Of a DNA stretch of 64,000 nt, positions 1 to 64,000 are shown piece by piece. Numbering within the stretch: the stretch's first letter is position 1; each line of letters opens with the position of its first letter. The notes under the pieces were generated by a model. The model did not search any database. It was given only the letters and a program-made list of their open reading frames with translations, and was not told the DNA's origin. The stretch spans positions 1,054,001 to 1,118,000 of the forward strand of contig NZ_CP044972.1 of the NCBI RefSeq assembly GCF_010104355.1, given 5' to 3'. The position numbers and the translations under genes are program-made. Source of the stretch: Hydrogenophaga sp. PBL-H3. Lineage in GTDB: Bacteria; Pseudomonadota; Gammaproteobacteria; Burkholderiales; Burkholderiaceae_C.

Positions 1-82
1 CATGTGGTCCCCGGCCAAGCCACATAGCCAAGCGCAAGTCCACAGACGCCAAGCGCAAGCAGATACATCTCAAGACTGCGCT

Positions 83-991
83 TCACTGCCGTACCTCTGG
101 GTGGCGTGGGGCTAGTAGGCCCATGTGGGAGGCGATTCGTGACAGGCCCGTCGAGCCAACCAGATGGGACCGGAGGGGGACGCGAAGCTGGGACGCTGGC
201 TCGCCTGCTCGCGCGAGATGGATCCACCTGCGATCCGCGTCGTATCGGTCGAGATGAAGGTCCCAGGCGTTGTGGCCTGAGAGCTTGACCTCCAGCGTCA
301 ACCAGTCGCAGATTCCCTGTGTCAGTGCTTCCGATGCGGGTAACACCGCACCCACTTGCGCGACACATGCCACTTCGATTTCGAGCAAAAATTTCAGGAC
401 AGCTTTGAGACGCGCGCCCTCCTGCTCACGGCGGAGCCATCGCGTTGGCCAGCCTCGTTCACTGCTTGCCATCAACAGGAAGAAGCCAAGGCGCGATGCT
501 GGGCTGTGTGCAGGTTGATGTGCTGGTAGTGCGAGCTCATGCTGAAACGTCGCACCTCCGGGCAGCGCGTGTTCCAGCAAGAAGCGGGTGGTCTCAGGTT
601 CCCAGTGCTCAAGATCGGTTATCCACGGTAGCCGGTGCAGGACACTTGTGCGTACGCCTTCGGGTGCCCAATTTTGCAGGGCCTCCTGAACCATGCCCCA
701 ATGTGTTGAGCGCGGCCGCAGAGCTGGGCCGTTATTAACGACCACATGGTCCATCTCGCAGAACAGCACGGGAATGGCCAGGAGTTCATTGAAAGTGACT
801 TTTTGGCGGTGCCGGTAGGCCAGCCGGGTCGCCGTGACGGCAAGTTGGTCCAGATCCTCTGCGGTTTGTACGCCGGGATCCATCGCGTTCTCGCCTGTTT
901 GAAGGGATGTGCGCCCTGCACCCCTGGTCTGGCTTCCCTGTTGCATCTCGCTTAAACACTTCACGAGCAGCGATTGCCGTTCTTCTTTCAT
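83..991 (-). CDS. hypothetical protein, 302 aa
   Basis: I do not recognise this protein. The ATG at 991 has an AGGGA Shine-Dalgarno-like stretch six bases upstream. The reading frame is long and has normal amino-acid use: a mixed hydrophilic N-terminus, many Trp/Leu/His residues in the middle and no signal peptide or membrane segment. It lies 97 bases downstream of a two-gene unit on the same strand and may be the last gene of that small operon. Proteins of this kind are common on integrative elements and plasmids, but no motif allows a function. Confidence is for coding status only. Confidence 0.6.
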   Translation of the reverse strand: MKEERQSLLVKCLSEMQQGSQTRGAGRTSLQTGENAMDPGVQTAEDLDQLAVTATRLAYRHRQKVTFNELLAIPVLFCEMDHVVVNNGPALRPRSTHWGMVQEALQNWAPEGVRTSVLHRLPWITDLEHWEPETTRFLLEHALPGGATFQHELALPAHQPAHSPASRLGFFLLMASSERGWPTRWLRREQEGARLKAVLKFLLEIEVACVAQVGAVLPASEALTQGICDWLTLEVKLSGHNAWDLHLDRYDADRRWIHLARAGEPASQLRVPLRSHLVGSTGLSRIASHMGLLAPRHPEVRQ

Positions 992-1087
992 GGCATCCCT
1001 GCGGTCCGGACGGTGGCCTGTTTCGCAGGAACCAAGTCAGATGTCACCTGGTTTGTGCTGATGTGTGATGGTTTTGTCATGGCTGAA

Positions 1088-1276
1088 TCAGTAGTCGCTG
1101 TCCTGCCAGAGGCGGTACAAGTGGTCCTCCTCCATCTGATCCTGAATCTGCTTGTAGGGGTCGTCATCGTCGTCATCAGAGTGTGATGATCGGCCTCTCG
1201 CGCTGCTGTTACCTTGAAACGCGATCCAGACAACAAAAATCAAGAATCCGAGCATCAGCCAGGTGGTGGAGTTCAT
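1088..1276 (-). CDS. small single-pass membrane protein, 62 aa
   Basis: A short protein with one hydrophobic helix at about residues 5-21 (Leu/Ile/Phe/Val-rich), then a Ser/Arg linker, a run of six Asp residues and an acidic C-terminal tail. I chose the ATG at 1276 instead of the longer upstream option because an AGGAG precedes it at normal spacing. Its ATG also overlaps the stop codon of the upstream gene (ATGA), a sign of translational coupling. The poly-Asp stretch could bind cations, but that is speculation. No family was recognised. Confidence 0.6.
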   Translation of the reverse strand: MNSTTWLMLGFLIFVVWIAFQGNSSARGRSSHSDDDDDDPYKQIQDQMEEDHLYRLWQDSDY

Positions 1277-1653
1277 GCTCGAGCTCCTGTGAGGAGGGAA
1301 CCTCGGCCAAGCAAGCGCAGTGGCTCCCTCGAGATAATTCGTGCAGCGGCCCAACGCAGAAAGCAGATCTGCTCTTGCAGGTTGCTAGGTTCCGGCATCG
1401 TGCGCAGCCCAAGCTCGTCGACCATGGCCTCGAGCAGGGGATCCAATGCACTGCGGGTTGCCCAGAGCGAGAATCCCAGGCCGGGTCGCACTTGACGCAG
1501 CTTCTGCATGAGCAGGTTGCGTCCGCACACCGACTTCAAGAGCCAGTGGGGCGCCCCGGTGATAGATCGATTCAGCGCGGCAACGTCGAAGTGCTGTCTC
1601 AGGGGTTGGCGCCAGGCTGTGGCTCGAATCGCTTCTTGGAGAGTGGGAGTCAT
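1273..1653 (-). CDS. hypothetical protein, 126 aa
   Basis: An uncharacterised soluble, Arg/Leu-rich protein without signal peptide or membrane segment. The ATG at 1653 is preceded by an AGAGG ribosome-binding sequence. Its stop overlaps the start of the following 62-aa membrane protein by four bases, so the two form a coupled pair. I recognise no domain. Confidence 0.55.
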   Translation of the reverse strand: MTPTLQEAIRATAWRQPLRQHFDVAALNRSITGAPHWLLKSVCGRNLLMQKLRQVRPGLGFSLWATRSALDPLLEAMVDELGLRTMPEPSNLQEQICFLRWAAARIISREPLRLLGRGSLLTGARA

Positions 1654-1933
1654 TCGTTCCTCTTGCGTGTGGATTGGTCAGACCAAGTTCGCACAAGAGG
1701 CCCTGATGTCAAGGCCGCGCGGTCAATGTTTCGTCGACTGCAGCTCGCCCTGCAGGCCGCTGGCAAGCGGAGTACATCGGGTGAATGAAAAATCTAGGGG
1801 CCCGTTGCCAACGCTCAACAAACCAAGTTGCGTTGACATTCGCAGGAGCACGCTTTTCCGCTGCGCTCAGCTTGCTTTCTGAGCATGGACGCCTAGAATA
1901 TTTTTCAATGATTGTGTTCAACCAGGAGTTCAA

Positions 1934-2086
1934 ATGTCGGCGCCAGATCTGCTCAAGGTATTCATGCTTGTTGGAATCCTGTTGGCCATTTGTGGAATCC
2001 GTTGGTTGAACAGAGAAATTGCAAGGCTTGCCGAGGAGAATCGGCGCAAGCGTGCTTGTATGAATTGCAGTGAAGAGTCGCCCTGA
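1934..2086 (+). CDS. small membrane protein with C-terminal CxxC, 50 aa
   Basis: A 50-codon frame with a strong AGGAG five bases before the ATG. The protein has a single hydrophobic helix at about residues 5-22. After it comes a highly charged Arg/Glu/Lys segment and a terminal Cys-Met-Asn-Cys. Opposite-strand frames across this stretch look like shadows. The arrangement (single helix, charged cytosolic tail, CxxC) is typical of small regulatory or accessory membrane proteins. No family could be named. Confidence 0.5.
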   Translation: MSAPDLLKVFMLVGILLAICGIRWLNREIARLAEENRRKRACMNCSEESP

Positions 2087-2161
2087 AGTATTCACCTCAC
2101 CACGATCTGTTGTTGATCGAGTTGATGGTGACTGCGTCACTTCATCCCACTCCTGGCCAAG

Positions 2162-2566
2162 TCAGGCCGACGCCTTTCGGTTCCTTGTTCGTTCGTACGC
2201 GGGCCCGAATATGCTCTTAAAGCTTGCATCGAACGGACTGGCAACGGATGCTCCTTCCTCCAAGGGATCGGCAGCATTGACTTGGATGTTTTCAGGTACG
2301 CCAGTGGGAACCGATAGATTCAGGGGAGCGACTGACGCTTCAACTGCAGTTGGCGTGGGATGCAGTTGGCCGAAAGGCGGCAAGCTCCAGCGGCCCATGG
2401 CCATTCGGAACTGGTAGCCCAAGTGGACCAACTGCAGGATCTCCATGTTGAGACCTGCAGGGCTGATCCCCTTGAGATAGTCCAGGACTCCAACTCCATC
2501 GGGGGGAATCGTGACTCGGACCCGCAGAGCTTCGTCTGGATTCTGTGATCGTTTTCGTTGCACCAT
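2162..2566 (-). CDS. ParR/StbB-like segregation adaptor, second copy
   Basis: A 134-aa protein that lies 16 bases after an actin-like (ParM) gene remnant and is clearly a paralogue of the protein encoded at 3682-4068. Both share an Arg/Lys-rich start, an 'R-V/L-T-I-x-P-D-G' strand and a helix of the type 'Glu-Ile-Leu-x-Leu'. A gene in this position after a ParM-family gene is normally the centromere-binding adaptor (ParR/StbB). I chose the ATG at 2566 over an upstream one because it has a GGGAG six bases before it. Since its ParM partner is truncated, this copy may be an orphan adaptor. Confidence 0.55.
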   Translation of the reverse strand: MVQRKRSQNPDEALRVRVTIPPDGVGVLDYLKGISPAGLNMEILQLVHLGYQFRMAMGRWSLPPFGQLHPTPTAVEASVAPLNLSVPTGVPENIQVNAADPLEEGASVASPFDASFKSIFGPAYERTRNRKASA

Positions 2567-2582
2567 GGTGTGCTCCCTTTGA

Positions 2583-3077
2583 TCAACCGTTCTTGTAGGC
2601 TTCATTCGCAGCGTAGTCGGCGACTACTTGGAAGCCGCGCACGTTGGAGTAGGTTGAGCCACCATCCATCTTCAGGCGGCGCCGCAGTCCGGGTGCGTGT
2701 TCACGGAGAAATTCAAAGAACACCGCACCTCCACCACCGCAGACCAAGATGTTGTCAAAGTCATTCAAGGCGCCCACCGTGTTTAGCATTGCCTCGTAAC
2801 CCCTGCGCAGGACCTCGTTGATGGCACCCCTGTATCGGGCCATTTCGTAGTCCTCGCCGCCAATGCGAACGGTTTCCCGGTTGTCGCGGATGGCCAGGTC
2901 AATCGCCTGAATCACACCGTATTGATTCTTGAGCTCCGGATTGATCGCTTTGGCCACTTCGTACGCGCACGCCATCATCGACTCTGGATGAGCACCCGAC
3001 CGTCCGTAGTTGGGGACCTTGTCGTAGGCCGCCAGAAAGTCAATCGTTCCGCTGCCCACGTCGACCACGAGATTCCA
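2583..3077 (-). pseudogene. 5'-truncated ParM/StbA-like actin ATPase
   Basis: This frame encodes about 164 residues that match the C-terminal half of the intact ParM-like protein at 4086-5171. It begins inside the phosphate-2 region (W-N-L-V-V-D-V-G-S-G-T) and continues through the Gly-rich adenosine loop (C-G-G-G-G-A). The first ~200 residues, including the phosphate-1 loop, are missing. Immediately 5' lies the start of an IS21 istB gene in another frame, so the gene was cut by an IS21-associated event. It is probably non-functional as an ATPase, and it follows the usual parM-parR order with its small downstream gene. Confidence 0.75.
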
Positions 3078-3078
3078 G

Positions 3079-3629
3079 ACGCAGCGCGCGTTCGATCTCG
3101 ATCATGTTCATGACTGGGTGCTCTCGGAGGATTGGGTGGCGGTGGCGACGTGGTCAAACAGATCGCCATATTTATCGGCGCTGCGGATGAGCGCGTGCTG
3201 CTGGGTCAGCGTTGAAGGCGACGCCAACGGTGTTGGTGAGTCAGCGTCCAAGGCAGCCAAGGCATCGGCCACCAGCCGCTCGGTCAGCGCCTTGACGTGG
3301 CCGTAGCTGTGCACCCCTTGCTCCATGGCGGCGGCACAGGCCGCGTCGATGATCCTGTGCGGGTAGCGCCGCGCCAGGTTGACGATGCCCCAGAGCTTGC
3401 GCTGGCCCACGCGGCCCTCGATGGCAAACAGCATCTCGCACAGCCGGGCCGCCTGAGGGCCGATGGCTCGGGCCTGGCTGAGGATGAAGCGGGTCTCGCG
3501 CGAGGGGTTGAACACCCGCTCTGCCAATGGCAGCACCACGGTGCCGGGGCGCTCCACCCGGGTGTGGGTGCGCAGCAAGGCTTGGGTGCGCAGATCTGGG
3601 GACTTTTCCTCTGAAGTGCAGTTGTCCAA
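3079..3629 (-). mobile_element. IS21-family remnant (istA 3' part plus istB start)
   Basis: The frame 3108-3629 encodes the C-terminal part of an IstA transposase: it has the block with 'LCEMLFA', 'LARRYP' and the terminal 'HALIRSADKYG' element typical of IS21 proteins. Its TGA overlaps (ATGA) the ATG at 3111 of a frame starting M-N-M-I-E-I-E-R-A-L-R, which is the characteristic N-terminus of IstB. After about 11 codons istB runs into the parM remnant. The 5' two thirds of istA and almost all of istB are gone, so this is a dead relic. Its left limit near 3629 is approximate. Confidence 0.75.
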
Positions 3630-3681
3630 AAAAAGCCAGTGTTTGCTAACCCGTTGAGTGAGCCTTCACCTGGGTGGAGCA

Positions 3682-4068
3682 CTACAACCCTGCGGTACGG
3701 CGATGAGCTGCACCGAAGATCCTGCTGAACTGCTCCACGCCGGCAACGTCTTCTGGAGAACTGTCCTCTCGCCTCGGAGCTTGCCCAGATTTTGGGTCCA
3801 GGTTTGCTGGTGATTGTGTGTCGGCCGTCATTGCATGCATCGTTACTGCCTGATTGAATGGGGCGAGGTTGAGTGCCATCTCACCATCCCTCCGAGCCAA
3901 TGCGTTTCTAAAATGGAACCCCATTCGCATGAGATGCAGGATTTCTGAATGGAGACCGGCGACGTTGATGTTGTTCAGGTACTCCATCATTCCGTCGCCG
4001 TCGGGATAGATGGTCAGTCGAGTTCGCAGTGGTGGAGCAGACTCGGCAGTGTTCTTGCGTCTGGGCAT
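3682..4068 (-). CDS. ParR/StbB-like segregation adaptor, intact module
   Basis: A 128-aa basic protein directly downstream (17 bases) of the intact ParM-like gene and paralogous to the protein at 2162-2566. In type II (actin-based) partition systems the second gene encodes the DNA-binding adaptor that links centromere repeats to the filament tip. Residues 1-60 carry the conserved strand-helix part; the C-terminal half is polar and variable. The assignment rests on gene order and paralogy; the DNA-binding fold itself is not evident to me. Confidence 0.6.
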   Translation of the reverse strand: MPRRKNTAESAPPLRTRLTIYPDGDGMMEYLNNINVAGLHSEILHLMRMGFHFRNALARRDGEMALNLAPFNQAVTMHAMTADTQSPANLDPKSGQAPRREDSSPEDVAGVEQFSRIFGAAHRRTAGL

Positions 4069-4085
4069 CTGAAAATCCCAACTGC

Positions 4086-5171
4086 TTATCGCGCAGCAGT
4101 TGTCTGTTCGCGCATGAACTCCGACACAACGTGAAAGCCGCGCACATTTGAGAAAGTGGAGTCAGCGCCGTTGCGCAAGCGTCGACGCAGAGCGGGATAG
4201 TGCTCACACAGGAAATCATAGAAAACGGCACCACCACCACCGCAGATCAGAATGTTCTGAAAATCCTCCAAAGCTCCGACCGTGTTGAGCATTGCCTCGT
4301 ATCCACGGCGCAGGACCTCTGTGATCACCCCTTTGTAGTTCGCCATTTCAAACTCCTCGCCCGCGATGAGAACCGATTCACTGCCATCGCGAATGGCCGT
4401 GTCGATTGCTTGAACAACGCCGAACTGACTCTGAAGGTTGGGGTTGATTGCCTTCGCCACGGCGGTCGAGCAGGCAAGCATCGATTCAGGGTGTGCGCCA
4501 GAGCGAACGTAGTTAGGGGCCTTGTCAAACGCAACAAGAAAGTCGATGGTTCCGCCACCCACGTCTATCACAAGATTCCACCCACTTGTGTCAAAGTCTG
4601 AGTTCACTAGACCATAGTAGTAGAGGGATCCCAAAGGCTGGACGATGACACTCGCATCCATGACGGTGACATGCCGAAGACCGACGTTCGGGTCGGGGCT
4701 GAAAATCGCGTGGCGACCCCGTACTACGTCTATGAGACGCGCACGGTACGTATCGAAGTTGTTGAGAGGAAGCCCAACCGTGAGATGTTCGATCTCCATT
4801 TCCTTGGGATTTCCTTCGTCCTCCAACATGTAGTGCAAGGCGCCGTGAACGAGCGCAAGGTAGGGCGGTGAAGTGCAATAGTCCGCCATGACATGTCGTG
4901 GCTGAATCCCACGCAGATGCATCGTCACACCAAGGCCGGCGAAGTGTTGAACGCCATCCACATCGGTGATGCAGCCATCAGCGCCCAAGGTTCCAGGAGC
5001 GTGTAAGAACGAGGCGCCTGGCTGGAGCTGCCCAGTGATCGAAGGAAAGAGTCCCGCTCGGATGATGTTCTGTCCTTGAACACGCTTGCGCTCACATGTG
5101 AATTTGGTGTTTGCGTACCCTACGTCGATGGCTCTTGCAGGTACGGTGATCATTTGCGCTTCGCGCTTCAT
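4086..5171 (-). CDS. ParM/StbA-family actin-like segregation ATPase
   Basis: A 361-aa protein of the prokaryotic actin/ParM-StbA group. Visible nucleotide-binding elements are the N-terminal phosphate-1 loop (A-I-D-V-G-Y-A-N-T-K), the phosphate-2 loop (I-D-V-G-G-G-T-I-D-F) and the adenosine loop (I-C-G-G-G-G-A-V-F). Polymers of such proteins push plasmid copies apart. I chose the ATG at 5171 because GGAG lies at good spacing upstream and because the stop of an upstream frame overlaps this ATG; an in-frame GTG at 5183 is the alternative. It is followed by a ParR-like gene, and the whole pair is duplicated at 2162-3077. Confidence 0.8.
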   Translation of the reverse strand: MKREAQMITVPARAIDVGYANTKFTCERKRVQGQNIIRAGLFPSITGQLQPGASFLHAPGTLGADGCITDVDGVQHFAGLGVTMHLRGIQPRHVMADYCTSPPYLALVHGALHYMLEDEGNPKEMEIEHLTVGLPLNNFDTYRARLIDVVRGRHAIFSPDPNVGLRHVTVMDASVIVQPLGSLYYYGLVNSDFDTSGWNLVIDVGGGTIDFLVAFDKAPNYVRSGAHPESMLACSTAVAKAINPNLQSQFGVVQAIDTAIRDGSESVLIAGEEFEMANYKGVITEVLRRGYEAMLNTVGALEDFQNILICGGGGAVFYDFLCEHYPALRRRLRNGADSTFSNVRGFHVVSEFMREQTTAAR

Positions 5172-5461
5172 AGGTTTCTCCACATTGATTCAAAGCACGA
5201 ACATGTGCTGGAACCGAAGTCTGTATGCGGATCTGCAAGGCTGCAAGCGTTGGCGACCAGCTCGTAGACACTGTTGGCACGCGACGGATCCGGTCTAGCT
5301 GTGAAGGCCGGGTTCCTGCGCAGGGAGTATTGAAAGATTTCGACGTCGAGCCTGACACCAGTAGCCTGGATGCGACCGCTAACGGCCAGGACAGCCTCAA
5401 CGTGTTCATGATCCCGATGTGCAGAGGGCGCTAGCGGCCTGAACTGGCCACTTGAGGCCAT
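5168..5461 (-). CDS. possible small gene upstream of parM
   Basis: A 97-codon frame that ends with an ATGA overlap on the parM start, which suggests translational coupling. Its middle part reads like a protein (alternating hydrophobic residues and a charged V-R-L-D-V-E-I-F-Q-Y segment). No family is recognised and the start codon is unsure. It might be a leader or regulator of the partition operon. Confidence 0.35.
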   Translation of the reverse strand: MASSGQFRPLAPSAHRDHEHVEAVLAVSGRIQATGVRLDVEIFQYSLRRNPAFTARPDPSRANSVYELVANACSLADPHTDFGSSTCSCFESMWRNL

Positions 5462-6866
5462 CGAGCCGGTCTGAGCATCTGGTCCGTTTGGATGTCGGTC
5501 ACTAGTGGCCCCCCAGGAGAAAACGAGAGTTGTTCACATTCCTCGGTTTGTCGAGCGGTCGAATTTTCCGGGAGGGTCGCGAGTTCGCGGTTGTATGCCA
5601 CCTTTCTTGTCTGCACCCACCCAATCGAACCTGCTGGAGGGTTGCACCGCAGTCTCAGCATTTCGTCATCTGCAGCAACGCTGCGGTGAGCGTCCAAGTA
5701 ATGATGTCCATCAACTTATTCGGCTGTATGACCTAGGTCCTGCAGGAGTTTGGACGCTTGTCGCTGGCCGATGAACTGACAGGTTGAGCATCACGGTCGA
5801 GCCGCTGTCGCTTTTTGGCGACGCATGGCTTAGTCGAATTTCTGAATGGAGAGAAGAGGCAGAGAGATACACAAATCATTGATTCTTAAGTAAAAAATGT
5901 GAGTTTTCGGGTGCGAGATTTGAGATCTGAAGAATTTTTCTTGGCGATGGACAACCCGGAACTGGCGAGAGCTGCGGTCTCATAAACTTCGCAACTGGCC
6001 TGCATTGCGCGACATCCACAAAAAAACCAACTACTATCCGTCTCGCTGTACTTTGTACTTCGGACATCCTGATTAATCCCTGTGATGTCATGCTCCTAGC
6101 GAGCAAAACTTTGAAAGACGTTCCTTCGTAGACGTCAATGTGAAGGCAACCCTCGCTGCTTGGGGAGGTTGCCTCGGACGCTTCGTTTTCTGAGCGTCGT
6201 ACCAGCAGGTCACCAAGACCTGGCAACTGAGTTCGCCCCGTGGCTCAGGCAGGACAACCCCGCACAGGGTTGCTCCGTGCAATTCCAACAAGTCTCCTTC
6301 GAGGGATCCATTCAACGCTCTGAGCTACGGAGCATGAATGTGCGCGCGAGCGCACCTTTCAACTTACGTTTTGACTTTGCTCTGACGCCAGCCCTCGGGC
6401 GCGGTGTCACAAAACCTCCTCGCCCGGCAACTGCGCCGGGAGCCTTCCGGGCTTGAAATTGAGAAGTTTGGACAAGACAGCGAAGGACAACGCCGCATAA
6501 AAGTCATGCGGTGAAGTGAGTTCACCTGGGTAGTGACGAACTACCTCGATCTGGCCAATCACATACGGCCCTGTCCGAAAAAGACAGTACCCCCCCGACC
6601 GCCATTTCCGCGCTGGGGTGCCCGTCAACCAATGACGGTGGTCGCGCAGCTGCCCTACTGCGCCGACAGGACAGCTTGCTAAAGAAGCCGGGATTTCAAG
6701 ACTTTGAGTGGCCTGTCCGAGGCGATGTATCGGGCAATCAGTAGCAAAGCCGAGTTGTTAGAGCGATCTGGCATGTAGTCCCTCGTTCGTAGGGCTTCAT
6801 CTGCAGGCATGGTGCCTGCAGATCAAGCCCCTCATCTTGAGGTTTGAAACCTTTCAGAAAGCAAAT
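5462..6866. other. long stretch without a convincing gene
   Basis: About 1.4 kb between the partition locus and the recombinase. Open frames on both strands are short and have no recognisable domains; base composition is patchier and more AT-rich near 5860-5950. A perfect six-base stem lies at about 6422-6439 (CCCGGC, six-base loop, GCCGGG). I saw no iterons or tandem repeats that would mark a partition centromere or a replication origin. Confidence 0.4.
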
Positions 6867-8345
6867 ATGAAGAAAGCCTCTAATCGTCCAATGGGTCTGA
6901 CCCGTATCAATCACGCAGTGCATGCTCATGTCGGCGTAACGGGAAAGTCCTGTAAGAACAAGCGTGCTTTGACTCGCGCTGATACCCTGGCTACCGGGGG
7001 GCCTGGTAGCTATGTGGTCTTGATCAAAGAAGCGAAGGAAAAATTTCCCACCGACCCTTTCAAGCAAACGACTTACGTGTTGGGGAAAGGTGATCTTCAG
7101 GCGCACACTGGACGCCGCCGTTCGGTGTCAGAAACGACGCGAACTAGCTTCGGCAAGACCCTGATGCTCGCGATCGCTGATTTGAAGAAGCTGCGTATGC
7201 CGATTCAGCAGATTGATCAAATCGGACGAAAGCAAGCCGTCGCGCTGGTGGCGTATTGGGCGCTTGAGAAGGGTCAATCTGCCGCGACGCTGACCACGAA
7301 GCTGAGCCAACTCCGCAAGTTTTGCGTGCTGATCGGTAAACCTGATGCCATCCCGATGAGGGAGGATTTGTATGCGCTGCTGGAAGCTGTAGGCGTCGAC
7401 CGCTCTGCGCTGACTCGCGAGCAGGTCACGCCAGGAAGCAAGAACTGGAGCTCGGTGTCTGTTGATCCCAAATCGATCATTGCGCAGATCGCAATCGAAC
7501 ACCCGCATGAGGCCCTGTTGCTCGAACTGATGTTGTACTGGGGACTGCGCGTATCCGAGGCGCTGAGCTTGCGCCCGCAGGACTCCGACATCGGTAGCGA
7601 GTTGGAGGTGACCCGAGGGACAAAAGGCGGTCGCGCGCGGATGGTTCCTTACATGACTGATCCCTCGATTGCAACGTTGCAGCGTGACCTCCTGGATCGT
7701 TGCCTCGGCTGGTCCAAGGCATTCCCAAAGCTGGGTATGGGCTACCGGAATCTGACGATGGAGGCTGCCCGCAAGAAGTTCTACAACACCATGGAAAAGC
7801 TCGGCATTACTTTGGAAGGACTGGGTGTGACGCCCCATGGTTTGCGCCATGAGTTTGCTGCCAACTTGTTCAATGACATCACCGGGCACCGCCCGCCCGC
7901 TGAGGGCAATGAACCGCCAGACTGGTTCAAGGCAAACCGCCAGCTGGTGGAGGATGCTTACAAGCGTGTCTCGCGGGCACTGGGTCACACCCGGCCCGAC
8001 ATTTCGTCCGCTTACCTGGGTTCGGTCACGAAGATGAGCAAGCTCCAGAAAGAGCGTGTTGAGCGTTGGGTGCAGTTGGTAGAGACAACGCCGGGTGTGG
8101 CGCAAGCGCTGATGCGCGCCGGCGTGGAGCGCGCATGGCTGACGGGTCGTGCTGCCAAGGGTCTCGATATTCACCCCGAGGAACAGGTGCATTTGACCGT
8201 CCAGATCAAGCCGGACTTTGATCGCGTCGAGCTCGGTGTCTCCATGGGTGTTCTTGATTCGTTGTTGAGCGGGCGCGTTTTGCTCGTCTTGCTTCACGGT
8301 GAAAACCAACCTGATGGCGGTGCTGAGGTTTTCTTCAAAGCGTAG
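6867..8345 (+). CDS. tyrosine recombinase / integrase
   Basis: A 492-aa site-specific recombinase. The catalytic domain shows G-L-R228-V-S-E-A-L, then H-G-L-R-H-E-F, then R-A-L-G-H-T-R-P-D followed by a Tyr in S-A-Y-L-G-S, so the Arg, His-x-x-Arg, His and Tyr of the family are present. The N-terminal ~200 residues would hold the core-binding domain. I chose the ATG at 6867; a TTG 30 bases upstream is less likely. A related but damaged recombinase follows at 8701. It may have integrated or resolved the element that carries the partition genes. Confidence 0.85.
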   Translation: MKKASNRPMGLTRINHAVHAHVGVTGKSCKNKRALTRADTLATGGPGSYVVLIKEAKEKFPTDPFKQTTYVLGKGDLQAHTGRRRSVSETTRTSFGKTLMLAIADLKKLRMPIQQIDQIGRKQAVALVAYWALEKGQSAATLTTKLSQLRKFCVLIGKPDAIPMREDLYALLEAVGVDRSALTREQVTPGSKNWSSVSVDPKSIIAQIAIEHPHEALLLELMLYWGLRVSEALSLRPQDSDIGSELEVTRGTKGGRARMVPYMTDPSIATLQRDLLDRCLGWSKAFPKLGMGYRNLTMEAARKKFYNTMEKLGITLEGLGVTPHGLRHEFAANLFNDITGHRPPAEGNEPPDWFKANRQLVEDAYKRVSRALGHTRPDISSAYLGSVTKMSKLQKERVERWVQLVETTPGVAQALMRAGVERAWLTGRAAKGLDIHPEEQVHLTVQIKPDFDRVELGVSMGVLDSLLSGRVLLVLLHGENQPDGGAEVFFKA

Positions 8346-8360
8346 CCGAAGAGTCGTTCG

Positions 8361-8384
8361 CGCCCATGTGTGGAAACATGGGCG
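8361..8384 (+). terminator. hairpin after the recombinase gene
   Basis: CGCCCATGT, a six-base loop and ACATGGGCG form a perfect nine-base stem 15 bases after the recombinase stop codon. There is no T-tract, so termination efficiency is doubtful, but the position suits a 3' end structure. Confidence 0.4.
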
Positions 8385-8700
8385 TGGACGCGGTTTGCGG
8401 ATTGACTGCGCACCCATCGGTCGGTTCAGAACTGGCCAGAAGCAGGTCAATGCTTTTGCTTGGTACCAGCGCAGACACCAAAGTTCGCTCTTGCACAACG
8501 TCTTTGCATCGGGAAACCACATCGCCACCTCATTCAGCCCGCAAGGGGTCGATAACGAGGGGGTTTCCCTGCGATAGCAGGGGGACCATGATCAAGGAAT
8601 GGCATTAACGTTGAGGCGTCGGCATCGTGTGTCAGCACACTGTGCCTGCTTCCAAGGGCCATTGCTCTTTACATCCCCAACTGAAACTGGAACAGATTAA
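8385..8700. other. intergenic stretch between two recombinase genes
   Basis: No convincing gene. A second short stem (CCCTGC, four-base loop, GCAGGG) occurs at about 8569-8584. The last 60 bases before the ATG at 8701 are AT-richer and could hold a promoter; no clear -35/-10 pair was seen. Confidence 0.35.
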
Positions 8701-9348
8701 ATGCAAGACGATCTTCCCAAGAACCCCAGGCAAGAAAGGGCTTTTCGCAGGCTGAACGTTGCAAGTCCAAGTGCTTCCTTCCATGAGGTTCTGGTCGTAG
8801 CCCGGTCAAGAAACCTTGAGGCAATATGTAAAAACTTTATAGAGAGGTTGGCGAAGACGAACCCTCATGATGCATTGTTATGCAACCTGATGTTTGTCTC
8901 TGGTCTTCAGCTTTCAGAGGCACTGGCTTTCAAGCCGCACGATTCGATTCAGCATGACGGATTACATATTTCACAGGGAACAATGGATGGACGGACACGT
9001 TTCATCCCCAATGCAAAGTCGCCACACTTGGCGCAACGGCAGCGCCTCGTGTACGAATGTTGGTTGCGCCAGACAACGAACAGCAATCAGCGCAACCTGT
9101 TCCTCGAAGGCTTGTCGATAGAGCGGAGAGTTTGTCGGTTCCAACGTGTGCTGGCCTTCCATCGTCAATTGAGTGGATTGAGCATCACAGATCACCATTT
9201 GCGCATTGCTTATGCACGCATGATGTTCGAGGACTGCATGGGGTACTCTCACCCTACTAAAGGTAGCTACTCGCTTGCATCAACGGAAGAGCATTCTTTG
9301 CTGGTGAAGGCGTCCATCCAACTGGTGATTCGAGCGATGGGTCACTAG
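8701..9348 (+). pseudogene. degenerate tyrosine-recombinase paralogue
   Basis: A 215-aa frame that resembles the catalytic domain of the upstream recombinase but has lost key residues. The catalytic Arg motif G-L-R-x-S-E-A-L reads G-L-Q-L-S-E-A-L. The H-x-x-R-H box reads H-H-L-R-I. The frame stops right after R-A-M-G-H, so the nucleophilic Tyr segment is missing. Either it is decaying or it persists as a non-catalytic DNA-binding protein. The N-terminal core-binding domain is also mostly absent. Confidence 0.65.
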
Positions 9349-9401
9349 GCCATGCACATTTCCGTTCCTGTTTGCGAGCCCTTCCCAAAGTTATTGAGTC
9401 G

Positions 9402-9719
9402 ATGAACTCACGATTCTGGGCAGTGTTCACGTTGACGCGAGCATCCTTTGAAGACTTCCCAGAACTTCAAGATTCGGACGTGATGTACGCGGGGCCAGCT
9501 TCCCGAGTGGCAGTGGAAACAAAAATCACTCGGGCCATGATCCTCAACCTCCTCACAGATAGAAGAAGTCACATCCGGGAACTGTCAATGCAGTGCCAGC
9601 CCGCAGTGACGAAAGCTGTATGCAAAAAATCAATTGAAGTGGCTGGCGTACCTCCGCCCGGAAGGAGGGAAATTTTCTTGGCCCATCGTGCAGCCCGTAG
9701 AGTCAGGGCTTCTGTTTGA
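9402..9719 (+). CDS. hypothetical protein, 105 aa
   Basis: An uncharacterised small basic protein. The ATG at 9402 is chosen; a TTG at 9372 in the same frame is possible. It begins about 50 bases after the damaged recombinase frame. The C-terminus is Arg/Ala-rich (H-R-A-A-R-R-V-R). No signal peptide or membrane segment is visible. Coding status is moderately likely. Confidence 0.4.
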   Translation: MNSRFWAVFTLTRASFEDFPELQDSDVMYAGPASRVAVETKITRAMILNLLTDRRSHIRELSMQCQPAVTKAVCKKSIEVAGVPPPGRREIFLAHRAARRVRASV

Positions 9720-9814
9720 ACTCCTCAGGTGAGCATGGAACGATCGACCAAGTCAAATACAGGTTCGGACTGTCAGCTGTCGATCCAGTCGGCCCCGTGC
9801 CAAGGTTGAGGGCC

Positions 9815-10294
9815 TCAGGCGCTCTGGCTTATCAATGCCAACGCATCGCGCTTGCTCATTGCGAGCCTGTCAAGAATCTGAGGCACTCGAGAGGCCCTGG
9901 GAACAGCACCGCCTGTCTCCCATTTCCAGATGGACAAACCGGAGACGCCCAGCAGTTGGGCCATTTGTTCCTGGGTGAAGCCGAGTCGGGCGCGTTGGGC
10001 TTTCAGACGCTCCGCAGTGAACGTCACTTTACGGCCTGGTTTTCCTCGGGGTGTAACGGGAGTGGGTTTGGCCGTCGGCGAAGGTTTGGCCATGGAGCCA
10101 GGAGAGGAGGGCGCCGCCCGTATCTTCTCCAGCCGGTTCAAACTCGACTGAAGGGAATTGACCTCCTTCTTCAATGCTGAAATGTCGGCTCGCTGTGTCG
10201 CGCCGAGCTTGCGCAGCGCCGTGATCTCCTCGCGCAGCTCCTTGCGGGCCACGCGAGCGATCTCTTTTTTGAGGGTTTCGGCAAAGGTAGTCAT
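9815..10294 (-). CDS. XRE-family regulator with N-terminal coiled coil
   Basis: A 159-aa protein with a charged heptad-like N-terminus (about residues 3-60, Lys/Glu/Leu-rich, probably a coiled coil), a Pro/Lys linker (about 65-90) and a C-terminal Cro/C1-type helix-turn-helix at about 94-145 (F-T-Q-E-Q-M-A-Q-L-L-G-V-S). An alternative ATG at 10312 exists; neither has a strong ribosome-binding site. A palindrome about 85 bases upstream (10384-10400) could be its operator. Confidence 0.75.
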   Translation of the reverse strand: MTTFAETLKKEIARVARKELREEITALRKLGATQRADISALKKEVNSLQSSLNRLEKIRAAPSSPGSMAKPSPTAKPTPVTPRGKPGRKVTFTAERLKAQRARLGFTQEQMAQLLGVSGLSIWKWETGGAVPRASRVPQILDRLAMSKRDALALISQSA

Positions 10295-10377
10295 GTTCGC
10301 ATCGTACGACATCGCCCGCGCCGCATCCTATACTTGTATGAAAGCCGGCGTATTTCTCTGGCTGGTGAGGCGGTATT

Positions 10378-10400
10378 GATAATGGGTGTTTTCAACACCA
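10378..10400 (+). repeat. left copy of a 23-bp inverted repeat
   Basis: This 23-mer matches the reverse complement of 14541-14563 at 22 of 23 positions. Its core, GGTGTTTTCAACACC, is itself an interrupted palindrome. The pair brackets the AbiE region. It could be an operator, a recombination site or an element end. Confidence 0.6.
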
Positions 10401-10470
10401 ATTCGTTTGGGCGCCCTGAATCTGCACCTTGGTCGTATCTGCGTTGTGTGCCGCTATCGATCGACTCGAC

Positions 10471-11496
10471 TTAGGTCCGAGCGGCAGCGTTGGCCCGAGC
10501 CTGCACTTGGGCGCAGGCCTGCATCAGTTGATCGAAGGGCAGTGCATCACCCACCAGGACCTCGTCCTCCAGCATCTTGGCGTAGTCAGCGGCCAGCGCG
10601 TCCCGTGCGGCCCCCTCGGGCACGATCCGCAACGCGCCCAGGACCGCGAAGGTGTAGTTGATGGTCTTGTTGTCCGCGGCCTTCTCGCTGAAGAACCAGG
10701 ACTTGTGTTCCGCTACCTCCCGGGCCACGGCGCGATCAGCAATGACAGCATCAAAGTGTTCACTGCGCATGATGGCCGCCAGGTCGTGCCAATGGCGCGC
10801 GTACCGCTCACCCCGGATGCGTCCCTGCGCGCAGTAGACGTGTGTCGCTGTCGCCTTCTCCCAGAACGTTCGCGCCACGCTCATCACTTGGGGCAATGCC
10901 TGGGGGAACGACACGCCATCGACATGACCGGCCATGTCGCAGGTGACGGGGAGCACGCCATGCGGCTCGCCGGTGGCGCGGCCACCAAACTCCAGCGTGA
11001 TGACGGGTGAGACGTACCCCGTGCCCTGCTTGATTGCCGGGTAGTGCAGTTGGAGTGTGTCGTGCTCCGCGCCTGCGATTTCCAGCGTTGCCCGAAGTCG
11101 CTCGCGCTCAAGCGCTGCCTGCAGATGAGGCTGTACGGTCGATCCGATCCAGTCGGGGAGCCGATCCCTGACGGCCTTGCTCCATTTGCTGGCCTGGCTG
11201 TGGCTTGCCGGGAGAAAGTACCCGTCATTGGTGAGATCCGGGATCAGTTTGCGGATGTCGTAGGTGAGGTCGATGTCCTCGGAGAACCGCTCGATGATCT
11301 TGTACGCCTTGGACAGCGATGTGCCACCCTTGAAGGTGAGGTCGGCTGCAAACGGCGATTCAAACAAGACGCCGAGTGTCCAGACGACCCACAGGTCCTT
11401 CTCCAGCAGATGGGCAGGTCTGCCCGTCCTCGCCCGGGCCTGCTCCAGAACTTCGTTCTGGTCCTCCTCGTTCAAGTCGAAGTAGCGCTCAGCCAC
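10471..11496 (-). CDS. abiEii: AbiEii-family nucleotidyltransferase toxin
   Basis: A 341-aa protein of the AbiEii/DUF1814 nucleotidyltransferase group, the toxin of type IV toxin-antitoxin systems. The signature K-G-G-T-S-L-S-K is at residues 56-63 and the metal-binding acidic motif E-D-I-D-L at 73-77, with the expected spacing. It starts with GTG at 11496 and overlaps the end of the antitoxin gene by eight bases, so the two are translationally coupled. AbiE systems can act in phage abortive infection and in plasmid or island stabilisation. Confidence 0.85.
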   Translation of the reverse strand: MAERYFDLNEEDQNEVLEQARARTGRPAHLLEKDLWVVWTLGVLFESPFAADLTFKGGTSLSKAYKIIERFSEDIDLTYDIRKLIPDLTNDGYFLPASHSQASKWSKAVRDRLPDWIGSTVQPHLQAALERERLRATLEIAGAEHDTLQLHYPAIKQGTGYVSPVITLEFGGRATGEPHGVLPVTCDMAGHVDGVSFPQALPQVMSVARTFWEKATATHVYCAQGRIRGERYARHWHDLAAIMRSEHFDAVIADRAVAREVAEHKSWFFSEKAADNKTINYTFAVLGALRIVPEGAARDALAADYAKMLEDEVLVGDALPFDQLMQACAQVQARANAAART

Positions 11497-12085
11497 GCAG
11501 CGTCTCTTCGCCGATGGCCCTGGCCATCCAGGAGGGCAACGCCGCTCGGGCCGCAGTCAGTGCCTGCCACTCGGCGGGCGGCAGCGTGCGATGCAGGGTG
11601 CTCAGCGATTCGCTCACGTGGGAGGGCCCCATCCAGGCCAAAGCGCGCACGGCGGAGCCGGCTGGACCTGGACCAAGCGCCAGCATCCAGCGAGGTGCGT
11701 GTTTCACCATGACCTCGGAGCGGCCGAGCTTGAGATGGCGGGTGCGGCCCGAGGTCAGGTACACCTCGCGAATCGGCACCTGTTGGGTCAGCCCCAGTGC
11801 ATTGGCCGCGTTGGCTCCGTGAGGCGAGACGATCTCGCCATGTTGGGCGGCCAGGGCCTGGACCACTTTTTCAGGTGATGGCGCACGCGTTCCGAACCGG
11901 CTGGATACAGGCATGACGTAGGTGCCCCGCGCTACACGCAGCAGCTTGCCCTCTTTGGTGAGGCGAGACAAAGCCTGGTCGACCGCATCGCGGCTTCCCA
12001 TGTGCAGAAATTCCTTGGGCGACAACACGCCTCCCTCGGGCAGGGACTTTGCGTGAAGCAGGATGAACTCAGGGAGGGTGACCAT
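11489..12085 (-). CDS. abiEi: AbiEi-family antitoxin
   Basis: A 198-aa protein directly upstream of and overlapping the AbiEii toxin gene. The N-terminus looks like a winged-helix DNA-binding domain (V-D-Q-A-L-S-R-L-T-K-E-G-K-L, then R-V-A-R-G-T-Y). The middle has the V-S-P-H-G-A-N-A-A-N-A-L-G-L segment typical of AbiEi-type antitoxins. Such proteins repress their own operon and neutralise the toxin. The ATG at 12085 follows an AGGGAGG-like sequence. Confidence 0.85.
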   Translation of the reverse strand: MVTLPEFILLHAKSLPEGGVLSPKEFLHMGSRDAVDQALSRLTKEGKLLRVARGTYVMPVSSRFGTRAPSPEKVVQALAAQHGEIVSPHGANAANALGLTQQVPIREVYLTSGRTRHLKLGRSEVMVKHAPRWMLALGPGPAGSAVRALAWMGPSHVSESLSTLHRTLPPAEWQALTAARAALPSWMARAIGEETLRG

Positions 12086-12319
12086 GGTTGGGCAATATTA
12101 TCAGAAGCAGACTCTAGTTTCTGACATCTACAACGTCTTTTGTTGTCCGGAAAAGTTGCCGGCTTTGGGGTGATCGTGTCCAGGCGGTGCAGTCGTTTGG
12201 CCAACGATCACTGAAGAAGAAATCTGTCTTGGATCTCTTGACTCCGGTGCTTTGTTTGAGATTCTGAAGAGAGGCAGCCAGTGCGTCTCTGTTCATAAAC
12301 CAACCGAAGTAATTGACCC

Positions 12320-12769
12320 ATGAAAATCATCTTCTCCTGCCGCGCGAGCCTGACCACATTGGGCGTCGCAGCTTTGCTGAGCGCATGTGGCGCTGGGTCG
12401 AACAGTTACCCCTCTTCAGAAGACGTCAAGGCGTGGCATACCAAGACGGCCAGTAATAGCTACTTTAAGCTGCGCACGGTTGAGATCACCGATCTCGACT
12501 GCACAACCCCATCGAGGAGGGAGATGGAGCAACTGACCCGCGCGGCTGCCTTCATGGGCACAAAGGCTGAAGAGGCGATCAAAGGGGCCGTCAAGTGCAG
12601 CTACACAGTCAACGCCTCGTTCAGCGGAGTTGACACGCCGTTTCTCAAGACGAACGGTTACGAGGTGAATAGTCTCAAGCTCAAGAACCAAGGGTTCATG
12701 CGTGTGCCCAATGGCGACGGCTTCGAGTGGCAGGGCAGTACACGTCGGCTTCCAAAGTCTGCGGGGTGA
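12320..12769 (+). CDS. putative lipoprotein, 149 aa
   Basis: The N-terminus has basic residues, a hydrophobic stretch and a lipobox (L-L-S-A-C at about residues 19-23), so it should be a signal-peptidase-II substrate anchored in a membrane. The mature part contains two further Cys residues and ends with a basic segment. No domain is recognised. It diverges from the AbiE pair and has no obvious link with it. Confidence 0.65.
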   Translation: MKIIFSCRASLTTLGVAALLSACGAGSNSYPSSEDVKAWHTKTASNSYFKLRTVEITDLDCTTPSRREMEQLTRAAAFMGTKAEEAIKGAVKCSYTVNASFSGVDTPFLKTNGYEVNSLKLKNQGFMRVPNGDGFEWQGSTRRLPKSAG

Positions 12770-12805
12770 CCGGGTTCTTTGCTGCAAGGTTCGTCCTGAC
12801 TTCGG

Positions 12806-13071
12806 ATGGACGCAGAGGGAGCGGTCGAGATCGATGATGCGATACGTGCATGGACCTGGCATTACCTGGCTCTCGAGCATGGGGTCGATCCCACCCGCTC
12901 AACCATGGCGACTCACCATGACGGTGGTCGGCAGGATGGGCAGTTCACGACAGCGATTTCGGCGGGCCGATGTATGTAGACGGAGACGAGGGGCTGGGGC
13001 CGCCCGCTTTGAGTCGCGCTGAGCATCACGCTGCCAAGACCGAAGTGAAGCTGATTTTGAGAAAGTATTAG
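12806..13071 (+). pseudogene. possible frameshifted gene remnant
   Basis: Two adjacent frames both look protein-like. A 57-codon frame from the ATG at 12806 reads D-D-A-I-R-A-W-T-W-H-Y-L-A-L-E-H-G. A second frame that reads through G-G-P-M-Y-V-D-G-D-E-G-L-G ends at the TAG at 13069-13071. A single frameshift near 12940 would join them. I cannot name a family. The rest of the interval 12770-13266 holds nothing else I can support. Confidence 0.3.
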
Positions 13072-13266
13072 TAGCTCGGGGCTGGCGAAGAGGGGCAATC
13101 GTTTGATCGCTCCCTATTTGCAGAACATGCCTGCAGGCCTATGGGCCACGAATGGTGGCGCTTTCACTTGATGGTGCAGGGCATGCTGTCAGCACCTCTG
13201 ACAGCGAGGGCTGTTGAGAATCCTGGTGAAGCATCCCCAAGATTTGATTGGCCAGCAAGGTATCGT

Positions 13267-13313
13267 GTGATTGGCCTAAAATCTGTCCTCAGGACAGATT
13301 TTAGGCCAATCAC
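13267..13313. repeat. 47-bp perfect palindrome (22-bp arms)
   Basis: The arms 13267-13288 and 13292-13313 are perfectly complementary with a three-base centre. The centre-proximal part reads AAAATCTGTCC / GGACAGATTTT. It ends about 20 bases before the start of the second AbiEi-like gene, so it is probably that gene's operator or a strong hairpin at the head of its transcript; an IS-like miniature element is a further option. Confidence 0.8.
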
Positions 13314-13333
13314 GTGACCATCAAAAACATGCA

Positions 13334-14275
13334 ATGTTGCACTTGGAGACCACAAAACCAAAATTCTCAGAAGCCGCCATTGGTGCTGCAGAGGGCATTG
13401 CAGAACGATTGGCGACGTGGGAGCGCCCGGTCGTCACCGACTATGAGCTGGGAGCTCTGCTATGTGCAACCCAGCCAGACACAGATGCCGTCATCGAGCC
13501 TGGCTTGTACAAGGCCATCGTGTACCGGTTGAGATCCTTTCACCTGATCTCGCCGGCCAGGGACCTCAAGCCTGGGGCTGTATTCCAGTTGTTTGGCCGA
13601 GCCAAGCCCTCGGCCATGGAGGTCGCGTGTGCGGTAGATCCATTTGCCTGTGTGACCCACCTCAGTGCGATGGAGTTTCACGGTCTCACGGATCGCTTCT
13701 CCAAAATCCTTTACCTGACGACGCCCCCAGACAAGGAGTGGAGAGAGCAGGCTCACGAGAGGATGGCCAGGGATCTCGGCCAACACCTTGCGGTGCACCG
13801 AGCCGCCAAGTTGCCGATGTTGCGCTACTTGGGGTTCGAGCGGGTCGAGGGTGTGCGTGTCGAGGTGATGCGACGCTCCAGCCGCGGGGCATTCAAGGCC
13901 ATCAAGTCTCCTGCGATCAGGGTCGCCATGGTCGGCAGGGTGTTTCTGGACATGGTGCGCGAGCCCGACAACTGCGGGGGCATACAGCACGTGGTGGATG
14001 CCTACCGCGAGTACGGCTCTCAGTACCTGTCCCTCATCCTGGATGAGATCGATCGTCATGGCAAGCCCATCGAGAAGGTGCGAGCTGGCTACCTACTAGA
14101 GGCCGTTTGCAGGATCCAACACCCGCGCATCGACGGCTGGAAGGACTATGCACAGCGCGGCGGCTCGCGCAGGCTCGATCCCCAGGGCGAATACGCCCCG
14201 ACGTTCTCTGAGACCTGGAAACTGTCGATCAATGTTCCTTCGTTGTTGACTGATGGCCGCGACGGGGAAAATTAA
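13334..14275 (+). CDS. AbiEi-like antitoxin, second locus
   Basis: A 313-aa protein resembling the larger AbiEi-type antitoxins of type IV toxin-antitoxin systems. An N-terminal winged-helix-like part (about residues 15-90) is followed by a block with 'C-V-T-H-L-S-A-M-E-F-H-G-L-T-D' that is typical of this group. The start is uncertain: the ATG at 13334 lacks a clear Shine-Dalgarno sequence and lies 21 bases after a perfect palindrome. The downstream gene, where a toxin is expected, encodes only 63 residues. This protein may therefore be an orphan antitoxin. Confidence 0.65.
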   Translation: MLHLETTKPKFSEAAIGAAEGIAERLATWERPVVTDYELGALLCATQPDTDAVIEPGLYKAIVYRLRSFHLISPARDLKPGAVFQLFGRAKPSAMEVACAVDPFACVTHLSAMEFHGLTDRFSKILYLTTPPDKEWREQAHERMARDLGQHLAVHRAAKLPMLRYLGFERVEGVRVEVMRRSSRGAFKAIKSPAIRVAMVGRVFLDMVREPDNCGGIQHVVDAYREYGSQYLSLILDEIDRHGKPIEKVRAGYLLEAVCRIQHPRIDGWKDYAQRGGSRRLDPQGEYAPTFSETWKLSINVPSLLTDGRDGEN

Positions 14276-14313
14276 AATGGAGAAGAACTGGACGGGGAGG
14301 GCAGTTCAGGCAT

Positions 14314-14505
14314 TTGAACGAGGTGGACATGGAGGCCTGGGTGCAGCAGGCCCCCGACAAACCCCAGAGAGGTTTTCAGGAGGCGGTGCACATCATCCTG
14401 GAGAGCATCGAAGGGCTCAAGGACGATGACGCCGGCGACCTCCCGGACTTTGAAGAGGCCATGACCCGGGTGCAGGGGCTGTACCGCTCACTGCCGTGGA
14501 AGTAG
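14314..14505 (+). pseudogene. probable internally deleted AbiEii toxin remnant
   Basis: A 63-codon frame beginning with TTG 38 bases after the AbiEi-like gene. From memory of the family, the opening (M-N-x-V-D-x-x-A-W-V and F-Q-E-A-V-H-I-I-L-E-S-I) resembles the first ~35 residues of AbiEii-type nucleotidyltransferases. The K-G-G and D-x-D catalytic region that should follow is absent, and the frame ends 30 residues later. An internal deletion of most of the toxin would explain this. A genuine small unrelated protein is the alternative. Confidence 0.45.
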
Positions 14506-14540
14506 AGCACCTGGTGAAGGGTCGCCGTTCATGTGGTCGA

Positions 14541-14563
14541 TGGTGTTGAAAACACCGATTATC
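14541..14563 (-). repeat. right copy of the 23-bp inverted repeat
   Basis: Inverted partner of 10378-10400 with one mismatch. It lies between the toxin remnant and the IS91-family element. Together the two copies bracket about 4.1 kb that contain both AbiE loci. Confidence 0.6.
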
Positions 14564-14779
14564 GAGACCAGGCTGGCAAGGCCGAGATTGGGGTGTTCGA
14601 CCGATTTCGGCCAGCAGCTCAGGCACACAATTTCCTCGCTGTAGGGCGGTTGTGCAGCGATGGACTAAACCGCTTTCGCGGTAATCGCTCCGGCAGCATC
14701 GTGGTTATTCGTTCCACCGCTGGTTCTGCCATGTTGACGGGTGAGGCAATCCGCCTCGCTCTTCGACAGGAGTTGAACC

Positions 14780-15655
14780 ATGAACTCATTGACGCCCTCC
14801 GTCTCCCCGTTGCGCCAGCGCATGATCGACGACATGCGGATGCGCAAGTTCAACGGCAAGACCCAGATCCACTACATCCGCGCCGTTCGCAGGCTCGCCG
14901 CCTATCTCAAGCGATCGCCGGACACCGCCACCGCCGAGGACCTTCGGGCCTTCCAGCTGCACATGGTCGAGACCGGCACGGCACCGCCGACCATCAACTC
15001 CACGCTCAGTGGCCTGAAGTTCTTCTTCGATGTGACGCTGGGCCACGCCGAGCTGCTGGTCAAGGTGCAACCTGTGCACCAGCCACGCCCGCTGCCTGTG
15101 GTGCTGAGCTGCGACGAGGTCGCCCGTCTGATCGCCGCTGCACCAAACCCCAAGTACCAGGCGGCGCTGTCCGTGGCCTATGGGGCCGGGCTGCGCGCCA
15201 GCGAAGTCTGCGCGTTGAAGGTCACCGATATCGACAGTGAGCGCATGACGCTGCGTGTGGAGCAAGGCAAAGGCCGCAAGGACCGCTATGCCTTGCTCTC
15301 GCCCGTGCTGCTCGAGCGGCTGCGGGCATGGTGGCGGGTGGGTCACGCGCAAGGCAAGATCCTGCCCAACGGCTGGCTGTTTCCGGGGCTCAACCCCTTG
15401 GACTCGCTGTCCACCCGGCAGCTCAACCGCGCGATTCACCTGGCCGCCGACGCCGCCCAGATCGACAAGCGCGTGTCGATGCACACGCTGCGCCACAGCT
15501 TTGCAACGCACCTGCTGGAGCAGAAGGTCGATATCCGCGTGATCCAGGTGCTGCTGGGCCACAAGCGACTGGAGACCACCGCGCTGTACACGCACGTGGC
15601 CACCGAAGTGCTGCGCGCGGTGATCAGCCCGCTGGAGACGCTGCCCTCGTCGTGA
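14780..15655 (+). CDS. IS91-associated tyrosine recombinase
   Basis: A 291-aa recombinase with the full catalytic set: Arg139 in G-A-G-L-R-A-S-E-V, Lys164 in G-K-G-R-K-D-R, His235-x-x-Arg238 in H-T-L-R-H-S-F-A-T-H, His261 in L-L-G-H-K, and Tyr270 in T-T-A-L-Y-T-H. The N-terminal SAM-like core-binding domain spans about residues 10-95. An AGGAG lies seven bases before the ATG. It precedes the HUH transposase by 19 bases and is probably co-transcribed with it. Confidence 0.9.
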   Translation: MNSLTPSVSPLRQRMIDDMRMRKFNGKTQIHYIRAVRRLAAYLKRSPDTATAEDLRAFQLHMVETGTAPPTINSTLSGLKFFFDVTLGHAELLVKVQPVHQPRPLPVVLSCDEVARLIAAAPNPKYQAALSVAYGAGLRASEVCALKVTDIDSERMTLRVEQGKGRKDRYALLSPVLLERLRAWWRVGHAQGKILPNGWLFPGLNPLDSLSTRQLNRAIHLAADAAQIDKRVSMHTLRHSFATHLLEQKVDIRVIQVLLGHKRLETTALYTHVATEVLRAVISPLETLPSS

Positions 15656-15674
15656 GTCTGCGGTCTCTGCGGTC

Positions 15675-16880
15675 ATGGGGCGCGCAGCCCTGGAAGTCGC
15701 CGACATCTTCCGCATTCATGGACCCGCCTGGCGTCAGGCTCAGCGTGGCCACCTGAGCCTGGCCCAACTCAAGGTCATGTCGGCCATCGAGCAGTGCCGC
15801 AGCGCGGCATTGGGTGGGCATGTCTTGCGCTGCGAGGGGTGTGGCACCGACCAGATCGCCTACAACTCCTGCCGCAACCGGCACTGCCCCAAGTGCCAGG
15901 CCAGCGCGGCCCGGCGTTGGCTGCAGGCGCGCAACGCCGACCTGTTGCCGGTGGAGTACTTCCACGTGGTCTTCACGTTGCCAGCACCCATCGCCGAGAT
16001 CGCGTACTGCAACAAGGCGGTGGTCTATGGCTTGCTGTTCGACATCGCCGCTGAGACTCTTTTGACCATCGGAGGTGATCCGAAGCACCTGGGCGCTCGA
16101 CTGGGTGTGACGCTGGTGCTGCACACCTGGGGCTCGGCGCTCACACACCACCCGCACGTGCACGGCATCGTCCCCGGTGGCGGCCTGGCGAGCGACGGCG
16201 AACACTGGATCGCCTGCCGGCGCGGGTTCTTCCTGCCGGTGCGCGTGCTCTCCCGGTTGTTCCGCCGGCGTTTCCTCGAAGCGCTGCAACAGGCACACCG
16301 GGATGCCCGGTTGCAGTTCTTTGGTGAACACGCAACGCTGGCGGACGCTGCCGCGTTCGCCCGCTGGCTGGCACCGCTGCGCCAATGCGAGTGGGTGGTC
16401 TACGCCAAGCGCCCGTTCGCCGGACCCGAGGCGGTGCTGGCTTACCTGTCGCGCTACACGCACCGGGTGGCCATCTCCAACAGCCGACTCGTGGCACTTG
16501 ATGAGCGCGGCGTGACCTTGCGGTGGAAGGACTACCGCGACAAGGGCCATGTCCAAGGCAAGACACGCCACAAGACGATGACGCTCGATGCCGGCGAGTT
16601 CATGCGCCGCTTTCTGTTGCACGTGCTGCCCGGAGGCTTCCACCGCATCCGCCACTACGGGCTGCTGGCCAACTGCAACCGAGCAGCCTGCCTGGCGCTT
16701 GCACGCCAGCTGCTGCAAGTGCCTCTGCAGGATCCACAGGTTCCGCCACCCTGCGACGATCCGCAGGACACCGTGCGCCCAACCTTCGTCTGCCCGCACT
16801 GTGGCCACGCGATGACCATCGTGCTGACCTTCACGCGCGGCGAGACGATCCGTGCGCCACCTCTTCAGGCGCCGCCATGA
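15675..16880 (+). CDS. IS91-family HUH transposase
   Basis: A 401-aa rolling-circle transposase. The N-terminal zinc-binding part is visible as C-E-G-C-G-T and C-R-N-R-H-C-P-K-C-Q (about residues 53-76). The HUH metal site appears as H-P-H-V-H-G-I-V-P-G-G (about 156-166). The tyrosine motif is Y-L-S-R-Y-T-H-R (about 257-264). A further C-P-H-C-G-H-A motif lies near the C-terminus. The length is normal for the family and the protein looks intact. Confidence 0.92.
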   Translation: MGRAALEVADIFRIHGPAWRQAQRGHLSLAQLKVMSAIEQCRSAALGGHVLRCEGCGTDQIAYNSCRNRHCPKCQASAARRWLQARNADLLPVEYFHVVFTLPAPIAEIAYCNKAVVYGLLFDIAAETLLTIGGDPKHLGARLGVTLVLHTWGSALTHHPHVHGIVPGGGLASDGEHWIACRRGFFLPVRVLSRLFRRRFLEALQQAHRDARLQFFGEHATLADAAAFARWLAPLRQCEWVVYAKRPFAGPEAVLAYLSRYTHRVAISNSRLVALDERGVTLRWKDYRDKGHVQGKTRHKTMTLDAGEFMRRFLLHVLPGGFHRIRHYGLLANCNRAACLALARQLLQVPLQDPQVPPPCDDPQDTVRPTFVCPHCGHAMTIVLTFTRGETIRAPPLQAPP

Positions 16881-17357
16881 ACGTTCCTCGCTGCCTCGGC
16901 AACCCATGTTTGTTGACGCTTCAAACGTCGGCACGGTCAGCTCGTGTTCGGCGCTCCACACGCTCACGTCCGCGCCCGCACAAGGCCTCGTCGATGACGA
17001 CCTTGCGCCTCCTTGCCCGTATGAGCCCGGTCGTTGGGAGGCAGCGCGCCATTCAAAAGCACCATCACCGCGCCACCGCACGCATGCAATCGCCATAGCG
17101 TGAGCGGGCACCGTCGCGTTCGCCGCGGTTTCCTCCCTCGAGGCTTGTTCAACACCCGCCCTTCATCCTGGCGCATCGTGGTGTGTGTGGCTCGCGGGCA
17201 GGTGTCGAACAAACCTAAACGATTGCTGCCTTTGGCTCAGTCGGGTTTCAAACGCACTCCATGCCAAAAGCGGTCACTCTTCAGCGTCTTCTGGACGGCT
17301 GCTTGCGGACAAAGCTGTCGTAAAAGGCGATCCGTTGCATTGAGATTTCTGGGTGGG
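16881..17357. other. IS91 right flank and spacer before cusA
   Basis: No credible gene. The first part probably holds the element's origin end; the rest lies downstream of cusA. Short GC-rich stems are present, but I cannot fix the element boundary from them. Confidence 0.35.
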
Positions 17358-20300
17358 TCAAGTTGACTCCTGAACCTTGGAGGGTATGCGCGGTCGTCGC
17401 ATCAATCGGTAAACCACCGGCACCACCAACAAGGAGAGCAACGGCGCGCTGATCATCCCGCCGATCATTGGGGCGGCAATGCGCTGCATGACCTCGCTGC
17501 CGGTGCCCATGCCCCAGAACAGGGGCAACAACCCGGCCACGATGGTGGCCACCGTCATGGCCTTGGGCCGCACGCGAAGCACCGCGCCTTCGCGGATCGC
17601 CTCCAGCAGCGAAGGCTCGTCATTGCGCCCGGCGTCCAGCCGCTCCTGCCAGGCCTGCTTGAGGTAGATCAGCATGATCACGCCGAACTCGGCCGCCACA
17701 CCGGCCAGCGCAATGAAGCCCACCACGCTGGCCACCGACAGGTTGTGCCCGAGCAGCCAGAGGAACCACACCCCACCCACCAGCGCGAACGGCAGCGTCG
17801 CCATGATCAGCAGCGCTTCGTCGAAGCGGCGAAAGATCAGATACAGCAGCACGAAGATGATCAGCAGCGTGACCGGCACCACCAGCTTGAGCTTGGCCGT
17901 GGCGCGCTCGAGGAACTCAAACTGGCCCGACCACGACACCGAGTACCCGGCGGGCAACACCACCTGCTGCGCCACCGCGCGCTGCATGTCCAGCACCGCG
18001 CCGCGCAGGTCGCGCCCGCGAATGTCCACGTACACAAACCCGGCCAGGCGCGCGTTCTCGCTGCGCAGCATGGGCGGCCCATCAGAAATGCGAAGGTCGG
18101 CGACATCAGACAACACCAGGCGCTGGCCGCCGGGCGCCACGATGGGCAGTGCGCGCAGCTCAGGGAGTGAGTCGCGCAGCTCGCGCGGGTAACGCAGGTT
18201 GATCGGGAAACGTTGCAGGCCCTCCACCGTCTCGCCGATGTTCATGCCACCCACGCCGCCAGCCACGATGTCCTGCACGTCGGCGATGTTCAGGCCGTAG
18301 CGCGCAGCGTCCGCGCGGCGGATCTCCACGTCGATGTAGCGCCCGCCCGTGAGGCGCTCGGCCAGTGCGCTGCTCACGCCGGGCACGTCCTTCACGGCTC
18401 TCTCGATCTCGCCGGTGAGGCGGTCGATGGTGGTCAGGTCGGGCCCGGCCACCTTCACGCCCACGGGGCTCTTGATGCCGGTGGCCAGCATGTCGATGCG
18501 GTTGCGGATCGGGGGCACCCAGATGTTGGAGAGGCCAGGCACACGCACCGTGCGGTCGAGCTCTTCGATCAGGGCCTCGGGCGTAAGGCCAGTGCGCCAC
18601 TCGTCTCGCGGTTTGAACTGGATCGTGGTCTCGAACATCTCCAGCGGCGCCGGGTCGGTGGCGGTCTCGGCGCGTCCGGCCTTGCCGTACACGCTCTGCA
18701 CCTCCGGAATGGTCTTGATCAGGCGGTCGGTCTGCTGCAACAGCTCGGCCGCCTTGGACGCAGAGAGCCCAGGCAGCGCGGTGGGCATGTAGAGCAGGTC
18801 GCCCTCGTCCAGCGGCGGCATGAACTCGCTGCCCAGCTGGCGCAGCGGCCAGATGCTGACCACCAGCACCAGCGCTGCCACCACCAGCGTGAGCTTCGGT
18901 GCTTTCAGCACAGCATCCAGCACCGGGCGGTACAAGGCGATGAGAAAACGGTTCAGCGGGTTGGCCGTCTCCGCCGGTATGCGCCCGCGAATCAAATAGC
19001 CCATGAGCACCGGGATCAGCGTCACGGCCAGGCCGGCAGACGCCGCCATGGCGTAGGTCTTGGTGAAGGCCAGCGGCGCAAACAAACGGCCCTCTTGCGC
19101 CTCCAGCGTGAACACCGGAATGAAGCTCAACGTGATGATCAGCAGCGAGAAAAACAGCGCCGGCCCCACTTCGGCCGCGGCGTCGCCGATCACACGCCAG
19201 CGCGGCTCACCCTGCAGTGTCTGGCCCGGGTGCTGGTGCGCCCAGCGCTCCAGATGCTTGTGGGCGTTCTCGATCATCACGATGGCTGCGTCCACCATGG
19301 CGCCGATGGCGATGGCGATGCCGCCCAGCGACATCACGTTGGCATTGATGCCCTGCTGCTGCATCACGATGAAGGCCATCAACACGCCCAGCGGCAGCGA
19401 CACGCTGGCCACCAGCGCACTGCGCAGGTGAAACAAAAAGGCCAGACACACCAGCGCCACGACGATGAACTCCTCCAGCAGCTTTTCACCGAGGTTCTTC
19501 ACCGCGCGTTCGATCAGGCCTGAACGGTCGTACACCGGCACGATCTCCACGCCCGCCGGCAGGCTGCGCTGCAGCTCGGCCAGCCGCGTCTTCACCGCTT
19601 CGATGGTCTGCAGCGCGTTCTTGCCGGATCGCATGACCACCACGCCGCCCACGGCCTCGCCCTCGCCGTTGAGCTCGCCGATGCCTCGCCGCATCTCGGG
19701 CCCGGTCTGCACCCGCGCCACGTCGCCCAGGCGCACCGACACACCAGCGCTGCTGGTGATGAGCGGGATGGCGCGGAAGTCGTCCAGCGTTTTCAGGTAG
19801 CCGCTGGCGCGCACCGCGTACTCGGCCTCGCCCAGCTCCAGCACCGAGCCACCGGCCTCCTGGTTGCCGCGCGCCACCGCCTCGGCCACCATCGCTTGCG
19901 TCACACGGTAGGCGGCCATCTGGTCGGGGTCCAGCACGATCTGGTACTGCTTGACCATGCCGCCCACGCTCGCCACCTCGGCCACGTCGGGCACGGTCTT
20001 GAGCTCGAAGCGCACGAACCAGTCTTGCAGGGCCCGCAGCTGCGCCACGTCCTGCCCGCCCGTTCGGTCGATCAGGGCGTATTGGTAGATCCAGCCCACG
20101 CCGGTGGCGTCGGGCCCGATGCTGGAGGTGGCGCCGCGCGGCAGGCGCGCCTGCACTTGGTTGAGGTACTCCAGTACGCGCGAGCGCGCCCAGTACGGGT
20201 CCACATCATCTTCAAACAGCACATAGACGAAGCTGTCGCCAAACATCGAGAAGCCGCGCACCGCGCGCGCGCCCGGCACCGAGAGCATGGTGGTGGTCAG

Positions 20301-20504
20301 CGGGTAGGTGACCTGGTTCTCCACGATCTGTGGCGCCTGACCGGGCCAGGTGGTGCGGATGATGACCTGCGTGTCGGAGAGGTCGGGCAATGCGTCCAGC
20401 GGCGTGCGCTGCAGGGCCACCACGCCCCAGGCGCTCAGCAGTGCGGTGGCCAGCAGCACCAGGAATCGGTTGGCAATGCTCCAGCGGATCAGGCCGGCGA
20501 TCAT
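17358..20504 (-). CDS. cusA: CusA-type heavy-metal RND efflux pump
   Basis: A 1048-aa inner-membrane RND transporter of the heavy-metal (HME) class. It has the family N-terminus with [12 protein letters not shown] and a transmembrane helix 4 containing [13 protein letters not shown], whose Asp belongs to the proton relay. Two large periplasmic domains sit between helices 1/2 and 7/8. It exports Cu(I)/Ag(I) from periplasm and cytosol through CusB and CusC. Its ATG overlaps the cusB stop (ATGA). It is the last gene of cusCBA. Confidence 0.92.
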
Positions 20505-22105
20505 TTGCCGACCTCCGGCGCCACGCGCTGCAGGCTGGTGATGCGCGGAAAATCGCCCTCCTGCATCTCGAACTCGATCTGCAGGCGGTCACCGGCTTCC
20601 AGGTTGCGTGGCTGCTGCGCGCGGGGCGGCAGTTTGAAGTCCATCTGCATCTGCGGCCATTTCAGCGCCGCAATGGGCGGGTGCGTGAGCGTGACCGTGT
20701 CGCCGCTGAGCGCGTCGATCACCGCGTCGGTGGTGTAGCGCTGAGCTGTGGACGCAGGCTCCTGGTTGAGCCGCGCCTCCAGCCCGCGCAGGCTGGCTTC
20801 GGAGTCAATCAAAAACTGGCCTGAGAGCACCACGCGCTGCCCCATCTGAAGCCCCGCGCTGATTTCGGTCTGGCCGCCCACCTCCAGGCCTGCAGTCACC
20901 TCCACCGGGCGGAAACGTCCGCCGTCTTCGGCCACCATCACCACACTGCGCCGCCCGGTGTGAATCACAGCGTCGCTGGGCACCAGCAGCGTGGCCGCGG
21001 CCTTGGGGCGGTCCAGCCGCATGCTCACCAGCATGCCTGGCACCAGCCGCCCCTGTGGGTTGGCCAGCTCGACCCGCGCGCGGATGGTGCGCGTGACCGC
21101 ATCCACCTCGGGCAGCAACGCCTGCACCTGGCCCTCGAAGGTCTGCCCCGGCGCGCCTGGGCTGGTGGTGCGCACGCGTGCACCGGATTGCAACAGCGCG
21201 GCCTGGCTCTCGGGCACCGCTCCCTCGGCCCACACCGTGCGCGTGCCCTGCAGGCGCATCAGCGTCATGCTCGGCATCACGGTGGCGCCCTCGCGCACCA
21301 TGAGCTCGCTCACGATGCCGGCGATGGGCGCGGTGAGCGTGAAGCGCGGCTGAACCACGCTCGATGCCACCACGCGCTCAATGTGCGCGGGCGTCATGCC
21401 GGCCTGGCGCATGCGCTGGCGCGCCGCATCCTGCAGTGAGTCGGTGCCTTCACCGCTCAGGCGCGCCAGCGCCAGGTATTCCTCCTGCGCGGCCACCCAG
21501 TCGGGCACGTACAGCTCGGCCAGCGGCGCGCCGACAGCCACGCGGTCCAGGGCGGCTTTCACATGCAGCTTCTCCACAAAACCCATGGCGCGCGAACTCA
21601 ACACCACCTGTTCGCGCTCGTTCCAGGCCACGTTGCCGACCGCCGTCACCTCGGACACCAGCGAGCCTTCAACCACCGGCGCCGTGCGCAGCCCCAGGTT
21701 CTGCTGGATGCGCGGGCTCACGCTGACGCTGCTGGCATCCGCCGCACCGCTGCCGGCGTAGCGCGGCACCAGCATCATGTCCATGAACGGCGACTTGGCC
21801 GGTGCCTCGAAGTTCTTGCCCGGCACCATGGGGTCGTGGTAGTTCAGGATTTGCCGGCCCGTGGCCGGGTCCACGTCCCCCGCCTTGAGCGATTCGCGGA
21901 TGTGCCGGCGCGTGGCTTCTTCGCCTTGCGGGATGGTCCACAGCGAAGGGTCGTCGCTGGTGCTGGTTGGCGTTGACGCAGACGACCCGCCTGCTTGCGA
22001 GGTGGTTCCCATGCCCTGCCGCATGCCCAACCACCACGCGCCAGCGCCCACAGCAATAAGCGCGGCCACAGCAGCAAGTGCGACGAAAGATGTTTTTTTG
22101 TTCAT
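20501..22105 (-). CDS. cusB: CusB-type periplasmic adaptor with CusF-like tail
   Basis: A 534-aa membrane-fusion protein. The ATG at 22105 gives an N-terminal signal anchor (about residues 5-25) and overlaps the cusC stop (ATGA). A heavy-metal-binding segment follows with Y-H-D-P-M-V-P-G and K-S-P-F-M-D-M, whose Met residues resemble CusB metal ligands. The lipoyl/barrel-sandwich and beta-barrel parts come next. The last ~75 residues look like a fused CusF domain (K-W-P-Q-M-Q-M-D-F), a known variation that places a metallochaperone on the adaptor. Confidence 0.92.
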
Positions 22106-23376
22106 GGCTTCACTCCAGTGGAGCTGTCGGGGATGAGGTATTCGAGTTGAGCCCACAGGCCAGAGGTTTCACGCTCCAGCGCCAGGCGTTCGAGCGCGAG
22201 GTTCAGTGCGTCGCGTCGCGCCTGCAGCACCGGGCCCAGGCCTTCGCGCCCGCCCCGGTACGCCGCCAGTGCGGCATCCACGCGCTGTGTGGCCAGCGGC
22301 TGGCGCTGCGCATCCAGGTAGGCCAGCCGGTCCAGCCCGGCGCGCCAGTCCTGCTGCCAGCGCTGCACTTGCAGCACACGCTCGCGCGTCTGCTCTTCGC
22401 GCTCTGCCTCCAGTTCGTTCACGCGCGCCAGGCGCGCGGCGAGCTCGCGCTGCTGGCGCTGCGGCTTGTCCCACTGCAGCGGCACCGACACGCCGATCGA
22501 CACCATGTTGGAGAACGCCGAGCCGCGCTGGCTGAACATGATCTCGGCGCTCCAGTCGGGCTTGAGGTCCTGGCGGGCCACTTCGGCCTCGGCGCGGGCC
22601 ACGGCTTCGCGAGCCTGCAGCGCAACGAGATCGGGCAGGTTGCGCAATGGGTCCGCTTCACCCACCGCTGCGGTGATCTGCCGCATGGGCGGTGGATCGG
22701 CCAGCGGCTGGTCCGGCGGCCCACCGGTGAAGCGCGCCAGCGTGAGGCGGGCGTTGGCGCGCTCGGCCTGCGCGCCGATCAGGCCTTGCTCCAGCTGGGC
22801 CAGCGCCTCGCGCGCGCTGAAGGCATCGGCCGTGGAGCCTCGCCCACCCCGCAGGGCTGCCTCGGTTGTCTGCACCAGCACGCGCGCCTCGGTGATCTGC
22901 GCCTGCAGCAACCCAATGCGTTGCTCTTGCATGCGCCGCTCCAGCCAGGCCTGCGCCGCTTCGGTCTGCAGCACGGCTACACGCTGTGCTCGTTCGCTCA
23001 ACGCCACGTCGGCCTCGCGCTCGAATCGCTCACCCCGGGCGCGGCGCTTGTCCGCGTTGGGCAGGGTCTGCATGAGCGCGATGGAGCGCATGGTCATGAA
23101 ATCGCGTGTGGTGCTGAAGCGCTCAGGTCCGTCCACCGGCAGGTTGTCCAGCGACAGGCGCAGCACTGGGTCGGGCCGCTGCGCTGCCGCCACCGCCATC
23201 TCGCGTGCGCCTTGCGCGGCGGCGGTTGATGCGTCGAGGCTGCGCGAGTGGGCCAGGGCTGCGCTCACCGCAGCGCTCAGGCTCAGGGGTTCATCGGCGG
23301 CAGCGGGTGTGACCAGCACAAGCAGGCCAGCGAGGGCCAGCACGGCGCGTGCAAGAAAAAGCGAAGGGTGTTCCAT
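22102..23376 (-). CDS. cusC: CusC-type outer-membrane efflux protein
   Basis: A 424-aa TolC-family protein with a cleavable signal peptide (A-x-A near residue 27). Two repeated alpha-helical coiled-coil regions are rich in Ala/Glu/Gln/Arg, and the Met-rich M-T-M-R-S-I-A-L-M-Q segment lies near the first barrel strands. It forms the outer-membrane channel of the CusCBA pump. It is the first structural gene of the pump and lies 93 bases after a small periplasmic metal-binding-like protein on the same strand. Confidence 0.88.
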   Translation of the reverse strand: MEHPSLFLARAVLALAGLLVLVTPAAADEPLSLSAAVSAALAHSRSLDASTAAAQGAREMAVAAAQRPDPVLRLSLDNLPVDGPERFSTTRDFMTMRSIALMQTLPNADKRRARGERFEREADVALSERAQRVAVLQTEAAQAWLERRMQEQRIGLLQAQITEARVLVQTTEAALRGGRGSTADAFSAREALAQLEQGLIGAQAERANARLTLARFTGGPPDQPLADPPPMRQITAAVGEADPLRNLPDLVALQAREAVARAEAEVARQDLKPDWSAEIMFSQRGSAFSNMVSIGVSVPLQWDKPQRQQRELAARLARVNELEAEREEQTRERVLQVQRWQQDWRAGLDRLAYLDAQRQPLATQRVDAALAAYRGGREGLGPVLQARRDALNLALERLALERETSGLWAQLEYLIPDSSTGVKP

Positions 23377-23469
23377 GTCTGAGCTCCGGAGCAGGCACGC
23401 CCGGGCTCAAAAGCCCTGACAGCGCGCGACAGCAGCGCCACCGCCGGGTGGGCTGCGCAGTGCGGGGAA

Positions 23470-23832
23470 TCAGACGGAAGTTGGGGGGCGCCAGAGGCGC
23501 GAAGTCGCGCCCGGGGGAAGGCTGCGCCAGGCCGGCGCTTCAGGGTCCTGGGTGACCGAGGTCTGGGCCACGAGGGATGGGAAAGACGGCAAGGCTGCGG
23601 CGGGCACGACGCAACTCTGAATACTCTTGCAGGGCTGGCCCGTGCTCTCAAAGGTGGCCATGTCGTTGCAGCAATCGTCCATGGCCTCGGCCAGGGACTC
23701 TGCCATCCCGTCAACTTCATCCGCCATGGCCATCATGCCCTGCATGGGGCATGGCGCGGCAACGCCCTGCACTGCCGCAAATCCCTGCAGGGGAAACAGC
23801 AGACACAGGACGAGGGCGAGCAAGCGGCGCAT
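23470..23832 (-). CDS. small periplasmic Met/Cys-rich protein before cusCBA
   Basis: A 120-aa protein with a signal peptide (M-R-R-L-L-A-L-V-L-C-L-L-F-P-L-Q). The short mature region is rich in Met, Cys and Asp (C-P-M-Q-G-M-M-A-M, then D-D-C-C-N-D-M), with a Pro-rich tail. Proteins of this shape often head RND metal-efflux operons (compare CzcI), so it may sense or buffer metal in the periplasm. It is probably the first gene of the cus operon. Confidence 0.6.
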   Translation of the reverse strand: MRRLLALVLCLLFPLQGFAAVQGVAAPCPMQGMMAMADEVDGMAESLAEAMDDCCNDMATFESTGQPCKSIQSCVVPAAALPSFPSLVAQTSVTQDPEAPAWRSLPPGATSRLWRPPTSV

Positions 23833-23942
23833 AGCTGGATTCTATGGCGCGCAGACTGACTGCGCTTGCCTGATTGGAGAGCCTGCCCAAACAAGGCACC
23901 GTAGACTGTTCAGCGAGAGCCAATCTGTGCTTGGAGGCCAAC

Positions 23943-24479
23943 GTGGACATTGCTGCACATGCGCTGTGGGCGGGAGCGGGCGTCGTCCTGCTGTTACGCC
24001 ATCGGCCAATACCCGTTGCAACTGGTCTTGCCACTGCCGCAATGGCGGCGTTGCCGGATCTGATGCACATGTTGCCTGTGGCGGCGTGGGCTCTCTTCAA
24101 CGGGCTGCCGGCCGAGTTCATAACCTATGTCCGAGCGCTGCAGGAAAGGGTGCAGCCTTTACCCGAGAGCGTGGAACTGTGGTCGCACCATCTCCACTGC
24201 ATCTTTCACAGCGGGGTGATCGCCATGGCAGTGACGTTGGTCGCTTGGCGATGGTCTCGTGTCTTCTGGCTGCCGTTGGCTGGATGGTGGTCGCACATCC
24301 TCATTGATGTGTTCACCCACTCGGACGACTTCTTTCCGTCTCCAGTCCTCTACCCGCTCACCTACCGAGGATTTGATGGCGTTGCCTGGAACACGCCTTG
24401 GTTTGTCGTCGCCAACTACTCGGCGCTCGCGCTCGTCTGTGTTTGGCTGTTGGCGACGCGAAGAGAACGAGACCCATGA
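23943..24479 (+). CDS. membrane protein, YdjM/DUF457-like metal-dependent hydrolase type
   Basis: A 178-aa integral membrane protein with several hydrophobic helices and His/Asp-bearing motifs at helix ends: L-P-D-L-M-H-M near residue 40 and G-W-W-S-H-I-L-I-D-V-F-T-H-S-D-D further on. That pattern recalls the YdjM/LexA-regulated membrane hydrolase group. The GTG at 23943 has a GGAGG five bases upstream and is preferred over an in-frame TTG. It diverges from the cus operon, and its 3' end overlaps the convergent kinase gene by 64 bases. Confidence 0.6.
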   Translation: MDIAAHALWAGAGVVLLLRHRPIPVATGLATAAMAALPDLMHMLPVAAWALFNGLPAEFITYVRALQERVQPLPESVELWSHHLHCIFHSGVIAMAVTLVAWRWSRVFWLPLAGWWSHILIDVFTHSDDFFPSPVLYPLTYRGFDGVAWNTPWFVVANYSALALVCVWLLATRRERDP

Positions 24480-25861
24480 GAGCCCGGAAACTGCAGGCAG
24501 AACCGCGTTGTTCCCTCCGACGAAGTAACCGACGCGCTTCCGCCGTGAGCAAGCATGATGGCCTTGGTAATGGCCAGACCCAGGCCAGCACCATCGGATG
24601 AGGGATGCGCGCGCGCCTTGTCCACGCGATAGAAGCGATCAAACAGGCGCGGCAGGTCGGCGGCATCGATCGGATCGCCCGTGTTGGTGACACAAAAGCT
24701 GGTGCCATTCATCTGGGTCTCGACAGTCAGCGCAACATCGGTACGAGGGTGGGCGTGCCGCAGCGCATTGGACAGCAAGTTGCTGATGGCTCGCCGAATC
24801 ATCAGTCGATCACCCACCACGCTACCCGCTCCCACCACCCGAAGGCGAAGTTCTTTGTCCTCGGCAACCGCATCGTAGAAATCCAGAAGGCTCTTCGCCT
24901 CGTCTTCGAGTGCGACGTCCTCGCGATTCGGAAGCTGGATGCCGTGGTCCGTCTTGGCAAGAAACAGCATGTCGGACACCATGCGCGCCAAGCGCTGAAA
25001 TTCCTCGGCGTTGGAGGCGAGGATGTCGCGGTAGGTTTCTGGATCGCGATGCTGCGAAAGCGACACCTGGGTCTGCGTCAGCAGGTTACTGATGGGCGTA
25101 CGCAGTTCGTGGGCGATGTCGCTTGAGAATTCCATTAGCTTCGCAAAATCCTGCTGCAGCCGCTCCAGCATGGCGTTGAGGCTGTGGGCCAGCTCCGCCA
25201 TCTCCACAGGCACAGCGTCGATCGGCATGCGCTCGTCGAGCTTGTGGGCCGTGACCTTGAGCGCGCGCTCTCTCATGGTCCGCAGCGGGGCCAGACCGCT
25301 GCGGGCTGCCCACCACCCCAGGAGGCCGCTGAGCAGGGTGGCCAGGACGACATAGATCGCCAACTGCTGACGCAGCATCTGCATGAAATGGGTGTGGTGT
25401 TGCGTATCCAGCGCAAGTGTCAGGCGCATGGTCTGACCTGGACTGCTCAATCCGCCGGGCATCTGCGCTGTGGAAAGCTGCGTGCTCATACCTCGTAGTT
25501 GTCGCTCACCATCGGTCCAGTCCATGGGCTGATCTGCGGCGCTTCGTGCAGCGAGTTCTGCTGGAAATGTGATGCCGCCTTTTCCAAACAGCTGTTCGTC
25601 ACCGCGCGTGATTGAGATGAAAAGGCCTTGGTGGCTGTTGAGCGATTCATCCAGCTTGGCCGCGAGTTCAGCTGGCTCTGGCGTTTCATCGACGATCTTC
25701 TCGATGAGCTGCACCTTGTCCAGCAGGTAGTCGCGGTCAAGGTCAATGAAGTGCAAATGGGTGGACCACGCCACCAGGACACCAAGGCCCAGCAACACTA
25801 CAGCCGATACCAGGGTGTACAGAAAGGTGAGTCGTGCGGTGAGGGTCAAGCGCCGGATCAT
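24416..25861 (-). CDS. cusS: heavy-metal sensor histidine kinase (CusS/CopS-like)
   Basis: A 481-aa two-component kinase. Transmembrane helix 1 is at about 10-32, a periplasmic sensor domain follows, and helix 2 lies at about 168-188. Then come a HAMP domain, the dimerisation box with F-S-S-D-I-A-H-E-L-R-T-P (phospho-accepting His), an N-box N-L-L-S-N-A, and the G-A-G-L-G-L ATP lid. The start ATG at 25861 overlaps the stop of the response-regulator gene (TGATG). Neighbours on both sides are copper/silver genes, so Cu(I)/Ag(I) sensing is the likely role. The C-terminal ~25 residues extend past the usual end. Confidence 0.88.
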   Translation of the reverse strand: MIRRLTLTARLTFLYTLVSAVVLLGLGVLVAWSTHLHFIDLDRDYLLDKVQLIEKIVDETPEPAELAAKLDESLNSHQGLFISITRGDEQLFGKGGITFPAELAARSAADQPMDWTDGERQLRGMSTQLSTAQMPGGLSSPGQTMRLTLALDTQHHTHFMQMLRQQLAIYVVLATLLSGLLGWWAARSGLAPLRTMRERALKVTAHKLDERMPIDAVPVEMAELAHSLNAMLERLQQDFAKLMEFSSDIAHELRTPISNLLTQTQVSLSQHRDPETYRDILASNAEEFQRLARMVSDMLFLAKTDHGIQLPNREDVALEDEAKSLLDFYDAVAEDKELRLRVVGAGSVVGDRLMIRRAISNLLSNALRHAHPRTDVALTVETQMNGTSFCVTNTGDPIDAADLPRLFDRFYRVDKARAHPSSDGAGLGLAITKAIMLAHGGSASVTSSEGTTRFCLQFPGSHGSRSLRVANSQTQTSASAE

Positions 25862-26544
25862 CAGGGGTGCTCCGGCACTTCCAGCACGTAACCCATGCCT
25901 CGCACCGTCTGCAACAGGCGGCACTCAAACCCGTCGTCCACCTTGACACGTAGCCTGCGCATGGCCACCTCGATGACGTTGGTGTCGCTGTCGAAGTTGA
26001 CGTCCCACACCTGGGAGGCGATCAGCGAGCGTGGCAACACCTCACCCTTGCGGCGCATCAGCAATTCGAGCAATCCGAACTCCTTGGCGGTCAGGTCGAT
26101 GCGCTTGCCCGCGCGGGTGACCCGACGGCGCAGCAAGTCCAGCTCCAGATCCGCGACCTGCAGGGTGGTGGGCTCCATACCCGAGCGCCCACGGCGCAAG
26201 ATGGTGCGCACCCTGGCCAACAGCTCAGAGAACGAAAACGGCTTGACCAGGTAGTCGTCCGCTCCGAGCTCCAGACCCTTGACGCGGTCGTCCACATGGT
26301 CCTTGGCGGTCAAGAACAGCACCGGCATCTCCCGGCCTTGGGCACGCAGACCTCTGAGCACCTGCCAGCCGTCCATGCCGGGCAGCATGACGTCCAGAAT
26401 GATGAGGTCGTGGTCGCCCTCCAGCGCCTGGTGCAATCCGTCCACACCGTTGTTGAGCAGCTCTACCGCGTAGCCCGCCTCGCGCAGTCCCATGCACAGG
26501 TACTCACCCGTTTTGCGTTCGTCTTCAACAATCAAGATTTTCAC
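25861..26544 (-). CDS. cusR: OmpR-type response regulator (CusR/CopR-like)
   Basis: A 227-aa response regulator. The receiver domain shows E-D-E near the start, the phospho-acceptor Asp in [12 protein letters not shown] and the conserved Lys in D-Y-L-V-K-P-F. A winged helix (about 130-222) with [15 protein letters not shown] follows. I chose the GTG at 26544, which has AGGAG five bases upstream; the GTG at 26550 is an alternative. It is divergent from the copper-oxidase operon and probably activates it as well as cusCBA. Confidence 0.88.
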
Positions 26545-26594
26545 GTTCACTCCTGCGGCGATTTTGACTGCCAGCGGCCATCTGCAACCGAACC

Positions 26595-26609
26595 TGACAA
26601 CTTTGTAAT
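26595..26609. promoter_or_regulatory. putative cop/cus box
   Basis: TGACAACTTTGTAAT is an imperfect inverted repeat resembling the CusR/CopR recognition sequence (TGACA facing TGTNA). It lies in the 140-base space between the response-regulator gene and the divergent copper operon, at a place that could control both. Confidence 0.5.
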
Positions 26610-26684
26610 GAAACCGACAGGTTCGTGACGGGTGGCCTTTTGCACACTGCCTCCTGCTTGAAACAGTTGAACAGGAGCAAATCA

Positions 26685-27794
26685 GTGATTCATCGACGTT
26701 ACCCTTCCTCCGCACTGCGGGCCATCGTTCTGGGCGTGCTGGCGCTCCCCATGGTCGTTTCCGCCCAGATCGCACCGGCCCCTCCTGAGAAAAACTGGCG
26801 CGAAGCCAACGACGCCGTTGGGCAGTTCAAACGCGGCCATGCCGACATCCTCAAGTGGGAAAAAGAGAACGTTCCCGCTGCAGCAGGTCAGGAGTTGGCG
26901 TCTCCCAGCCTGAGCCTCATGACGGCGGAAGACGCCGTGCGTCAGGCCTGGCGGGCCCACCTGGATTTGGTCAAACCCATGAACAGGATCGGTACGGCCA
27001 ACGTGGATTTGATTGCCAAAGGCCAGTGGGCCGAGCTTGATCCCATCCATCAGCGCAGGGTAGACGACATGGACGAGCTGCTGGAAGTCGCCGCTCAAGG
27101 TCGCAAGGCGTGGTTTCAGGCAGTGGCTGCGCGCCAGGTTCTCAAACAGCACCGCGATGCGCTCGACGCCGCCGAGGCCGGCAACGAGCTGGGTCGCCGC
27201 ATGGTGAGTGTGGGCAATTGGAGCAAGCTCCAGCAGGCCCAGGTTCAACTGGCTCAGTCATCCGCCAAGATGAACGTGCGACGCGCACAGAACGCCGCCG
27301 CGCAGGCCGAAGCCTCACTCATCAAAACGTTGGGCCTCACCGGCATGCACAGCGCTGTTGCGCTGCCTGACCGTTTGCCCGATGTGCCGGTCCAAGCCTT
27401 GTCGCCGCAAGTGCTGGACGAGCGCGCTGCGGCCATTGCTGCACAACTGCCGCGCGCCGAGGGCATGCGCAATGGCGCCAACGCCCGCCTCGCTCGCCAG
27501 GCCTACCTCTCCAGCCACGCCCTGGCTGTGAGTGCGCGCGAAGAAGTGCTGAAAGTTCGAGAGTTCATCACCGAAGAAACCGTTCTTCACTACAACGGCA
27601 TGCTCAAAAGTGTGTGGGACTTGTTGGGTGAGGTTTCCAGCCAGTCACAAGCGGTGGCCAGCGCCATCGAGGCGCAGCGGGACTTCTGGATTGCAGAGAC
27701 CGATCTGCAGTGGGTCCTTCAAGGCGGTGCGCCCGACAGCTTTGTCTCTCTGGGCGGCGGCGGCGGTGAGCCCGCTGCCGCCGCTGGCCACTGA
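26685..27794 (+). CDS. TolC-family outer-membrane protein of the copper operon
   Basis: A 369-aa secreted protein with a signal peptide (V-V-S-A-Q near residue 25). A long Ala/Gln/Glu-rich helical body resembles one TolC-type coiled-coil repeat set; the protein ends with a Gly/Ala tail. The start is a GTG at 26685 with AGGAG seven bases upstream. It is the first gene of an operon with a multicopper oxidase, a cupredoxin and a CusF-like protein. TolC-like proteins in this position are annotated as copper-resistance or efflux proteins; its inner-membrane partner is unknown. Confidence 0.65.
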
Positions 27795-27824
27795 TCGCAT
27801 CGAACGCATAGAAAGAAAACCAAC

Positions 27825-29213
27825 ATGAGTCTCCTCAATTCACGTCGTCAGTTTTTCGCGGGTGCTGCCGCTTCGGTGGCTGGGCTGGCGGTTGCGCGAT
27901 CTGCCATGGCCGCTTTGCCCGAGCCTGTCTACCAAACGTCTGTGGACACAGCGCCTCCATTGGTGCCCACCACCGGTCGACCCTACAACCCGGTGGTCAC
28001 GCTCAACGGCTGGACCCTGCCGTGGAAGATGAACAACGGCGTCAAGGAATTCCATCTGGTGGCAGAACCCGTGGTGCGCGAGGTCTCGCCGGGCTTCAAG
28101 GTCAATATGTGGGGTTACAACGGCCAGAGCCCGGGCCCGACCATCGAGGTGGTCGAGGGCGACCGCGTGCGCATTTTCGTCACCAACAAGCTGCCCGAGC
28201 ACACCACCATCCACTGGCACGGCCAGCGCCTGCCAAGCGGCATGGACGGTGTGGGTGGCCTCAACCAGCCTGCCATCCCCGTGGGCAAGACCTTCGTCTA
28301 CGAATTTGAAGCGCGCCGCCCGGGCACCTTCATGTACCACCCGCATGCGGACGAAATGGTCCAGATGGCCATGGGCATGATGGGCATGTGGGTCACCCAC
28401 CCCAAGGGCAAGCATCCCCACATCAGTGAGGTGGATCGTGACTTCTGCTTCCTGCTCAACGCGTTCGACATCGAGCCCGGCAGCAAGACGCCCAAGATCG
28501 CCACGATGACCGACTTCAACATCTGGTGCTGGAACAGCCGGGTGTTCCCCGCCATCGACACGTTGAACGTGCGACTGAACGATCGCGTGCGCATTCGTGT
28601 CGGCAATCTCACCATGACCAACCACCCGATCCACCTTCACGGTCACGAGTTTTTGGTGACTGGCACCGACGGTGGCCCGACGCCACCGAGCACGCGCTGG
28701 TATGAAGTGACCACCGACGTGGCCGTGGGACAGATGCGCCAGATCGAGCTGATTGCCGACGAGGAAGGCGATTGGGCCATGCACTGCCACAAGAGCCACC
28801 ACACCATGAACGCCATGGGCCACGACGTGCCCACCATGATCGGTGTGGACCACCGAGGCCTTGTCAACAAGATCCAGAAGGTGGTGCCCGACTACATGCT
28901 GATGGGCGAGCGCGGCATGGCCGACATGGGTGAAATGCAGATGCCCATTCCGGACAACACCGCTCCCATGATGACGGGAACGGGCCAGTTCGGTCCGCTG
29001 GAGATGGGTGGCATGTTCACCGTGTTCAAGGTTCGCAAGGACCAGAAACCAGGCGACTACAAGGACCCGGGTCCGTACAAGTTCCCCGAAGGCACTGTTG
29101 CGCACGAATGGACCGGTGCGCCGTTGCCCGCCGTCAGGCCCAAGGTCAGTGCAGACACGGCACCCGCCACAGCAAAGGCGGTCAAGCCCAGCGGCTCCGC
29201 CATGAAGCATTGA
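27825..29213 (+). CDS. multicopper oxidase (periplasmic copper oxidase)
   Basis: A 462-aa Tat-exported multicopper oxidase. The N-terminus has the twin-arginine motif S-R-R-Q-F-F and an Ala-rich hydrophobic stretch. All four copper-binding boxes are visible: H-W-H-G, H-P-H-A-D-E, H-P-I-H-L-H-G-H-E-F and H-C-H-K-S-H-H-T-M-N-A-M-G-H. The Met at the end of the last box fits an axial type 1 ligand region. It probably oxidises Cu(I) to less toxic Cu(II) in the periplasm. Met/His-rich stretches near the C-terminus (M-A-D-M-G-E-M-Q-M) may bind extra copper. Confidence 0.9.
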   Translation: MSLLNSRRQFFAGAAASVAGLAVARSAMAALPEPVYQTSVDTAPPLVPTTGRPYNPVVTLNGWTLPWKMNNGVKEFHLVAEPVVREVSPGFKVNMWGYNGQSPGPTIEVVEGDRVRIFVTNKLPEHTTIHWHGQRLPSGMDGVGGLNQPAIPVGKTFVYEFEARRPGTFMYHPHADEMVQMAMGMMGMWVTHPKGKHPHISEVDRDFCFLLNAFDIEPGSKTPKIATMTDFNIWCWNSRVFPAIDTLNVRLNDRVRIRVGNLTMTNHPIHLHGHEFLVTGTDGGPTPPSTRWYEVTTDVAVGQMRQIELIADEEGDWAMHCHKSHHTMNAMGHDVPTMIGVDHRGLVNKIQKVVPDYMLMGERGMADMGEMQMPIPDNTAPMMTGTGQFGPLEMGGMFTVFKVRKDQKPGDYKDPGPYKFPEGTVAHEWTGAPLPAVRPKVSADTAPATAKAVKPSGSAMKH

Positions 29214-29261
29214 TCAAATCATTCGCGCCCCTCAACTCAACCATCGACAAGGAATCTCCAC

Positions 29262-29753
29262 ATGCACATCACCAAAACCCTGATCGTGTCCGCCATGCTG
29301 GCGGCCGCAACGTCTTCATTTGCTCATGGCGACAAGGAACACGCCAAAGGAGCAGCGCCCATGAAAATGGAACAAAAAGATTGGGGCATCGGCGGTCACT
29401 CGAACGCCGTCAAGCGCACCGTGGAAATCAGTATGACCGACAACATGCGCTTCACACCCGATCTCGTTGAGGTCAAACAGGGCGAAACAATCAGGTTCGT
29501 GCACGTCAACGGTGGCAAGGTGATGCACGAGTTCGTCTTGGGAACCAAGAAAGAGCTCGATGAGCACGCTGCACTGATGAAGAAGTTTCCCAATATGGAG
29601 CACGATGAGCCCTACATGGCCCACGTAGGTCCTGGCAAAAAAGGAGAAATCGTCTGGAACTTCAACAAGGTCGGTGAGTTCGACTTCGCCTGCCTGCTGC
29701 CAGGCCACTACGAAGCGGGCATGGTCGGCAAAATCAAAGTCGTTGCCAAATAA
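29262..29753 (+). CDS. periplasmic cupredoxin (CopI-like)
   Basis: A 163-aa exported protein with a signal peptide (A-A-T-S-S-F-A near residue 21). The type 1 copper site is visible: His in V-M-H-E-F, then C-x4-H-x4-M in C-L-L-P-G-H-Y-E-A-G-M. A His/Met-rich N-terminal linker precedes the cupredoxin fold. Such proteins tolerate, carry or reduce copper in the periplasm, often as electron partners of the adjacent oxidase. AAGGA precedes the ATG. Confidence 0.85.
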   Translation: MHITKTLIVSAMLAAATSSFAHGDKEHAKGAAPMKMEQKDWGIGGHSNAVKRTVEISMTDNMRFTPDLVEVKQGETIRFVHVNGGKVMHEFVLGTKKELDEHAALMKKFPNMEHDEPYMAHVGPGKKGEIVWNFNKVGEFDFACLLPGHYEAGMVGKIKVVAK

Positions 29754-29792
29754 GCCTCCCCGATCACGAGATCTCAATCAAGGAAACACATC

Positions 29793-30155
29793 ATGAACAA
29801 ATACACCCAAACCGTTGCGCAACTCCTCACCGCTGCCGCGCTCTCCCTGTCCTTGCCTTCGATGGCGCAAGCGGGTGCAGACCACAGCAAAATGGGAATG
29901 GATCACAGCAAGATGACCATGACAGCCACACCAGGCATGACCGACGGCGAAATTCGCAAGATCGACAAGGAAAACGGCAAGGTCACGATCAAGCATGGCG
30001 AGATCAAGCACATGGACATGCCTCCGATGTCCATGGTATTCAACGTCAAGGACAAGGCCATGCTGGACAAAGTCCAGGTGGGCGAGAAGATCCAGTTCAT
30101 CGTCATTCAGGACGCCGGCAAGATGGTGGTCACCGATATCAAAGCGATGAAGTGA
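29793..30155 (+). CDS. CusF-like periplasmic copper-binding protein
   Basis: A 120-aa protein with a signal peptide (A-Q-A near residue 27), a His/Met-rich linker (H-S-K-M-G-M-D-H-S-K-M) and a CusF-type OB-fold domain. The metal-binding segment reads H-M-D-M-P-P-M-S-M. The two Met ligands of CusF are present, but the Trp that stacks on the metal in E. coli CusF is replaced by Met. It is the last gene of the oxidase operon, followed by a rho-independent terminator. Confidence 0.85.
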   Translation: MNKYTQTVAQLLTAAALSLSLPSMAQAGADHSKMGMDHSKMTMTATPGMTDGEIRKIDKENGKVTIKHGEIKHMDMPPMSMVFNVKDKAMLDKVQVGEKIQFIVIQDAGKMVVTDIKAMK

Positions 30156-30190
30156 TTTAACCAATCCGACCCTATGGGTCGGTTGTGGTC

Positions 30191-30223
30191 AAGGGATCGG
30201 TTGTGATGACCGATCCCTTTTTT
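30191..30223 (+). terminator. rho-independent terminator of the copper-oxidase operon
   Basis: GGGATCGGT, a seven-base loop and ACCGATCCC form a nine-base stem followed by six T residues. It lies 35 bases after the CusF-like gene. Confidence 0.9.
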
Positions 30224-30367
30224 GCATGGGCGACGTCCTCCCTGCTATGTGAAACCGGTCCGACACAGTCTCGCAACCAATGAGCAGGCGTACGTTGGCG
30301 CACAGTCAATCCGAGCGTCGTTGTCAATGATGGTGAACCCGTCTTCGGGCAATTTATAGGAACTCAC

Positions 30368-30778
30368 ATGAACCATCAATCCACCGCAAAACGCTTTACC
30401 ACTGTGCCTGCCAAAGCTCTGTGCGCCGTTTCGCTGACTGTGCTCATGTCGCTATCGGCGCATGCCCAGTCCACGCCAGCCACAGGCCCAGCGACGATGC
30501 CCATGTCCGATATGCACAAAGGCGCCACAGGTGCACACGACATGAAAGGTTCCATGATGATGGGCATGGAGGAAATGCAAAAGATGCCCATGTCAGGCAA
30601 TACCGACAAGGACTTCGCGATGATGATGAAAATTCATCACCAGCAAGCTTTGAACATGGCCGAGATGCAGCTCAAAACCGGCAAGTCACCCGAGATGAAG
30701 GCCATGGCAAAGCAGATCATCGTGGCGCAAAAGAAAGAGATTGCTCAGTTCGACAAGTGGCTTGCCAAGCAGAAGTGA
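30368..30778 (+). CDS. DUF305-family exported protein
   Basis: A 136-aa protein with a signal peptide (S-A-H-A-Q near residue 33) and a Met/His-rich linker (M-H-K-G-A, M-K-G-S-M-M-M-G-M). The DUF305 helical domain shows D-K-D-F-A-M-M-M-K-I-H-H-Q-Q-A-L-N-M-A and ends in E-I-A-Q-F-D-K-W-L. DUF305 proteins often occur with copper or silver resistance genes and are thought to bind metal through Met and His. It has its own spacing and an AGGA ribosome-binding site. Confidence 0.8.
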   Translation: MNHQSTAKRFTTVPAKALCAVSLTVLMSLSAHAQSTPATGPATMPMSDMHKGATGAHDMKGSMMMGMEEMQKMPMSGNTDKDFAMMMKIHHQQALNMAEMQLKTGKSPEMKAMAKQIIVAQKKEIAQFDKWLAKQK

Positions 30779-30832
30779 TCTGTATGGCAGGGGCAAAGCG
30801 GCGGTGCTGCTGACATACGCATAAGCGCTGGC

Positions 30833-31267
30833 TCAGGCACTCAACGAAGCGTCGGTCTTCAAGGCTGCAATCAGCGGGCATCGCACCTTGCCCCTGGATG
30901 CTCCGCAGAGTCGAATCAATCCCTCAAGCACTCCTTCAATCCGGTGCAGGTCCTCAAGCCTGCTCTTCACATCCGCGAGCTTGGTCTGTGCTTTGGTTCG
31001 GGCTTGGACACAGCTGGCGCCATCGTCGAGTTGCAGCAGCTCGGCTATCTCGTCCAGGCTGAATCCGAGGCGCTGCGCCGACTTGATGAAATGAAGGCGA
31101 GAACGGTCAGCTTCTGCGTAGCGGCGAATCCCGCCGGATGGGCGGAGCGGCTCAGGCATCAATCCCCTCCGCTGGTAGAAGCGAATGGTCTCCACATTGA
31201 CTTCGGCTGCCTTGGCCAATCCGCCAATCGTCATGTTGGAGGCGGAAGGTGTGTGGATATCGCTCAT
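30833..31267 (-). CDS. merR: MerR, mercury-responsive regulator
   Basis: A 144-aa MerR protein. The winged helix occupies the N-terminus ([20 protein letters not shown]). The three Hg(II)-binding cysteines are at positions 86, 121 and 130, with the spacing of classical MerR (82/117/126). The ATG at 31267 places the gene exactly divergent to merT around a mer operator. It represses, and with Hg(II) activates, the merT promoter. Confidence 0.93.
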
Positions 31268-31272
31268 GTCGC

Positions 31273-31303
31273 TTGACTCCGTACTTGGGTACGGCTTTAA
31301 GGT
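31273..31303 (+). promoter_or_regulatory. mer operator-promoter
   Basis: The -35 box TTGACT (31273-31278) and the -10 box TAAGGT (31298-31303) are separated by 19 bases. The spacer contains the perfect dyad CCGTAC-N4-GTACGG (31279-31294). This is the standard MerR-activated promoter geometry. The -10 lies only seven bases from the merT ATG. Confidence 0.9.
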
Positions 31304-31309
31304 TATCTC

Positions 31310-31699
31310 ATGCCAGCGCACTCCACCACCCCGAACACACCCATCTCCAGTCCCGCTACCGAACAGGGCGGCAAAGCCCTGCTGGCCGGTGGTCTTGCAG
31401 CCCTCTTTGCATCGGCCTGCTGCCTGGGCCCACTGGTGTTGATCCTGGTGGGCATCTCGGGCGCCTGGATCAGCCATCTCACGGCCTTGGAGCCCTATCA
31501 ACCGCTGTTCATGGGTGTATCGCTGGCGGCGCTGTTCTTTGCGGCAAGAAGCATCTGGAGGCCAGCGGCTGCCTGCGAACCAGGTCAGGTGTGTGCGATT
31601 CCCCGCATCAACCGCATCTACAAACTGCTGTTCGGTGTCGTGGTGCTGCTGCTCACCACCGCAATGGCATTCCCGCTGATAGCTCACTGGTTCTATTGA
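31310..31699 (+). CDS. merT: MerT mercuric-ion transporter
   Basis: A 129-aa inner-membrane protein with three hydrophobic helices. The first contains the vicinal Cys pair in [11 protein letters not shown] cytosolic loop carries [12 protein letters not shown], the second Cys pair. It accepts Hg(II) from MerP and moves it to the cytosol. The N-terminus is a little longer than usual, and the only possible ATG sits where the transcript should start, so translation may be leaderless. Its stop overlaps the merP start. Confidence 0.92.
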
Positions 31700-31995
31700 T
31701 GAAAGGCCTGGCTGTGAAACACATCTTGATTGCTGTCGGATTTGTGCTGAGTCCGCTTGCATGGGCAGCGCAGAGAACCGTCACTCTTTCCGTCCCCGGT
31801 ATGTCCTGCGCCACCTGCCCGATCACGGTCAAGAAGGCGTTGACGAAACTGGTTGGCGTGGTCGACGTGGAGTCCAATCTCGGCAGGCGGGAGACCTCGG
31901 TGGTTTACGACGACACCCAGGTTTCATTGGACGCTCTGACCCGGGCGACCAAGGACGCTGGCTTCCCGTCAACCGTCACGGGAGTTGAGCCTTGA
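31699..31995 (+). CDS. merP: MerP periplasmic mercury-binding protein
   Basis: A 98-aa exported heavy-metal-associated domain protein. A signal peptide ends at A-W-A-A; the metal-binding motif is [15 protein letters not shown]. It scavenges Hg(II) in the periplasm and delivers it to MerT. The ATG at 31699 overlaps the merT stop (ATGA); a GTG 15 bases downstream is an alternative. It is followed by a Cys-rich protein, and no merA follows in this window. Confidence 0.92.
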
Positions 31996-32216
31996 CCGAA
32001 GTGCTCCTGACGTCGGTGTTGACCTGTCCTGAGTGTGGACAAGCAAGGACTGAAGTCATGCCCACCGATGCTTGCCAATGGTTCTATGAATGCGAAGACT
32101 GCCACGCTATTCTTCGGCCGAAGACGGGTGACTGCTGCGTGTTCTGCAGTTACGGAACGGTGCCATGTCCACCGATTCAAGGAGGAGACCAATCGGGTTG
32201 CAAGAAGGCCTGCTGA
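31992..32216 (+). CDS. Cys-rich small protein of the mer operon, 74 aa
   Basis: A small protein with eleven cysteines: C-P-E-C near the start, C-E-D-C in the middle and the motif G-D-C-C-V-F-C-S-Y-G that I associate with small proteins of mer gene clusters. It starts with TTG at 31992, overlapping the merP stop, and GGAG precedes it at good spacing. No signal peptide is visible, so it should be cytosolic. Given the absence of merA it could sequester Hg(II) or pass it on; this is inference. Confidence 0.7.
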   Translation: MTEVLLTSVLTCPECGQARTEVMPTDACQWFYECEDCHAILRPKTGDCCVFCSYGTVPCPPIQGGDQSGCKKAC

Positions 32217-32295
32217 CTTTGCGCTGACCAAGATGTAATGCGTTCGCAAGCTGCCGGTCATGGGTGCCTCGCTACATTGAATCTGTACTTCGTAC

Positions 32296-32320
32296 CACAT
32301 TGATTCAGTCGAACAATGTG
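32296..32320. promoter_or_regulatory. dyad upstream of the CopK-like gene
   Basis: CACATTG-N11-CAATGTG lies 25 bases before the ATG at 32345 and directly before the ribosome-binding site AAGGAG. It could be an operator or a 5' UTR hairpin. Confidence 0.35.
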
Positions 32321-32344
32321 ATTTGTTCTTGAAGGAGAAACCCC

Positions 32345-32629
32345 ATGATTCGCAAGCTCAGCATCCTCGTCATCTCAATGGCAGCATTGGCCCCGGCATT
32401 CGCGATGGACGCAGCCAGATCCGAGGCCAAGCAGGTCATCGCACTGCAGAACGGTGAAACGCTCTACGTCTTCAAAGACGGACTGATGGCCAAGGAAAGC
32501 AAGTTTGGAAGCGTGACTCACCTTAGCAAGGGTCAAGTCGTCCAGACCGTCGATGGCAAAAGCATCACGACGATGGGTAACGAAGTTGCGCGTCTGAGTT
32601 CCCTGTTGAACAAGGGGCACGGGAACTGA
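32345..32629 (+). CDS. copK: CopK-like periplasmic metal-binding protein
   Basis: A 94-aa exported protein with a signal peptide (A-P-A-F-A-M near residue 20). The body matches the CopK fold pattern: V-F-K-D-G-x-M, K-F-G, T-x-D-G-K, then G-N-E-V-x-R-L and a K-G-H end. CopK binds Cu(I) and Cu(II) in the periplasm. By eye, most of the Met ligands known for Cupriavidus CopK are replaced here, so its metal preference may differ. AAGGAG precedes the ATG and a strong terminator follows. Confidence 0.8.
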   Translation: MIRKLSILVISMAALAPAFAMDAARSEAKQVIALQNGETLYVFKDGLMAKESKFGSVTHLSKGQVVQTVDGKSITTMGNEVARLSSLLNKGHGN

Positions 32630-32678
32630 CCTTCAGGCGATTTATCCAAACGGGGACGATCGAAAAGTCTCTGACCAC

Positions 32679-32719
32679 GCAGCCCTCCCGCCGACATCGG
32701 TGCGAGGGCTGCTTTTTTT
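32679..32719 (+). terminator. rho-independent terminator after the CopK-like gene
   Basis: GCAGCCCTC and GAGGGCTGC form a nine-base stem with a 16-base loop, followed by seven T residues. Confidence 0.88.
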
Positions 32720-32849
32720 GGTCAGCGATCTGGACGCAGGTCGCACTGCAACCCCTTCGTCTGAGCAAAACGCCACTCAATTGCTACGGCCTGTAATCAC
32801 GGAAGAAACCGGTCAAGTGGAGTTGGCCGAGGCTCGCAGAACCGACGCG

Positions 32850-35180
32850 TTATGGCTTGCCGCGCCGCAAACGCAGCGCATTGCCAATTACCGACACCGA
32901 GCTCAAGCTCATGGCCAGCGCGGCAATCAACGGCGACAGCAGCCACCCCGTCAGTGGATACAGCACGCCGGCCGCAATCGGAATGCCCAGCGCGTTGTAC
33001 AAAAAAGCAAACACCAGGTTTTGCTTCATGTTGCCCACAGTCGCTTCGGACAGGGCGCGCGCAATCACGATTCCGCGCAGATCGCCCTTGACCAGCGTGA
33101 TCTGTGCGCTGTTCATCGCCACGTCGGTCCCGGTGCCCATGGCCACACCCACATCGGCCTTGGCCAGTGCCGGTGCATCGTTGATGCCGTCGCCTGCCAT
33201 GGCCACCACACGGCCTTCCTTTTGCAGCTTTTCCACCAACTGCAGTTTGTCGGCCGGCTTGACTTCGCCGTGCACCTCATCGATGCCCAAGCGGGCTGCA
33301 ACAGCCTTGGCTGTGGTCAGTCCGTCCCCGGTTGCCATCACGATGCGCAGGCCGGAGGCCTTGAGCGTCGCCAAGGCCTCCGGCGTGCTTGCCTTGACCG
33401 GATCGGACACCGCCAACAGGCCCATCAGCTGTCCATCAACGGCCAGGTACATCACGCTGGCACCTTCTGCGCGCAGGGCCTCGGCCTGCGGCACCAGCGC
33501 ACCAACCGCTACACCGATCTGCTCCATCAGCGTGGTGTTGCCCAGAGCCAGCTGACGACCTCCCACTTGCCCACGCACGCCAATGCCCGAGCCAGATTCA
33601 AAGTTCTCGGGTTTGTCCAAAGACATGCTGCGCTCGCGGGCGGCGCGCACGATGGTCTCGGCCAAAGGGTGTTCGCTGCCCTGGTCCAGGCTGGCGGCTA
33701 GGCGCAGCACCTCATCGGCGTCAAAGCCTGGCGCGGGAACGGCGCGCTCAAACGTGGGACGGCCTTCGGTAAGCGTTCCGGTCTTGTCGATGATGAGGGT
33801 GTCGATCTTGCGCATGTTCTCTATGGCCGCTGCGTCCCGGAACAACACGCCGTGTGTGGCGCCGCGACCGGTGGCGACCATGATGGACATGGGCGTGGCC
33901 AGGCCCAGCGCGCAAGGACAGGCAATGATCAGCACGGCCACCGCGTTGATCAGGCCGAACACCCAGCTTGGCTCGGGACCGAACAGACCCCAGCCAAAGA
34001 AGGTCAACAACGCAATGCCCACCACAGCGAGGACGAAGTAACCCGCCACCACATCGGCCATGCGTTGCATGGGCGCACGGGAACGCTGTGCCTGGGCCAC
34101 CATCTGCACGATCTGCGACAGCATGGTGGACGCGCCGACGCGCTCAGATCGCATCACCAGCGCGCCACTGGTGTTCAGCGTGGCGCCGATCACCATGTCG
34201 CCCACGCGTTTGGTGACGGGCATCGGCTCGCCCGTGAGCATGGATTCATCGATCGAGCTGCCGCCCTCCGTCACCTCGCCGTCCACCGGTACTTTTTCGC
34301 CTGGGCGCACGCGCAGCAAGTCGCCTACATGCACATGGGTCAGTGGCACATCCTCTTCGGTGCCGTCTTCCCGGATGCGCCGGGCGGTCTTTGGCGCCAG
34401 ACGAAGCAGCGACTTGATGGCCGCCGAGGTCTGAGAACGGGCCTTTAGTTCGAGCACCTGCCCCAGCAGCGTAAGCGAGATGATCACGGCGGCGGCTTCA
34501 AAGTAAACGGCCACGCGGCCCATGGAGATGAACGAGTCCGGGAACACCTGCGGGGCGACGGTGGCCACCACGCTGTAGACGAAAGCGGCGCCGGTGCCCA
34601 GGCCGATCAGGGTCCACATGTTCGGGCTGCGGTTCACCACCGACTGCGCGCCGCGCACAAAGAATGGCCACCCGGCCCAGAGCACGATGGGTACCGCCAG
34701 CACGAGTTCAATCCAGCTTTGGGTACCCATGTCGAACCACTGCAATCGGTGACCAAACATCGCGAGCACGAACACCACCCCCGTGAGCGGCAAGGTCCAC
34801 CAAAAGCGGCGCTGGAAGTCGCGCAGTTCAGGGTTGTCATCGTCGTCAAGGTCGGGCAGCAAGGGCTCGAGCGTCATACCGCACTTGGGACAGTTCCCTG
34901 GATGGTCCTGGCGAATCTCCGGGTGCATCGGGCAGGTGTAGATCGCACCGGTCACAGCTGGACTGGTTTCTGCGGGTGGCTCGGGTGCGAGGTATTGCAG
35001 CGGGTTCGCAGCAAACTTGCCCTGGCACTTGGCACTGCAGAAATAGAAGGTCCGGCCCTCGTGGGTCAACATATGACCAGACTGCGCCGTGACGGTCATG
35101 CCACACACGGGATCCTTCAGGTCCGTTGGTGAGGCCGATTCCGACGGGGCACTGCTGCCGTGATGTTGGTGTGCATTCAT
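32850..35180 (-). CDS. copper-translocating P1B-type ATPase with YHS domain
   Basis: A 776-aa P-type ATPase. The N-terminus has a YHS domain (D-P-V-C-G-M, about residues 22-62) and a heavy-metal-binding domain (Y-T-C-P-M-H-P-E-I with C-P-K-C-G-M, about 80-104) instead of an HMA domain. Core motifs are the T-G-E-P phosphatase loop, the C-P-C metal site in [10 protein letters not shown], the phosphorylated Asp in D-K-T-G-T-L and G-D-G-I-N-D-A-P. It belongs to the CopF/SilP-like group that exports Cu(I)/Ag(I). The ATG at 35180 begins the His-rich N-terminus M-N-A-H-Q-H-H. Confidence 0.9.
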
Positions 35181-35190
35181 GTTCGTCTGC

Positions 35191-35439
35191 CTATTTTTCG
35201 TCGTTGTGGGTACGCCCGGAGTCCTGTGAATGGCTGCCATGCCCCCCGTGGCCGTTCCCGTGCATCAAGTGCATCAGCGGACAAGCGAGCAGCAGCAGAT
35301 AGGGCCAGTAACCCAGCACATGACCCCAGTGCTCTCGCAGCAAAAAGAAGCCGGCGATCAAGGCAACCGTGAGCAGCACCATGCCTGCAGGCCGGCGCCA
35401 GAACGTTGACCCGTTGGATTCGTCGTTGGCTGGGTTCAT
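35191..35439 (-). CDS. DUF2933-type small membrane protein
   Basis: An 82-aa protein with one or two hydrophobic helices (about residues 20-38 and 45-62). It ends in a His/Gly-rich tail ([16 protein letters not shown]). DUF2933 proteins are commonly found beside copper ATPases. It lies 10 bases upstream of the ATPase start and is surely co-transcribed. A metal-binding accessory role is plausible but unproven. Confidence 0.75.
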
Positions 35440-35542
35440 TGAATCGCTCCGCCAGGGTTGACTGCGAAAGTTGAGGGAGAACGTGTCACCCCTGGCGATC
35501 AATGCGCAGTTCCATCGCACCCGGTTGAGCGTTGATGGCTTG

Positions 35543-36019
35543 TCACTTGCTGACGGGCGCGGTGGCTGCACCCGGCATGCGCTGCATCATCATTTCCATC
35601 ATGGTCTGCATCATGTCCATGCGCATCTCCATCATCTGATGGTGCTTGCCCATGTCCACGGGCATCTCCTTCATGCCGGACATACCTGGCATGCCTTCCT
35701 TGCCATGCATGCCGCCCGTTCCCTTCATGCCTTTCATCATCGCCATGCCTTCTTGCATGGTTTTCATGTGCTCGTTCATCAGGGCCTGCCGTTCGGCTGG
35801 GGTCTTGGCATTCATCATCTTGTCGCGCATGGCCTGCATGTCCTTCATGCCGTTTGGCATGGCAGCAGGTGCTGCAGAAGATGCCGCAGCCGCTTGATGG
35901 GCGTTGTGTTCGTCGGCTATGGCTACCGACATTGCGCCGGTTCCCGGTGCGCTTGGGTTTGCGCATGCCGTCAGCAAGAAGGCGGCAGAGATCGCGAAGA
36001 TGGTGTGGAGAGTTTTCAT
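35543..36019 (-). CDS. Met-rich lipoprotein of the copper operon
   Basis: A 158-aa protein with a lipobox (L-L-T-A-C-A-N, Cys near residue 19). The long mature region is extremely rich in Met, with repeated M-x-x-M, M-M and M-K-x-M motifs and a few His residues. This composition fits Cu(I)/Ag(I) sequestration at the outer face of a membrane. It heads the operon with the DUF2933 protein and the YHS-ATPase. No family name is certain. Confidence 0.75.
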   Translation of the reverse strand: MKTLHTIFAISAAFLLTACANPSAPGTGAMSVAIADEHNAHQAAAASSAAPAAMPNGMKDMQAMRDKMMNAKTPAERQALMNEHMKTMQEGMAMMKGMKGTGGMHGKEGMPGMSGMKEMPVDMGKHHQMMEMRMDMMQTMMEMMMQRMPGAATAPVSK

Positions 36020-36150
36020 GGTGGTGTTCTGTGAATGAATATGAGAGCCGCCTCATGCGGCGACAAGGTGGCGGAAGCTAAAAACGGGACGGGGGCCATC
36101 TGGCCAGACCAGAGTGCGGAAGCACTCTTCGCAATGGACTGCAATGCGGC

Positions 36151-36564
36151 CTACAACGTCAACCGATGCGGGCGGGCTGCGGTGGGCACAGTCAGATGCA
36201 CGGGTCTGGTGGCCTGCACCCGGACTCGTGTGGCGATGGCCGAGGTCATGGATGGCCCCCATGCCTGGTGTGGCAAGCCCACCAACCCTGGACTGACATC
36301 GGCGATGGGCTGATCCACCTTGGTGACGGCCAGAGCGGCTTCATCACAAAACTTCAAGCATCCGGCATCGTCGGGATCGGATTGTTCGCCGTGATGGGTT
36401 TGGGCGACGGGTACATCCTGTGGCATCGCCGCGAACAAAGATTGACTACCGTTGTTCGATTCGTTCAAAAGGCATGCATTGGCCACACCTGCTCCCAACG
36501 CAAACAGCCACACCGCCAAAATCATCCAGGTGGCATGGCGCAGCGAGTGGCGATACAGGTGCAT
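36151..36564 (-). CDS. CopL-like exported protein
   Basis: A 137-aa protein with an N-terminal signal anchor (about residues 12-30, ending A-N-A-C). The mature part contains several Cys and His residues (H-H-G-E, C-L-K-F-C-D-E-A). Similar small proteins accompany copper genes in betaproteobacteria and xanthomonads (CopL-type), where they support copper-induced expression. The assignment rests on context and composition only. Confidence 0.5.
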   Translation of the reverse strand: MHLYRHSLRHATWMILAVWLFALGAGVANACLLNESNNGSQSLFAAMPQDVPVAQTHHGEQSDPDDAGCLKFCDEAALAVTKVDQPIADVSPGLVGLPHQAWGPSMTSAIATRVRVQATRPVHLTVPTAARPHRLTL

Positions 36565-36644
36565 ATCAGTCAGGTGAACAGAGGCAACGATCCAAGGCTA
36601 ACCCTGGACGCTTGAGCAGCCTTGACGCAGATCAAGAAAGCAGG

Positions 36645-37292
36645 TCAAGGCAGGCTCCCACGTCGAAAGAGTGTGCGACTGGGCGCTACGTCGGTCGGTT
36701 CGTCACCGAACACACCGGCTCGCTGCCTTGGCAGTGACGGCTTGTCCTCTAAGTGAGCGTCATGGTGAACGTGCACGCCCCGCATCCAGGCCATGAGGTC
36801 GATCGGGCTGGAGGTGCCAGCGCTGGTTGCCTCTGCCTGAGCACGGGACTTCTTGAGCTGCGGCTTTTGATGAGGTTGGTGTTGGGTCAGGCTGCCGCGC
36901 GATAGCTTGTCCAGGATCGCGCAGTGAGGCAGTTCGTTGCCATGGCAGGCCTTCACCAAGACCGAGAGCCCGTCCATCATCTGTTCGATTTCACGCCGCT
37001 TCTCTTCCAGGTCCGCCAGGTGCCGTTGCGCCACGGCCTTCACCTCGCGGCTCGTGCGCTGTGAATCGCTCCACAGGCCGATGAGCTCGGCGATCTGGGC
37101 CACCGAAAACCCCAGATGGCGCGACTGCCGGACGAATCGCAGTACCGAGACTTCACGATCACCATACAGACGGTAACCCGCATCGCTGCGCTCTGCCTCA
37201 GGCAGCAGGCCGATCTGTTCATAGTGGCGAATCATCTTGGCGGAGACGCCTGCGGCGGCAGCCGCCTCGCCAATGTTCATCAGAGTGGTCAT
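36645..37292 (-). CDS. cueR: CueR-like Cu(I)-responsive MerR regulator with C-terminal extension
   Basis: A 215-aa MerR-family protein. The N-terminal winged helix (N-I-G-E-A-A-A-A-A-G-V-S-A-K-M-I-R-H-Y-E) is followed by a dimerisation helix. The Cu(I) site is formed by Cys116 and Cys124 (C-H-G-N-E-L-P-H-C), matching the C-x7-C of CueR. CueR is about 135 residues; here about 80 extra residues follow and include a His cluster (V-H-V-H-H-D-A-H). It likely controls the divergent copZ/copA promoters next to it, each with a CueR-style operator. Confidence 0.85.
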   Translation of the reverse strand: MTTLMNIGEAAAAAGVSAKMIRHYEQIGLLPEAERSDAGYRLYGDREVSVLRFVRQSRHLGFSVAQIAELIGLWSDSQRTSREVKAVAQRHLADLEEKRREIEQMMDGLSVLVKACHGNELPHCAILDKLSRGSLTQHQPHQKPQLKKSRAQAEATSAGTSSPIDLMAWMRGVHVHHDAHLEDKPSLPRQRAGVFGDEPTDVAPSRTLFRRGSLP

Positions 37293-37392
37293 AGTGCGAT
37301 CCGGGGTTTGAATGACTCCAACGGTCGAAGGATGTAGCTTGTCATGGTGGGAAGGTCAAGGCCCTCACCGGGAGAGCCCTGAGGAGCGGGGT

Positions 37393-37584
37393 TCAAAGGG
37401 TTGGATAGCCAGCGTCAGCCAGCGCTTCGACCAGAACATCGCGGTCTTCACCGCTTTTCACGGTGATCAAACGCCGCGGCAGATCGACCTGGATCTCGCA
37501 TGCTGGATCAACCAGTTTCAGGGTGACGTTCACCTTGGAAGCGCAGTGGCCGCAGGTCATGTCGGGGAGGTGGAATTCGTGCAT
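37393..37584 (-). CDS. copZ: copper chaperone CopZ (HMA domain)
   Basis: A 63-aa single heavy-metal-associated domain with the metal motif M-T-C-G-H-C-A-S-K and the usual beta-alpha-beta length. It carries Cu(I) in the cytosol to the export ATPase. It is divergent from copA with two palindromic operators between them. Confidence 0.9.
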   Translation of the reverse strand: MHEFHLPDMTCGHCASKVNVTLKLVDPACEIQVDLPRRLITVKSGEDRDVLVEALADAGYPTL

Positions 37585-37617
37585 GGATGACTCCGTAAGA
37601 GGGTTGAGGGAACCCGC

Positions 37618-37648
37618 ACTGTGGGTATTGCCACGGTGGCAATGTCAA
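37618..37648 (-). promoter_or_regulatory. CueR-type promoter of copZ
   Basis: On the minus strand, -35 TTGACA (37648-37643) and a -10-like CACAGT (37623-37618) are 19 bases apart. The spacer holds the 17-base palindrome ATTGCCACGGTGGCAAT (37627-37643), the position and geometry of MerR/CueR-activated promoters. Confidence 0.75.
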
Positions 37649-37661
37649 GTCGCATCTGCCG

Positions 37662-37692
37662 TTGCGCTTGCCACCGTGGCAAGGCCAACCAT
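37662..37692 (+). promoter_or_regulatory. CueR-type promoter of copA
   Basis: On the plus strand, -35 TTGCGC (37662-37667) and -10 AACCAT (37687-37692) are 19 bases apart, with the palindrome CTTGCCACCGTGGCAAG (37667-37683) in the spacer. The layout parallels the E. coli copA promoter. Confidence 0.78.
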
Positions 37693-37722
37693 TCGCTCCA
37701 CCCTCAACCCTTGGAGTGCCTC

Positions 37723-39918
37723 ATGAACACCGCCACCTTGTCGCTCATCGAGCATCAGTTTCCCATCGAAGGCATGACCTGCGCCTCGTGCGTCGGCCGC
37801 GTCGAAAGAGCCTTGAAGGCCGTTGCTGGCGTGAAGGAGGTCAGCGTCAACCTGACCACCGAACGGGCCACGGTGAACGCGGCCTCTTCCACGCTGGCTG
37901 CCAGCCTGGTGGCTGCGGTGCAAAAGGCCGGTTACAGCGTGGGCGAAGAAACCAGTGCGGAGCCGGGTGCCGAGCCCGCAAAACGCAAGGGCGAACCCTG
38001 GTGGCCGGTGGCGCTGGCCGCTGCGCTGTCGCTGCCTTTGGTGCTGCCCATGTTCGCCATGCTCTTGGGCAGCGATTGGACGATCAATGGCTGGTTGCAG
38101 CTCGCATTGGCCACACCCGTTCAATTCTGGCTGGGTGCGCGCTTCTACCGCGCGGGCTGGAAGGCGGTGCGTGCCGGCGCTGGCAACATGGACCTGCTGG
38201 TGGCGCTGGGCACCAGCGCCGGATACGGCCTGAGCGTGTATCTGCTGTTCAAGCACGCCGAACACGGCATGCCGCACCTGTACTTCGAGGCTTCGGCGGT
38301 GATCATCACGCTGGTGCTGCTGGGCAAATGGCTGGAGTCGCGCGCCAAACGCCAGACCACGGCCGCCATCGCCGCCCTCAACGCCCTCAAGCCCGAGGTG
38401 GCGCGGGTGCGCATGCCTTATGGCGACGTGGACGTCGCCATTTCGCAGGTGAAGGTGGGTGACACCGTGGTGATTCGCCCGGGTGAGCGCGTTCCGGTGG
38501 ACGGTGTCATCACCATCGGCTCCAGCCAGGTGGACGAATCGCTGATCACGGGCGAGAGTCTGCCGGTGGCCAAACACGCGGGCGACAAGGTCACCGGCGG
38601 TGCTGTCAACGCCGAAGGACTGCTGCTGGTGGAGACCACTGCGGTGGGTGCCGAGTCAACGCTCTCGCGCATTGTGCGCATGGTCGAATCGGCGCAGGCG
38701 AAGAAAGCCCCGATCCAGCGAATCGTGGACCAGGTGAGCGCCATCTTTGTGCCGGTGGTGCTGCTGATCGCCGCACTCACCCTGCTGGGCTGGGGCCTGA
38801 CCACCGGAAACTGGGAGCAGGCCATTTTGAACGCGGTGGCGGTGCTGGTGATCGCCTGTCCTTGTGCACTGGGCCTGGCGACACCGACTGCCATCATGGC
38901 GGGCACCGGGGTGGCCGCTCGCCAGGGCATCCTGATCAAGGATGCCGAAGCGCTGGAGGTCGCGCACCGCATTGACACCGTCGCGTTCGACAAGACGGGC
39001 ACGCTCACCGAAGGCAAGCCGACGCTGGTCGCGGCGGTGCCGGCCCCCGGCCACGACGATGAGTTGCTGTCCTGGAGTGCCGCGATCCAGGCGGGTAGCG
39101 AGCACCCGCTGGCACGCGCAGTGATGAACGCCGCTGAAGAGGCCGGCCTTGAGCTGCTCTCAGCCGCCAAGGTGAGCGCCGTGCCGGGACGCGGCATGTC
39201 GGCCGAGGTGCAGGGTCGTGCATTGCGTCTGGGCAGTCCGCGATACATGCAGGAACTGGGCGTGGACACTTCGGCACTGGCCGGACCCGCCCGCCAGCTC
39301 GAAGACGAAGGACGCACGGTCTCATGGCTCGCCGACGTGACGCAAGCACCTGTTCTGGTGGGCATGCTGGCTTTTGGCGATGCGCCCAAGGCCAGCGCCA
39401 TCATCGCCATTCGGAGCCTGCAAGCTCTGGGCATTCGCACGGTGATGGTCACTGGCGACAACCTGGGAAGCGCGATGGCCGTCGGGAGTGCTCTGGGCAT
39501 TGACCAGATCGAAGCCCAGGTGTTGCCGGCAGACAAGGCAGCCATCGTGAACCAGCTCAAGGGAGGAGGCCGCTCTGTGGCCATGGTGGGCGACGGCATC
39601 AACGATGCCCCTGCGCTGGCCTCGGCCGACGTGGGCATTGCCATGTCCACTGGCACCGACGTGGCCATGCACGCCGCCGGGATCACCCTGATGCGGGGCG
39701 ACCCCGCGCTGGTGGCCGACGCGATCGACATCTCGCGCCGCACCTACCGCAAGATCCGCCAGAACCTGTTCTGGGCCTTCGCCTACAACGTGATCGGCAT
39801 CCCGCTGGCGGTGGCCGGTCTGCTCAACCCAGTGGTGGCGGGTGCTGCCATGGCGCTGAGCAGCGTGAGTGTGGTGAGCAACGCGCTGCTGCTGCGGGGT
39901 TGGAAACGCCGAGGGTAA
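37723..39918 (+). CDS. copA: Cu(I)-exporting P1B-type ATPase CopA
   Basis: A 731-aa ATPase with one N-terminal HMA domain (G-M-T-C-A-S-C, about residues 16-22), eight predicted transmembrane helices, and the T-G-E-S loop. The metal site is C-P-C in [18 protein letters not shown] and G-D-G-I-N-D-A-P complete the catalytic set. The ATG at 37723 has GGAG six bases upstream; earlier in-frame codons would run through the promoter. It pumps cytosolic Cu(I) to the periplasm for the CusCBA pump and the oxidase. Controlled by the adjacent CueR-like site. Confidence 0.93.
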
Positions 39919-39939
39919 GTCCTGAAGCGTGTTCGAAGT

Positions 39940-39967
39940 GGGCGCTGTAACAAAAGTCGCAGCGCCC
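39940..39967. terminator. bidirectional hairpin after copA
   Basis: GGGCGCTG and CAGCGCCC form an eight-base stem with a 12-base loop between the convergent copA gene and the transmembrane-anchor pseudogene. No T-tract is present on either side. Confidence 0.45.
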
Positions 39968-39972
39968 TGCAT

Positions 39973-40637
39973 TCACTTCATTTGCTTGATGTCGGTGTAG
40001 TCACCGCGCGTGCGCAGGATGACCTTGACGTTGGCCTGGCCCCGGTTGCGCCAGTACCAGCCGTGGTTGCCCGTGAATGCCGCTTCCAGCACGCCTTTAT
40101 CGGCCGCAACCCCACGGCCTTTTTCGTAGCTGATCGATTTGCCCGATGCATCTCAGTGCGTGTCGAAGTTCACCTCTCCACCTTCGACCACCCACGAATA
40201 CTCGGCTTTGGCACCCTGGACCATCTTCAGCTTGATCTCAGTGCCCTCTCCAGGCGTCAAGGTGCGGGCACTTCGTCGCGCCAATCAATCTTGGGGGCTG
40301 CGGCAGCTACTGGCGCTGGTGCGGGTGCTGGAGTCGAAGGCTGGGCAGCGCCGGCCGTGGCTATGCCATCGGCGCCGTCTGCCTGCGCGGGAGATGCTGG
40401 AACAGCAGCAGCGTCGGCAGCAGCTTCTGCCGCCAGTTGCTGCTTGATCTCGCCCATCTCGGTCATGCGCAAGACGCGGCCGATGTCGGTGGGATCGACG
40501 CCGTATTCGGCTGGCAGCACGACGGCTACCAGAAGAACAATTGCAGCCACGGCGGCGAGGATGTTGGTGTGGTGGTTAGGGGAGCTGCTTGAGCTCGGGT
40601 TGAAGGCGAGGCTCCTGCGGATCTGAAGCAGCCTCAC
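39973..40637 (-). pseudogene. broken 'transmembrane anchor protein' of metal operons
   Basis: The N-terminal part, from the GTG at 40637, reads into a hydrophobic helix with L-P-A-E-Y-G-V-D-P-T, then E-M-G-E-I-K and an Ala/Pro-rich linker. It stops at 40257-40259 after W-R-D-E-V-P-A-P. A -1/+1 shift joins L-T-P-G-E-G-T-E-I-K and the typical C-terminus (G-N-H-G-W-Y-W-R-N-R, then L-R-T-R-G-D-Y). A further in-frame TGA lies near 40154-40156 after F-D-T-H. The gene thus carries at least two disabling lesions. Homologues occur beside cation exporters. Confidence 0.75.
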
Positions 40638-40752
40638 TGCTTCTTCATATCGCCGTGCCCAGCATGGCCAGCCATGGCGTCCTTGCCGTGATCGGCGAGT
40701 TGGGCGTCAAACTATTCGTGCAGCGCATACACGAGGTCGAGATCACCTGCGC
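40634..40752 (-). pseudogene. 3' remnant of a His-rich-tailed gene
   Basis: A frame with an internal stop (L-V-Y-A-L-H-E-stop-F-D-A-Q-L) ends in G-H-A-G-H-G-D-M-K-K-Q. Its TGA overlaps the GTG of the anchor pseudogene, so it was the preceding gene of that operon. The 5' part is gone. The family is unknown; the His-rich tail suggests metal binding. Confidence 0.4.
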
Positions 40753-40774
40753 ATCGGGTCCGGTCTGAAGTCCG

Positions 40775-40897
40775 TGGTAACCGAACTGGCCGTGACCCAC
40801 TAGGCGCTTTACCCCACTTTTGCCACGCTGAAAAAAGACGGCGTGGTGTTCCGAGAGACAGGGTTCATCGCACTGGCGCGCGACCAAAGGCGCTGAG
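40775..40897 (+). pseudogene. 3' remnant of a Crp/Fnr-type regulator
   Basis: The plus-strand frame reads L-A-V-T-H-stop-A-L-Y-P-T-F-A-T-L, then K-K-D-G-V-V. This resembles the recognition-helix region of Crp/Fnr-family proteins (L-A-V-T-H-E-A-L-Y-R). An internal TAG and the lack of an upstream domain mark it as dead. It lies back to back with the minus-strand remnant, as if a deletion removed both 5' ends and their shared promoter. Confidence 0.4.
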
Positions 40898-41000
40898 AAC
40901 CAACGTGCGCTGTCCAATGCGTCGCCATGCGCGAGAAATCGCCGTCAAGTGCTGCGCCCTCGCACCAAAGTCACGAGGCAATCGCTCATGCTCACGGCGA

Positions 41001-41654
41001 CTACCGAAGGCGCTCCACCTCTCTCTTGACCAGCTCGAAGAGCTGATCCGGATCGGTCGAAGACAGCGGCTTACCGTTGACGAAGAAGGTCGGGGTGGCT
41101 CGAACCCCGATCGCCTTCAGATCCACGACGTCTTGCGCCAGCAAGGCATCCACCGAACCAGCGGCGATGTACTGGCGTGCCTGCTCCACGTCCAGGCCGA
41201 CCGATTGCGCAATGGCCCACGCTCGCAAGGAGGCGTTCGTGCGTTGACCCGTCCACGCCCGCTGCCCGTCCAGCAAGGCGTCAAGCACAGGTTCAAATTT
41301 CCGCTGTGCACGCGCTGCTTCAAGAATCCTCACCGCTTCCACAGACGCCTCCCTATGAAACGGCGTGTACCGAATCACCAAGCGCGTCTCACGCGGAAAC
41401 GCCGCCAGGATCTGTTTCACGCGAGGATGGAAGGCCTTGCACGCCTCACAGGCGGGATCGAAGAACTCGACGATGGTGACCGGCGCATCCTCGGCACCAA
41501 TGATCGGCGAGTGCGGTCGCACCATCGCGCCGGCCTGCTCTGAAGCCTGCAACGCCGCAAGCTGCAGCGTGTGTCGCTGATAAAGAAAGACGGCGGCAGC
41601 AAACACCGCGAGGGCGGCCAGCGCCGAGAGGAAAACAATGTGGCGGCGGGTCAT
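41001..41654 (-). CDS. DsbA-family thiol:disulfide protein
   Basis: A 217-aa thioredoxin-fold protein with an N-terminal membrane anchor (about residues 5-25). The active site is C-E-A-C in F-F-D-P-A-C-E-A-C-K, and the cis-Pro loop reads T-P-T-F-F-V-N-G. It is closely similar to the second DsbA-like protein at 42708-43364 (same P-V-T-I-V-E-F-F-D-P-A-C context). It probably oxidises or isomerises periplasmic thiols, perhaps protecting or loading copper proteins. The start ATG at 41654 is chosen for the anchor. Confidence 0.85.
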   Translation of the reverse strand: MTRRHIVFLSALAALAVFAAAVFLYQRHTLQLAALQASEQAGAMVRPHSPIIGAEDAPVTIVEFFDPACEACKAFHPRVKQILAAFPRETRLVIRYTPFHREASVEAVRILEAARAQRKFEPVLDALLDGQRAWTGQRTNASLRAWAIAQSVGLDVEQARQYIAAGSVDALLAQDVVDLKAIGVRATPTFFVNGKPLSSTDPDQLFELVKREVERLR

Positions 41655-41739
41655 GCAGTGGCACCCAACGCGTTTGATACCGACGCTCGGTGAGAGACAG
41701 ACGCATTGGCTTCTTTCATGGTCAGCAGGCCCTCTTGTT

Positions 41740-42063
41740 TCATGCTCGGGGTTGGTACGCAATGATCGCCATGCCCGCCAGCGTGACCGCCACGCCCACC
41801 CCATCCCAGATCGACGGGCGAACGCCATCGACCGACCAGAGCCATGCCAGCGCAACCGCCACATAGACCCCGCCGTAGGCCGCGTATACCCGCCCCGAGG
41901 GCGCGGCGTGGAGGGTCAGCAGCCAGGCGAAGGTGGCCAGGCTCACGGCCGCTGCGGGCAACAACAGCCAGCCCGACCCCTGACCGCGCAGCCACAACAA
42001 CGGCAAGTAGCAACCCACGATCTCGGCGATGGCGGTGGCCAGGTAGAGCAGCAGTGTTTTCAT
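41740..42063 (-). CDS. ynfA: YnfA/UPF0060 small membrane protein
   Basis: A 107-aa protein with four hydrophobic helices and the family signatures A-E-I-x-G-C-Y-L-P, A-A-Y-G-G-V-Y and a D-G-V-R-P-S-x-W-D-x-x-G segment. It resembles small-multidrug-resistance transporters in size, and YnfA has been linked to efflux of toxic compounds. It lies 15 bases downstream of the SCO gene and is likely in the same transcript. Confidence 0.88.
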
Positions 42064-42078
42064 ACCGGCAACGGGTAG

Positions 42079-42711
42079 TCAGGCGTCCATGGATTTCAGC
42101 AGGGCCAGGATGTATTGGGCGATCACGGCGGGCTCGGTCCCGTAACTCGAAAACAGGCGCACGGCTCCGTTGGTGTCGAACACGTACTTACCCGCCGAAT
42201 GGTCCATCGTGTACGAGGTGGGTGTCGAGCCCTCGGCTTTTCGGTAGTAGATCTTGAAGCTGTCAGCGACGGCCTTGAGCTCGGTCGGTTCAGGGCGCAG
42301 CGCCAGAAAGCTCGGGTCGAAGTTGGTCATGTACTCCTTGAGTAAGGGCAACGTATCGCGCTCCGGGTCCACTGTGATGAAGAGCACCTGCAACTGCTTG
42401 CCTTGATCGCCCATGAGGCGTTTTACCTCGGCCAGGGTGGTCATGGAGGTGGGGCACACATCGGGGCACTGCGTGAAGCCGAAAAACACCACCACAGCCT
42501 TACCGCGGAAATCGGCCATGGTGCGCACCTGCCCGGTGTGGTCGGTGAGCTTTAGGTCCTGTGCAAAAGCAGCCCCTGTGATGTCGGTGCTCTTGAAGGT
42601 GGGCGCCTGGGGCGAACAGCCCGCCAGGAGACCACCTGACGCAAACCACGAAGCGCTCAACACCAACACCTTGCGTCGGTTGAAAGGACGTACGGGAGCC
42701 ATCTCTCTCAT
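42079..42711 (-). CDS. SCO1/SenC-family copper-binding lipoprotein
   Basis: A 210-aa protein with a lipobox (L-L-A-G-C-S), the thioredoxin-like SCO domain and the copper motif C-P-D-V-C-P in F-T-Q-C-P-D-V-C-P-T. A distal metal-ligand His is present in Y-T-M-D-H-S. SCO proteins deliver copper to the Cu(A) centre of oxidases or act as periplasmic thiol reductants. The ATG overlaps the stop of the preceding dsbA-like gene (ATGA). Confidence 0.9.
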   Translation of the reverse strand: MREMAPVRPFNRRKVLVLSASWFASGGLLAGCSPQAPTFKSTDITGAAFAQDLKLTDHTGQVRTMADFRGKAVVVFFGFTQCPDVCPTSMTTLAEVKRLMGDQGKQLQVLFITVDPERDTLPLLKEYMTNFDPSFLALRPEPTELKAVADSFKIYYRKAEGSTPTSYTMDHSAGKYVFDTNGAVRLFSSYGTEPAVIAQYILALLKSMDA

Positions 42712-43364
42712 TTCTTCACCTTGGCCAATTCTTCTGCTACCAGTGCGGCAAGCTGATCGGGCCCGAAACTGGACAGGCTGCGGCCGTTGACGAAGAAGGT
42801 GGGCGTCTTGGTGACTTGCAGCGCGGTAAGGTCTTCTATGTCCTGCTGCAGGACTGCCTGCATACCGGGTTTTTCCATGTCCTGCCGCGCCTTGACGAGG
42901 TCCAGCCCGGCCTGCTCGGCTACCTTGAATGCGGTCTCGATGCTGGGTTGACCGTGGTCGGCCCAGGCGGGCTGCGCGGCCAACAACGATTCCAGCACCG
43001 GCTGGTACTTGGCCTGGCTCTTGGCCGACTCCAGCAGCTTGACCACCACGTCCGAACCCTGGTGAAACGGCGCGTACCGGATCACGAGCCGCACGTCGTT
43101 GGGGTACTGGGCCATGAGGTTCTTGACGATGGGATAAAACGCGCGGCAGGTCTCGCAGGCGGGGTCAAAGAACTCGACGATGGTGACGGGTGCGTTCTGC
43201 GGGCCGAACACCGGTGAGTGCATGCGCACCAGGCGGGTCTGCTCGGCCTTGACCTGCACGTCCTGCGCGGTCTGCACCCGCGATTGATAGGCGTTCATGC
43301 CCAGGTAGAAGAACAAGGCAACGATGGCCACCAGGCCGATGACGGTGAATTTTTTGGCGTTCAT
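42708..43364 (-). CDS. DsbA-family thiol:disulfide protein
   Basis: A 218-aa membrane-anchored thioredoxin-fold protein: helix at about 6-23, active site C-E-T-C in F-F-D-P-A-C-E-T-C-R, cis-Pro loop T-P-T-F-F-V-N-G. It sits between DsbB-like and SCO genes and overlaps both by four bases, so the three are tightly coupled. The DsbB-like protein is its likely re-oxidant. Confidence 0.88.
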   Translation of the reverse strand: MNAKKFTVIGLVAIVALFFYLGMNAYQSRVQTAQDVQVKAEQTRLVRMHSPVFGPQNAPVTIVEFFDPACETCRAFYPIVKNLMAQYPNDVRLVIRYAPFHQGSDVVVKLLESAKSQAKYQPVLESLLAAQPAWADHGQPSIETAFKVAEQAGLDLVKARQDMEKPGMQAVLQQDIEDLTALQVTKTPTFFVNGRSLSSFGPDQLAALVAEELAKVKK

Positions 43365-43777
43365 GAACGGGACTTTCTCAAATAGACAAAAAGCAGGAAG
43401 GCGATGGCGATGAAGGCCAGGAGAGACAACCAGGGAATCTGGATGCCGTTCAGGATCTCTAGGCTCTGTTCGCTGCACGAAGGCCCGGCGCCGCAGGGCA
43501 CCCACCACTGGGGCACCCACCCAGCGATCAGCGCGGTGTGGTAGCCCGCGATGGCGGCACCACCCAAGGCCAGCGGCAACGCGTACACCGCACCGCGGCG
43601 GTCTTCGGCGAACGCGGCCATGCCCAGGATGATGGCCAACGGGAACATGCAGATGCGCTGATACCAGCAGAGCAGACAGGGCGTCATGCCCATGACTTCA
43701 CCGATAAAAAGCGCCCCGAGAGTGGACGCAAGAGCGAAGGCCCAGGCGCCCAGGATCCAGAACCATCCACGCTTCAT
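43361..43777 (-). CDS. DsbB-family disulfide bond formation protein
   Basis: A 138-aa inner-membrane protein with four helices. The first periplasmic loop has C-L-L-C in T-P-C-L-L-C-W-Y-Q-R, and the second has P-C-G-A-G-P-S-C. It passes electrons from the DsbA partner to quinone. It overlaps lspA upstream and dsbA downstream (ATGA in both cases). Confidence 0.9.
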   Translation of the reverse strand: MKRGWFWILGAWAFALASTLGALFIGEVMGMTPCLLCWYQRICMFPLAIILGMAAFAEDRRGAVYALPLALGGAAIAGYHTALIAGWVPQWWVPCGAGPSCSEQSLEILNGIQIPWLSLLAFIAIAFLLFVYLRKSRS

Positions 43778-44298
43778 GAAGGAAGCTCCTCAGGGGTTTT
43801 GCGGGTCGGTTGGCGCGGTGGCGCTTTCAATGAAGCAAGGCACCAGGTCAGCGCGGCGCAGACGATGAAGACATCGGCGAGATTGAAGGCCGGCCAATGG
43901 ATGTTGCGCCAGTGAAAGTCGAGGAAATCCACCACAGCGCCGATCTGGACGCGGTCCACGAGGTTGCCGCCACCACCGCCAGCCACAAAGGCGCCCAGCC
44001 AGCGGTCCATCGGTTCGGCTTGCCGCGCGAGGCTTACCACTGAAACGAAGCCCACCACCAGCACCGAAACGCCGATGAAAAACCAGCGTTGCCAGCCACC
44101 GGCATCCGCCAAAAACGAGAATGCCGCACCTGCGTTGAGCACATGCACGAAGTTGAACCAGTCGGTGACCCGAACCGCTTCACCCAGTTCGAGGATGGTG
44201 GAGAAATACGATTTGCTGAGTTGATCAACAAACAAGAGAGCCGCGACGGCAGCAAGCCAAGTCCATCGCGGGTTTCGCTGGGTCCAGCGAGTATTCAT
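43774..44298 (-). CDS. lspA: lipoprotein signal peptidase
   Basis: A 174-aa four-helix membrane protease. The catalytic aspartates are seen in G-G-N-L-V-D-R and in F-N-L-A-D-V-F-I, with N-A-G-A-A-F-S-F-L before them. Extra lspA copies occur in mobile metal-resistance operons and may process the SCO and other lipoproteins nearby. I chose the ATG at 44298; an upstream start would lengthen the N-terminus without support. Confidence 0.92.
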   Translation of the reverse strand: MNTRWTQRNPRWTWLAAVAALLFVDQLSKSYFSTILELGEAVRVTDWFNFVHVLNAGAAFSFLADAGGWQRWFFIGVSVLVVGFVSVVSLARQAEPMDRWLGAFVAGGGGGNLVDRVQIGAVVDFLDFHWRNIHWPAFNLADVFIVCAALTWCLASLKAPPRQPTRKTPEELPS

Positions 44299-44393
44299 GA
44301 GAGAGTCCTTCCAAAACGATCCGGGGATGACCACCGCATGAGGTGATGGCCACTTGATGCCAGCGGATCGGGGAAGAGGTGCCTGTCAGCGCA

Positions 44394-44768
44394 TCAGGCG
44401 AAAACGTTCATCCCCGAGCCTTGCGGGGCGGACCATTGGGGCCTGTAGGGTTGCTCGTGCCAGGGCAACAAGACAAGTTCAACGAGGTGCTCACCTCGCT
44501 CGATGCCAGCTGGGTCCACAACGGTCTCGGTCGTTGCCATCACGGCGGCCGTGCAGTTGGCGTGACAGGTGCCACAGTCAAGATCGAACCCAAAAACGTC
44601 GGAGCCCATGCCGTCCGTGCCGGAAATCACCGGCTGGTGGATGGGCTGGTGGTGATTGGTTGGAGATTGCTCGAAGGCCGCCCCATGGCCGCAGCAGTCA
44701 GCATCCGCTGCGGCAGAGAACTGCAACGGCAGCAGTGTGAGCATCAAAAGAGCCAAGAACAGACGCAT
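44394..44768 (-). CDS. CzcI-like periplasmic protein
   Basis: A 124-aa exported protein whose N-terminus (R-L-F-L-A-L-L-M-L-T-L-L-P-L-Q-F-S) strongly resembles CzcI. Cys/His motifs follow (D-C-C-G-H, D-C-G-T-C-H-A-N-C). CzcI accompanies cobalt-zinc-cadmium systems and seems to modulate their expression. It lies upstream of the lspA operon with 95 bases between. Confidence 0.7.
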   Translation of the reverse strand: MRLFLALLMLTLLPLQFSAAADADCCGHGAAFEQSPTNHHQPIHQPVISGTDGMGSDVFGFDLDCGTCHANCTAAVMATTETVVDPAGIERGEHLVELVLLPWHEQPYRPQWSAPQGSGMNVFA

Positions 44769-44814
44769 AGTTGAATTTTAGGGCCGTGGGATAGACCAGT
44801 TGATGTGTGGCAGT

Positions 44815-45282
44815 TCACGGCGGGAGCACTTCGCCCATCGATAACCGCCTAGCGAGCAGGCGCCAACGGCGCTGTCGGTGCCGGTAAAACGCTTGTGCAA
44901 ACAACCAGACTGGGAGCGTGAGCAGGCCCGCATCGATGATTACCGAATCCTTGTAGCGGGTTCGCCCGGCGTTTGATGTGATCGAGATGGTGTGGTCCCA
45001 AACCTTGACCAGGGCGCTGTGGCCGTTGTCACGGAGCAGGAATCCTCCCCCAGACTGAGGAAAGGAGATCACGATGGCTTGTTTGCCAAAAGGCAGGAAG
45101 CCCAGTAGTCGCACTGCGACCCAGAAGGTGCCCTCGGACCATTCCACGGGCCAAGAGCTTGGGTTGATCGGTGCGAAGTGAACCAACGGATGGGCAACGA
45201 ACTTGAGCAGTTGCGTTGTCTTGGCATTGGCGACCGCTTGCTCAACCGAGCAGTCAAGCAATGTGGAAACATCGATTCGCAC
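44815..45282 (-). CDS. hypothetical protein with C-terminal membrane segment
   Basis: A 155-aa protein beginning with GTG. The layout (a beta-rich soluble part with W-P-V-E-W-S-E-G-T-F-W-V, then a hydrophobic stretch L-L-T-L-P-V-W-L-F-A and a basic tail) is reminiscent of SRPBCC-type proteins, but I cannot confirm this. It lies 30 bases after the DUF3703 gene and is probably in the czcD operon. Confidence 0.55.
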   Translation of the reverse strand: MRIDVSTLLDCSVEQAVANAKTTQLLKFVAHPLVHFAPINPSSWPVEWSEGTFWVAVRLLGFLPFGKQAIVISFPQSGGGFLLRDNGHSALVKVWDHTISITSNAGRTRYKDSVIIDAGLLTLPVWLFAQAFYRHRQRRWRLLARRLSMGEVLPP

Positions 45283-45312
45283 GTTTTGGCCGGCGGTTTC
45301 GCGGGACGATCT

Positions 45313-45690
45313 TCAACGCAGCGGCTGGGCTGCTTGAGCAATCAGCTCGGCCAGTTCCTGACGCACGGGAAGCGGCTCGAAGGCGCTCACGGTTGATCTA
45401 CCCGGGTTGCCCAAGGGCAAGCGCCCGCTCAAATGCCCCAAAGGCACCAAAGCCAGTCTGAGTACCTGCCCAGCAGCTTCTGCCCAGTCGCGGGTGCGCC
45501 ATGCCAACCGCAGCATCAGGGCGTGCGTCTGCAGATGCGGCTTAACGTGGAGCTGCCCCGCGACATGCGCAGCCTCAAGGTACAGCCACGCCTGCTGAGG
45601 GGACTCAGCGATCTTCGCCGCATGGACTAGTCGAGCAAAGGTGTCTTTGTCGCATTGACGGTCTGACATCGTTTCAGTGGACGTGGCCAT
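45313..45690 (-). CDS. DUF3703 family protein
   Basis: A 125-aa all-helical protein with the DUF3703 pattern: an N-terminal helix, then W-x-Y-L-E-A-A-H-V-A-G-Q and H-x-x-T-H-A-L-M-L. A Gly/Pro-rich segment with L-G-N-P-G-R-S-T-V-S-A-F-E-P-L-P follows. DUF3703 genes often follow CDF exporters. The ATG at 45690 has GGAGG five bases upstream and lies inside the end of czcD (17-base overlap), so translation is coupled. Confidence 0.75.
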   Translation of the reverse strand: MATSTETMSDRQCDKDTFARLVHAAKIAESPQQAWLYLEAAHVAGQLHVKPHLQTHALMLRLAWRTRDWAEAAGQVLRLALVPLGHLSGRLPLGNPGRSTVSAFEPLPVRQELAELIAQAAQPLR

Positions 45691-46330
45691 GGCCGCCTCC
45701 CTCGTTTTTGCTCTCGCCAAGCTCACCCCTGGCCTGCCGCAACACGGTCCAACCGCCGTGTAACGCCAGAGCCGCCATGAGACTGGCCACCAACAGGTCG
45801 GGCCAGGCAGAGCCGGTGCCGAACACACCGAGCGCGGCCATGAACACCGCCACGTTACCGATGGCGTCGTTGCGCGAGCACAGCCACACGCTGCGCATGT
45901 TGGCGTCGCCCTCGCGAAACGCGTAGAGCATCCAGGCCACGGCCACGTTGGCCACGAGTGCCAGCAGCGCCACCGCACCCATGGTCGTGGCTTGCGGGAC
46001 CCCGCCGTGCCACACCGACCACACCGCAGCGCCCAGCACATATAGGCCAAAGCCCATCATGCTCACGGCCTTGAGCATGGCCGCGCGGGCGCGCCAGGCC
46101 AGGGCAGACGCCAGCACGGCGAGCGACACGGCGTAGTTGAGCGCGTCGCCCGCAAAGTCCACCGCATCGGCCAGCAGCGAGAGCGAGCCCGACTGGAAGC
46201 CGGCGCCAATCTCCACCAGAAACATGGCGGCGTTGACGATCAACGCGATCCAGAGGATCTTGCGGTAGCGCGGCAGGTTGACGAGGGACTCGGCCTTGGG
46301 GGTGTCGTGTTCACAGCAATGGGCGGACAT
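45674..46330 (-). CDS. czcD: CDF cation exporter (CzcD-like)
   Basis: A 218-aa cation-diffusion-facilitator membrane protein. Metal-site residues appear as D-A-V-D-F-A-G-D-A-L-N-Y in the second helix and S-R-N-D-A-I-G-N in the fifth. The N-terminus has a short Cys/His tract (H-C-C-E-H) and the C-terminus ends H-G-H-V-H; the usual cytosolic C-terminal domain is absent. It probably exports Zn(II)/Cd(II)/Co(II). A CadR-type operator separates it from the divergent regulator gene. Confidence 0.88.
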   Translation of the reverse strand: MSAHCCEHDTPKAESLVNLPRYRKILWIALIVNAAMFLVEIGAGFQSGSLSLLADAVDFAGDALNYAVSLAVLASALAWRARAAMLKAVSMMGFGLYVLGAAVWSVWHGGVPQATTMGAVALLALVANVAVAWMLYAFREGDANMRSVWLCSRNDAIGNVAVFMAALGVFGTGSAWPDLLVASLMAALALHGGWTVLRQARGELGESKNEGGGHGHVH

Positions 46331-46352
46331 GGTTTTTCCTTTCGATGCCTGC

Positions 46353-46383
46353 ATTGGAAACCCTGGAGTCGCTACAGTGTCAA
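46353..46383 (-). promoter_or_regulatory. CadR/PbrR-type operator-promoter of czcD
   Basis: On the minus strand, -35 TTGACA (46383-46378) and -10 TCCAAT (46358-46353) are 19 bases apart. The spacer region carries the dyad ACnCTGnAG-N3-CTnCAGnGT (46360-46380), which resembles CadR/PbrR boxes. Confidence 0.78.
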
Positions 46384-46410
46384 TCACTTGTTTGAACTGA
46401 GGGCTTCAAC

Positions 46411-46833
46411 ATGCAGATCAAGGACCTTTCCCGCGCCACGGGCGTGGATGTTGAAACCATCCGCTACTACGAAAAGCAGGGTCTTCTGCCCGAGCCGGCG
46501 CGGCGAGACAACGGTTACCGAGACTACGCTGCGCAGCATCTAGAGCGTCTGTCCTTTATCCGGCACTGCCGGGCGTTGGACATGCCGCTGGCCGATGTGA
46601 ACCGTTTGCTGGGTTTTGTAGATGCGCCGCTGGCTGATTGCAGCGACGTGGACATGCTGGTGGATGAACAGCTGGCGCGGGTGCGCGCACGGCTCAAGAG
46701 CATGCGGGCGCTGGAGAAACAGTTGCTGCAGTTGCGGGCGCGCTGCTCGGGCTCGCACGAAGGGCACTGCGGCATTCTGGACGAGCTGGTGTCTGCGGCG
46801 CATGGCGAGGCGTGCGCCAGCCATTCAGGATAA
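46411..46833 (+). CDS. cadR: CadR/PbrR-type MerR regulator
   Basis: A 140-aa MerR-family regulator. The winged helix shows D-L-S-R-A-T-G-V-D-V-E-T-I-R-Y-Y-E. The Cd(II)/Pb(II) ligands are Cys77 (A-D-C-S-D-V), Cys112 and Cys120 (C-S-G-S-H-E-G-H-C). A short Cys/His-bearing tail (E-A-C-A-S-H) follows. It is divergent from czcD and most likely controls it through the dyad at 46360-46380. Confidence 0.9.
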   Translation: MQIKDLSRATGVDVETIRYYEKQGLLPEPARRDNGYRDYAAQHLERLSFIRHCRALDMPLADVNRLLGFVDAPLADCSDVDMLVDEQLARVRARLKSMRALEKQLLQLRARCSGSHEGHCGILDELVSAAHGEACASHSG

Positions 46834-47132
46834 AGCCACGTCAAGGATCGGTAAGAACTGAAAACCAGTCATTGCCTTCGGAATCCTGAACGGCTGCATC
46901 GTGCTGGATTCTCATTGCCCCTATTTCTTCTGCGAACTTCCGCAACCAGTCTGGAGCTGCCTTCCCACGTGCGCACTTCTACGTGGCAGATAGTCGCCTG
47001 ACACGCAGGGCGAAGTTCAACGCTTTCCAGCAATCAGACACCACGGTTCTTAGCGTTCGCGTGCGCGCTCATGGTTTCTACAATCGCGTTGCGCGTTTTG
47101 CGCATCTTCATCAATCGAAAGTAGATAAATCC
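46834..47132. other. intergenic region at the metal/defence junction
   Basis: No gene is supported. An open frame upstream of and in phase with the histone-like gene extends back to 46983 but has no protein character and no ribosome-binding site. This is where the metal block ends and the defence-like block begins. Confidence 0.4.
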
Positions 47133-47564
47133 ATGGCAACTGCAAAGAAGACCATCGCTGCGAAGAAGGCAGCTCCCGCCGCGAAAAAGCCAGTTGTGGC
47201 TCCCAAGGCCACCGTGGCCAAGAAGCCGGCGGCAAGCGTGGCGACACTGAAGCCGATCAAGACGGCCTTCAATAAGACCACGCTCCAGGTTCACCTGGCT
47301 GAGGTCGCCGGTGTCGAGCCGAAGGCCGCCAAAGCTGTGTTGGCTGCGCTGGAAGCCACGATCGTGGCCTCCATGAGCAAGAAGGGCCTGGGCGAGTTCA
47401 CGCTGCCAGGTCTGCTCAAGATCACCGCGCAAGCGATCCCCGCCAAGAAGAAACGCCGTGGCATCGACCCCTTCACCAAGGTTGAGCGCGAGTTCGCGGC
47501 CAAGCCCGCCACCGTGCGTGTGAAGGTTCGCCCCCTGAAGAAGATCAAGGACGCCTCCCTTTAA
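47133..47564 (+). CDS. HU-like DNA-binding protein with histone H1-like tail
   Basis: A 143-aa basic protein. Residues 1-40 are a Lys/Ala/Pro-rich, histone H1-like tail (A-K-K-A-A-P-A-A-K-K). Residues 45-140 match the HU/IHF fold: F-N-K-T-T-L-Q-V-H-L-A-E-V-A-G-V near the start, then G-E-F-T-L-P-G-L and the arm F-T-K-V-E-R-E-F-A-A-K. It is a nucleoid-associated protein of the kind known from betaproteobacteria. I chose the ATG at 47133, where the typical M-A-T-A-K-K start occurs. Confidence 0.8.
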   Translation: MATAKKTIAAKKAAPAAKKPVVAPKATVAKKPAASVATLKPIKTAFNKTTLQVHLAEVAGVEPKAAKAVLAALEATIVASMSKKGLGEFTLPGLLKITAQAIPAKKKRRGIDPFTKVEREFAAKPATVRVKVRPLKKIKDASL

Positions 47565-47572
47565 GGTCTCCC

Positions 47573-47599
47573 GGGCGCTCGGCCGCAAGCTGAGCGCCC
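47573..47599 (+). terminator. hairpin after the HU-like gene
   Basis: GGGCGCTC and GAGCGCCC form an eight-base stem with an 11-base loop nine bases after the stop codon. There is no T-run. Confidence 0.45.
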
Positions 47600-47758
47600 A
47601 GATCGGCAGCTCGGTGAGGTACTCCAAACTGTCGGTCTCGCCACGGTGGTAGAAGCCAAAGACCAGCGTCGCAACCGCACATGTGCGAGTTCACTTGCGC
47701 CGAGCAGTTTGGAGAGCGGCGAATATACTGACCGCCACTAAAAAATCGAAGGCGGTGC

Positions 47759-48607
47759 ATGTTCAATCTGCTGGTGTCCGGGAACGGGTGGGAGCCGAAC
47801 AGGCGGGCGTTTGGTCGCGGCCGGACGCTTGAGTACACAGAAGCCGACATAGTCACCCGGTTCATGCCGAACGGTGCAATGGACACTACTGCGGTTGCTC
47901 AACTACCTGCGCTATTCGTTGCCGAGACAAGCTACGACAACAGCCAAGGATCGGCGCACATCGGAACGCTAACGCGGATTAGAAGCACTGGCCCCGGGTT
48001 TGACTACCAGCTTGAATACACGTATGACCCAGACATTCCGCCGATTCCGAACGCAAAGCTCGCGGAGCTTCGGCACGAGCTTGGCATCGAAGAGTTCGAA
48101 TTCTCTCGAACCCACTGGGCGATCAAAGACATTGACCTCTTCAGGGTTCTATTGCGTGCAGGGCACGGTCAGCGCCTGAAACCGAAGGTTTTTGATCTGA
48201 CCGACGATCCTGTCGACGAGAGCCTCGTTGCCGTGATGATGCCCTTCGACGCTCGATTTAACCCGGTTTATGCCGCTCTGCAAGGCGCCGCAACAGGGCT
48301 GCGAATGACGTGCCAACGCGGGGACGACATTTGGGACCACGACCACATCATTCAGGACGTGGTGTCATTGATTGGCAAGGCCAAGGTGGTGATCTGCGAC
48401 CTCACTGGCCGAAATCCCAACGTCTTTTACGAGACGGGGATCGCACACACGCTCGGCCGTGACGTAATCTTAATCGCTCAGTCTGCGACTGACGTCCCCT
48501 TCGACGTAGCAGCGATTCGGCACATTCGGTATCTTCCGAACGCCGAAGGATATGCGACCCTCGCGACCCAAGTGGCGGCGCGTCTTGAAACGCTTCGGAG
48601 CCGCTAA
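47759..48607 (+). CDS. protein with nucleoside-deoxyribosyltransferase/TIR-like domain
   Basis: A 282-aa protein. Residues 1-150 form an uncharacterised N-terminal region. Residues 155-280 form a Rossmann-like domain with V-A-V-M-M-P-F-D (159-164), Q-R-G-D-D-I (187-191) and D-L-T-G-R-N-P-N-V-F-Y-E-T-G-I-A-H (214-230). That last motif marks a family related to nucleoside 2-deoxyribosyltransferases and TIR-like domains; the Glu could be catalytic. Such domains occur in NAD- or nucleotide-targeting defence proteins, but cleavage activity here is inference. Confidence 0.65.
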   Translation: MFNLLVSGNGWEPNRRAFGRGRTLEYTEADIVTRFMPNGAMDTTAVAQLPALFVAETSYDNSQGSAHIGTLTRIRSTGPGFDYQLEYTYDPDIPPIPNAKLAELRHELGIEEFEFSRTHWAIKDIDLFRVLLRAGHGQRLKPKVFDLTDDPVDESLVAVMMPFDARFNPVYAALQGAATGLRMTCQRGDDIWDHDHIIQDVVSLIGKAKVVICDLTGRNPNVFYETGIAHTLGRDVILIAQSATDVPFDVAAIRHIRYLPNAEGYATLATQVAARLETLRSR

Positions 48608-48912
48608 ACGTTTGACAGAGCTGACTAGGCCGCAGGCTTTGGCGTAGCGACCATGCTGACCGAATGTTCCGCCAGGACATTGGTAGCGAGTCGAACACCG
48701 CTGTGACGAGATGGATGCGATCAGGTCGGTGAAGACGAGCACCGTAAGGACCAAGATGTCGAGAATGACCAGTGATACCACCCACCGACGGTTGCTGGAA
48801 TGAGCGGTTCGTCCTTGAAGCGGCGACGTTCGCTCCTTCGCGCTGCCGGCACCTTTGGCCAATGCTTGGACTGCTACGATTTCCCAGTTGAATCGCATGT
48901 TTAAGGAAAGAT
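48608..48912. other. intergenic region
   Basis: No gene on either strand that I can support; minus-strand open frames here read as shadows. The bases just before 48913 contain an AAGGAAAG ribosome-binding sequence for the next gene. Confidence 0.4.
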
Positions 48913-50487
48913 ATGGCAGCAAAGCAAAGGGAGACCGTCAACCTCGACGCACTGATCCCGAGAGATGACGTAGAGGCGAAGAAGCCCAAGTCTGGGAAGG
49001 GCGTCATTCAGGTGACCGAGCTGGAGTTGGGCCGTCACTTCTACGGGCTGCTTCGCAAACCTTTGTTTCAGCGCGAGACGAACGACTGGGGAGTTGACAA
49101 CGTAGTTTCGTTGGTCCGCAGCTTCCGCAACGGCCACCTGATTCCGGCGGTCATTCTGTGGTCTGCGGATGGTTCCACGTTTGTCATTGATGGTGCTCAC
49201 CGGTTGAGCGTCTTCGTCGCGTGGGTCAACGACGACTACGGTGACGGGTCACTGTCTCAAGCCTTTTTCAAGCACCAAATTCCGAAGTCTCAGCGAGAAG
49301 CAGCACACAAATGTCGCGTACAAATTAAAGCCGAGGGCCTGGAATATGCAGAGTTGCAGAAACTGACCAAGTTGCCGACCCGAACCCCTGAGCAACTCGA
49401 ATGGAGTACGAACATCGCTCAGCCTGTTGAAACACAGTGGGTTGTCGGCGATGCGGATGTTGCGCTGCAGTCGTTCCTCGATATTAACCAGCGGTCAGTC
49501 GAGATTGATCCCACAGAGCGCTACATGATCGAGGAGCGCAAAGCACCAAACGTGGTGGCTGCCCGAGCCTTGGTAAGCGCCGGACGTGGCCATGCCTATT
49601 GGGGGGCTTTCGAGCCGCAGTATGTTGAGGAGATTGAGCGATATGCAACGCGCATCTACGACGCAATCTTCGAGCCAGAAAGCGCACAGCCACATACGCA
49701 TGCTGAACTACAACCTGCGGGTATGGCACAGACGGCTAATGGCCTACGTATGGCGCTCGAGTTGGTTAACATCGCCACGGGGATGAAGGGAGGGTCAAAA
49801 AACATACCTCCTGACCACGACGGCAGCCAAACGTCACGAGTCCTTGCGAAGGTATGGGGTGTAGTCAAGTACGTCGCTGGAGATGAACCGGCCTCCCTAA
49901 GCTTGCATCCGGCCATCTACTTTTGGGGGACCACCGGAAACCATCGCCCTAGCATGTTCCTGGCAGTGGTGTCATTTGTTCAAGACCTGATCGCGTCGAA
50001 CGAACTGGCGAAGTTCACCCTACACAGGGCAGACTTGGAGGAAATGCTGATCGGCCGAGGCAATCTCGGTCAACAGATCTTGACGCGGTATGGCGGCTGG
50101 AAGCGCAGTCTCGAACCGATCAAGGCACTTCTGCGAAAAATTCTGGATGGCCTGGACGCAGGCAAGACAGAGGCAGAAATACTTGGCGAATTTTCGTCTG
50201 CGTTGCCGGAGGCTTTAAGGGACGCCACAGAGCGTCCTGACGCTTGGAAGGAGACGCGCAGCGCCGCGCGAATAAAAGCGAGTCTGGCTACTGCACCGCG
50301 GTGCGGAATTTGCAAGGCGCGACTAGTTCTCGCTCACGCGAGTGATGACCACATAGAGCGCCGCTCCGACGGCGGGCATTCGGGTCCGGGTAATGCACAA
50401 CTAACCCACCACTACTGCAACCACGGGTTTAAGGAGCACTTTGCGCAGATCGGAAGGCCACTTCCAACGATCGCAAGCCCTGCCTAA
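48913..50487 (+). CDS. DUF262/ParB-like protein with C-terminal HNH nuclease
   Basis: A 524-aa protein. The N-terminal part (about 40-110) shows R-K-P-L-F-Q-R-E-T-N-D-W and V-I-D-G-A-H-R-L-S-V, similar to the ParB-like core of DUF262 proteins. The middle is helical. The C-terminus (about 462-512) has C-G-I-C, D-D-H-I-E-R-R-S-D-G-G-H and C-N-H-G-F, an HNH nuclease zinc and metal site. The layout recalls GmrSD-type type IV restriction factors, where DUF262 couples NTP binding to an HNH nuclease. Role in restricting modified or invading DNA is plausible. Confidence 0.65.
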   Translation: MAAKQRETVNLDALIPRDDVEAKKPKSGKGVIQVTELELGRHFYGLLRKPLFQRETNDWGVDNVVSLVRSFRNGHLIPAVILWSADGSTFVIDGAHRLSVFVAWVNDDYGDGSLSQAFFKHQIPKSQREAAHKCRVQIKAEGLEYAELQKLTKLPTRTPEQLEWSTNIAQPVETQWVVGDADVALQSFLDINQRSVEIDPTERYMIEERKAPNVVAARALVSAGRGHAYWGAFEPQYVEEIERYATRIYDAIFEPESAQPHTHAELQPAGMAQTANGLRMALELVNIATGMKGGSKNIPPDHDGSQTSRVLAKVWGVVKYVAGDEPASLSLHPAIYFWGTTGNHRPSMFLAVVSFVQDLIASNELAKFTLHRADLEEMLIGRGNLGQQILTRYGGWKRSLEPIKALLRKILDGLDAGKTEAEILGEFSSALPEALRDATERPDAWKETRSAARIKASLATAPRCGICKARLVLAHASDDHIERRSDGGHSGPGNAQLTHHYCNHGFKEHFAQIGRPLPTIASPA

Positions 50488-50861
50488 AGAGTCCCGGGTG
50501 TCATAGGTACGGGGCAAGCGAAAATGCTAGTCATTTCGCGTCAGCACCCGGGACTTCGGATTGATCGGGTGACGCCATCGACATCTCAGAGTAGAAGGAA
50601 ATCTGACTGCTTTAATCCCGCCGTTTAGCTCTCCACGACGGCAAGCGCGAGGAACGGCTCCGACCCTGGATGTCGAGGCTCGCACTGGCGTTGACTCCCC
50701 GACGTCGCCTTGTGCCACGACAAAGTCGCGGCGCTCTTCTCCGGAATGGTCAGAAAAGTTCAGGATTCGGAAGACCAGGCCGCGTCTCCCGCTGACATCT
50801 TCCCGGCTTCTTCTACGCTTCAATGTCATTGCGGGGATACGTTACGCTTGCTGTTTGCCAC
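50488..50861. other. intergenic region between convergent genes
   Basis: A 374-base gap between the HNH protein gene and the 3' end of the Argonaute operon. No credible gene, clear terminator or repeat was seen. Confidence 0.4.
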
Positions 50862-51929
50862 TCAGGTTTCGGTCTTGCCACCGTCTTTGAACACCAGCAG
50901 CTCTGGCGCACGACCCGTGACCAGGTCGCGGTTGGAATGTCCACGCCAGAAGTCGAAGAGAGAATGCTCCGTGCAGGCCTCGATGTGCAGGAGCGACTTG
51001 GTCTCCTCCTCATCGAACGGTGCAATCAGCCCGACCTCGGTGTCTGCATCGCCCAGCACCATGAACTCAAAGCGCTTCCGGTCCGCCTCAGGCACAGTGA
51101 GCAAGCCGTCCGCGAATGGCGCGACCTTCTCTGGCTGCAGCCCCACCCGGTAGATGTCGGGGCTGCAGGCCTCGAAGTACACCGCCTGACTCCGCGGCGC
51201 ATGTCGATAGATGTGCTGCGGCGCCACCAAGCTCGCCGGTATCGAGACAGGAACGGTCGCTGTTCGGTCCGAGGTTGACTGGCGATAGACCTTGAGCGGG
51301 ATGGCCTCTCTCCTCGACACCGCGTTTGTCCGGAGGAGACCGATATGACCGGCGGACGCCATGGCAATCCTGACCAGGTCCGCCTCCGACGCAATCCGCT
51401 GAAGGCTGGTGAAGTACGCATACGCGACGTTCTTGAGTTCCCGCGTGCCCTGCACGTTCCAGTAGGATCCGCGAAAGTGGCCGGAAGCCCGTATCGCAGC
51501 CGCTGCTTGGTCGGTGGTGTGATGAAAGAGGTCAAGCCGAATGTCGCCGGTCGCGTCCATCGAGCATGTCCCGTCGGCCGTCTGCGCAAGGTCGGCATGG
51601 CCGGATATCAAGCAGCGGTATACCTGCGATGAGTCGCTTAGCGATGCGACGAACCCGGCAGAAGTGAACCCAACGCTTACCTCGGGACCGCCGCTCACCT
51701 CGAGTTGAATGTCAACTGCCGCATAGTCGTCCCAGAAGGACAGCAATGGAGCGTAGAAGTACTTAGGCTGAAACCAGCGCATCCCGCCAAGGTCCACCGC
51801 CAACAGATCGGGGACGAGCAGTGACGCGCCCTCCGCATGCACAAGCTTTAGCTTGATGAAGCCATCAACGACATTCGGACGCATCTCACGCCAGTGCTCG
51901 AGGTAGGCAGACTCGGTTAGGTCATCCAA
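50862..51929 (-). CDS. unknown 355-aa protein of the Argonaute operon
   Basis: The start is a TTG at 51929 with AAGGA six bases upstream. I recognise no named domain. The protein is soluble, without signal peptide or helix. A conserved-looking block at 134-176 (L-F-H-H-T-T-D-Q-A, A-I-R-A-S-G, G-S-Y-W-N-V-Q-G-T, A-Y-F-T-S-L) weakly recalls the opening of ADP-ribosyltransferase-like toxins such as HYD1 or DarT. This is a guess. A late segment reads V-L-G-D-A-D-T-E-V-G-L-I-A-P-F-D-E-E-E-T. It lies 79 bases behind the nuclease gene, same strand, after a 7-bp tandem repeat. Confidence 0.6.
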   Translation of the reverse strand: MDDLTESAYLEHWREMRPNVVDGFIKLKLVHAEGASLLVPDLLAVDLGGMRWFQPKYFYAPLLSFWDDYAAVDIQLEVSGGPEVSVGFTSAGFVASLSDSSQVYRCLISGHADLAQTADGTCSMDATGDIRLDLFHHTTDQAAAAIRASGHFRGSYWNVQGTRELKNVAYAYFTSLQRIASEADLVRIAMASAGHIGLLRTNAVSRREAIPLKVYRQSTSDRTATVPVSIPASLVAPQHIYRHAPRSQAVYFEACSPDIYRVGLQPEKVAPFADGLLTVPEADRKRFEFMVLGDADTEVGLIAPFDEEETKSLLHIEACTEHSLFDFWRGHSNRDLVTGRAPELLVFKDGGKTET

Positions 51930-51952
51930 GGTAGGTCCTTTAATGCAGGGTT

Positions 51953-51980
51953 GCTTACTGCTTACTGCTTACTGCTTACT
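51953..51980. repeat. tandem repeat, four copies of a 7-bp unit
   Basis: Four perfect copies of GCTTACT lie in the 78-base gap between the nuclease stop and the TTG start of the 355-aa gene, about 24-51 bases upstream of that start. Such simple repeats can change copy number by slippage and so alter spacing or an mRNA leader. Confidence 0.9.
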
Positions 51981-52007
51981 GCGTAGTGCCGCTGCCGCTG
52001 CTCATGC

Positions 52008-53291
52008 CTAACTTTTGAGGGACTTCTTCGAAGCAGGCTTGGCAGGGCCCTTCGCCCTGCCGGTAGGCTTTGTCTCCGAGGCTACGGTCAACTGCTCAAC
52101 TGGGAGGTGAGACGGGCGACTGGCGATGACAACGCCCTCGATGCCAGGTGCGCGACGAAGGGCGCGGGCAGTAGTCTCGTGAACTTGGACGCTGGCCGAA
52201 TGGTCGTAGATAAATACGACGATTCGGCTGTACCGCTCTGGCGTCTGAAGGTAGGGAACGATATCCTCCAACACCTCTTTCTCGATGGCCTTGAAGTCTG
52301 CAGCCGACCGCGAGTACTTCGCTTCGACCAAGAGACCGAGACTTGGGATACCGAAGTCTGCGCGGTAGGTCGAGTGCCCAAACTTCGGCAGCGTGTCTTC
52401 ATCTTCAAGGTCGAGAAATACTGGCCGAAGCATCAGGTACAGGATGTCTTGGACCTCGCGCTCGCTCAGCAACGGCCAGCGTATGGGAGTCTTCAACGCC
52501 GATGGGTCCCAGCGCCAGCGCTTCATGCTCGACTCGAACTGCTCCAGCATATGCACCACGGTCGCAGGGGAGCGCAGCAGGTCGCTGGTGGCCTCGGAGA
52601 TTGCGCATTGCACGGCGTGCCAAATAAGAGCGGCATCGTGCGCGGTACGGTTGCCTATGTCCTCTCGCATCGCTTGCTCGACAAGGGCCTGTTTGAGCGC
52701 TTTTCGTTGTGCTGCTGGCCTCGCCTCCGCACTCGGGAGCGATAGCAGCCATTCTTGTGCAGCCAGTTCAGATGCACTACTGCCTTCGACATTGACGGAC
52801 GTGGGCATCGCCACCCCTGCAAGGACCCCCGCGTACACGACCAACGCATCCACCTTGCCGCTCGACGTCACTCGCAGCGCTTGAATGACGTCGCGGCACC
52901 AACTCAGGTAGTGCGGCTTACGCTCCTTGAAATGCTCCGCGGCGAGTATGAGTCCAACCAGCACCGGTGGGCTGTGCAGTGCCACGCTGCTGGCCGCCGC
53001 CGATGCATCTCGTCCTATGGCCCTCTTTAACCCGGTTTCGAGACTCGTCAGCATCGTCTCGTTCGAGCGCCGGGCAACGGTGAATGCCAGGGCCGCGACG
53101 CTCGGGAGGCTGCTCGGGTCATAGCTGCTTTCCAGCCAGACCGGGCCGCAGTCAACACTCCAGTCGAACCCAAGCCTTGGGTCGTCACCAAGCAGATGGC
53201 GAGCCAACAGGCCTTCGATGTTGCCTGCCACGTTGGCGGCTGAGATATCGGTTCTCAGCCTCTCAAGTACCGGTGCGATGAGGGCTTCCAT
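52008..53291 (-). CDS. Argonaute-associated PD-(D/E)XK nuclease
   Basis: A 427-aa protein translationally coupled to the Argonaute gene (TGATG at 53291). The N-terminal ~270 residues are helical and of unknown fold. The C-terminal part holds a restriction-endonuclease-like core: Asp312, then Glu323-Ala-Lys325 in R-A-D-F-G-I-P and L-L-V-E-A-K-Y. A strand with I-V-V-F-I-Y-D and a Lys/Ser-rich tail follow. In RsAgo-type long-B Argonaute systems the neighbour is a nuclease of this kind, thought to degrade DNA when the Argonaute detects an invader. Confidence 0.8.
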   Translation of the reverse strand: MEALIAPVLERLRTDISAANVAGNIEGLLARHLLGDDPRLGFDWSVDCGPVWLESSYDPSSLPSVAALAFTVARRSNETMLTSLETGLKRAIGRDASAAASSVALHSPPVLVGLILAAEHFKERKPHYLSWCRDVIQALRVTSSGKVDALVVYAGVLAGVAMPTSVNVEGSSASELAAQEWLLSLPSAEARPAAQRKALKQALVEQAMREDIGNRTAHDAALIWHAVQCAISEATSDLLRSPATVVHMLEQFESSMKRWRWDPSALKTPIRWPLLSEREVQDILYLMLRPVFLDLEDEDTLPKFGHSTYRADFGIPSLGLLVEAKYSRSAADFKAIEKEVLEDIVPYLQTPERYSRIVVFIYDHSASVQVHETTARALRRAPGIEGVVIASRPSHLPVEQLTVASETKPTGRAKGPAKPASKKSLKS

Positions 53292-55543
53292 CACAGGAAC
53301 CACCTGCTCTCCCTGAGCTTGGTGGTCAGGATGTCCGGATTGAAGTTCGGGACTTGGCGCAGGTTCCCAAGCAGGTCGACCACCATGTTGGGATAGGACA
53401 CCGACACCGGCTGGGTCGACGGGTTGAATGAGCGCCAGGACATGAACGTAAGGTCGAACACCTGTTTCGTCACATACGCGAGGTCCCTGAACGTGGAACT
53501 GGGATGGATGCTCACGAGGATAGGACTCGGACACCCTTGCAAGTCGGTTTTGAGCTGCTGTGGCCCCACCAAGGTCACCAGGGCTGCACGGGGGCCGAGG
53601 GGAACGATGACGCCGCGGTCGGGCACCTTGGCGCCCTTCAACCTCGACGACTGGTACCTCGCACCCTGCGCACCTTCATCGAACAGTTTCCAGTCGTGGT
53701 CACTGCTCACCTGGACGAAAGCAAACTCGACCTCAAACTCGTCAAGTTCAGAGATGAGGTCAGATACCGCAGCGGCCTCGGTCTCCTTGTACCGTTTGAA
53801 GGACTGGTGAAAGATGATTCGCAGCTTGTCGCCGCTTTGCCACCCGAACCTCCTTCGAAGCTCCGAGAGGGTCCCACGGAGCGACTCTAGTAAGCGAATC
53901 TTGTAATCCTCGGAGCTGGCCTCGGTGGTCGCGTTGCCGAGCAGATAGCTGCCGTCACCGCTGAAAACCGTCGTTATGCCGACGAGCCGCTCCCGTTCAG
54001 AAAGCCTGTCAAACCCGACTCGCGCGCTCCCGATGCCCACGATGATTTCGTGCACTAGCCGCTGCTGCACGGAGAGCGTCCAGGGTATGCCGCCTAGCTT
54101 GGCGTAGAGCGACAGCGCAAGATTGTTCAGCATGTATGGATTGAGCTTGTTGATGGTCTCCATCGTGATGGCCTGCACGGGCACCCCCTGGGACATCAAG
54201 GTCGCTTTGGCGGTGTAGTACGGGCTTGCAGGGCCCAACAGCTTCTTGTCGCTCTCGGAAATGACGACAAGTGCCAAGTCCAGGTCTTGCTGCGCCGCTT
54301 CTAGTGAAGCAGCCTTATAGGCCGCCGCCCGGTCTCCAGCCAATCTGATGGTCGTCGGCGCGTAGGTCATGCGCCTCAGCCGGTACTTCCGAGGCATGCC
54401 CTGCGGAAAGGCGGACTCCTTCGGACCGTCTGATGGGACGCCGTCGCGAAGCTTTGCCGCTAGCTCCTCAACGCGCCCCTTGTTCTCTTCGGGGAACAGG
54501 ATGCCAATCTTTGGCTCCTTTCGTGAGAACGAGTCGGTGTCGAAGGGACCGTTGGTGTTCAGCTTGCCGTCGACTGGCCACGACACGGTGATGGTGCCGC
54601 CAGGCTTGAGGCTGCACTGTGGGGAACTGAGCCTTCTAAAATGACCCACCTGGTCGCCGTAGGGCACCTCAGTCAAGCCTCCCGCAAGTTTGACGGTCAT
54701 GCCGGCACAGCATGGGATATCGCCCTGCAGGTCCTTGAACGATCCCAGCAGCTGCTGAAGTCTCGCCAGCTGCTTCTCCGCGCCGGAGACCGCAAACAAC
54801 GTCGGGATGACTTGCCGAGAAACCATATCGTAGTCGCGGCCCAAGAGCGCCCGTCCGACTCGTTCGAAGTTCGCCAGGTTCGCCTCGACATGCAGCTGCT
54901 GCGCAGGTACATCCTGTTCGCGCTCGTCAACCAGCTTTGCGAGGCCCCCAACAATCTCCTGAACCCGACCAACCAAACGTCGGTTGAACATGGGCAGGAT
55001 GTACGGATTCTCGCGCTCTGCCTGCTTCATCACATAAAGGCCGCGGGGGTCCAGGCCTTGCGCTATGAGGTCATCCAACGACGGCTTGATGAGGAAACGG
55101 GCATTGAAGTTGACGAGGACGCCGTTTACAAACGAGCCGTCTTGTGGCGCCAGCGGCCGAATGTCGAATGAGTACTCAGGGTAGATAGCGAAGAAGCGCC
55201 CAGCGTCGCCCTTAAGCAGGTTCTCGTTGTCCCTTACGAAACTGACCGGTCGGACGCCTGAGATGCTCCTGTTCTGATTGTAGAAGCGGAGCAGCAGGCC
55301 GTTTCGTGCAAGCGCGTTCGCGACGGAGAAGTCGGTGCCTGTGTCGAAGAGGCTGCACGTTCCATCAGTCGGCGTGTTCTCCTCGTATGGGAAGAGAAGC
55401 ACGTCGTCCCCTTCGCGCAGCACGAAATGCGTTCGCGTCAGCTTCTCGCGAAGCGCACGAAGCTGCCCCTTGTCTACGTACCGAATTCGATAGCCCGTGA
55501 ACTGGGCGGAGGAAAACTCAATCGGGAGATGGTTCAGAAGCAT
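53291..55543 (-). CDS. long-B prokaryotic Argonaute (RsAgo-type, catalytically inactive)
   Basis: A 750-aa Argonaute. The MID domain shows the 5'-phosphate-binding Y-K-Q-K set (Y-Y-T-A-K, V-Q-A-I, Y-A-K-L-G-G-I-P-W). The PIWI domain shows V-G-I-T-T-V-F-S-G-D-G-S-Y-L-L-G-N and ends S-R-W-F-L, both nearly as in Rhodobacter sphaeroides Ago. The catalytic tetrad is lost: the first Asp position reads V-G-I-G-S, the H-R-D-G position reads F-H-Q-S-F, and the last Asp is absent near V-S-Y-P-N-M. It should bind guide and target without cutting. I chose the ATG at 55543; upstream codons in frame look non-coding. Confidence 0.9.
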   Translation of the reverse strand: MLLNHLPIEFSSAQFTGYRIRYVDKGQLRALREKLTRTHFVLREGDDVLLFPYEENTPTDGTCSLFDTGTDFSVANALARNGLLLRFYNQNRSISGVRPVSFVRDNENLLKGDAGRFFAIYPEYSFDIRPLAPQDGSFVNGVLVNFNARFLIKPSLDDLIAQGLDPRGLYVMKQAERENPYILPMFNRRLVGRVQEIVGGLAKLVDEREQDVPAQQLHVEANLANFERVGRALLGRDYDMVSRQVIPTLFAVSGAEKQLARLQQLLGSFKDLQGDIPCCAGMTVKLAGGLTEVPYGDQVGHFRRLSSPQCSLKPGGTITVSWPVDGKLNTNGPFDTDSFSRKEPKIGILFPEENKGRVEELAAKLRDGVPSDGPKESAFPQGMPRKYRLRRMTYAPTTIRLAGDRAAAYKAASLEAAQQDLDLALVVISESDKKLLGPASPYYTAKATLMSQGVPVQAITMETINKLNPYMLNNLALSLYAKLGGIPWTLSVQQRLVHEIIVGIGSARVGFDRLSERERLVGITTVFSGDGSYLLGNATTEASSEDYKIRLLESLRGTLSELRRRFGWQSGDKLRIIFHQSFKRYKETEAAAVSDLISELDEFEVEFAFVQVSSDHDWKLFDEGAQGARYQSSRLKGAKVPDRGVIVPLGPRAALVTLVGPQQLKTDLQGCPSPILVSIHPSSTFRDLAYVTKQVFDLTFMSWRSFNPSTQPVSVSYPNMVVDLLGNLRQVPNFNPDILTTKLRESRWFL

Positions 55544-56004
55544 GTTTCCGGTCCTGGGTTCAAAATCCGATTGGCTCTTTGACAGTCTGACCGGCCAGTC
55601 GTGCCTCGTCGTGGGCACAGAGGCCGTTGACTAAGCTGATAGCGTAGTCTTGACCTTGTCCGACCATTGGATTGCTCGCCAGAGTCTGCCCTTAGAAATG
55701 ACGCCACCAGCGACTCCCCATCGCGAGGCGCAAGCAGATAGATGAACTGGACGCGATCGCGGTCCCCGGCCTTCAGCTGAACGCAGTCTTCTGGCTTGAA
55801 CTCAGCCCCTAGTGGTCCGAAGCAGCGAATGCTCCTGAGAAAAATGCATTCGATGTGCACTGCGTCCTCCCTTGGTCCGTCAGGCTGTTCCTCCAGCCTC
55901 TGTTCCAGAATGTAACGCCAGTCCTTGTCGTCCCCTCGCCCTAAAGTTGAACGACCACTTGCGGGCGCGAAGTTCAGCAAAGTAAAGGACGGCTCGCGCT
56001 GCAC
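55534..56004 (-). CDS. possible first gene of the Argonaute operon, 156 aa
   Basis: A frame starting with GTG at 56004, with GGAGG six bases upstream, and ending 10 bases inside the Argonaute gene. Its first ~110 residues read like a protein (W-R-Y-I-L-E-Q-R-L-E-E-Q, H-I-E-C-I-F-L-R, V-Q-F-I-Y-L-L-A-P-R-D-G-E-S-L-V-A-S-F-L); the last ~40 are Arg/Cys-rich and less convincing. No family is recognised. It may be a real small partner, or a decayed gene. Confidence 0.4.
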   Translation of the reverse strand: MQREPSFTLLNFAPASGRSTLGRGDDKDWRYILEQRLEEQPDGPREDAVHIECIFLRSIRCFGPLGAEFKPEDCVQLKAGDRDRVQFIYLLAPRDGESLVASFLRADSGEQSNGRTRSRLRYQLSQRPLCPRRGTTGRSDCQRANRILNPGPETCF

Positions 56005-56139
56005 ACATGACCTCCGTTGTGTCGCTGAAAACTTCAGCCGCCTTGGCTCCTGCCCTTGACGTATCGGAAACACATGTTATCGATACAGGGACCCCCAGAT
56101 TTTCTGCAGCGTGCAGGGAAGGGGAGACACCCACCGTCA

Positions 56140-57435
56140 ATGCACTCTCACGAACACCCCTCCGATTCCATTGCCTCTCAAATCCACAGGCCCCCGTGCT
56201 GGCCCGAGCTTGCCGCAGGCGCCAGACGTTTCGCACAGCTGGGCCTCATGACCATCGAGACCCAGTGGCTGGCCAACTTCGCCAGCGCCTGCACCCGGCG
56301 CGCCTACGCCGCCGACGTGCGGGACTTTGCGGCGTTCTCGGGGTTGCAGACCCCGTCCGAGTTGCTGCAGGTCGCACGCTCCCATGTGCTGGCCTGGCGC
56401 CACCACCTGCAGGCCCAGGGCCTGTCGCCGAGCACGCAGCGGCGAAAGCTCGCAGCCCTGTCCTCGCTGCTGGAGCATCTGGTCGATGAGCAGCTCATCC
56501 CCACGAACCCGGCGCGCGGCGTGCGCAGGCCGCGCCTGGAGAGCCATGAGGGCAAGACCCCGGCGCTGTCGCTGGAGCAGGCGCAGGCCCTGCTGGAGGC
56601 GCCCGACGCGAACACGCTCAAAGGTCTGCGGGACCGTGCGATCCTGGCCGTCATGCTGCTGGGCGGCCTGCGCCGCGCGGAGGTGGTGGCCCTCAGGGTG
56701 CGGGATTGTGATGTGCAGCGAGCTGGCGTACCGCACCTGCGCGTGATGGGCAAGGGCGGCAAGACGCGCTTCATCGCGGTGGCGCCGCTGCTGCGTCAAC
56801 GGGTGCTGGACTACCTGGCCATGCGGGGCGCATCGTCCCATAGCGAGGCGCGCTTGTTCGTGCGGATGCAGGCTGGAGAGCGCAAGTCCGAGACTTCGCA
56901 CGATGGCGACGCTGCAAGACACTGCGGCGCAGAGGAGGGCAGGGGGGTGGGCCGGGGTGTGGGTGGTGGGGAAGTGGTCATGCGCCGGCGCACCACCAAG
57001 CCCACCCGCGCCCCGGCGGTGGGCCGTCCCGCGGGCGGCGCCCCAGGTCCTGCGAGGAGCGCTGAGGCGCAGGGGCAGCTTGTCCCGCGATGCAGCGGGC
57101 CGCGCTCTGACTCACCTGGCGCGGCCACAACCAACACAGCGGCACCTGGCACCAGCGCCTCGCACAAAACCACCGGGAGGCCTGCCGCGCTCACCGCCGG
57201 GGCGGTGGCCCAGCGCATCGTGCAGCCGTACCTGGCGCAGATCGGGGTGGTGGGTGAGCGGTTTTCTGCGCACGCGTTGCGGGTGACGGCTGCCACGCTG
57301 GCCTTGCGCGAACGCGCGGATCTCAACGAGGTCCGGCATTTCCTGGGGCACGCCTGCATCACGACCACCACCGCATATGACCGGCGTTGGAGCGATGCGG
57401 GTCGGCCCGTGGGCCTGGTGCTTCCTTTTGTCTGA
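56140..57435 (+). CDS. tyrosine recombinase with a long internal insertion
   Basis: A 431-aa recombinase with all catalytic residues: Arg178 (G-G-L-R-R-A-E-V), Lys208 (G-K-G-G-K-T-R), His378-x-x-Arg381 (H-A-L-R-V-T), His404 (F-L-G-H-A) and Tyr413 (T-T-A-Y-D-R). A core-binding domain lies at about 40-130. Unusual is a stretch of about 100 residues (about 245-345) rich in Gly, Ala, Pro, Arg and Thr between the Lys and H-x-x-R boxes. The start is unsure (ATG at 56140; an upstream in-frame alternative is less likely). It abuts the divergent Argonaute operon and may have mobilised it. Confidence 0.8.
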   Translation: MHSHEHPSDSIASQIHRPPCWPELAAGARRFAQLGLMTIETQWLANFASACTRRAYAADVRDFAAFSGLQTPSELLQVARSHVLAWRHHLQAQGLSPSTQRRKLAALSSLLEHLVDEQLIPTNPARGVRRPRLESHEGKTPALSLEQAQALLEAPDANTLKGLRDRAILAVMLLGGLRRAEVVALRVRDCDVQRAGVPHLRVMGKGGKTRFIAVAPLLRQRVLDYLAMRGASSHSEARLFVRMQAGERKSETSHDGDAARHCGAEEGRGVGRGVGGGEVVMRRRTTKPTRAPAVGRPAGGAPGPARSAEAQGQLVPRCSGPRSDSPGAATTNTAAPGTSASHKTTGRPAALTAGAVAQRIVQPYLAQIGVVGERFSAHALRVTAATLALRERADLNEVRHFLGHACITTTTAYDRRWSDAGRPVGLVLPFV

Positions 57436-57664
57436 GGCATCCGAACGTGAGTTGCAGAAGGTTGAGCGCCGACCGTTTGCTGGCGGCGTTGGTCAGAGTT
57501 GGCTGGTGTGCGGTCATGCACCAACGCTGCTGCAACTGACGCCCGGCCGACGTCCCTGTCGATGGGCCGTATCACCGTCAGGACCAGTGCACTCGCAAGA
57601 AGCGCAATCTCAGGGCTTGACTTGGAAGCGATTCGTGAGAGCTTGTTGGCAAGGAGATCACCAC

Positions 57665-58150
57665 ATGCCAACCCTTGCGACCCAACCAATTTACCGCCGT
57701 GAGCCAATGGGCTCGAAACAGATCTCACCCACGCGACCTTCAGCCCAGCACGCGTCACAGAAGCCGGTGTTACCGTACATGCGCCAAGTTGGGCTCGTGC
57801 ACCGCATCGATGTCGGCATCCATACGCTGGCCACCGAGCGCCTCATCATCGAATTGCGCAGCATGGACGCAGGTGAGCTCTGCACGCTCTATTCGTGGGT
57901 GGGTCAACTCGTTGACCCGGCCAAGGTGCGTGCCCTCATCCCATACCCGCAAGAGCTGCCATGGCGCAGTGTTCGCCGCAGCGAGCGGCATGGCGGCGAG
58001 TCGTACGCTCGCCAACACACCCTTTACGTTCACATTCACGCACCCTTTGAGGGCCGCTCGAACAATGTGAACACCCATGACATGGTTCAGCGTCGCTTCC
58101 TTGAGTGGCTCGCCAGCGATGCAGTTGGCGAATCCCTCAGTGCCAGCTGA
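57665..58150 (+). CDS. hypothetical protein, 161 aa
   Basis: The ATG at 57665 has AGGAG eight bases upstream. The protein shows a regular pattern: V-G-L-V-H-R-I-D-V-G-I-H-T-L, then I-I-E-L-R-S-M-D-A-G-E-L and H-T-L-Y-V-H-I-H-A-P-F. No membrane segment is visible. No family is recognised; it follows the recombinase on the same strand and may belong to the same mobile unit. Confidence 0.55.
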   Translation: MPTLATQPIYRREPMGSKQISPTRPSAQHASQKPVLPYMRQVGLVHRIDVGIHTLATERLIIELRSMDAGELCTLYSWVGQLVDPAKVRALIPYPQELPWRSVRRSERHGGESYARQHTLYVHIHAPFEGRSNNVNTHDMVQRRFLEWLASDAVGESLSAS

Positions 58151-58267
58151 GGGTCGTCTGCGCAATCGTCAGATGCCACGCCCTCTGGCTCCACGCGCAG
58201 ACACCAGGCAGACAATCTCGCGGAACCTCGGATGGTGCAGAGGCGCGCATCAACATGGGGTTGCAGT

Positions 58268-58585
58268 TCAAGGCGTGTTGGGTGGGCTTCCTCTGCGTTT
58301 GCGATGCGGCGCTGATACTGCACAGCCTTCACCGGGAGCATTGGCTGGCGCAACCGAGCTCGCGCCGTTCGCTTGACCGTCAAGCCAGCGCAAAAGCTCA
58401 ACGGTGCGAAAGTAGCGGGTCTTGCCAAACCGGATGGGTTGGGGCATGTCACCCGACTGGCCGCAGCGAAAGGTCTTGTCCAGTTGGCCAGGTGTCCAGC
58501 CGATCAGTCTGGCGCCAGCGAAGGGGATCAGACCAAGGGGTTTTGCGCATTGGAAGCAGGCGTGGGTTGAGGAGGGTGGAATCAC
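58268..58585 (-). CDS. excisionase/AlpA-like DNA-binding protein
   Basis: A 105-aa protein with a MerR-superfamily-like helix-turn-helix of the excisionase type. It reads A-R-L-I-G-W-T-P, then S-G-D-M-P-Q-P-I-R-F-G-K-T-R-Y-F-R-T and V-E-L-L-R-W-L-D. The GTG at 58585 with AAGGA upstream is a reasonable start but not certain. The C-terminal tail is Pro/Arg-rich. Proteins of this type bend DNA at attachment sites or activate integrase genes, fitting a recombinase 1 kb away. Confidence 0.55.
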   Translation of the reverse strand: MIPPSSTHACFQCAKPLGLIPFAGARLIGWTPGQLDKTFRCGQSGDMPQPIRFGKTRYFRTVELLRWLDGQANGASSVAPANAPGEGCAVSAPHRKRRGSPPNTP

Positions 58586-59219
58586 AGGATGTTTCCTTGT
58601 GTGTGCATCCAAACTCGTCACCTGTGTAATGGCCACAGACAAACCCCAACCGGTCTTGGCAGAAGCGTCATGAACAGGTTGTGCCGACCCTACAAGTCGT
58701 GGCGGCGAGCGAAAAGCCAAAAGCGGGTCAGCGAATAGCCACCTGGGTGGCTGTGAGCGGCGGCTTGGTACCGACGCTCTGGGAGTGGTTGTCGACAGAG
58801 GCCGATGTGATATGTCGTTGTTGCTTCAACTCACAGGCGAGAGATTCAGCGCCCGCCCGATTCCTTGCAAGCGATGGCGACTACCCTGTTTTATGAAATG
58901 TTGGCGGGGTATCTTCAAGGCGCCAGCCCGCACCCAAATGCGTCACTCAGCTACCTCACTCCCGAGACGGGGTCAGCAAAAAGGCATCGAGATACTAAAG
59001 ACGGCTGTGCAGCGACTGCCGTCGTTCGATGCTGCAACGCGATTTCACGCTGATGGCCATGAAGCGGCTGTTGGCTAGGGCGAAAAGACACCGGCTCCAA
59101 TGACCGCTGCTGGAGGTGCTGCAGTTGTAGTGCCACCGCAAGCTTGCCGACGCCGATCCAACGTCCGTTTCCGAATCACCTGGACTGCCAGTAAAAAGCC
59201 ACTGCAGTCGGTCAGTTTT
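58586..59219. other. stretch without a supported gene
   Basis: About 630 bases with short competing frames on both strands and no recognisable domain. It ends at the WYL-regulator remnant and probably marks a rearranged junction between the mobile block and the metabolic operon. Confidence 0.35.
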
Positions 59220-59391
59220 GAACGAAGTGAACGCAATGGATCGTTCACCAATCCGTGGGCGCGCACGCTCATCCGGGAAGCGTATTGGCGCGAAGAAGCT
59301 CTGCTGGTTCAGTACACCGACAGAAACGGGGAGTACACCGAACGCATCATCTGGCCGCTGGCGATCGTCTACTTCGACAACACCCTCCACA
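59220..59391 (+). pseudogene. remnant of a WYL-domain (YafY-type) regulator
   Basis: The plus-strand frame reads I-R-E-A-Y-W-R-E-E, then V-Q-Y-T-D-R-N-G-E-Y-T-E-R and I-I-W-P-L-A-I-V-Y-F-D-N. This matches the core strand of WYL-domain transcription factors (Y-x-D-x-x-G-x-x-T-x-R-x-V-x-P-L). The helix-turn-helix and the W-C-E-L-R segment that should follow are missing, because the sequence runs into the 3' end of nadC. A dead fragment. Confidence 0.5.
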
Positions 59392-60306
59392 TTACTTCGC
59401 GCGCAGCGCCTCCACAGGCCTCTCCGAGAAGCGCATCGAAAAATCGATGGCCGTAATGTCTTTGATCAGAGCCCCGACGGAAATTCGATCCACCCCCGTC
59501 TCGGCGCACTGGCGAATTGTGTCGAGGGAAACTCCTCCGGAGACTTCCAAGCTGCATCGTCCCGCTGCCAACGTAACAGCCTCTTTCGTTTGCTCAAGCG
59601 ACATGTTGTCGAGCAAAACCATGTTGACTCCGGCGTCGATGGCCTCTTGAAGCTGCGTCAATGTCTCCACCTCAACCTGGATGAACGAAACCTTGTCGGA
59701 AAGCCTTTTGGCCGCTGCATAGGCGGCCGTCAGCCCACCGCAAGCGGCGATGTGGTTCTCTTTGATGAGGATCGCGTCATAGAGCCCCATTCTGTGGTTG
59801 GATCCACCGCCACAACGCACCGCGTACTTCTGCGCGACTCGCAGTCCGGGAATCGTCTTTCGTGTGTCGAGAACTACAGAATTGGTGCCTGAAACGGCTT
59901 CCACATACTTGGCGGTCTTCGTAGCCACCGCGCTCAGTGTTTGGAGAAAGTTGAGGCACGCCCGCTCTGCTGTCAGCAGATCGCGTGCGGGTCCGGATAT
60001 TTCCACGACGGTCTGGCGAGATGTGCAGGCCTCTCCATCTTCGACGAACCATTGAGCGACCGAAGTTGGTGCCACACGGCGCAGAATTTCATCTACCCAC
60101 GGTCGGCCGCAAATGATTGCCTCTTCCCGGCAGATGATCGCGGCTGTGACCATCTGCAGTTCTGGTACAAGAGCCGCGGTCACGTCGCCAGAGCCAACGT
60201 CCTCTTGCAGGGCGCGTTCTACATCGATTTGGACTTGAGCAGAAGTATCGTTGGCTGTATCTAGCAAGAATGCCTCACTTGGTTTCAGAAATTGAGTGCT
60301 CTGCAA
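59392..60306 (-). CDS. nadC: nicotinate-nucleotide pyrophosphorylase (carboxylating)
   Basis: A 304-aa quinolinate phosphoribosyltransferase. Visible elements are G-D-V-T-A-A-L near the start, the active-site R-K-T-I-P-G-L-R, then K-Y-A-V-R-C-G-G-G-S-N-H-R-M-G-L and I-K-E-N-H-I. The barrel strands V-E-V-E-T-L, V-L-L-D-N-M and E-V-S-G-G-V-S complete the fold. It converts quinolinate and PRPP to nicotinate mononucleotide. Here it is the last gene of a four-gene operon and starts with TTG inside the hemerythrin gene (32-base overlap). NadA and NadB are not nearby. Confidence 0.9.
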   Translation of the reverse strand: MQSTQFLKPSEAFLLDTANDTSAQVQIDVERALQEDVGSGDVTAALVPELQMVTAAIICREEAIICGRPWVDEILRRVAPTSVAQWFVEDGEACTSRQTVVEISGPARDLLTAERACLNFLQTLSAVATKTAKYVEAVSGTNSVVLDTRKTIPGLRVAQKYAVRCGGGSNHRMGLYDAILIKENHIAACGGLTAAYAAAKRLSDKVSFIQVEVETLTQLQEAIDAGVNMVLLDNMSLEQTKEAVTLAAGRCSLEVSGGVSLDTIRQCAETGVDRISVGALIKDITAIDFSMRFSERPVEALRAK

Positions 60307-60754
60307 AAGAGAGTTTGCGGCGAACTACAACGGGTTTCCCACCCATGCGTATCTTGCTCATCCAGTGCGAAAGGGCTGAGTCCAGGTAGTCGGCATGCCC
60401 AGGAAACCATTGGCAGAGTTCGCTGCCGAACCTGCGCACGATCGCCGCATCTCCCTCCGACCAAAGCTCCTTAACTTGTAGGAGAGAACGAAGTACAGCA
60501 GCATGTTCGTTCACATGGCATTCACGCGCTGGGTAATCGGTTTCAGCCATCCAACGGTCTTCTGTATTGAAGTGTTCGAGCAAGTGCCGTTCGACCAACT
60601 CAAGGCTCGCTCCGAGTTGGTCATCAGTCGCGTTCATAAGTGCGGTCACGACCTCAACAAATTCGCGATGTGAAGCGTCCATTGGGTCGTAGCCCAACAA
60701 CAGCGAATCATTCCAAACCAGTGGAATTGCGGGCAAATGGGATGCGGTCTGCAT
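60275..60754 (-). CDS. bacteriohemerythrin
   Basis: A 159-aa hemerythrin-domain protein. The di-iron ligands are seen in D-A-S-H-R-E-F-V, H-L-L-E-H-F-N-T-E-D, C-H-V-N-E-H-A-A-V-L and W-F-P-G-H-A-D-Y-L-D. It binds O2 reversibly and may store it or sense it. It lies five bases after the TauE-like gene and overlaps nadC. Confidence 0.88.
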   Translation of the reverse strand: MQTASHLPAIPLVWNDSLLLGYDPMDASHREFVEVVTALMNATDDQLGASLELVERHLLEHFNTEDRWMAETDYPARECHVNEHAAVLRSLLQVKELWSEGDAAIVRRFGSELCQWFPGHADYLDSALSHWMSKIRMGGKPVVVRRKLSFAEHSISETK

Positions 60755-60759
60755 GTGGC

Positions 60760-61491
60760 TCAGCTCAGGAGAAGGATGGCGATCACCGTAAGGAAGAGCA
60801 GAAGAAGTTTTCGAAAAAATGCTTCATTGACGCGGGTTCGCAACGCTCTTCCAATCAAGAGGCCAGCCCCCATCGGAGCCAAGGCAAGAATGGAAAGTCC
60901 AATATCTCCGAGGCCGATCCGGCCAAAGTAAAGCATGGCGGCATACAGAGGGATGGCGCCGCACAAGTAAATGACACTGATGCTGCCTACGAAGGCCTCC
61001 CTGTTCAGTCGCAGAGCCATGAGGTAGGCGATCACCAAAGGCCCCGTCAGCGAGGAGATACCCCCAAGCAAACCCGACAACGCTCCGACTCCGATGCCAG
61101 CTGCGCCTTCGTGCCGCGGGTGGACTGTGAATTGCGGGCTAAAGGCCATCAACCCCACTGCGATCAGCAGGGAAACAGCAACCATGGTTTCAAGCTCCGA
61201 AGGAGACATTGCCAGTGTCAATCTCACCGCGATGATTGTGACTGCAAACTGCGTTGCGATCATGCCCGCAAAGCGGTGCAAGTTGCCTCGTAGCCCAGCC
61301 CCTTCCCGCGATTGAATCAGGTTCGACAGCAGAACTGGCATCACCATCAAGCCGATTGCTTGACCAATGGGCAGCCACAGCGAGAGCATTGGAACTGTCA
61401 CCAATGGTAGCCCGACGCCTAGCGCACCCTTGACAGTTCCGCCCAGTACAAACGCGCCAAGAATGAATAGCCAGGTGTAGTCGGGCACCAT
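60760..61491 (-). CDS. TauE/SafE (TSUP) family permease
   Basis: A 243-aa integral membrane protein with about eight hydrophobic helices in two repeats. The family signatures are G-G-x-V-K-G-A-L-G-V-G-L-P near the N-terminus and G-x-L-S-G-L-L-G-G-I-S in the second repeat. TSUP proteins export sulfite, sulfoacetate or other organic anions. It lies between a Bug-type binding protein and a hemerythrin gene. The ATG at 61491 is preferred over a TTG one codon upstream. Confidence 0.85.
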   Translation of the reverse strand: MVPDYTWLFILGAFVLGGTVKGALGVGLPLVTVPMLSLWLPIGQAIGLMVMPVLLSNLIQSREGAGLRGNLHRFAGMIATQFAVTIIAVRLTLAMSPSELETMVAVSLLIAVGLMAFSPQFTVHPRHEGAAGIGVGALSGLLGGISSLTGPLVIAYLMALRLNREAFVGSISVIYLCGAIPLYAAMLYFGRIGLGDIGLSILALAPMGAGLLIGRALRTRVNEAFFRKLLLLFLTVIAILLLS

Positions 61492-61528
61492 CAAAGACTC
61501 ACTCGCAGTGCCCCGGGTGCACAGAGAG

Positions 61529-62503
61529 TCATTCAGACTTCAAGTTTGCCGCTTTGCCCGCCTTTGACATCAACTCGTTTTCAAGTGCAATCACTCGCCC
61601 GTACTCTGCTGGGCCAGCACCCACCGGCTCAATCACGGCGGCCTCGAAGGTCTTCACCACTTCGGGCAACTTCACCACCTCTGCTATCTCCTTGCTGATT
61701 CGATCGATGGCCGCCTGAGGCGTACCAGGTGCCGCAAGTACACCGACCACGACCGAAAAGTCGAATCCTGGGACCGTTTCCGCGATGGCCGGCACGTCCG
61801 GGGCTTGCGGTGAGCGCTTCGGCGCGTTGCTTGCCAGCAGTCGCACTTGATTGCTCTTGATGAAGCCCAGAACGGAAGGAAGTGCGGCGATGGAAAAGTC
61901 AACTTGGCCCCCAACAAGTGCGGGAGTGGATTGACCTGACCCGCGGTACGGGACATGACGCACGTCGATGTTCAATGCAGCTTTCAACGCTTCCATCGTC
62001 AAGTGGTGAGTGCTTCCAATCCCTGATGAACCGTATGTGAGTTGATCGGGCTTGCTTTTTACGAGGCTCACAAACTCTGCAAATGTATTCACCCCCGTTC
62101 TGGGATGAGCCACGACGAACAAGGGGGAGCGAGCAATCAATGAGACGGGAAAGATGTCCTTGCCTACCTGATAAGTGGCTGATTTGTTGATCAAGGGCGT
62201 GATCGAGAGCATCGAGCCGTCTGTAACGATGAAAGCGTGACCGTCACTTGGCGTGCTTTGCAAAAGTGTCTGGTACGCGACCACCCCATTCCCGCCAGGT
62301 CGGTTATCGACCACGACTGACTGGCCCAGTCGATCACCAAGCTGCTTCGCCACAACCCGCGCGACTGAATCTGGGAGACCGCCAGGCGCATATGGCACGA
62401 TGAATTTCACAGCCTTGGATGGGTAGGCTTGTTGGGCCAGCGAAGTCAGGGGCGCCAGGCAAAAGGCAAGCGCTGCAGTTGCCGCTAGGGTTCTTCGTTG
62501 CAT
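61529..62503 (-). CDS. Bug-family (TctC) periplasmic solute-binding protein
   Basis: A 324-aa exported protein with a signal peptide (L-T-S-L-A-Q-Q-A-Y-P). The Bug fold shows K-F-I-V-P-Y-A-P-G-G, V-V-D-N-R-P-G-G-N-G and the S-S-G-I-G-S-T-H-H-L ligand loop. Bug proteins are greatly expanded in Burkholderiales and bind carboxylates and aromatic acids such as nicotinate. AGGAG lies seven bases before the ATG. It heads the operon; no TctA/TctB membrane partner is visible. Confidence 0.92.
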   Translation of the reverse strand: MQRRTLAATAALAFCLAPLTSLAQQAYPSKAVKFIVPYAPGGLPDSVARVVAKQLGDRLGQSVVVDNRPGGNGVVAYQTLLQSTPSDGHAFIVTDGSMLSITPLINKSATYQVGKDIFPVSLIARSPLFVVAHPRTGVNTFAEFVSLVKSKPDQLTYGSSGIGSTHHLTMEALKAALNIDVRHVPYRGSGQSTPALVGGQVDFSIAALPSVLGFIKSNQVRLLASNAPKRSPQAPDVPAIAETVPGFDFSVVVGVLAAPGTPQAAIDRISKEIAEVVKLPEVVKTFEAAVIEPVGAGPAEYGRVIALENELMSKAGKAANLKSE

Positions 62504-62621
62504 TTGATGTCTCCTGATGTGGTTTTTGGCGTGAACCGAGCCGGATCGAAGAAAAGACCCATGACGCCGGCAATACCGTCACGAATCGGCTGCGAGCACC
62601 CGACGTGAGCGCTTCGTGTAG

Positions 62622-62687
62622 TTTACTTAGAGGCCTAAGCTTGTGCATTCTTGCAAACCGCTGGATCGTTGTCAACACTGAAAACCC
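62622..62687 (+). promoter_or_regulatory. first copy of a duplicated promoter/operator region
   Basis: It contains TTTACTTAG-N4-CTAAG-N4-TGCATTC, in which CTTAG-AGGC-CTAAG is a dyad, followed by ~40 bases similar to 63158-63196. The copy faces the IS66 relic, with no intact gene behind it, but also lies upstream of the divergent Bug gene and might control it. Confidence 0.55.
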
Positions 62688-62979
62688 TCTTCTCGTCGCT
62701 GGTCAGCTGGGTGCGTAGCAAGCCGATGGCCTGGTTCGCAAGAGCGCCTCGTACGTTTAGACCGCCGTACTAACCGCGTACGCAGCCTGCAAACTGCGCA
62801 AGCTGGGCACCGCGCCGAGCAGCCTGGTTGTGTCGGTCGCACTTAACGTGACGTGGCTGCTTGACTGCGGAATGGATAGGCAAAACGGCATCGCAACAGA
62901 TGGCCACGCGCGACTTCAAGACAACCAAGGCGGTCGTCCACGACTTCTGGGAATCGCGCTCGGGCGACCCGCGGGTCAG

Positions 62980-63102
62980 CGGGTAGCGGCCGTGACGAAC
63001 CGGATCCAGGCGGCGAAAATGAATGGACATGATCCTTACGCCCAAATGCGCGATGTGATGGCAGGCCTGCCCGTGCCGCGCGTTTACGGAAAACTGCCAT
63101 GA
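62980..63102 (+). pseudogene. C-terminal relic of an IS66-family transposase
   Basis: The frame ends with I-Q-A-A-K-M-N-G-H-D-P-Y-A-Q-M, then R-D-V-M-A-G-L-P, matching the conserved tail of IS66 TnpC proteins (A-K-L-N-G-H-D-P-Y-A-Y-L-K-D-V). The rest of the transposase is missing. Confidence 0.55.
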
Positions 63103-63128
63103 GCGATGCCTTAGTGCACCTCTTGCAT

Positions 63129-63196
63129 TTTACTTAGCCAGCTAAGATAATGCATCCTCGCGAGCCGGCTAACACTTGTTGGCACCGAAAGCCCTC
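63129..63196 (+). promoter_or_regulatory. second copy of the duplicated promoter/operator region
   Basis: It contains TTTACTTAG-N4-CTAAG-N4-TGCATCC with identical spacing to the copy at 62622. The dyad CTTAG-CCAG-CTAAG suits a MarR- or GntR-type regulator. It precedes the oxidoreductase gene by about 35 bases. Confidence 0.55.
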
Positions 63197-63229
63197 CTTG
63201 TGTCGAGAGGGAAAACTCAAGGAATACCC

Positions 63230-64000
63230 ATGTCATCCGATCCTGTTTTTTTAAACCTCGTGGTAGCGAGTGCTGAGCCGGCTGCTCGAGACATCCAGCG
63301 TTTTGAGCTGGTTCACCCCGACGGGGAGTCTCTACCCCCCTTCACAGCTGGCGCACACATACGCATCAAGACACCCATCGGCGTCATTCGCCAATATTCC
63401 CTGAGCAACGACCCTGAAGAGCGCCACCGTTATGTCATTGCCGTCAAGCGCGAACGCGATGGCAGAGGCGGCTCAAGGAGCTTGGTTGACACCGTCAAAA
63501 TCGGTCACACCGTGGAGGTGGGTCTCCCCGAGAATCTCTTCGAGCTGGATCCCAAGGCGCGCAGCTTCGTGCTGATCGCCGGCGGAATTGGCATCACGCC
63601 CATGATGGCCATGTCGCAGCACCTCAGTACGCAGGGGGATCGTCCCTTCAAGTTGTACTACCTGACACGAGACCCCGCAGGAAGCGCCTTCCTTGAAGAG
63701 TTGCGAGGCGCAGACTTTTCTTCCAGTGTCGTGGTGCACCACGACCTTGGAGATCCGGCCAATGCGTTCGATCTTTGGCCGGTGCTGGAGAAAGCTGGAG
63801 CAGCGACGGGCCGTCACGTTTATTTCTGCGGTCCCAAGCCACTGATGGATGCCATCAAGGACATGACGGGTCATTGGCCCAGCAGCACCGTGCACTCCGA
63901 AAGTTTTGGTGGGGACACGAAGCCCCACGCCGATGACCAGCCGTTTGAGGTGGAGCTTAAAAGCAGTGGTCAGAAATTCACAGTACCGGTAGGAAAGTCC
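63230..64000 (+). CDS. phthalate-dioxygenase-reductase/VanB-type oxidoreductase (5' part)
   Basis: The frame starts at ATG 63230 with AAGGA six bases upstream and runs off the window after 257 codons. The FMN-binding barrel shows G-A-H-I and R-Q-Y-S-L-S-N-D-P, followed by V-L-I-A-G-G-I-G-I-T-P-M-M-A-M (NAD-binding) and Y-F-C-G-P-K-P-L-M-D-A-I. The C-terminal plant-type [2Fe-2S] domain should follow outside the window. It would supply electrons to a Rieske-type oxygenase or demethylase, whose gene is not in view. Confidence 0.88.
   Translation, partial: MSSDPVFLNLVVASAEPAARDIQRFELVHPDGESLPPFTAGAHIRIKTPIGVIRQYSLSNDPEERHRYVIAVKRERDGRGGSRSLVDTVKIGHTVEVGLPENLFELDPKARSFVLIAGGIGITPMMAMSQHLSTQGDRPFKLYYLTRDPAGSAFLEELRGADFSSSVVVHHDLGDPANAFDLWPVLEKAGAATGRHVYFCGPKPLMDAIKDMTGHWPSSTVHSESFGGDTKPHADDQPFEVELKSSGQKFTVPVGKS

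What the first reader, a model, noticed from the sequence alone, without database searches (positions are those of the whole stretch)
50862..56004. Four-gene operon around an inactive RsAgo-type Argonaute and a PD-(D/E)XK nuclease
The sequence directly shows a long Argonaute with intact Y-K-Q-K guide pocket but a lost catalytic tetrad, coupled by TGATG to a nuclease with D312/E323-x-K325. It shows a third same-strand gene with its own AAGGA site and a possible fourth gene overlapping the Argonaute start. Known RsAgo-like (long-B) systems pair the Argonaute with a nuclease; the two extra proteins would be an extension. The surrounding HNH and deoxyribosyltransferase-like genes fit a defence island.
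Basis: partly seen in the sequence, partly recalled or inferred. Interest (0 to 1): 0.88.

Follow-up and report, generated by a model that had tools for sequence, protein, structure and literature searches.

The report
Argonaute–nuclease defence pair, not four genes
The locus holds a known kind of bacterial defence pair, a target-sensing Argonaute and a DNA-cutting partner, while the two proposed extra parts look like an unrelated neighbouring gene and a broken leftover of another defence system.

Summary
The core observation is right. A 750-aa RsAgo-type Argonaute, read as catalytically dead (53291-55543, -), is joined by TGATG to a PD-(D/E)XK nuclease (52008-53291, -). The pair is a BPAN system (long-B pAgo plus bAgaN), a published abortive-infection system.

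The four-gene extension is not supported. The 355-aa gene (50862-51929, -) is real by homology, with a TTG start behind AAGGA. The 6 plasmid records and 2 other family genomes found with this nuclease gave no match to the 355-aa protein. DNA similarity to Polaromonas covers just this one gene. It looks like a single-gene cassette that fell in behind the pair.

The "156-aa fourth gene" is a decayed internal fragment of gajA (Gabija): it matches GajA residues about 129-208 and lacks both ends; no gajB was found in the window.

Most novel residue: the 355-aa family has no significant match in Pfam, NCBIfam, PADLOC, PHROGs or PDB. Its invariant HHTT...YFT...YxE pattern recalls HYD1-type ADP-ribosyltransferases. 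That is a lead only: Pfam E = 0.27, AlphaFold failed, and a profile test was no better than shuffles.

The parts
53291..55543 (-). Long-B (RsAgo-type) Argonaute, 750 aa, ATG start at 55543; Y-K-Q-K guide pocket kept
   Evidence: PADLOC pAgo_II PDLC02379 6.5e-224; RsAgo chains 312 bits and EcAgo 308 bits; NCBIfam RsAgo model NF052569 371 bits, below its cut-off of 700; 66% identical to the G1128 Argonaute over its full length
52008..53291 (-). bAgaN-type nuclease, 427 aa, PD-(D/E)XK D312 / E323-x-K325; ATG overlaps the Argonaute stop (TGATG)
   Evidence: PADLOC Aga_Helical-REase PDLC02407 5.1e-159; Pfam DpnII-MboI 2.4e-33; PDB 23wq EcbAgaN 4.8e-20 over the C-terminal part
50862..51929 (-). 355-aa orphan gene (TTG start), a single-gene cassette of a rare unannotated family; not part of the Argonaute system on present evidence
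   Evidence: No significant match in Pfam, NCBIfam, PADLOC, PHROGs or PDB; 4 homologues, none with Argonaute or bAgaN in the DNA held
51936..51940 (-). AAGGA ribosome-binding-like site of the 355-aa gene
   Evidence: Read directly
51955..51982 (-). Tandem 7-bp repeat (GCAGTAA, four copies) in the 78-bp gap between the nuclease and the 355-aa gene; the exact three-copy string occurs only here in the genome
55637..55944 (-). Decayed internal fragment of gajA (Gabija); clear similarity at 55944-55687, and a further, chance-level match in another frame to 55637
48913..50487 (+). Neighbour: 524-aa GmrSD_N protein with an HNH-like C terminus, convergent with the 355-aa gene
   Evidence: Pfam GmrSD_N 4e-10, HNH 9.5e-4 below its cut-off
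47759..48607 (+). Neighbour: 282-aa TIR-like protein
   Evidence: PADLOC TIR effector 4.9e-12
56056..57435 (+). Neighbour: XerC-like tyrosine recombinase, matched in two separate stretches, divergent from the Argonaute
   Evidence: Pfam Phage_integrase 2.1e-17; NCBIfam XerC 145.8 bits, below its cut-off

Best explanation
Window 52008-55543 encodes a two-gene BPAN system. The dead Argonaute is expected to carry a small guide RNA and bind matching invader (plasmid-type) DNA; binding switches on the partnered nuclease, which degrades DNA indiscriminately and kills or arrests the cell, so that the invader is lost from the population. Shown here: gene order, overlap, family membership, guide-pocket residues, nuclease residues. 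Inferred from the E. coli relative: guide type, activation, collateral DNA cleavage. The 355-aa gene downstream is an independent single-gene island element that landed next to the pair; the frame upstream is a remnant of a lost Gabija gajA gene. The site is thus a turnover spot for defence genes, not a four-part machine.
For: Matches to pAgo_II and Aga_Helical-REase models over nearly their whole length, to the RsAgo and EcAgo structures and to EcbAgaN. The same Argonaute-then-nuclease order occurs in G1128 (66% and 57% identity) and, more distantly (31% and 38%), in G1208; the 6 plasmid records with the nuclease are all among the 11 with an Argonaute. Against four genes: no Argonaute or nuclease in 4 of 4 loci of 355-aa homologues; DNA similarity to the Polaromonas locus spans only 50862-51953, that is one gene plus 24 upstream bases; G1115 has the 355-aa homologue and no bAgaN match; G1128 and G1208 have bAgaN, while only G000 and G1115 of the 200 genomes matched the 355-aa profile (G1128 is printed there as a miss; G1208 is not printed, but its handle number falls inside that sample). 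Relic: tblastn of two GajA proteins (PADLOC GajA 2.3e-240 and 3.2e-222, each with GajB next to it) hits 55944-55687 at 5e-8 and 2e-7; 0 of 200 block shuffles of the stretch reach that score (47.8 bits; shuffle maximum 28.5).
Against: The 355-aa gene is on the same strand, 78 bp behind the nuclease, and no terminator-like site was found in 50300-56400, so co-transcription here is possible; Song et al. note that such long-B operons hold 2 or 3 genes (PMC10620215 passage). Only 4 homologues were found, and the genome-contig scan reaches close relatives only, so a rare or recent partnership in this lineage is not excluded. The Polaromonas contig ends 1.5 kb upstream of its gene, so an Argonaute further away there cannot be ruled out. 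No function was tested. bAgaN also gave 3 weak partial matches in other genomes of the order that I did not examine. Several plasmid pairs are broken (Alicycliphilus, the two Roseomonas).
Confidence: 0.88

Rival explanations
1. The 355-aa protein is a third BPAN component (second effector or regulator) recruited in this lineage, co-transcribed with the pair.
For: Same strand, 78-bp gap, own ribosome-binding-like site, no terminator-like site found; codon score (-0.03) and GC3 (0.75) like those of the Argonaute and nuclease (a blunt measure, since one antisense control scored -0.04); long-B operons are said to hold 2 or 3 genes (PMC10620215 passage).
Against: 0 of 4 homologous loci with Argonaute or bAgaN in the DNA held; none of the 11 Argonaute-bearing plasmid records is among the 2 that hold a homologue; the published E. 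coli system is described as Argonaute plus nuclease (PMC10620215, abstract and passages).
Confidence: 0.08
2. The 355-aa protein is a stand-alone ADP-ribosyltransferase-type defence or toxin gene (HYD1-like), using NAD+ to modify a target on infection.
For: Invariant H136-H137-T-T, S149-G150, Y172-F-T and E253 in 5 of 5 sequences, identities to the window protein down to 35%. Pfam Tox-ART-HYD1 is the only match of the Rhizobium homologue, residues 168-235, profile 1-71 of 97, over that motif (E 0.27). 3 of 4 outside homologues sit near restriction or methylation genes.
Against: E 0.27 is not significant; another member gives an unrelated Pfam model, XLF, at E 0.19, and the other three members give nothing. 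Profile alignment to one true HYD1 domain aligned the same motif but scored 17.6; 4 of 100 shuffles scored higher (best 20.0), and so did at least 4 of 150 decoy segments outside the family. AlphaFold failed twice (mean pLDDT 28 and 31). The H-Y-E reading is recalled, from no call.
Confidence: 0.35
3. The 156-aa frame is a real fourth gene.
For: Open frame with a possible GTG start that overlaps the Argonaute start.
Against: Lowest codon score of the frames tested, four antisense controls included; similarity to an internal GajA stretch lacking both ends; no gajB match in the window below E 0.28; the only other plasmid match was at E 0.3; no Pfam match and none better than E 0.08 in PADLOC or NCBIfam.
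Confidence: 0.03

Closest known systems
BPAN system of E. coli (EcAgo + EcbAgaN; PDB 23wq; PMC10620215)
   Same: Long-B Argonaute directly upstream of a PD-(D/E)XK nuclease; same D and E-x-K; Argonaute matches over nearly its full length
   Different: Nuclease N-terminal half not aligned by phmmer; whether the neighbours differ was not compared
RsAgo (PDB 5awh, 6d8a and others)
   Same: Residues 118-751 align at 312 bits; same guide pocket
   Different: N-terminal ~117 residues not aligned; NCBIfam RsAgo equivalog cut-off not reached (371 of 700 bits)
Gabija GajA (PADLOC PDLC00090)
   Same: 55944-55687 matches GajA residues about 129-208
   Different: A fragment only: no N terminus, no C-terminal part, no gajB found
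Tox-ART-HYD1 ADP-ribosyltransferases (PF15633)
   Same: The HHTT...YFT region of the 355-aa family lines up with the start of the profile in one member
   Different: Not significant (E 0.27); longer protein with an extra N-terminal region

Membership tests
BPAN (long-B pAgo + bAgaN) | Full-length RsAgo/EcAgo-type Argonaute | tested here: met
BPAN (long-B pAgo + bAgaN) | YK-type guide pocket, almost universal in long-B pAgos (PMC6299218 passages) | tested here: met
   Y442, K446, Q457, K482
BPAN (long-B pAgo + bAgaN) | Catalytic tetrad lost | tested here: inconclusive
   PIWI region aligns with RsAgo, which is inactive by recall; no active Argonaute was aligned here
BPAN (long-B pAgo + bAgaN) | bAgaN nuclease directly downstream of the Argonaute | tested here: met
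   TGATG overlap; PDLC02407 5.1e-159
BPAN (long-B pAgo + bAgaN) | Intact PD-(D/E)XK residues | tested here: met
   D312, E323-x-K325 aligned with EcbAgaN
BPAN (long-B pAgo + bAgaN) | Guide-directed activation and collateral DNA cleavage | not testable with these tools
   Needs biochemistry
Gabija | Intact gajA plus gajB | tested here: not met
   Only an internal gajA fragment; best gajB match in the window has E 0.28
HYD1-type ADP-ribosyltransferase (355-aa protein) | Significant match to PF15633 | tested here: not met
   E 0.27, 12.4 bits against a cut-off of 25, in the Rhizobium member only
HYD1-type ADP-ribosyltransferase (355-aa protein) | ART fold | tested here: inconclusive
   Both AlphaFold models failed
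Argonaute-associated gene (355-aa protein) | Homologues recur beside Argonautes | tested here: not met
   0 of 4 homologous loci; none of 11 plasmid records with an Argonaute

The most novel reading that the evidence does not exclude
The 355-aa gene founds an unannotated family of single-gene defence-island proteins with a divergent ADP-ribosyltransferase domain, spread between unrelated Proteobacteria near restriction-type systems and, once, behind a BPAN pair.
Probability: 0.3. Interest if true: 0.55.

Novelty: new member of a known kind. Interest (0 to 1): 0.3.

Why it matters
It gives a diverged chromosomal example of the BPAN abortive-infection pair and shows that its two apparent extra partners are most likely a passer-by and a fossil, a caution against reading defence islands as multi-gene machines from one locus. 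The 355-aa family is a small, testable candidate for a new defence enzyme.

Tried and rejected
Four-gene operon: rejected on neighbourhoods. Fourth gene: rejected as a gajA relic. The one weak hit for the 355-aa protein in the order sample (E 9.4e-4, 44 residues, L005) lies in a region covered by an integrase-like ORF and was judged chance. Viral contigs: no relative of the 355-aa family or of the nuclease. Phages: no match for the 355-aa protein, its Rhizobium homologue or the Argonaute. Structure prediction of the 355-aa protein, whole and residues 95-320, failed, so no fold search was run. Profile comparison with one HYD1 domain was not above shuffles or decoys; further HYD1 relatives were listed (9 records) but none was fetched, since several are clinical isolates. 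Flanks were compared with the same-genus genome G1221 to look for an empty site; only short scattered matches came back. Genome samples overlap, so their counts must not be added. On rereading the calls I lowered the ADP-ribosyltransferase rival from 0.40 to 0.35 and the novel case from 0.33 to 0.30, because of the XLF match at E 0.19 and the decoy scores.
Full report
What is there. On the minus strand the window reads, in order, a frame upstream of the Argonaute (55534-56073), the Argonaute (53291-55543), the nuclease (52008-53291) and a 355-aa gene (50862-51929). The window is G000 C1:1054001-1118000 of a 4.8-Mb genome in 3 contigs.

The pair. The Argonaute matches PADLOC pAgo_II over its full length (6.5e-224), RsAgo chains at 312 bits and EcAgo at 308 bits. 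It does not reach the NCBIfam RsAgo equivalog cut-off (371 of 700 bits), so it is RsAgo-like rather than a clear RsAgo orthologue. The guide pocket is Y442, K446, Q457, K482. That the PIWI site is dead follows from its alignment with RsAgo, from the statement that long-B pAgos are all catalytically inactive (PMC6299218, passages) and from recall that RsAgo is inactive; no active Argonaute was aligned. The nuclease matches Aga_Helical-REase (5.1e-159), DpnII-MboI (2.4e-33) and EcbAgaN of PDB 23wq (4.8e-20, C-terminal part); D312, E323 and K325 are in place. It is a BPAN system by name: Song et al. 2023 (PMC10620215; [quoted passage not shown]

The 355-aa gene. It is a real gene by homology: 5 sequences align, the other four with 76, 64, 43 and 35% identity to the window's. 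It is rare: 2 of 72,556 plasmid records; one relative, Polaromonas, in the genome-contig scan, which reaches close relatives only; 2 of 200 genomes of the family, one being the window's own; own only in 369 class and 398 phylum genomes; own plus one hit judged chance in 399 order genomes; none in phages or viral contigs. In the four outside loci (12.6 to 25 kb each) tblastn finds neither the Argonaute nor the nuclease at E 1e-3. Their neighbours are a GmrSD-type enzyme (PADLOC Orf5 3.8e-130) and a type I restriction subunit (G1115); Vsr and a cytosine methylase, with weak, sub-cutoff HNH matches either side (Rhizobium); an N-6 methylase and helicase (Sphingomonas); an integrase and a ParD antitoxin (Polaromonas). 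DNA similarity between window and Polaromonas runs from 50862 to 51953 and stops: the shared unit is one gene. From the other side, 6 plasmid records have the nuclease at E 1e-10, all among the 11 with an Argonaute, and none is among the 2 with the 355-aa protein; in the family sample of 130, bAgaN is in G000, G1128 and G1208 (G1208 partial, 93% complete), and the latter two have no 355-aa match. G1115 has no bAgaN match. What still speaks for a link is local: same strand, 78-bp gap, no terminator-like site found, and the remark that long-B operons hold 2 or 3 genes.

What the 355-aa protein may be. NCBIfam, PADLOC and PHROGs give nothing for the family; PDB gives two chance-level hits for the window protein (E 0.14 and 0.85) and none for a profile; Pfam gives nothing for the window protein and two weak models in the family: XLF at E 0.19 for the Polaromonas member and Tox-ART-HYD1 at E 0.27 for the Rhizobium member. 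Invariant residues include H136, H137, T138, T139, S149, G150, Y172, F173, T174 and E253. I recognise this, from memory, as like the H-Y-E layout of diphtheria-toxin/PARP-type ADP-ribosyltransferases, and the HYD1 match lies over the HHTT...YFT part. Against it: a true HYD1 domain (L029) aligned to the same motif by hhalign, but at 17.6, with 4 of 100 shuffles higher (best 20.0) and at least 4 of 150 decoys outside the family higher (best 25.5). It remains a lead.

The upstream frame. tblastn in plasmids gave two hits to 'AAA family ATPase' (E 3e-4 and 7e-4) and a third at E 0.3. The first two records carry Gabija: GajA 3.2e-222 and 2.3e-240, GajB 3.4e-190 and 2.3e-221 (regions). Searched back against the window, these GajA proteins hit 55944-55687 (33% over 86 residues, 2e-7; 50% over 48 residues, 5e-8), corresponding to GajA residues about 129-208; a second, overlapping match in another frame runs to 55637 (E 0.11 and 0.66, itself no better than chance). 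0 of 200 block shuffles reach the score. The codon score is the lowest of the frames tested, though the measure is blunt. This is a gene remnant: both ends are missing. Intact copies exist in other bacteria.

Mechanism and verdict. Most likely a functional two-gene abortive-infection system (0.88), in a stretch with TIR-like, GmrSD-like and former Gabija genes. A survey lists HNH-type nucleases among genes found in some pAgo operons (PMC6299218 passage); here the HNH-like gene is on the opposite strand and convergent. The Argonaute-nuclease pair is a new member of a known kind. Searches of the paper library for an Argonaute with an ADP-ribosyltransferase and defence islands (4 papers, listing and start of abstracts only) and for ADP-ribosyltransferases in phage defence (27 papers, 15 listed, listing and start of abstracts only) showed no paper whose title or opening lines describe this pairing; the CmdTAC mRNA ADP-ribosyltransferase defence (PMC11618068, listing and start of abstract only) shows that such an effector type exists in defence.

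Noticed in passing
window 51955-51982: Four tandem copies of a 7-bp unit (GCAGTAA) between the nuclease and the 355-aa gene; the exact three-copy string occurs only here in the genome, and a 13-base part of it is absent from the + strand of the four homologous loci.
   Followed up: partly
window 47759-50487: TIR-like 282-aa gene followed by a GmrSD_N/HNH-like 524-aa gene on the same strand, possibly a separate two-gene defence unit.
   Followed up: no
window 17358-46387: Copper and heavy-metal resistance genes: RND pump, CusB/CusF-like fusion, CusS-like kinase, multicopper oxidase, two P-type ATPases, cation efflux protein.
   Followed up: no
window 56056-57435: XerC-like recombinase matched in two stretches, with a GC-rich stretch (about 0.71 at 56500-57499) that looks like an insert between them.
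   Followed up: no
L025 4938-7670: In G1128 the gene directly downstream of the BPAN nuclease, same strand, is a candidate defence helicase (PADLOC PDC-S28, 2.1e-279, from residue 69; the ORF as listed overlaps the nuclease end).
   Followed up: partly
L010 7567-9254: Alicycliphilus plasmid pDP3 keeps a full-length nuclease ORF but only the last 145 residues of the Argonaute (78% identical to the window's), a broken BPAN pair; part of the nuclease gene is repeated elsewhere on the plasmid.
   Followed up: partly
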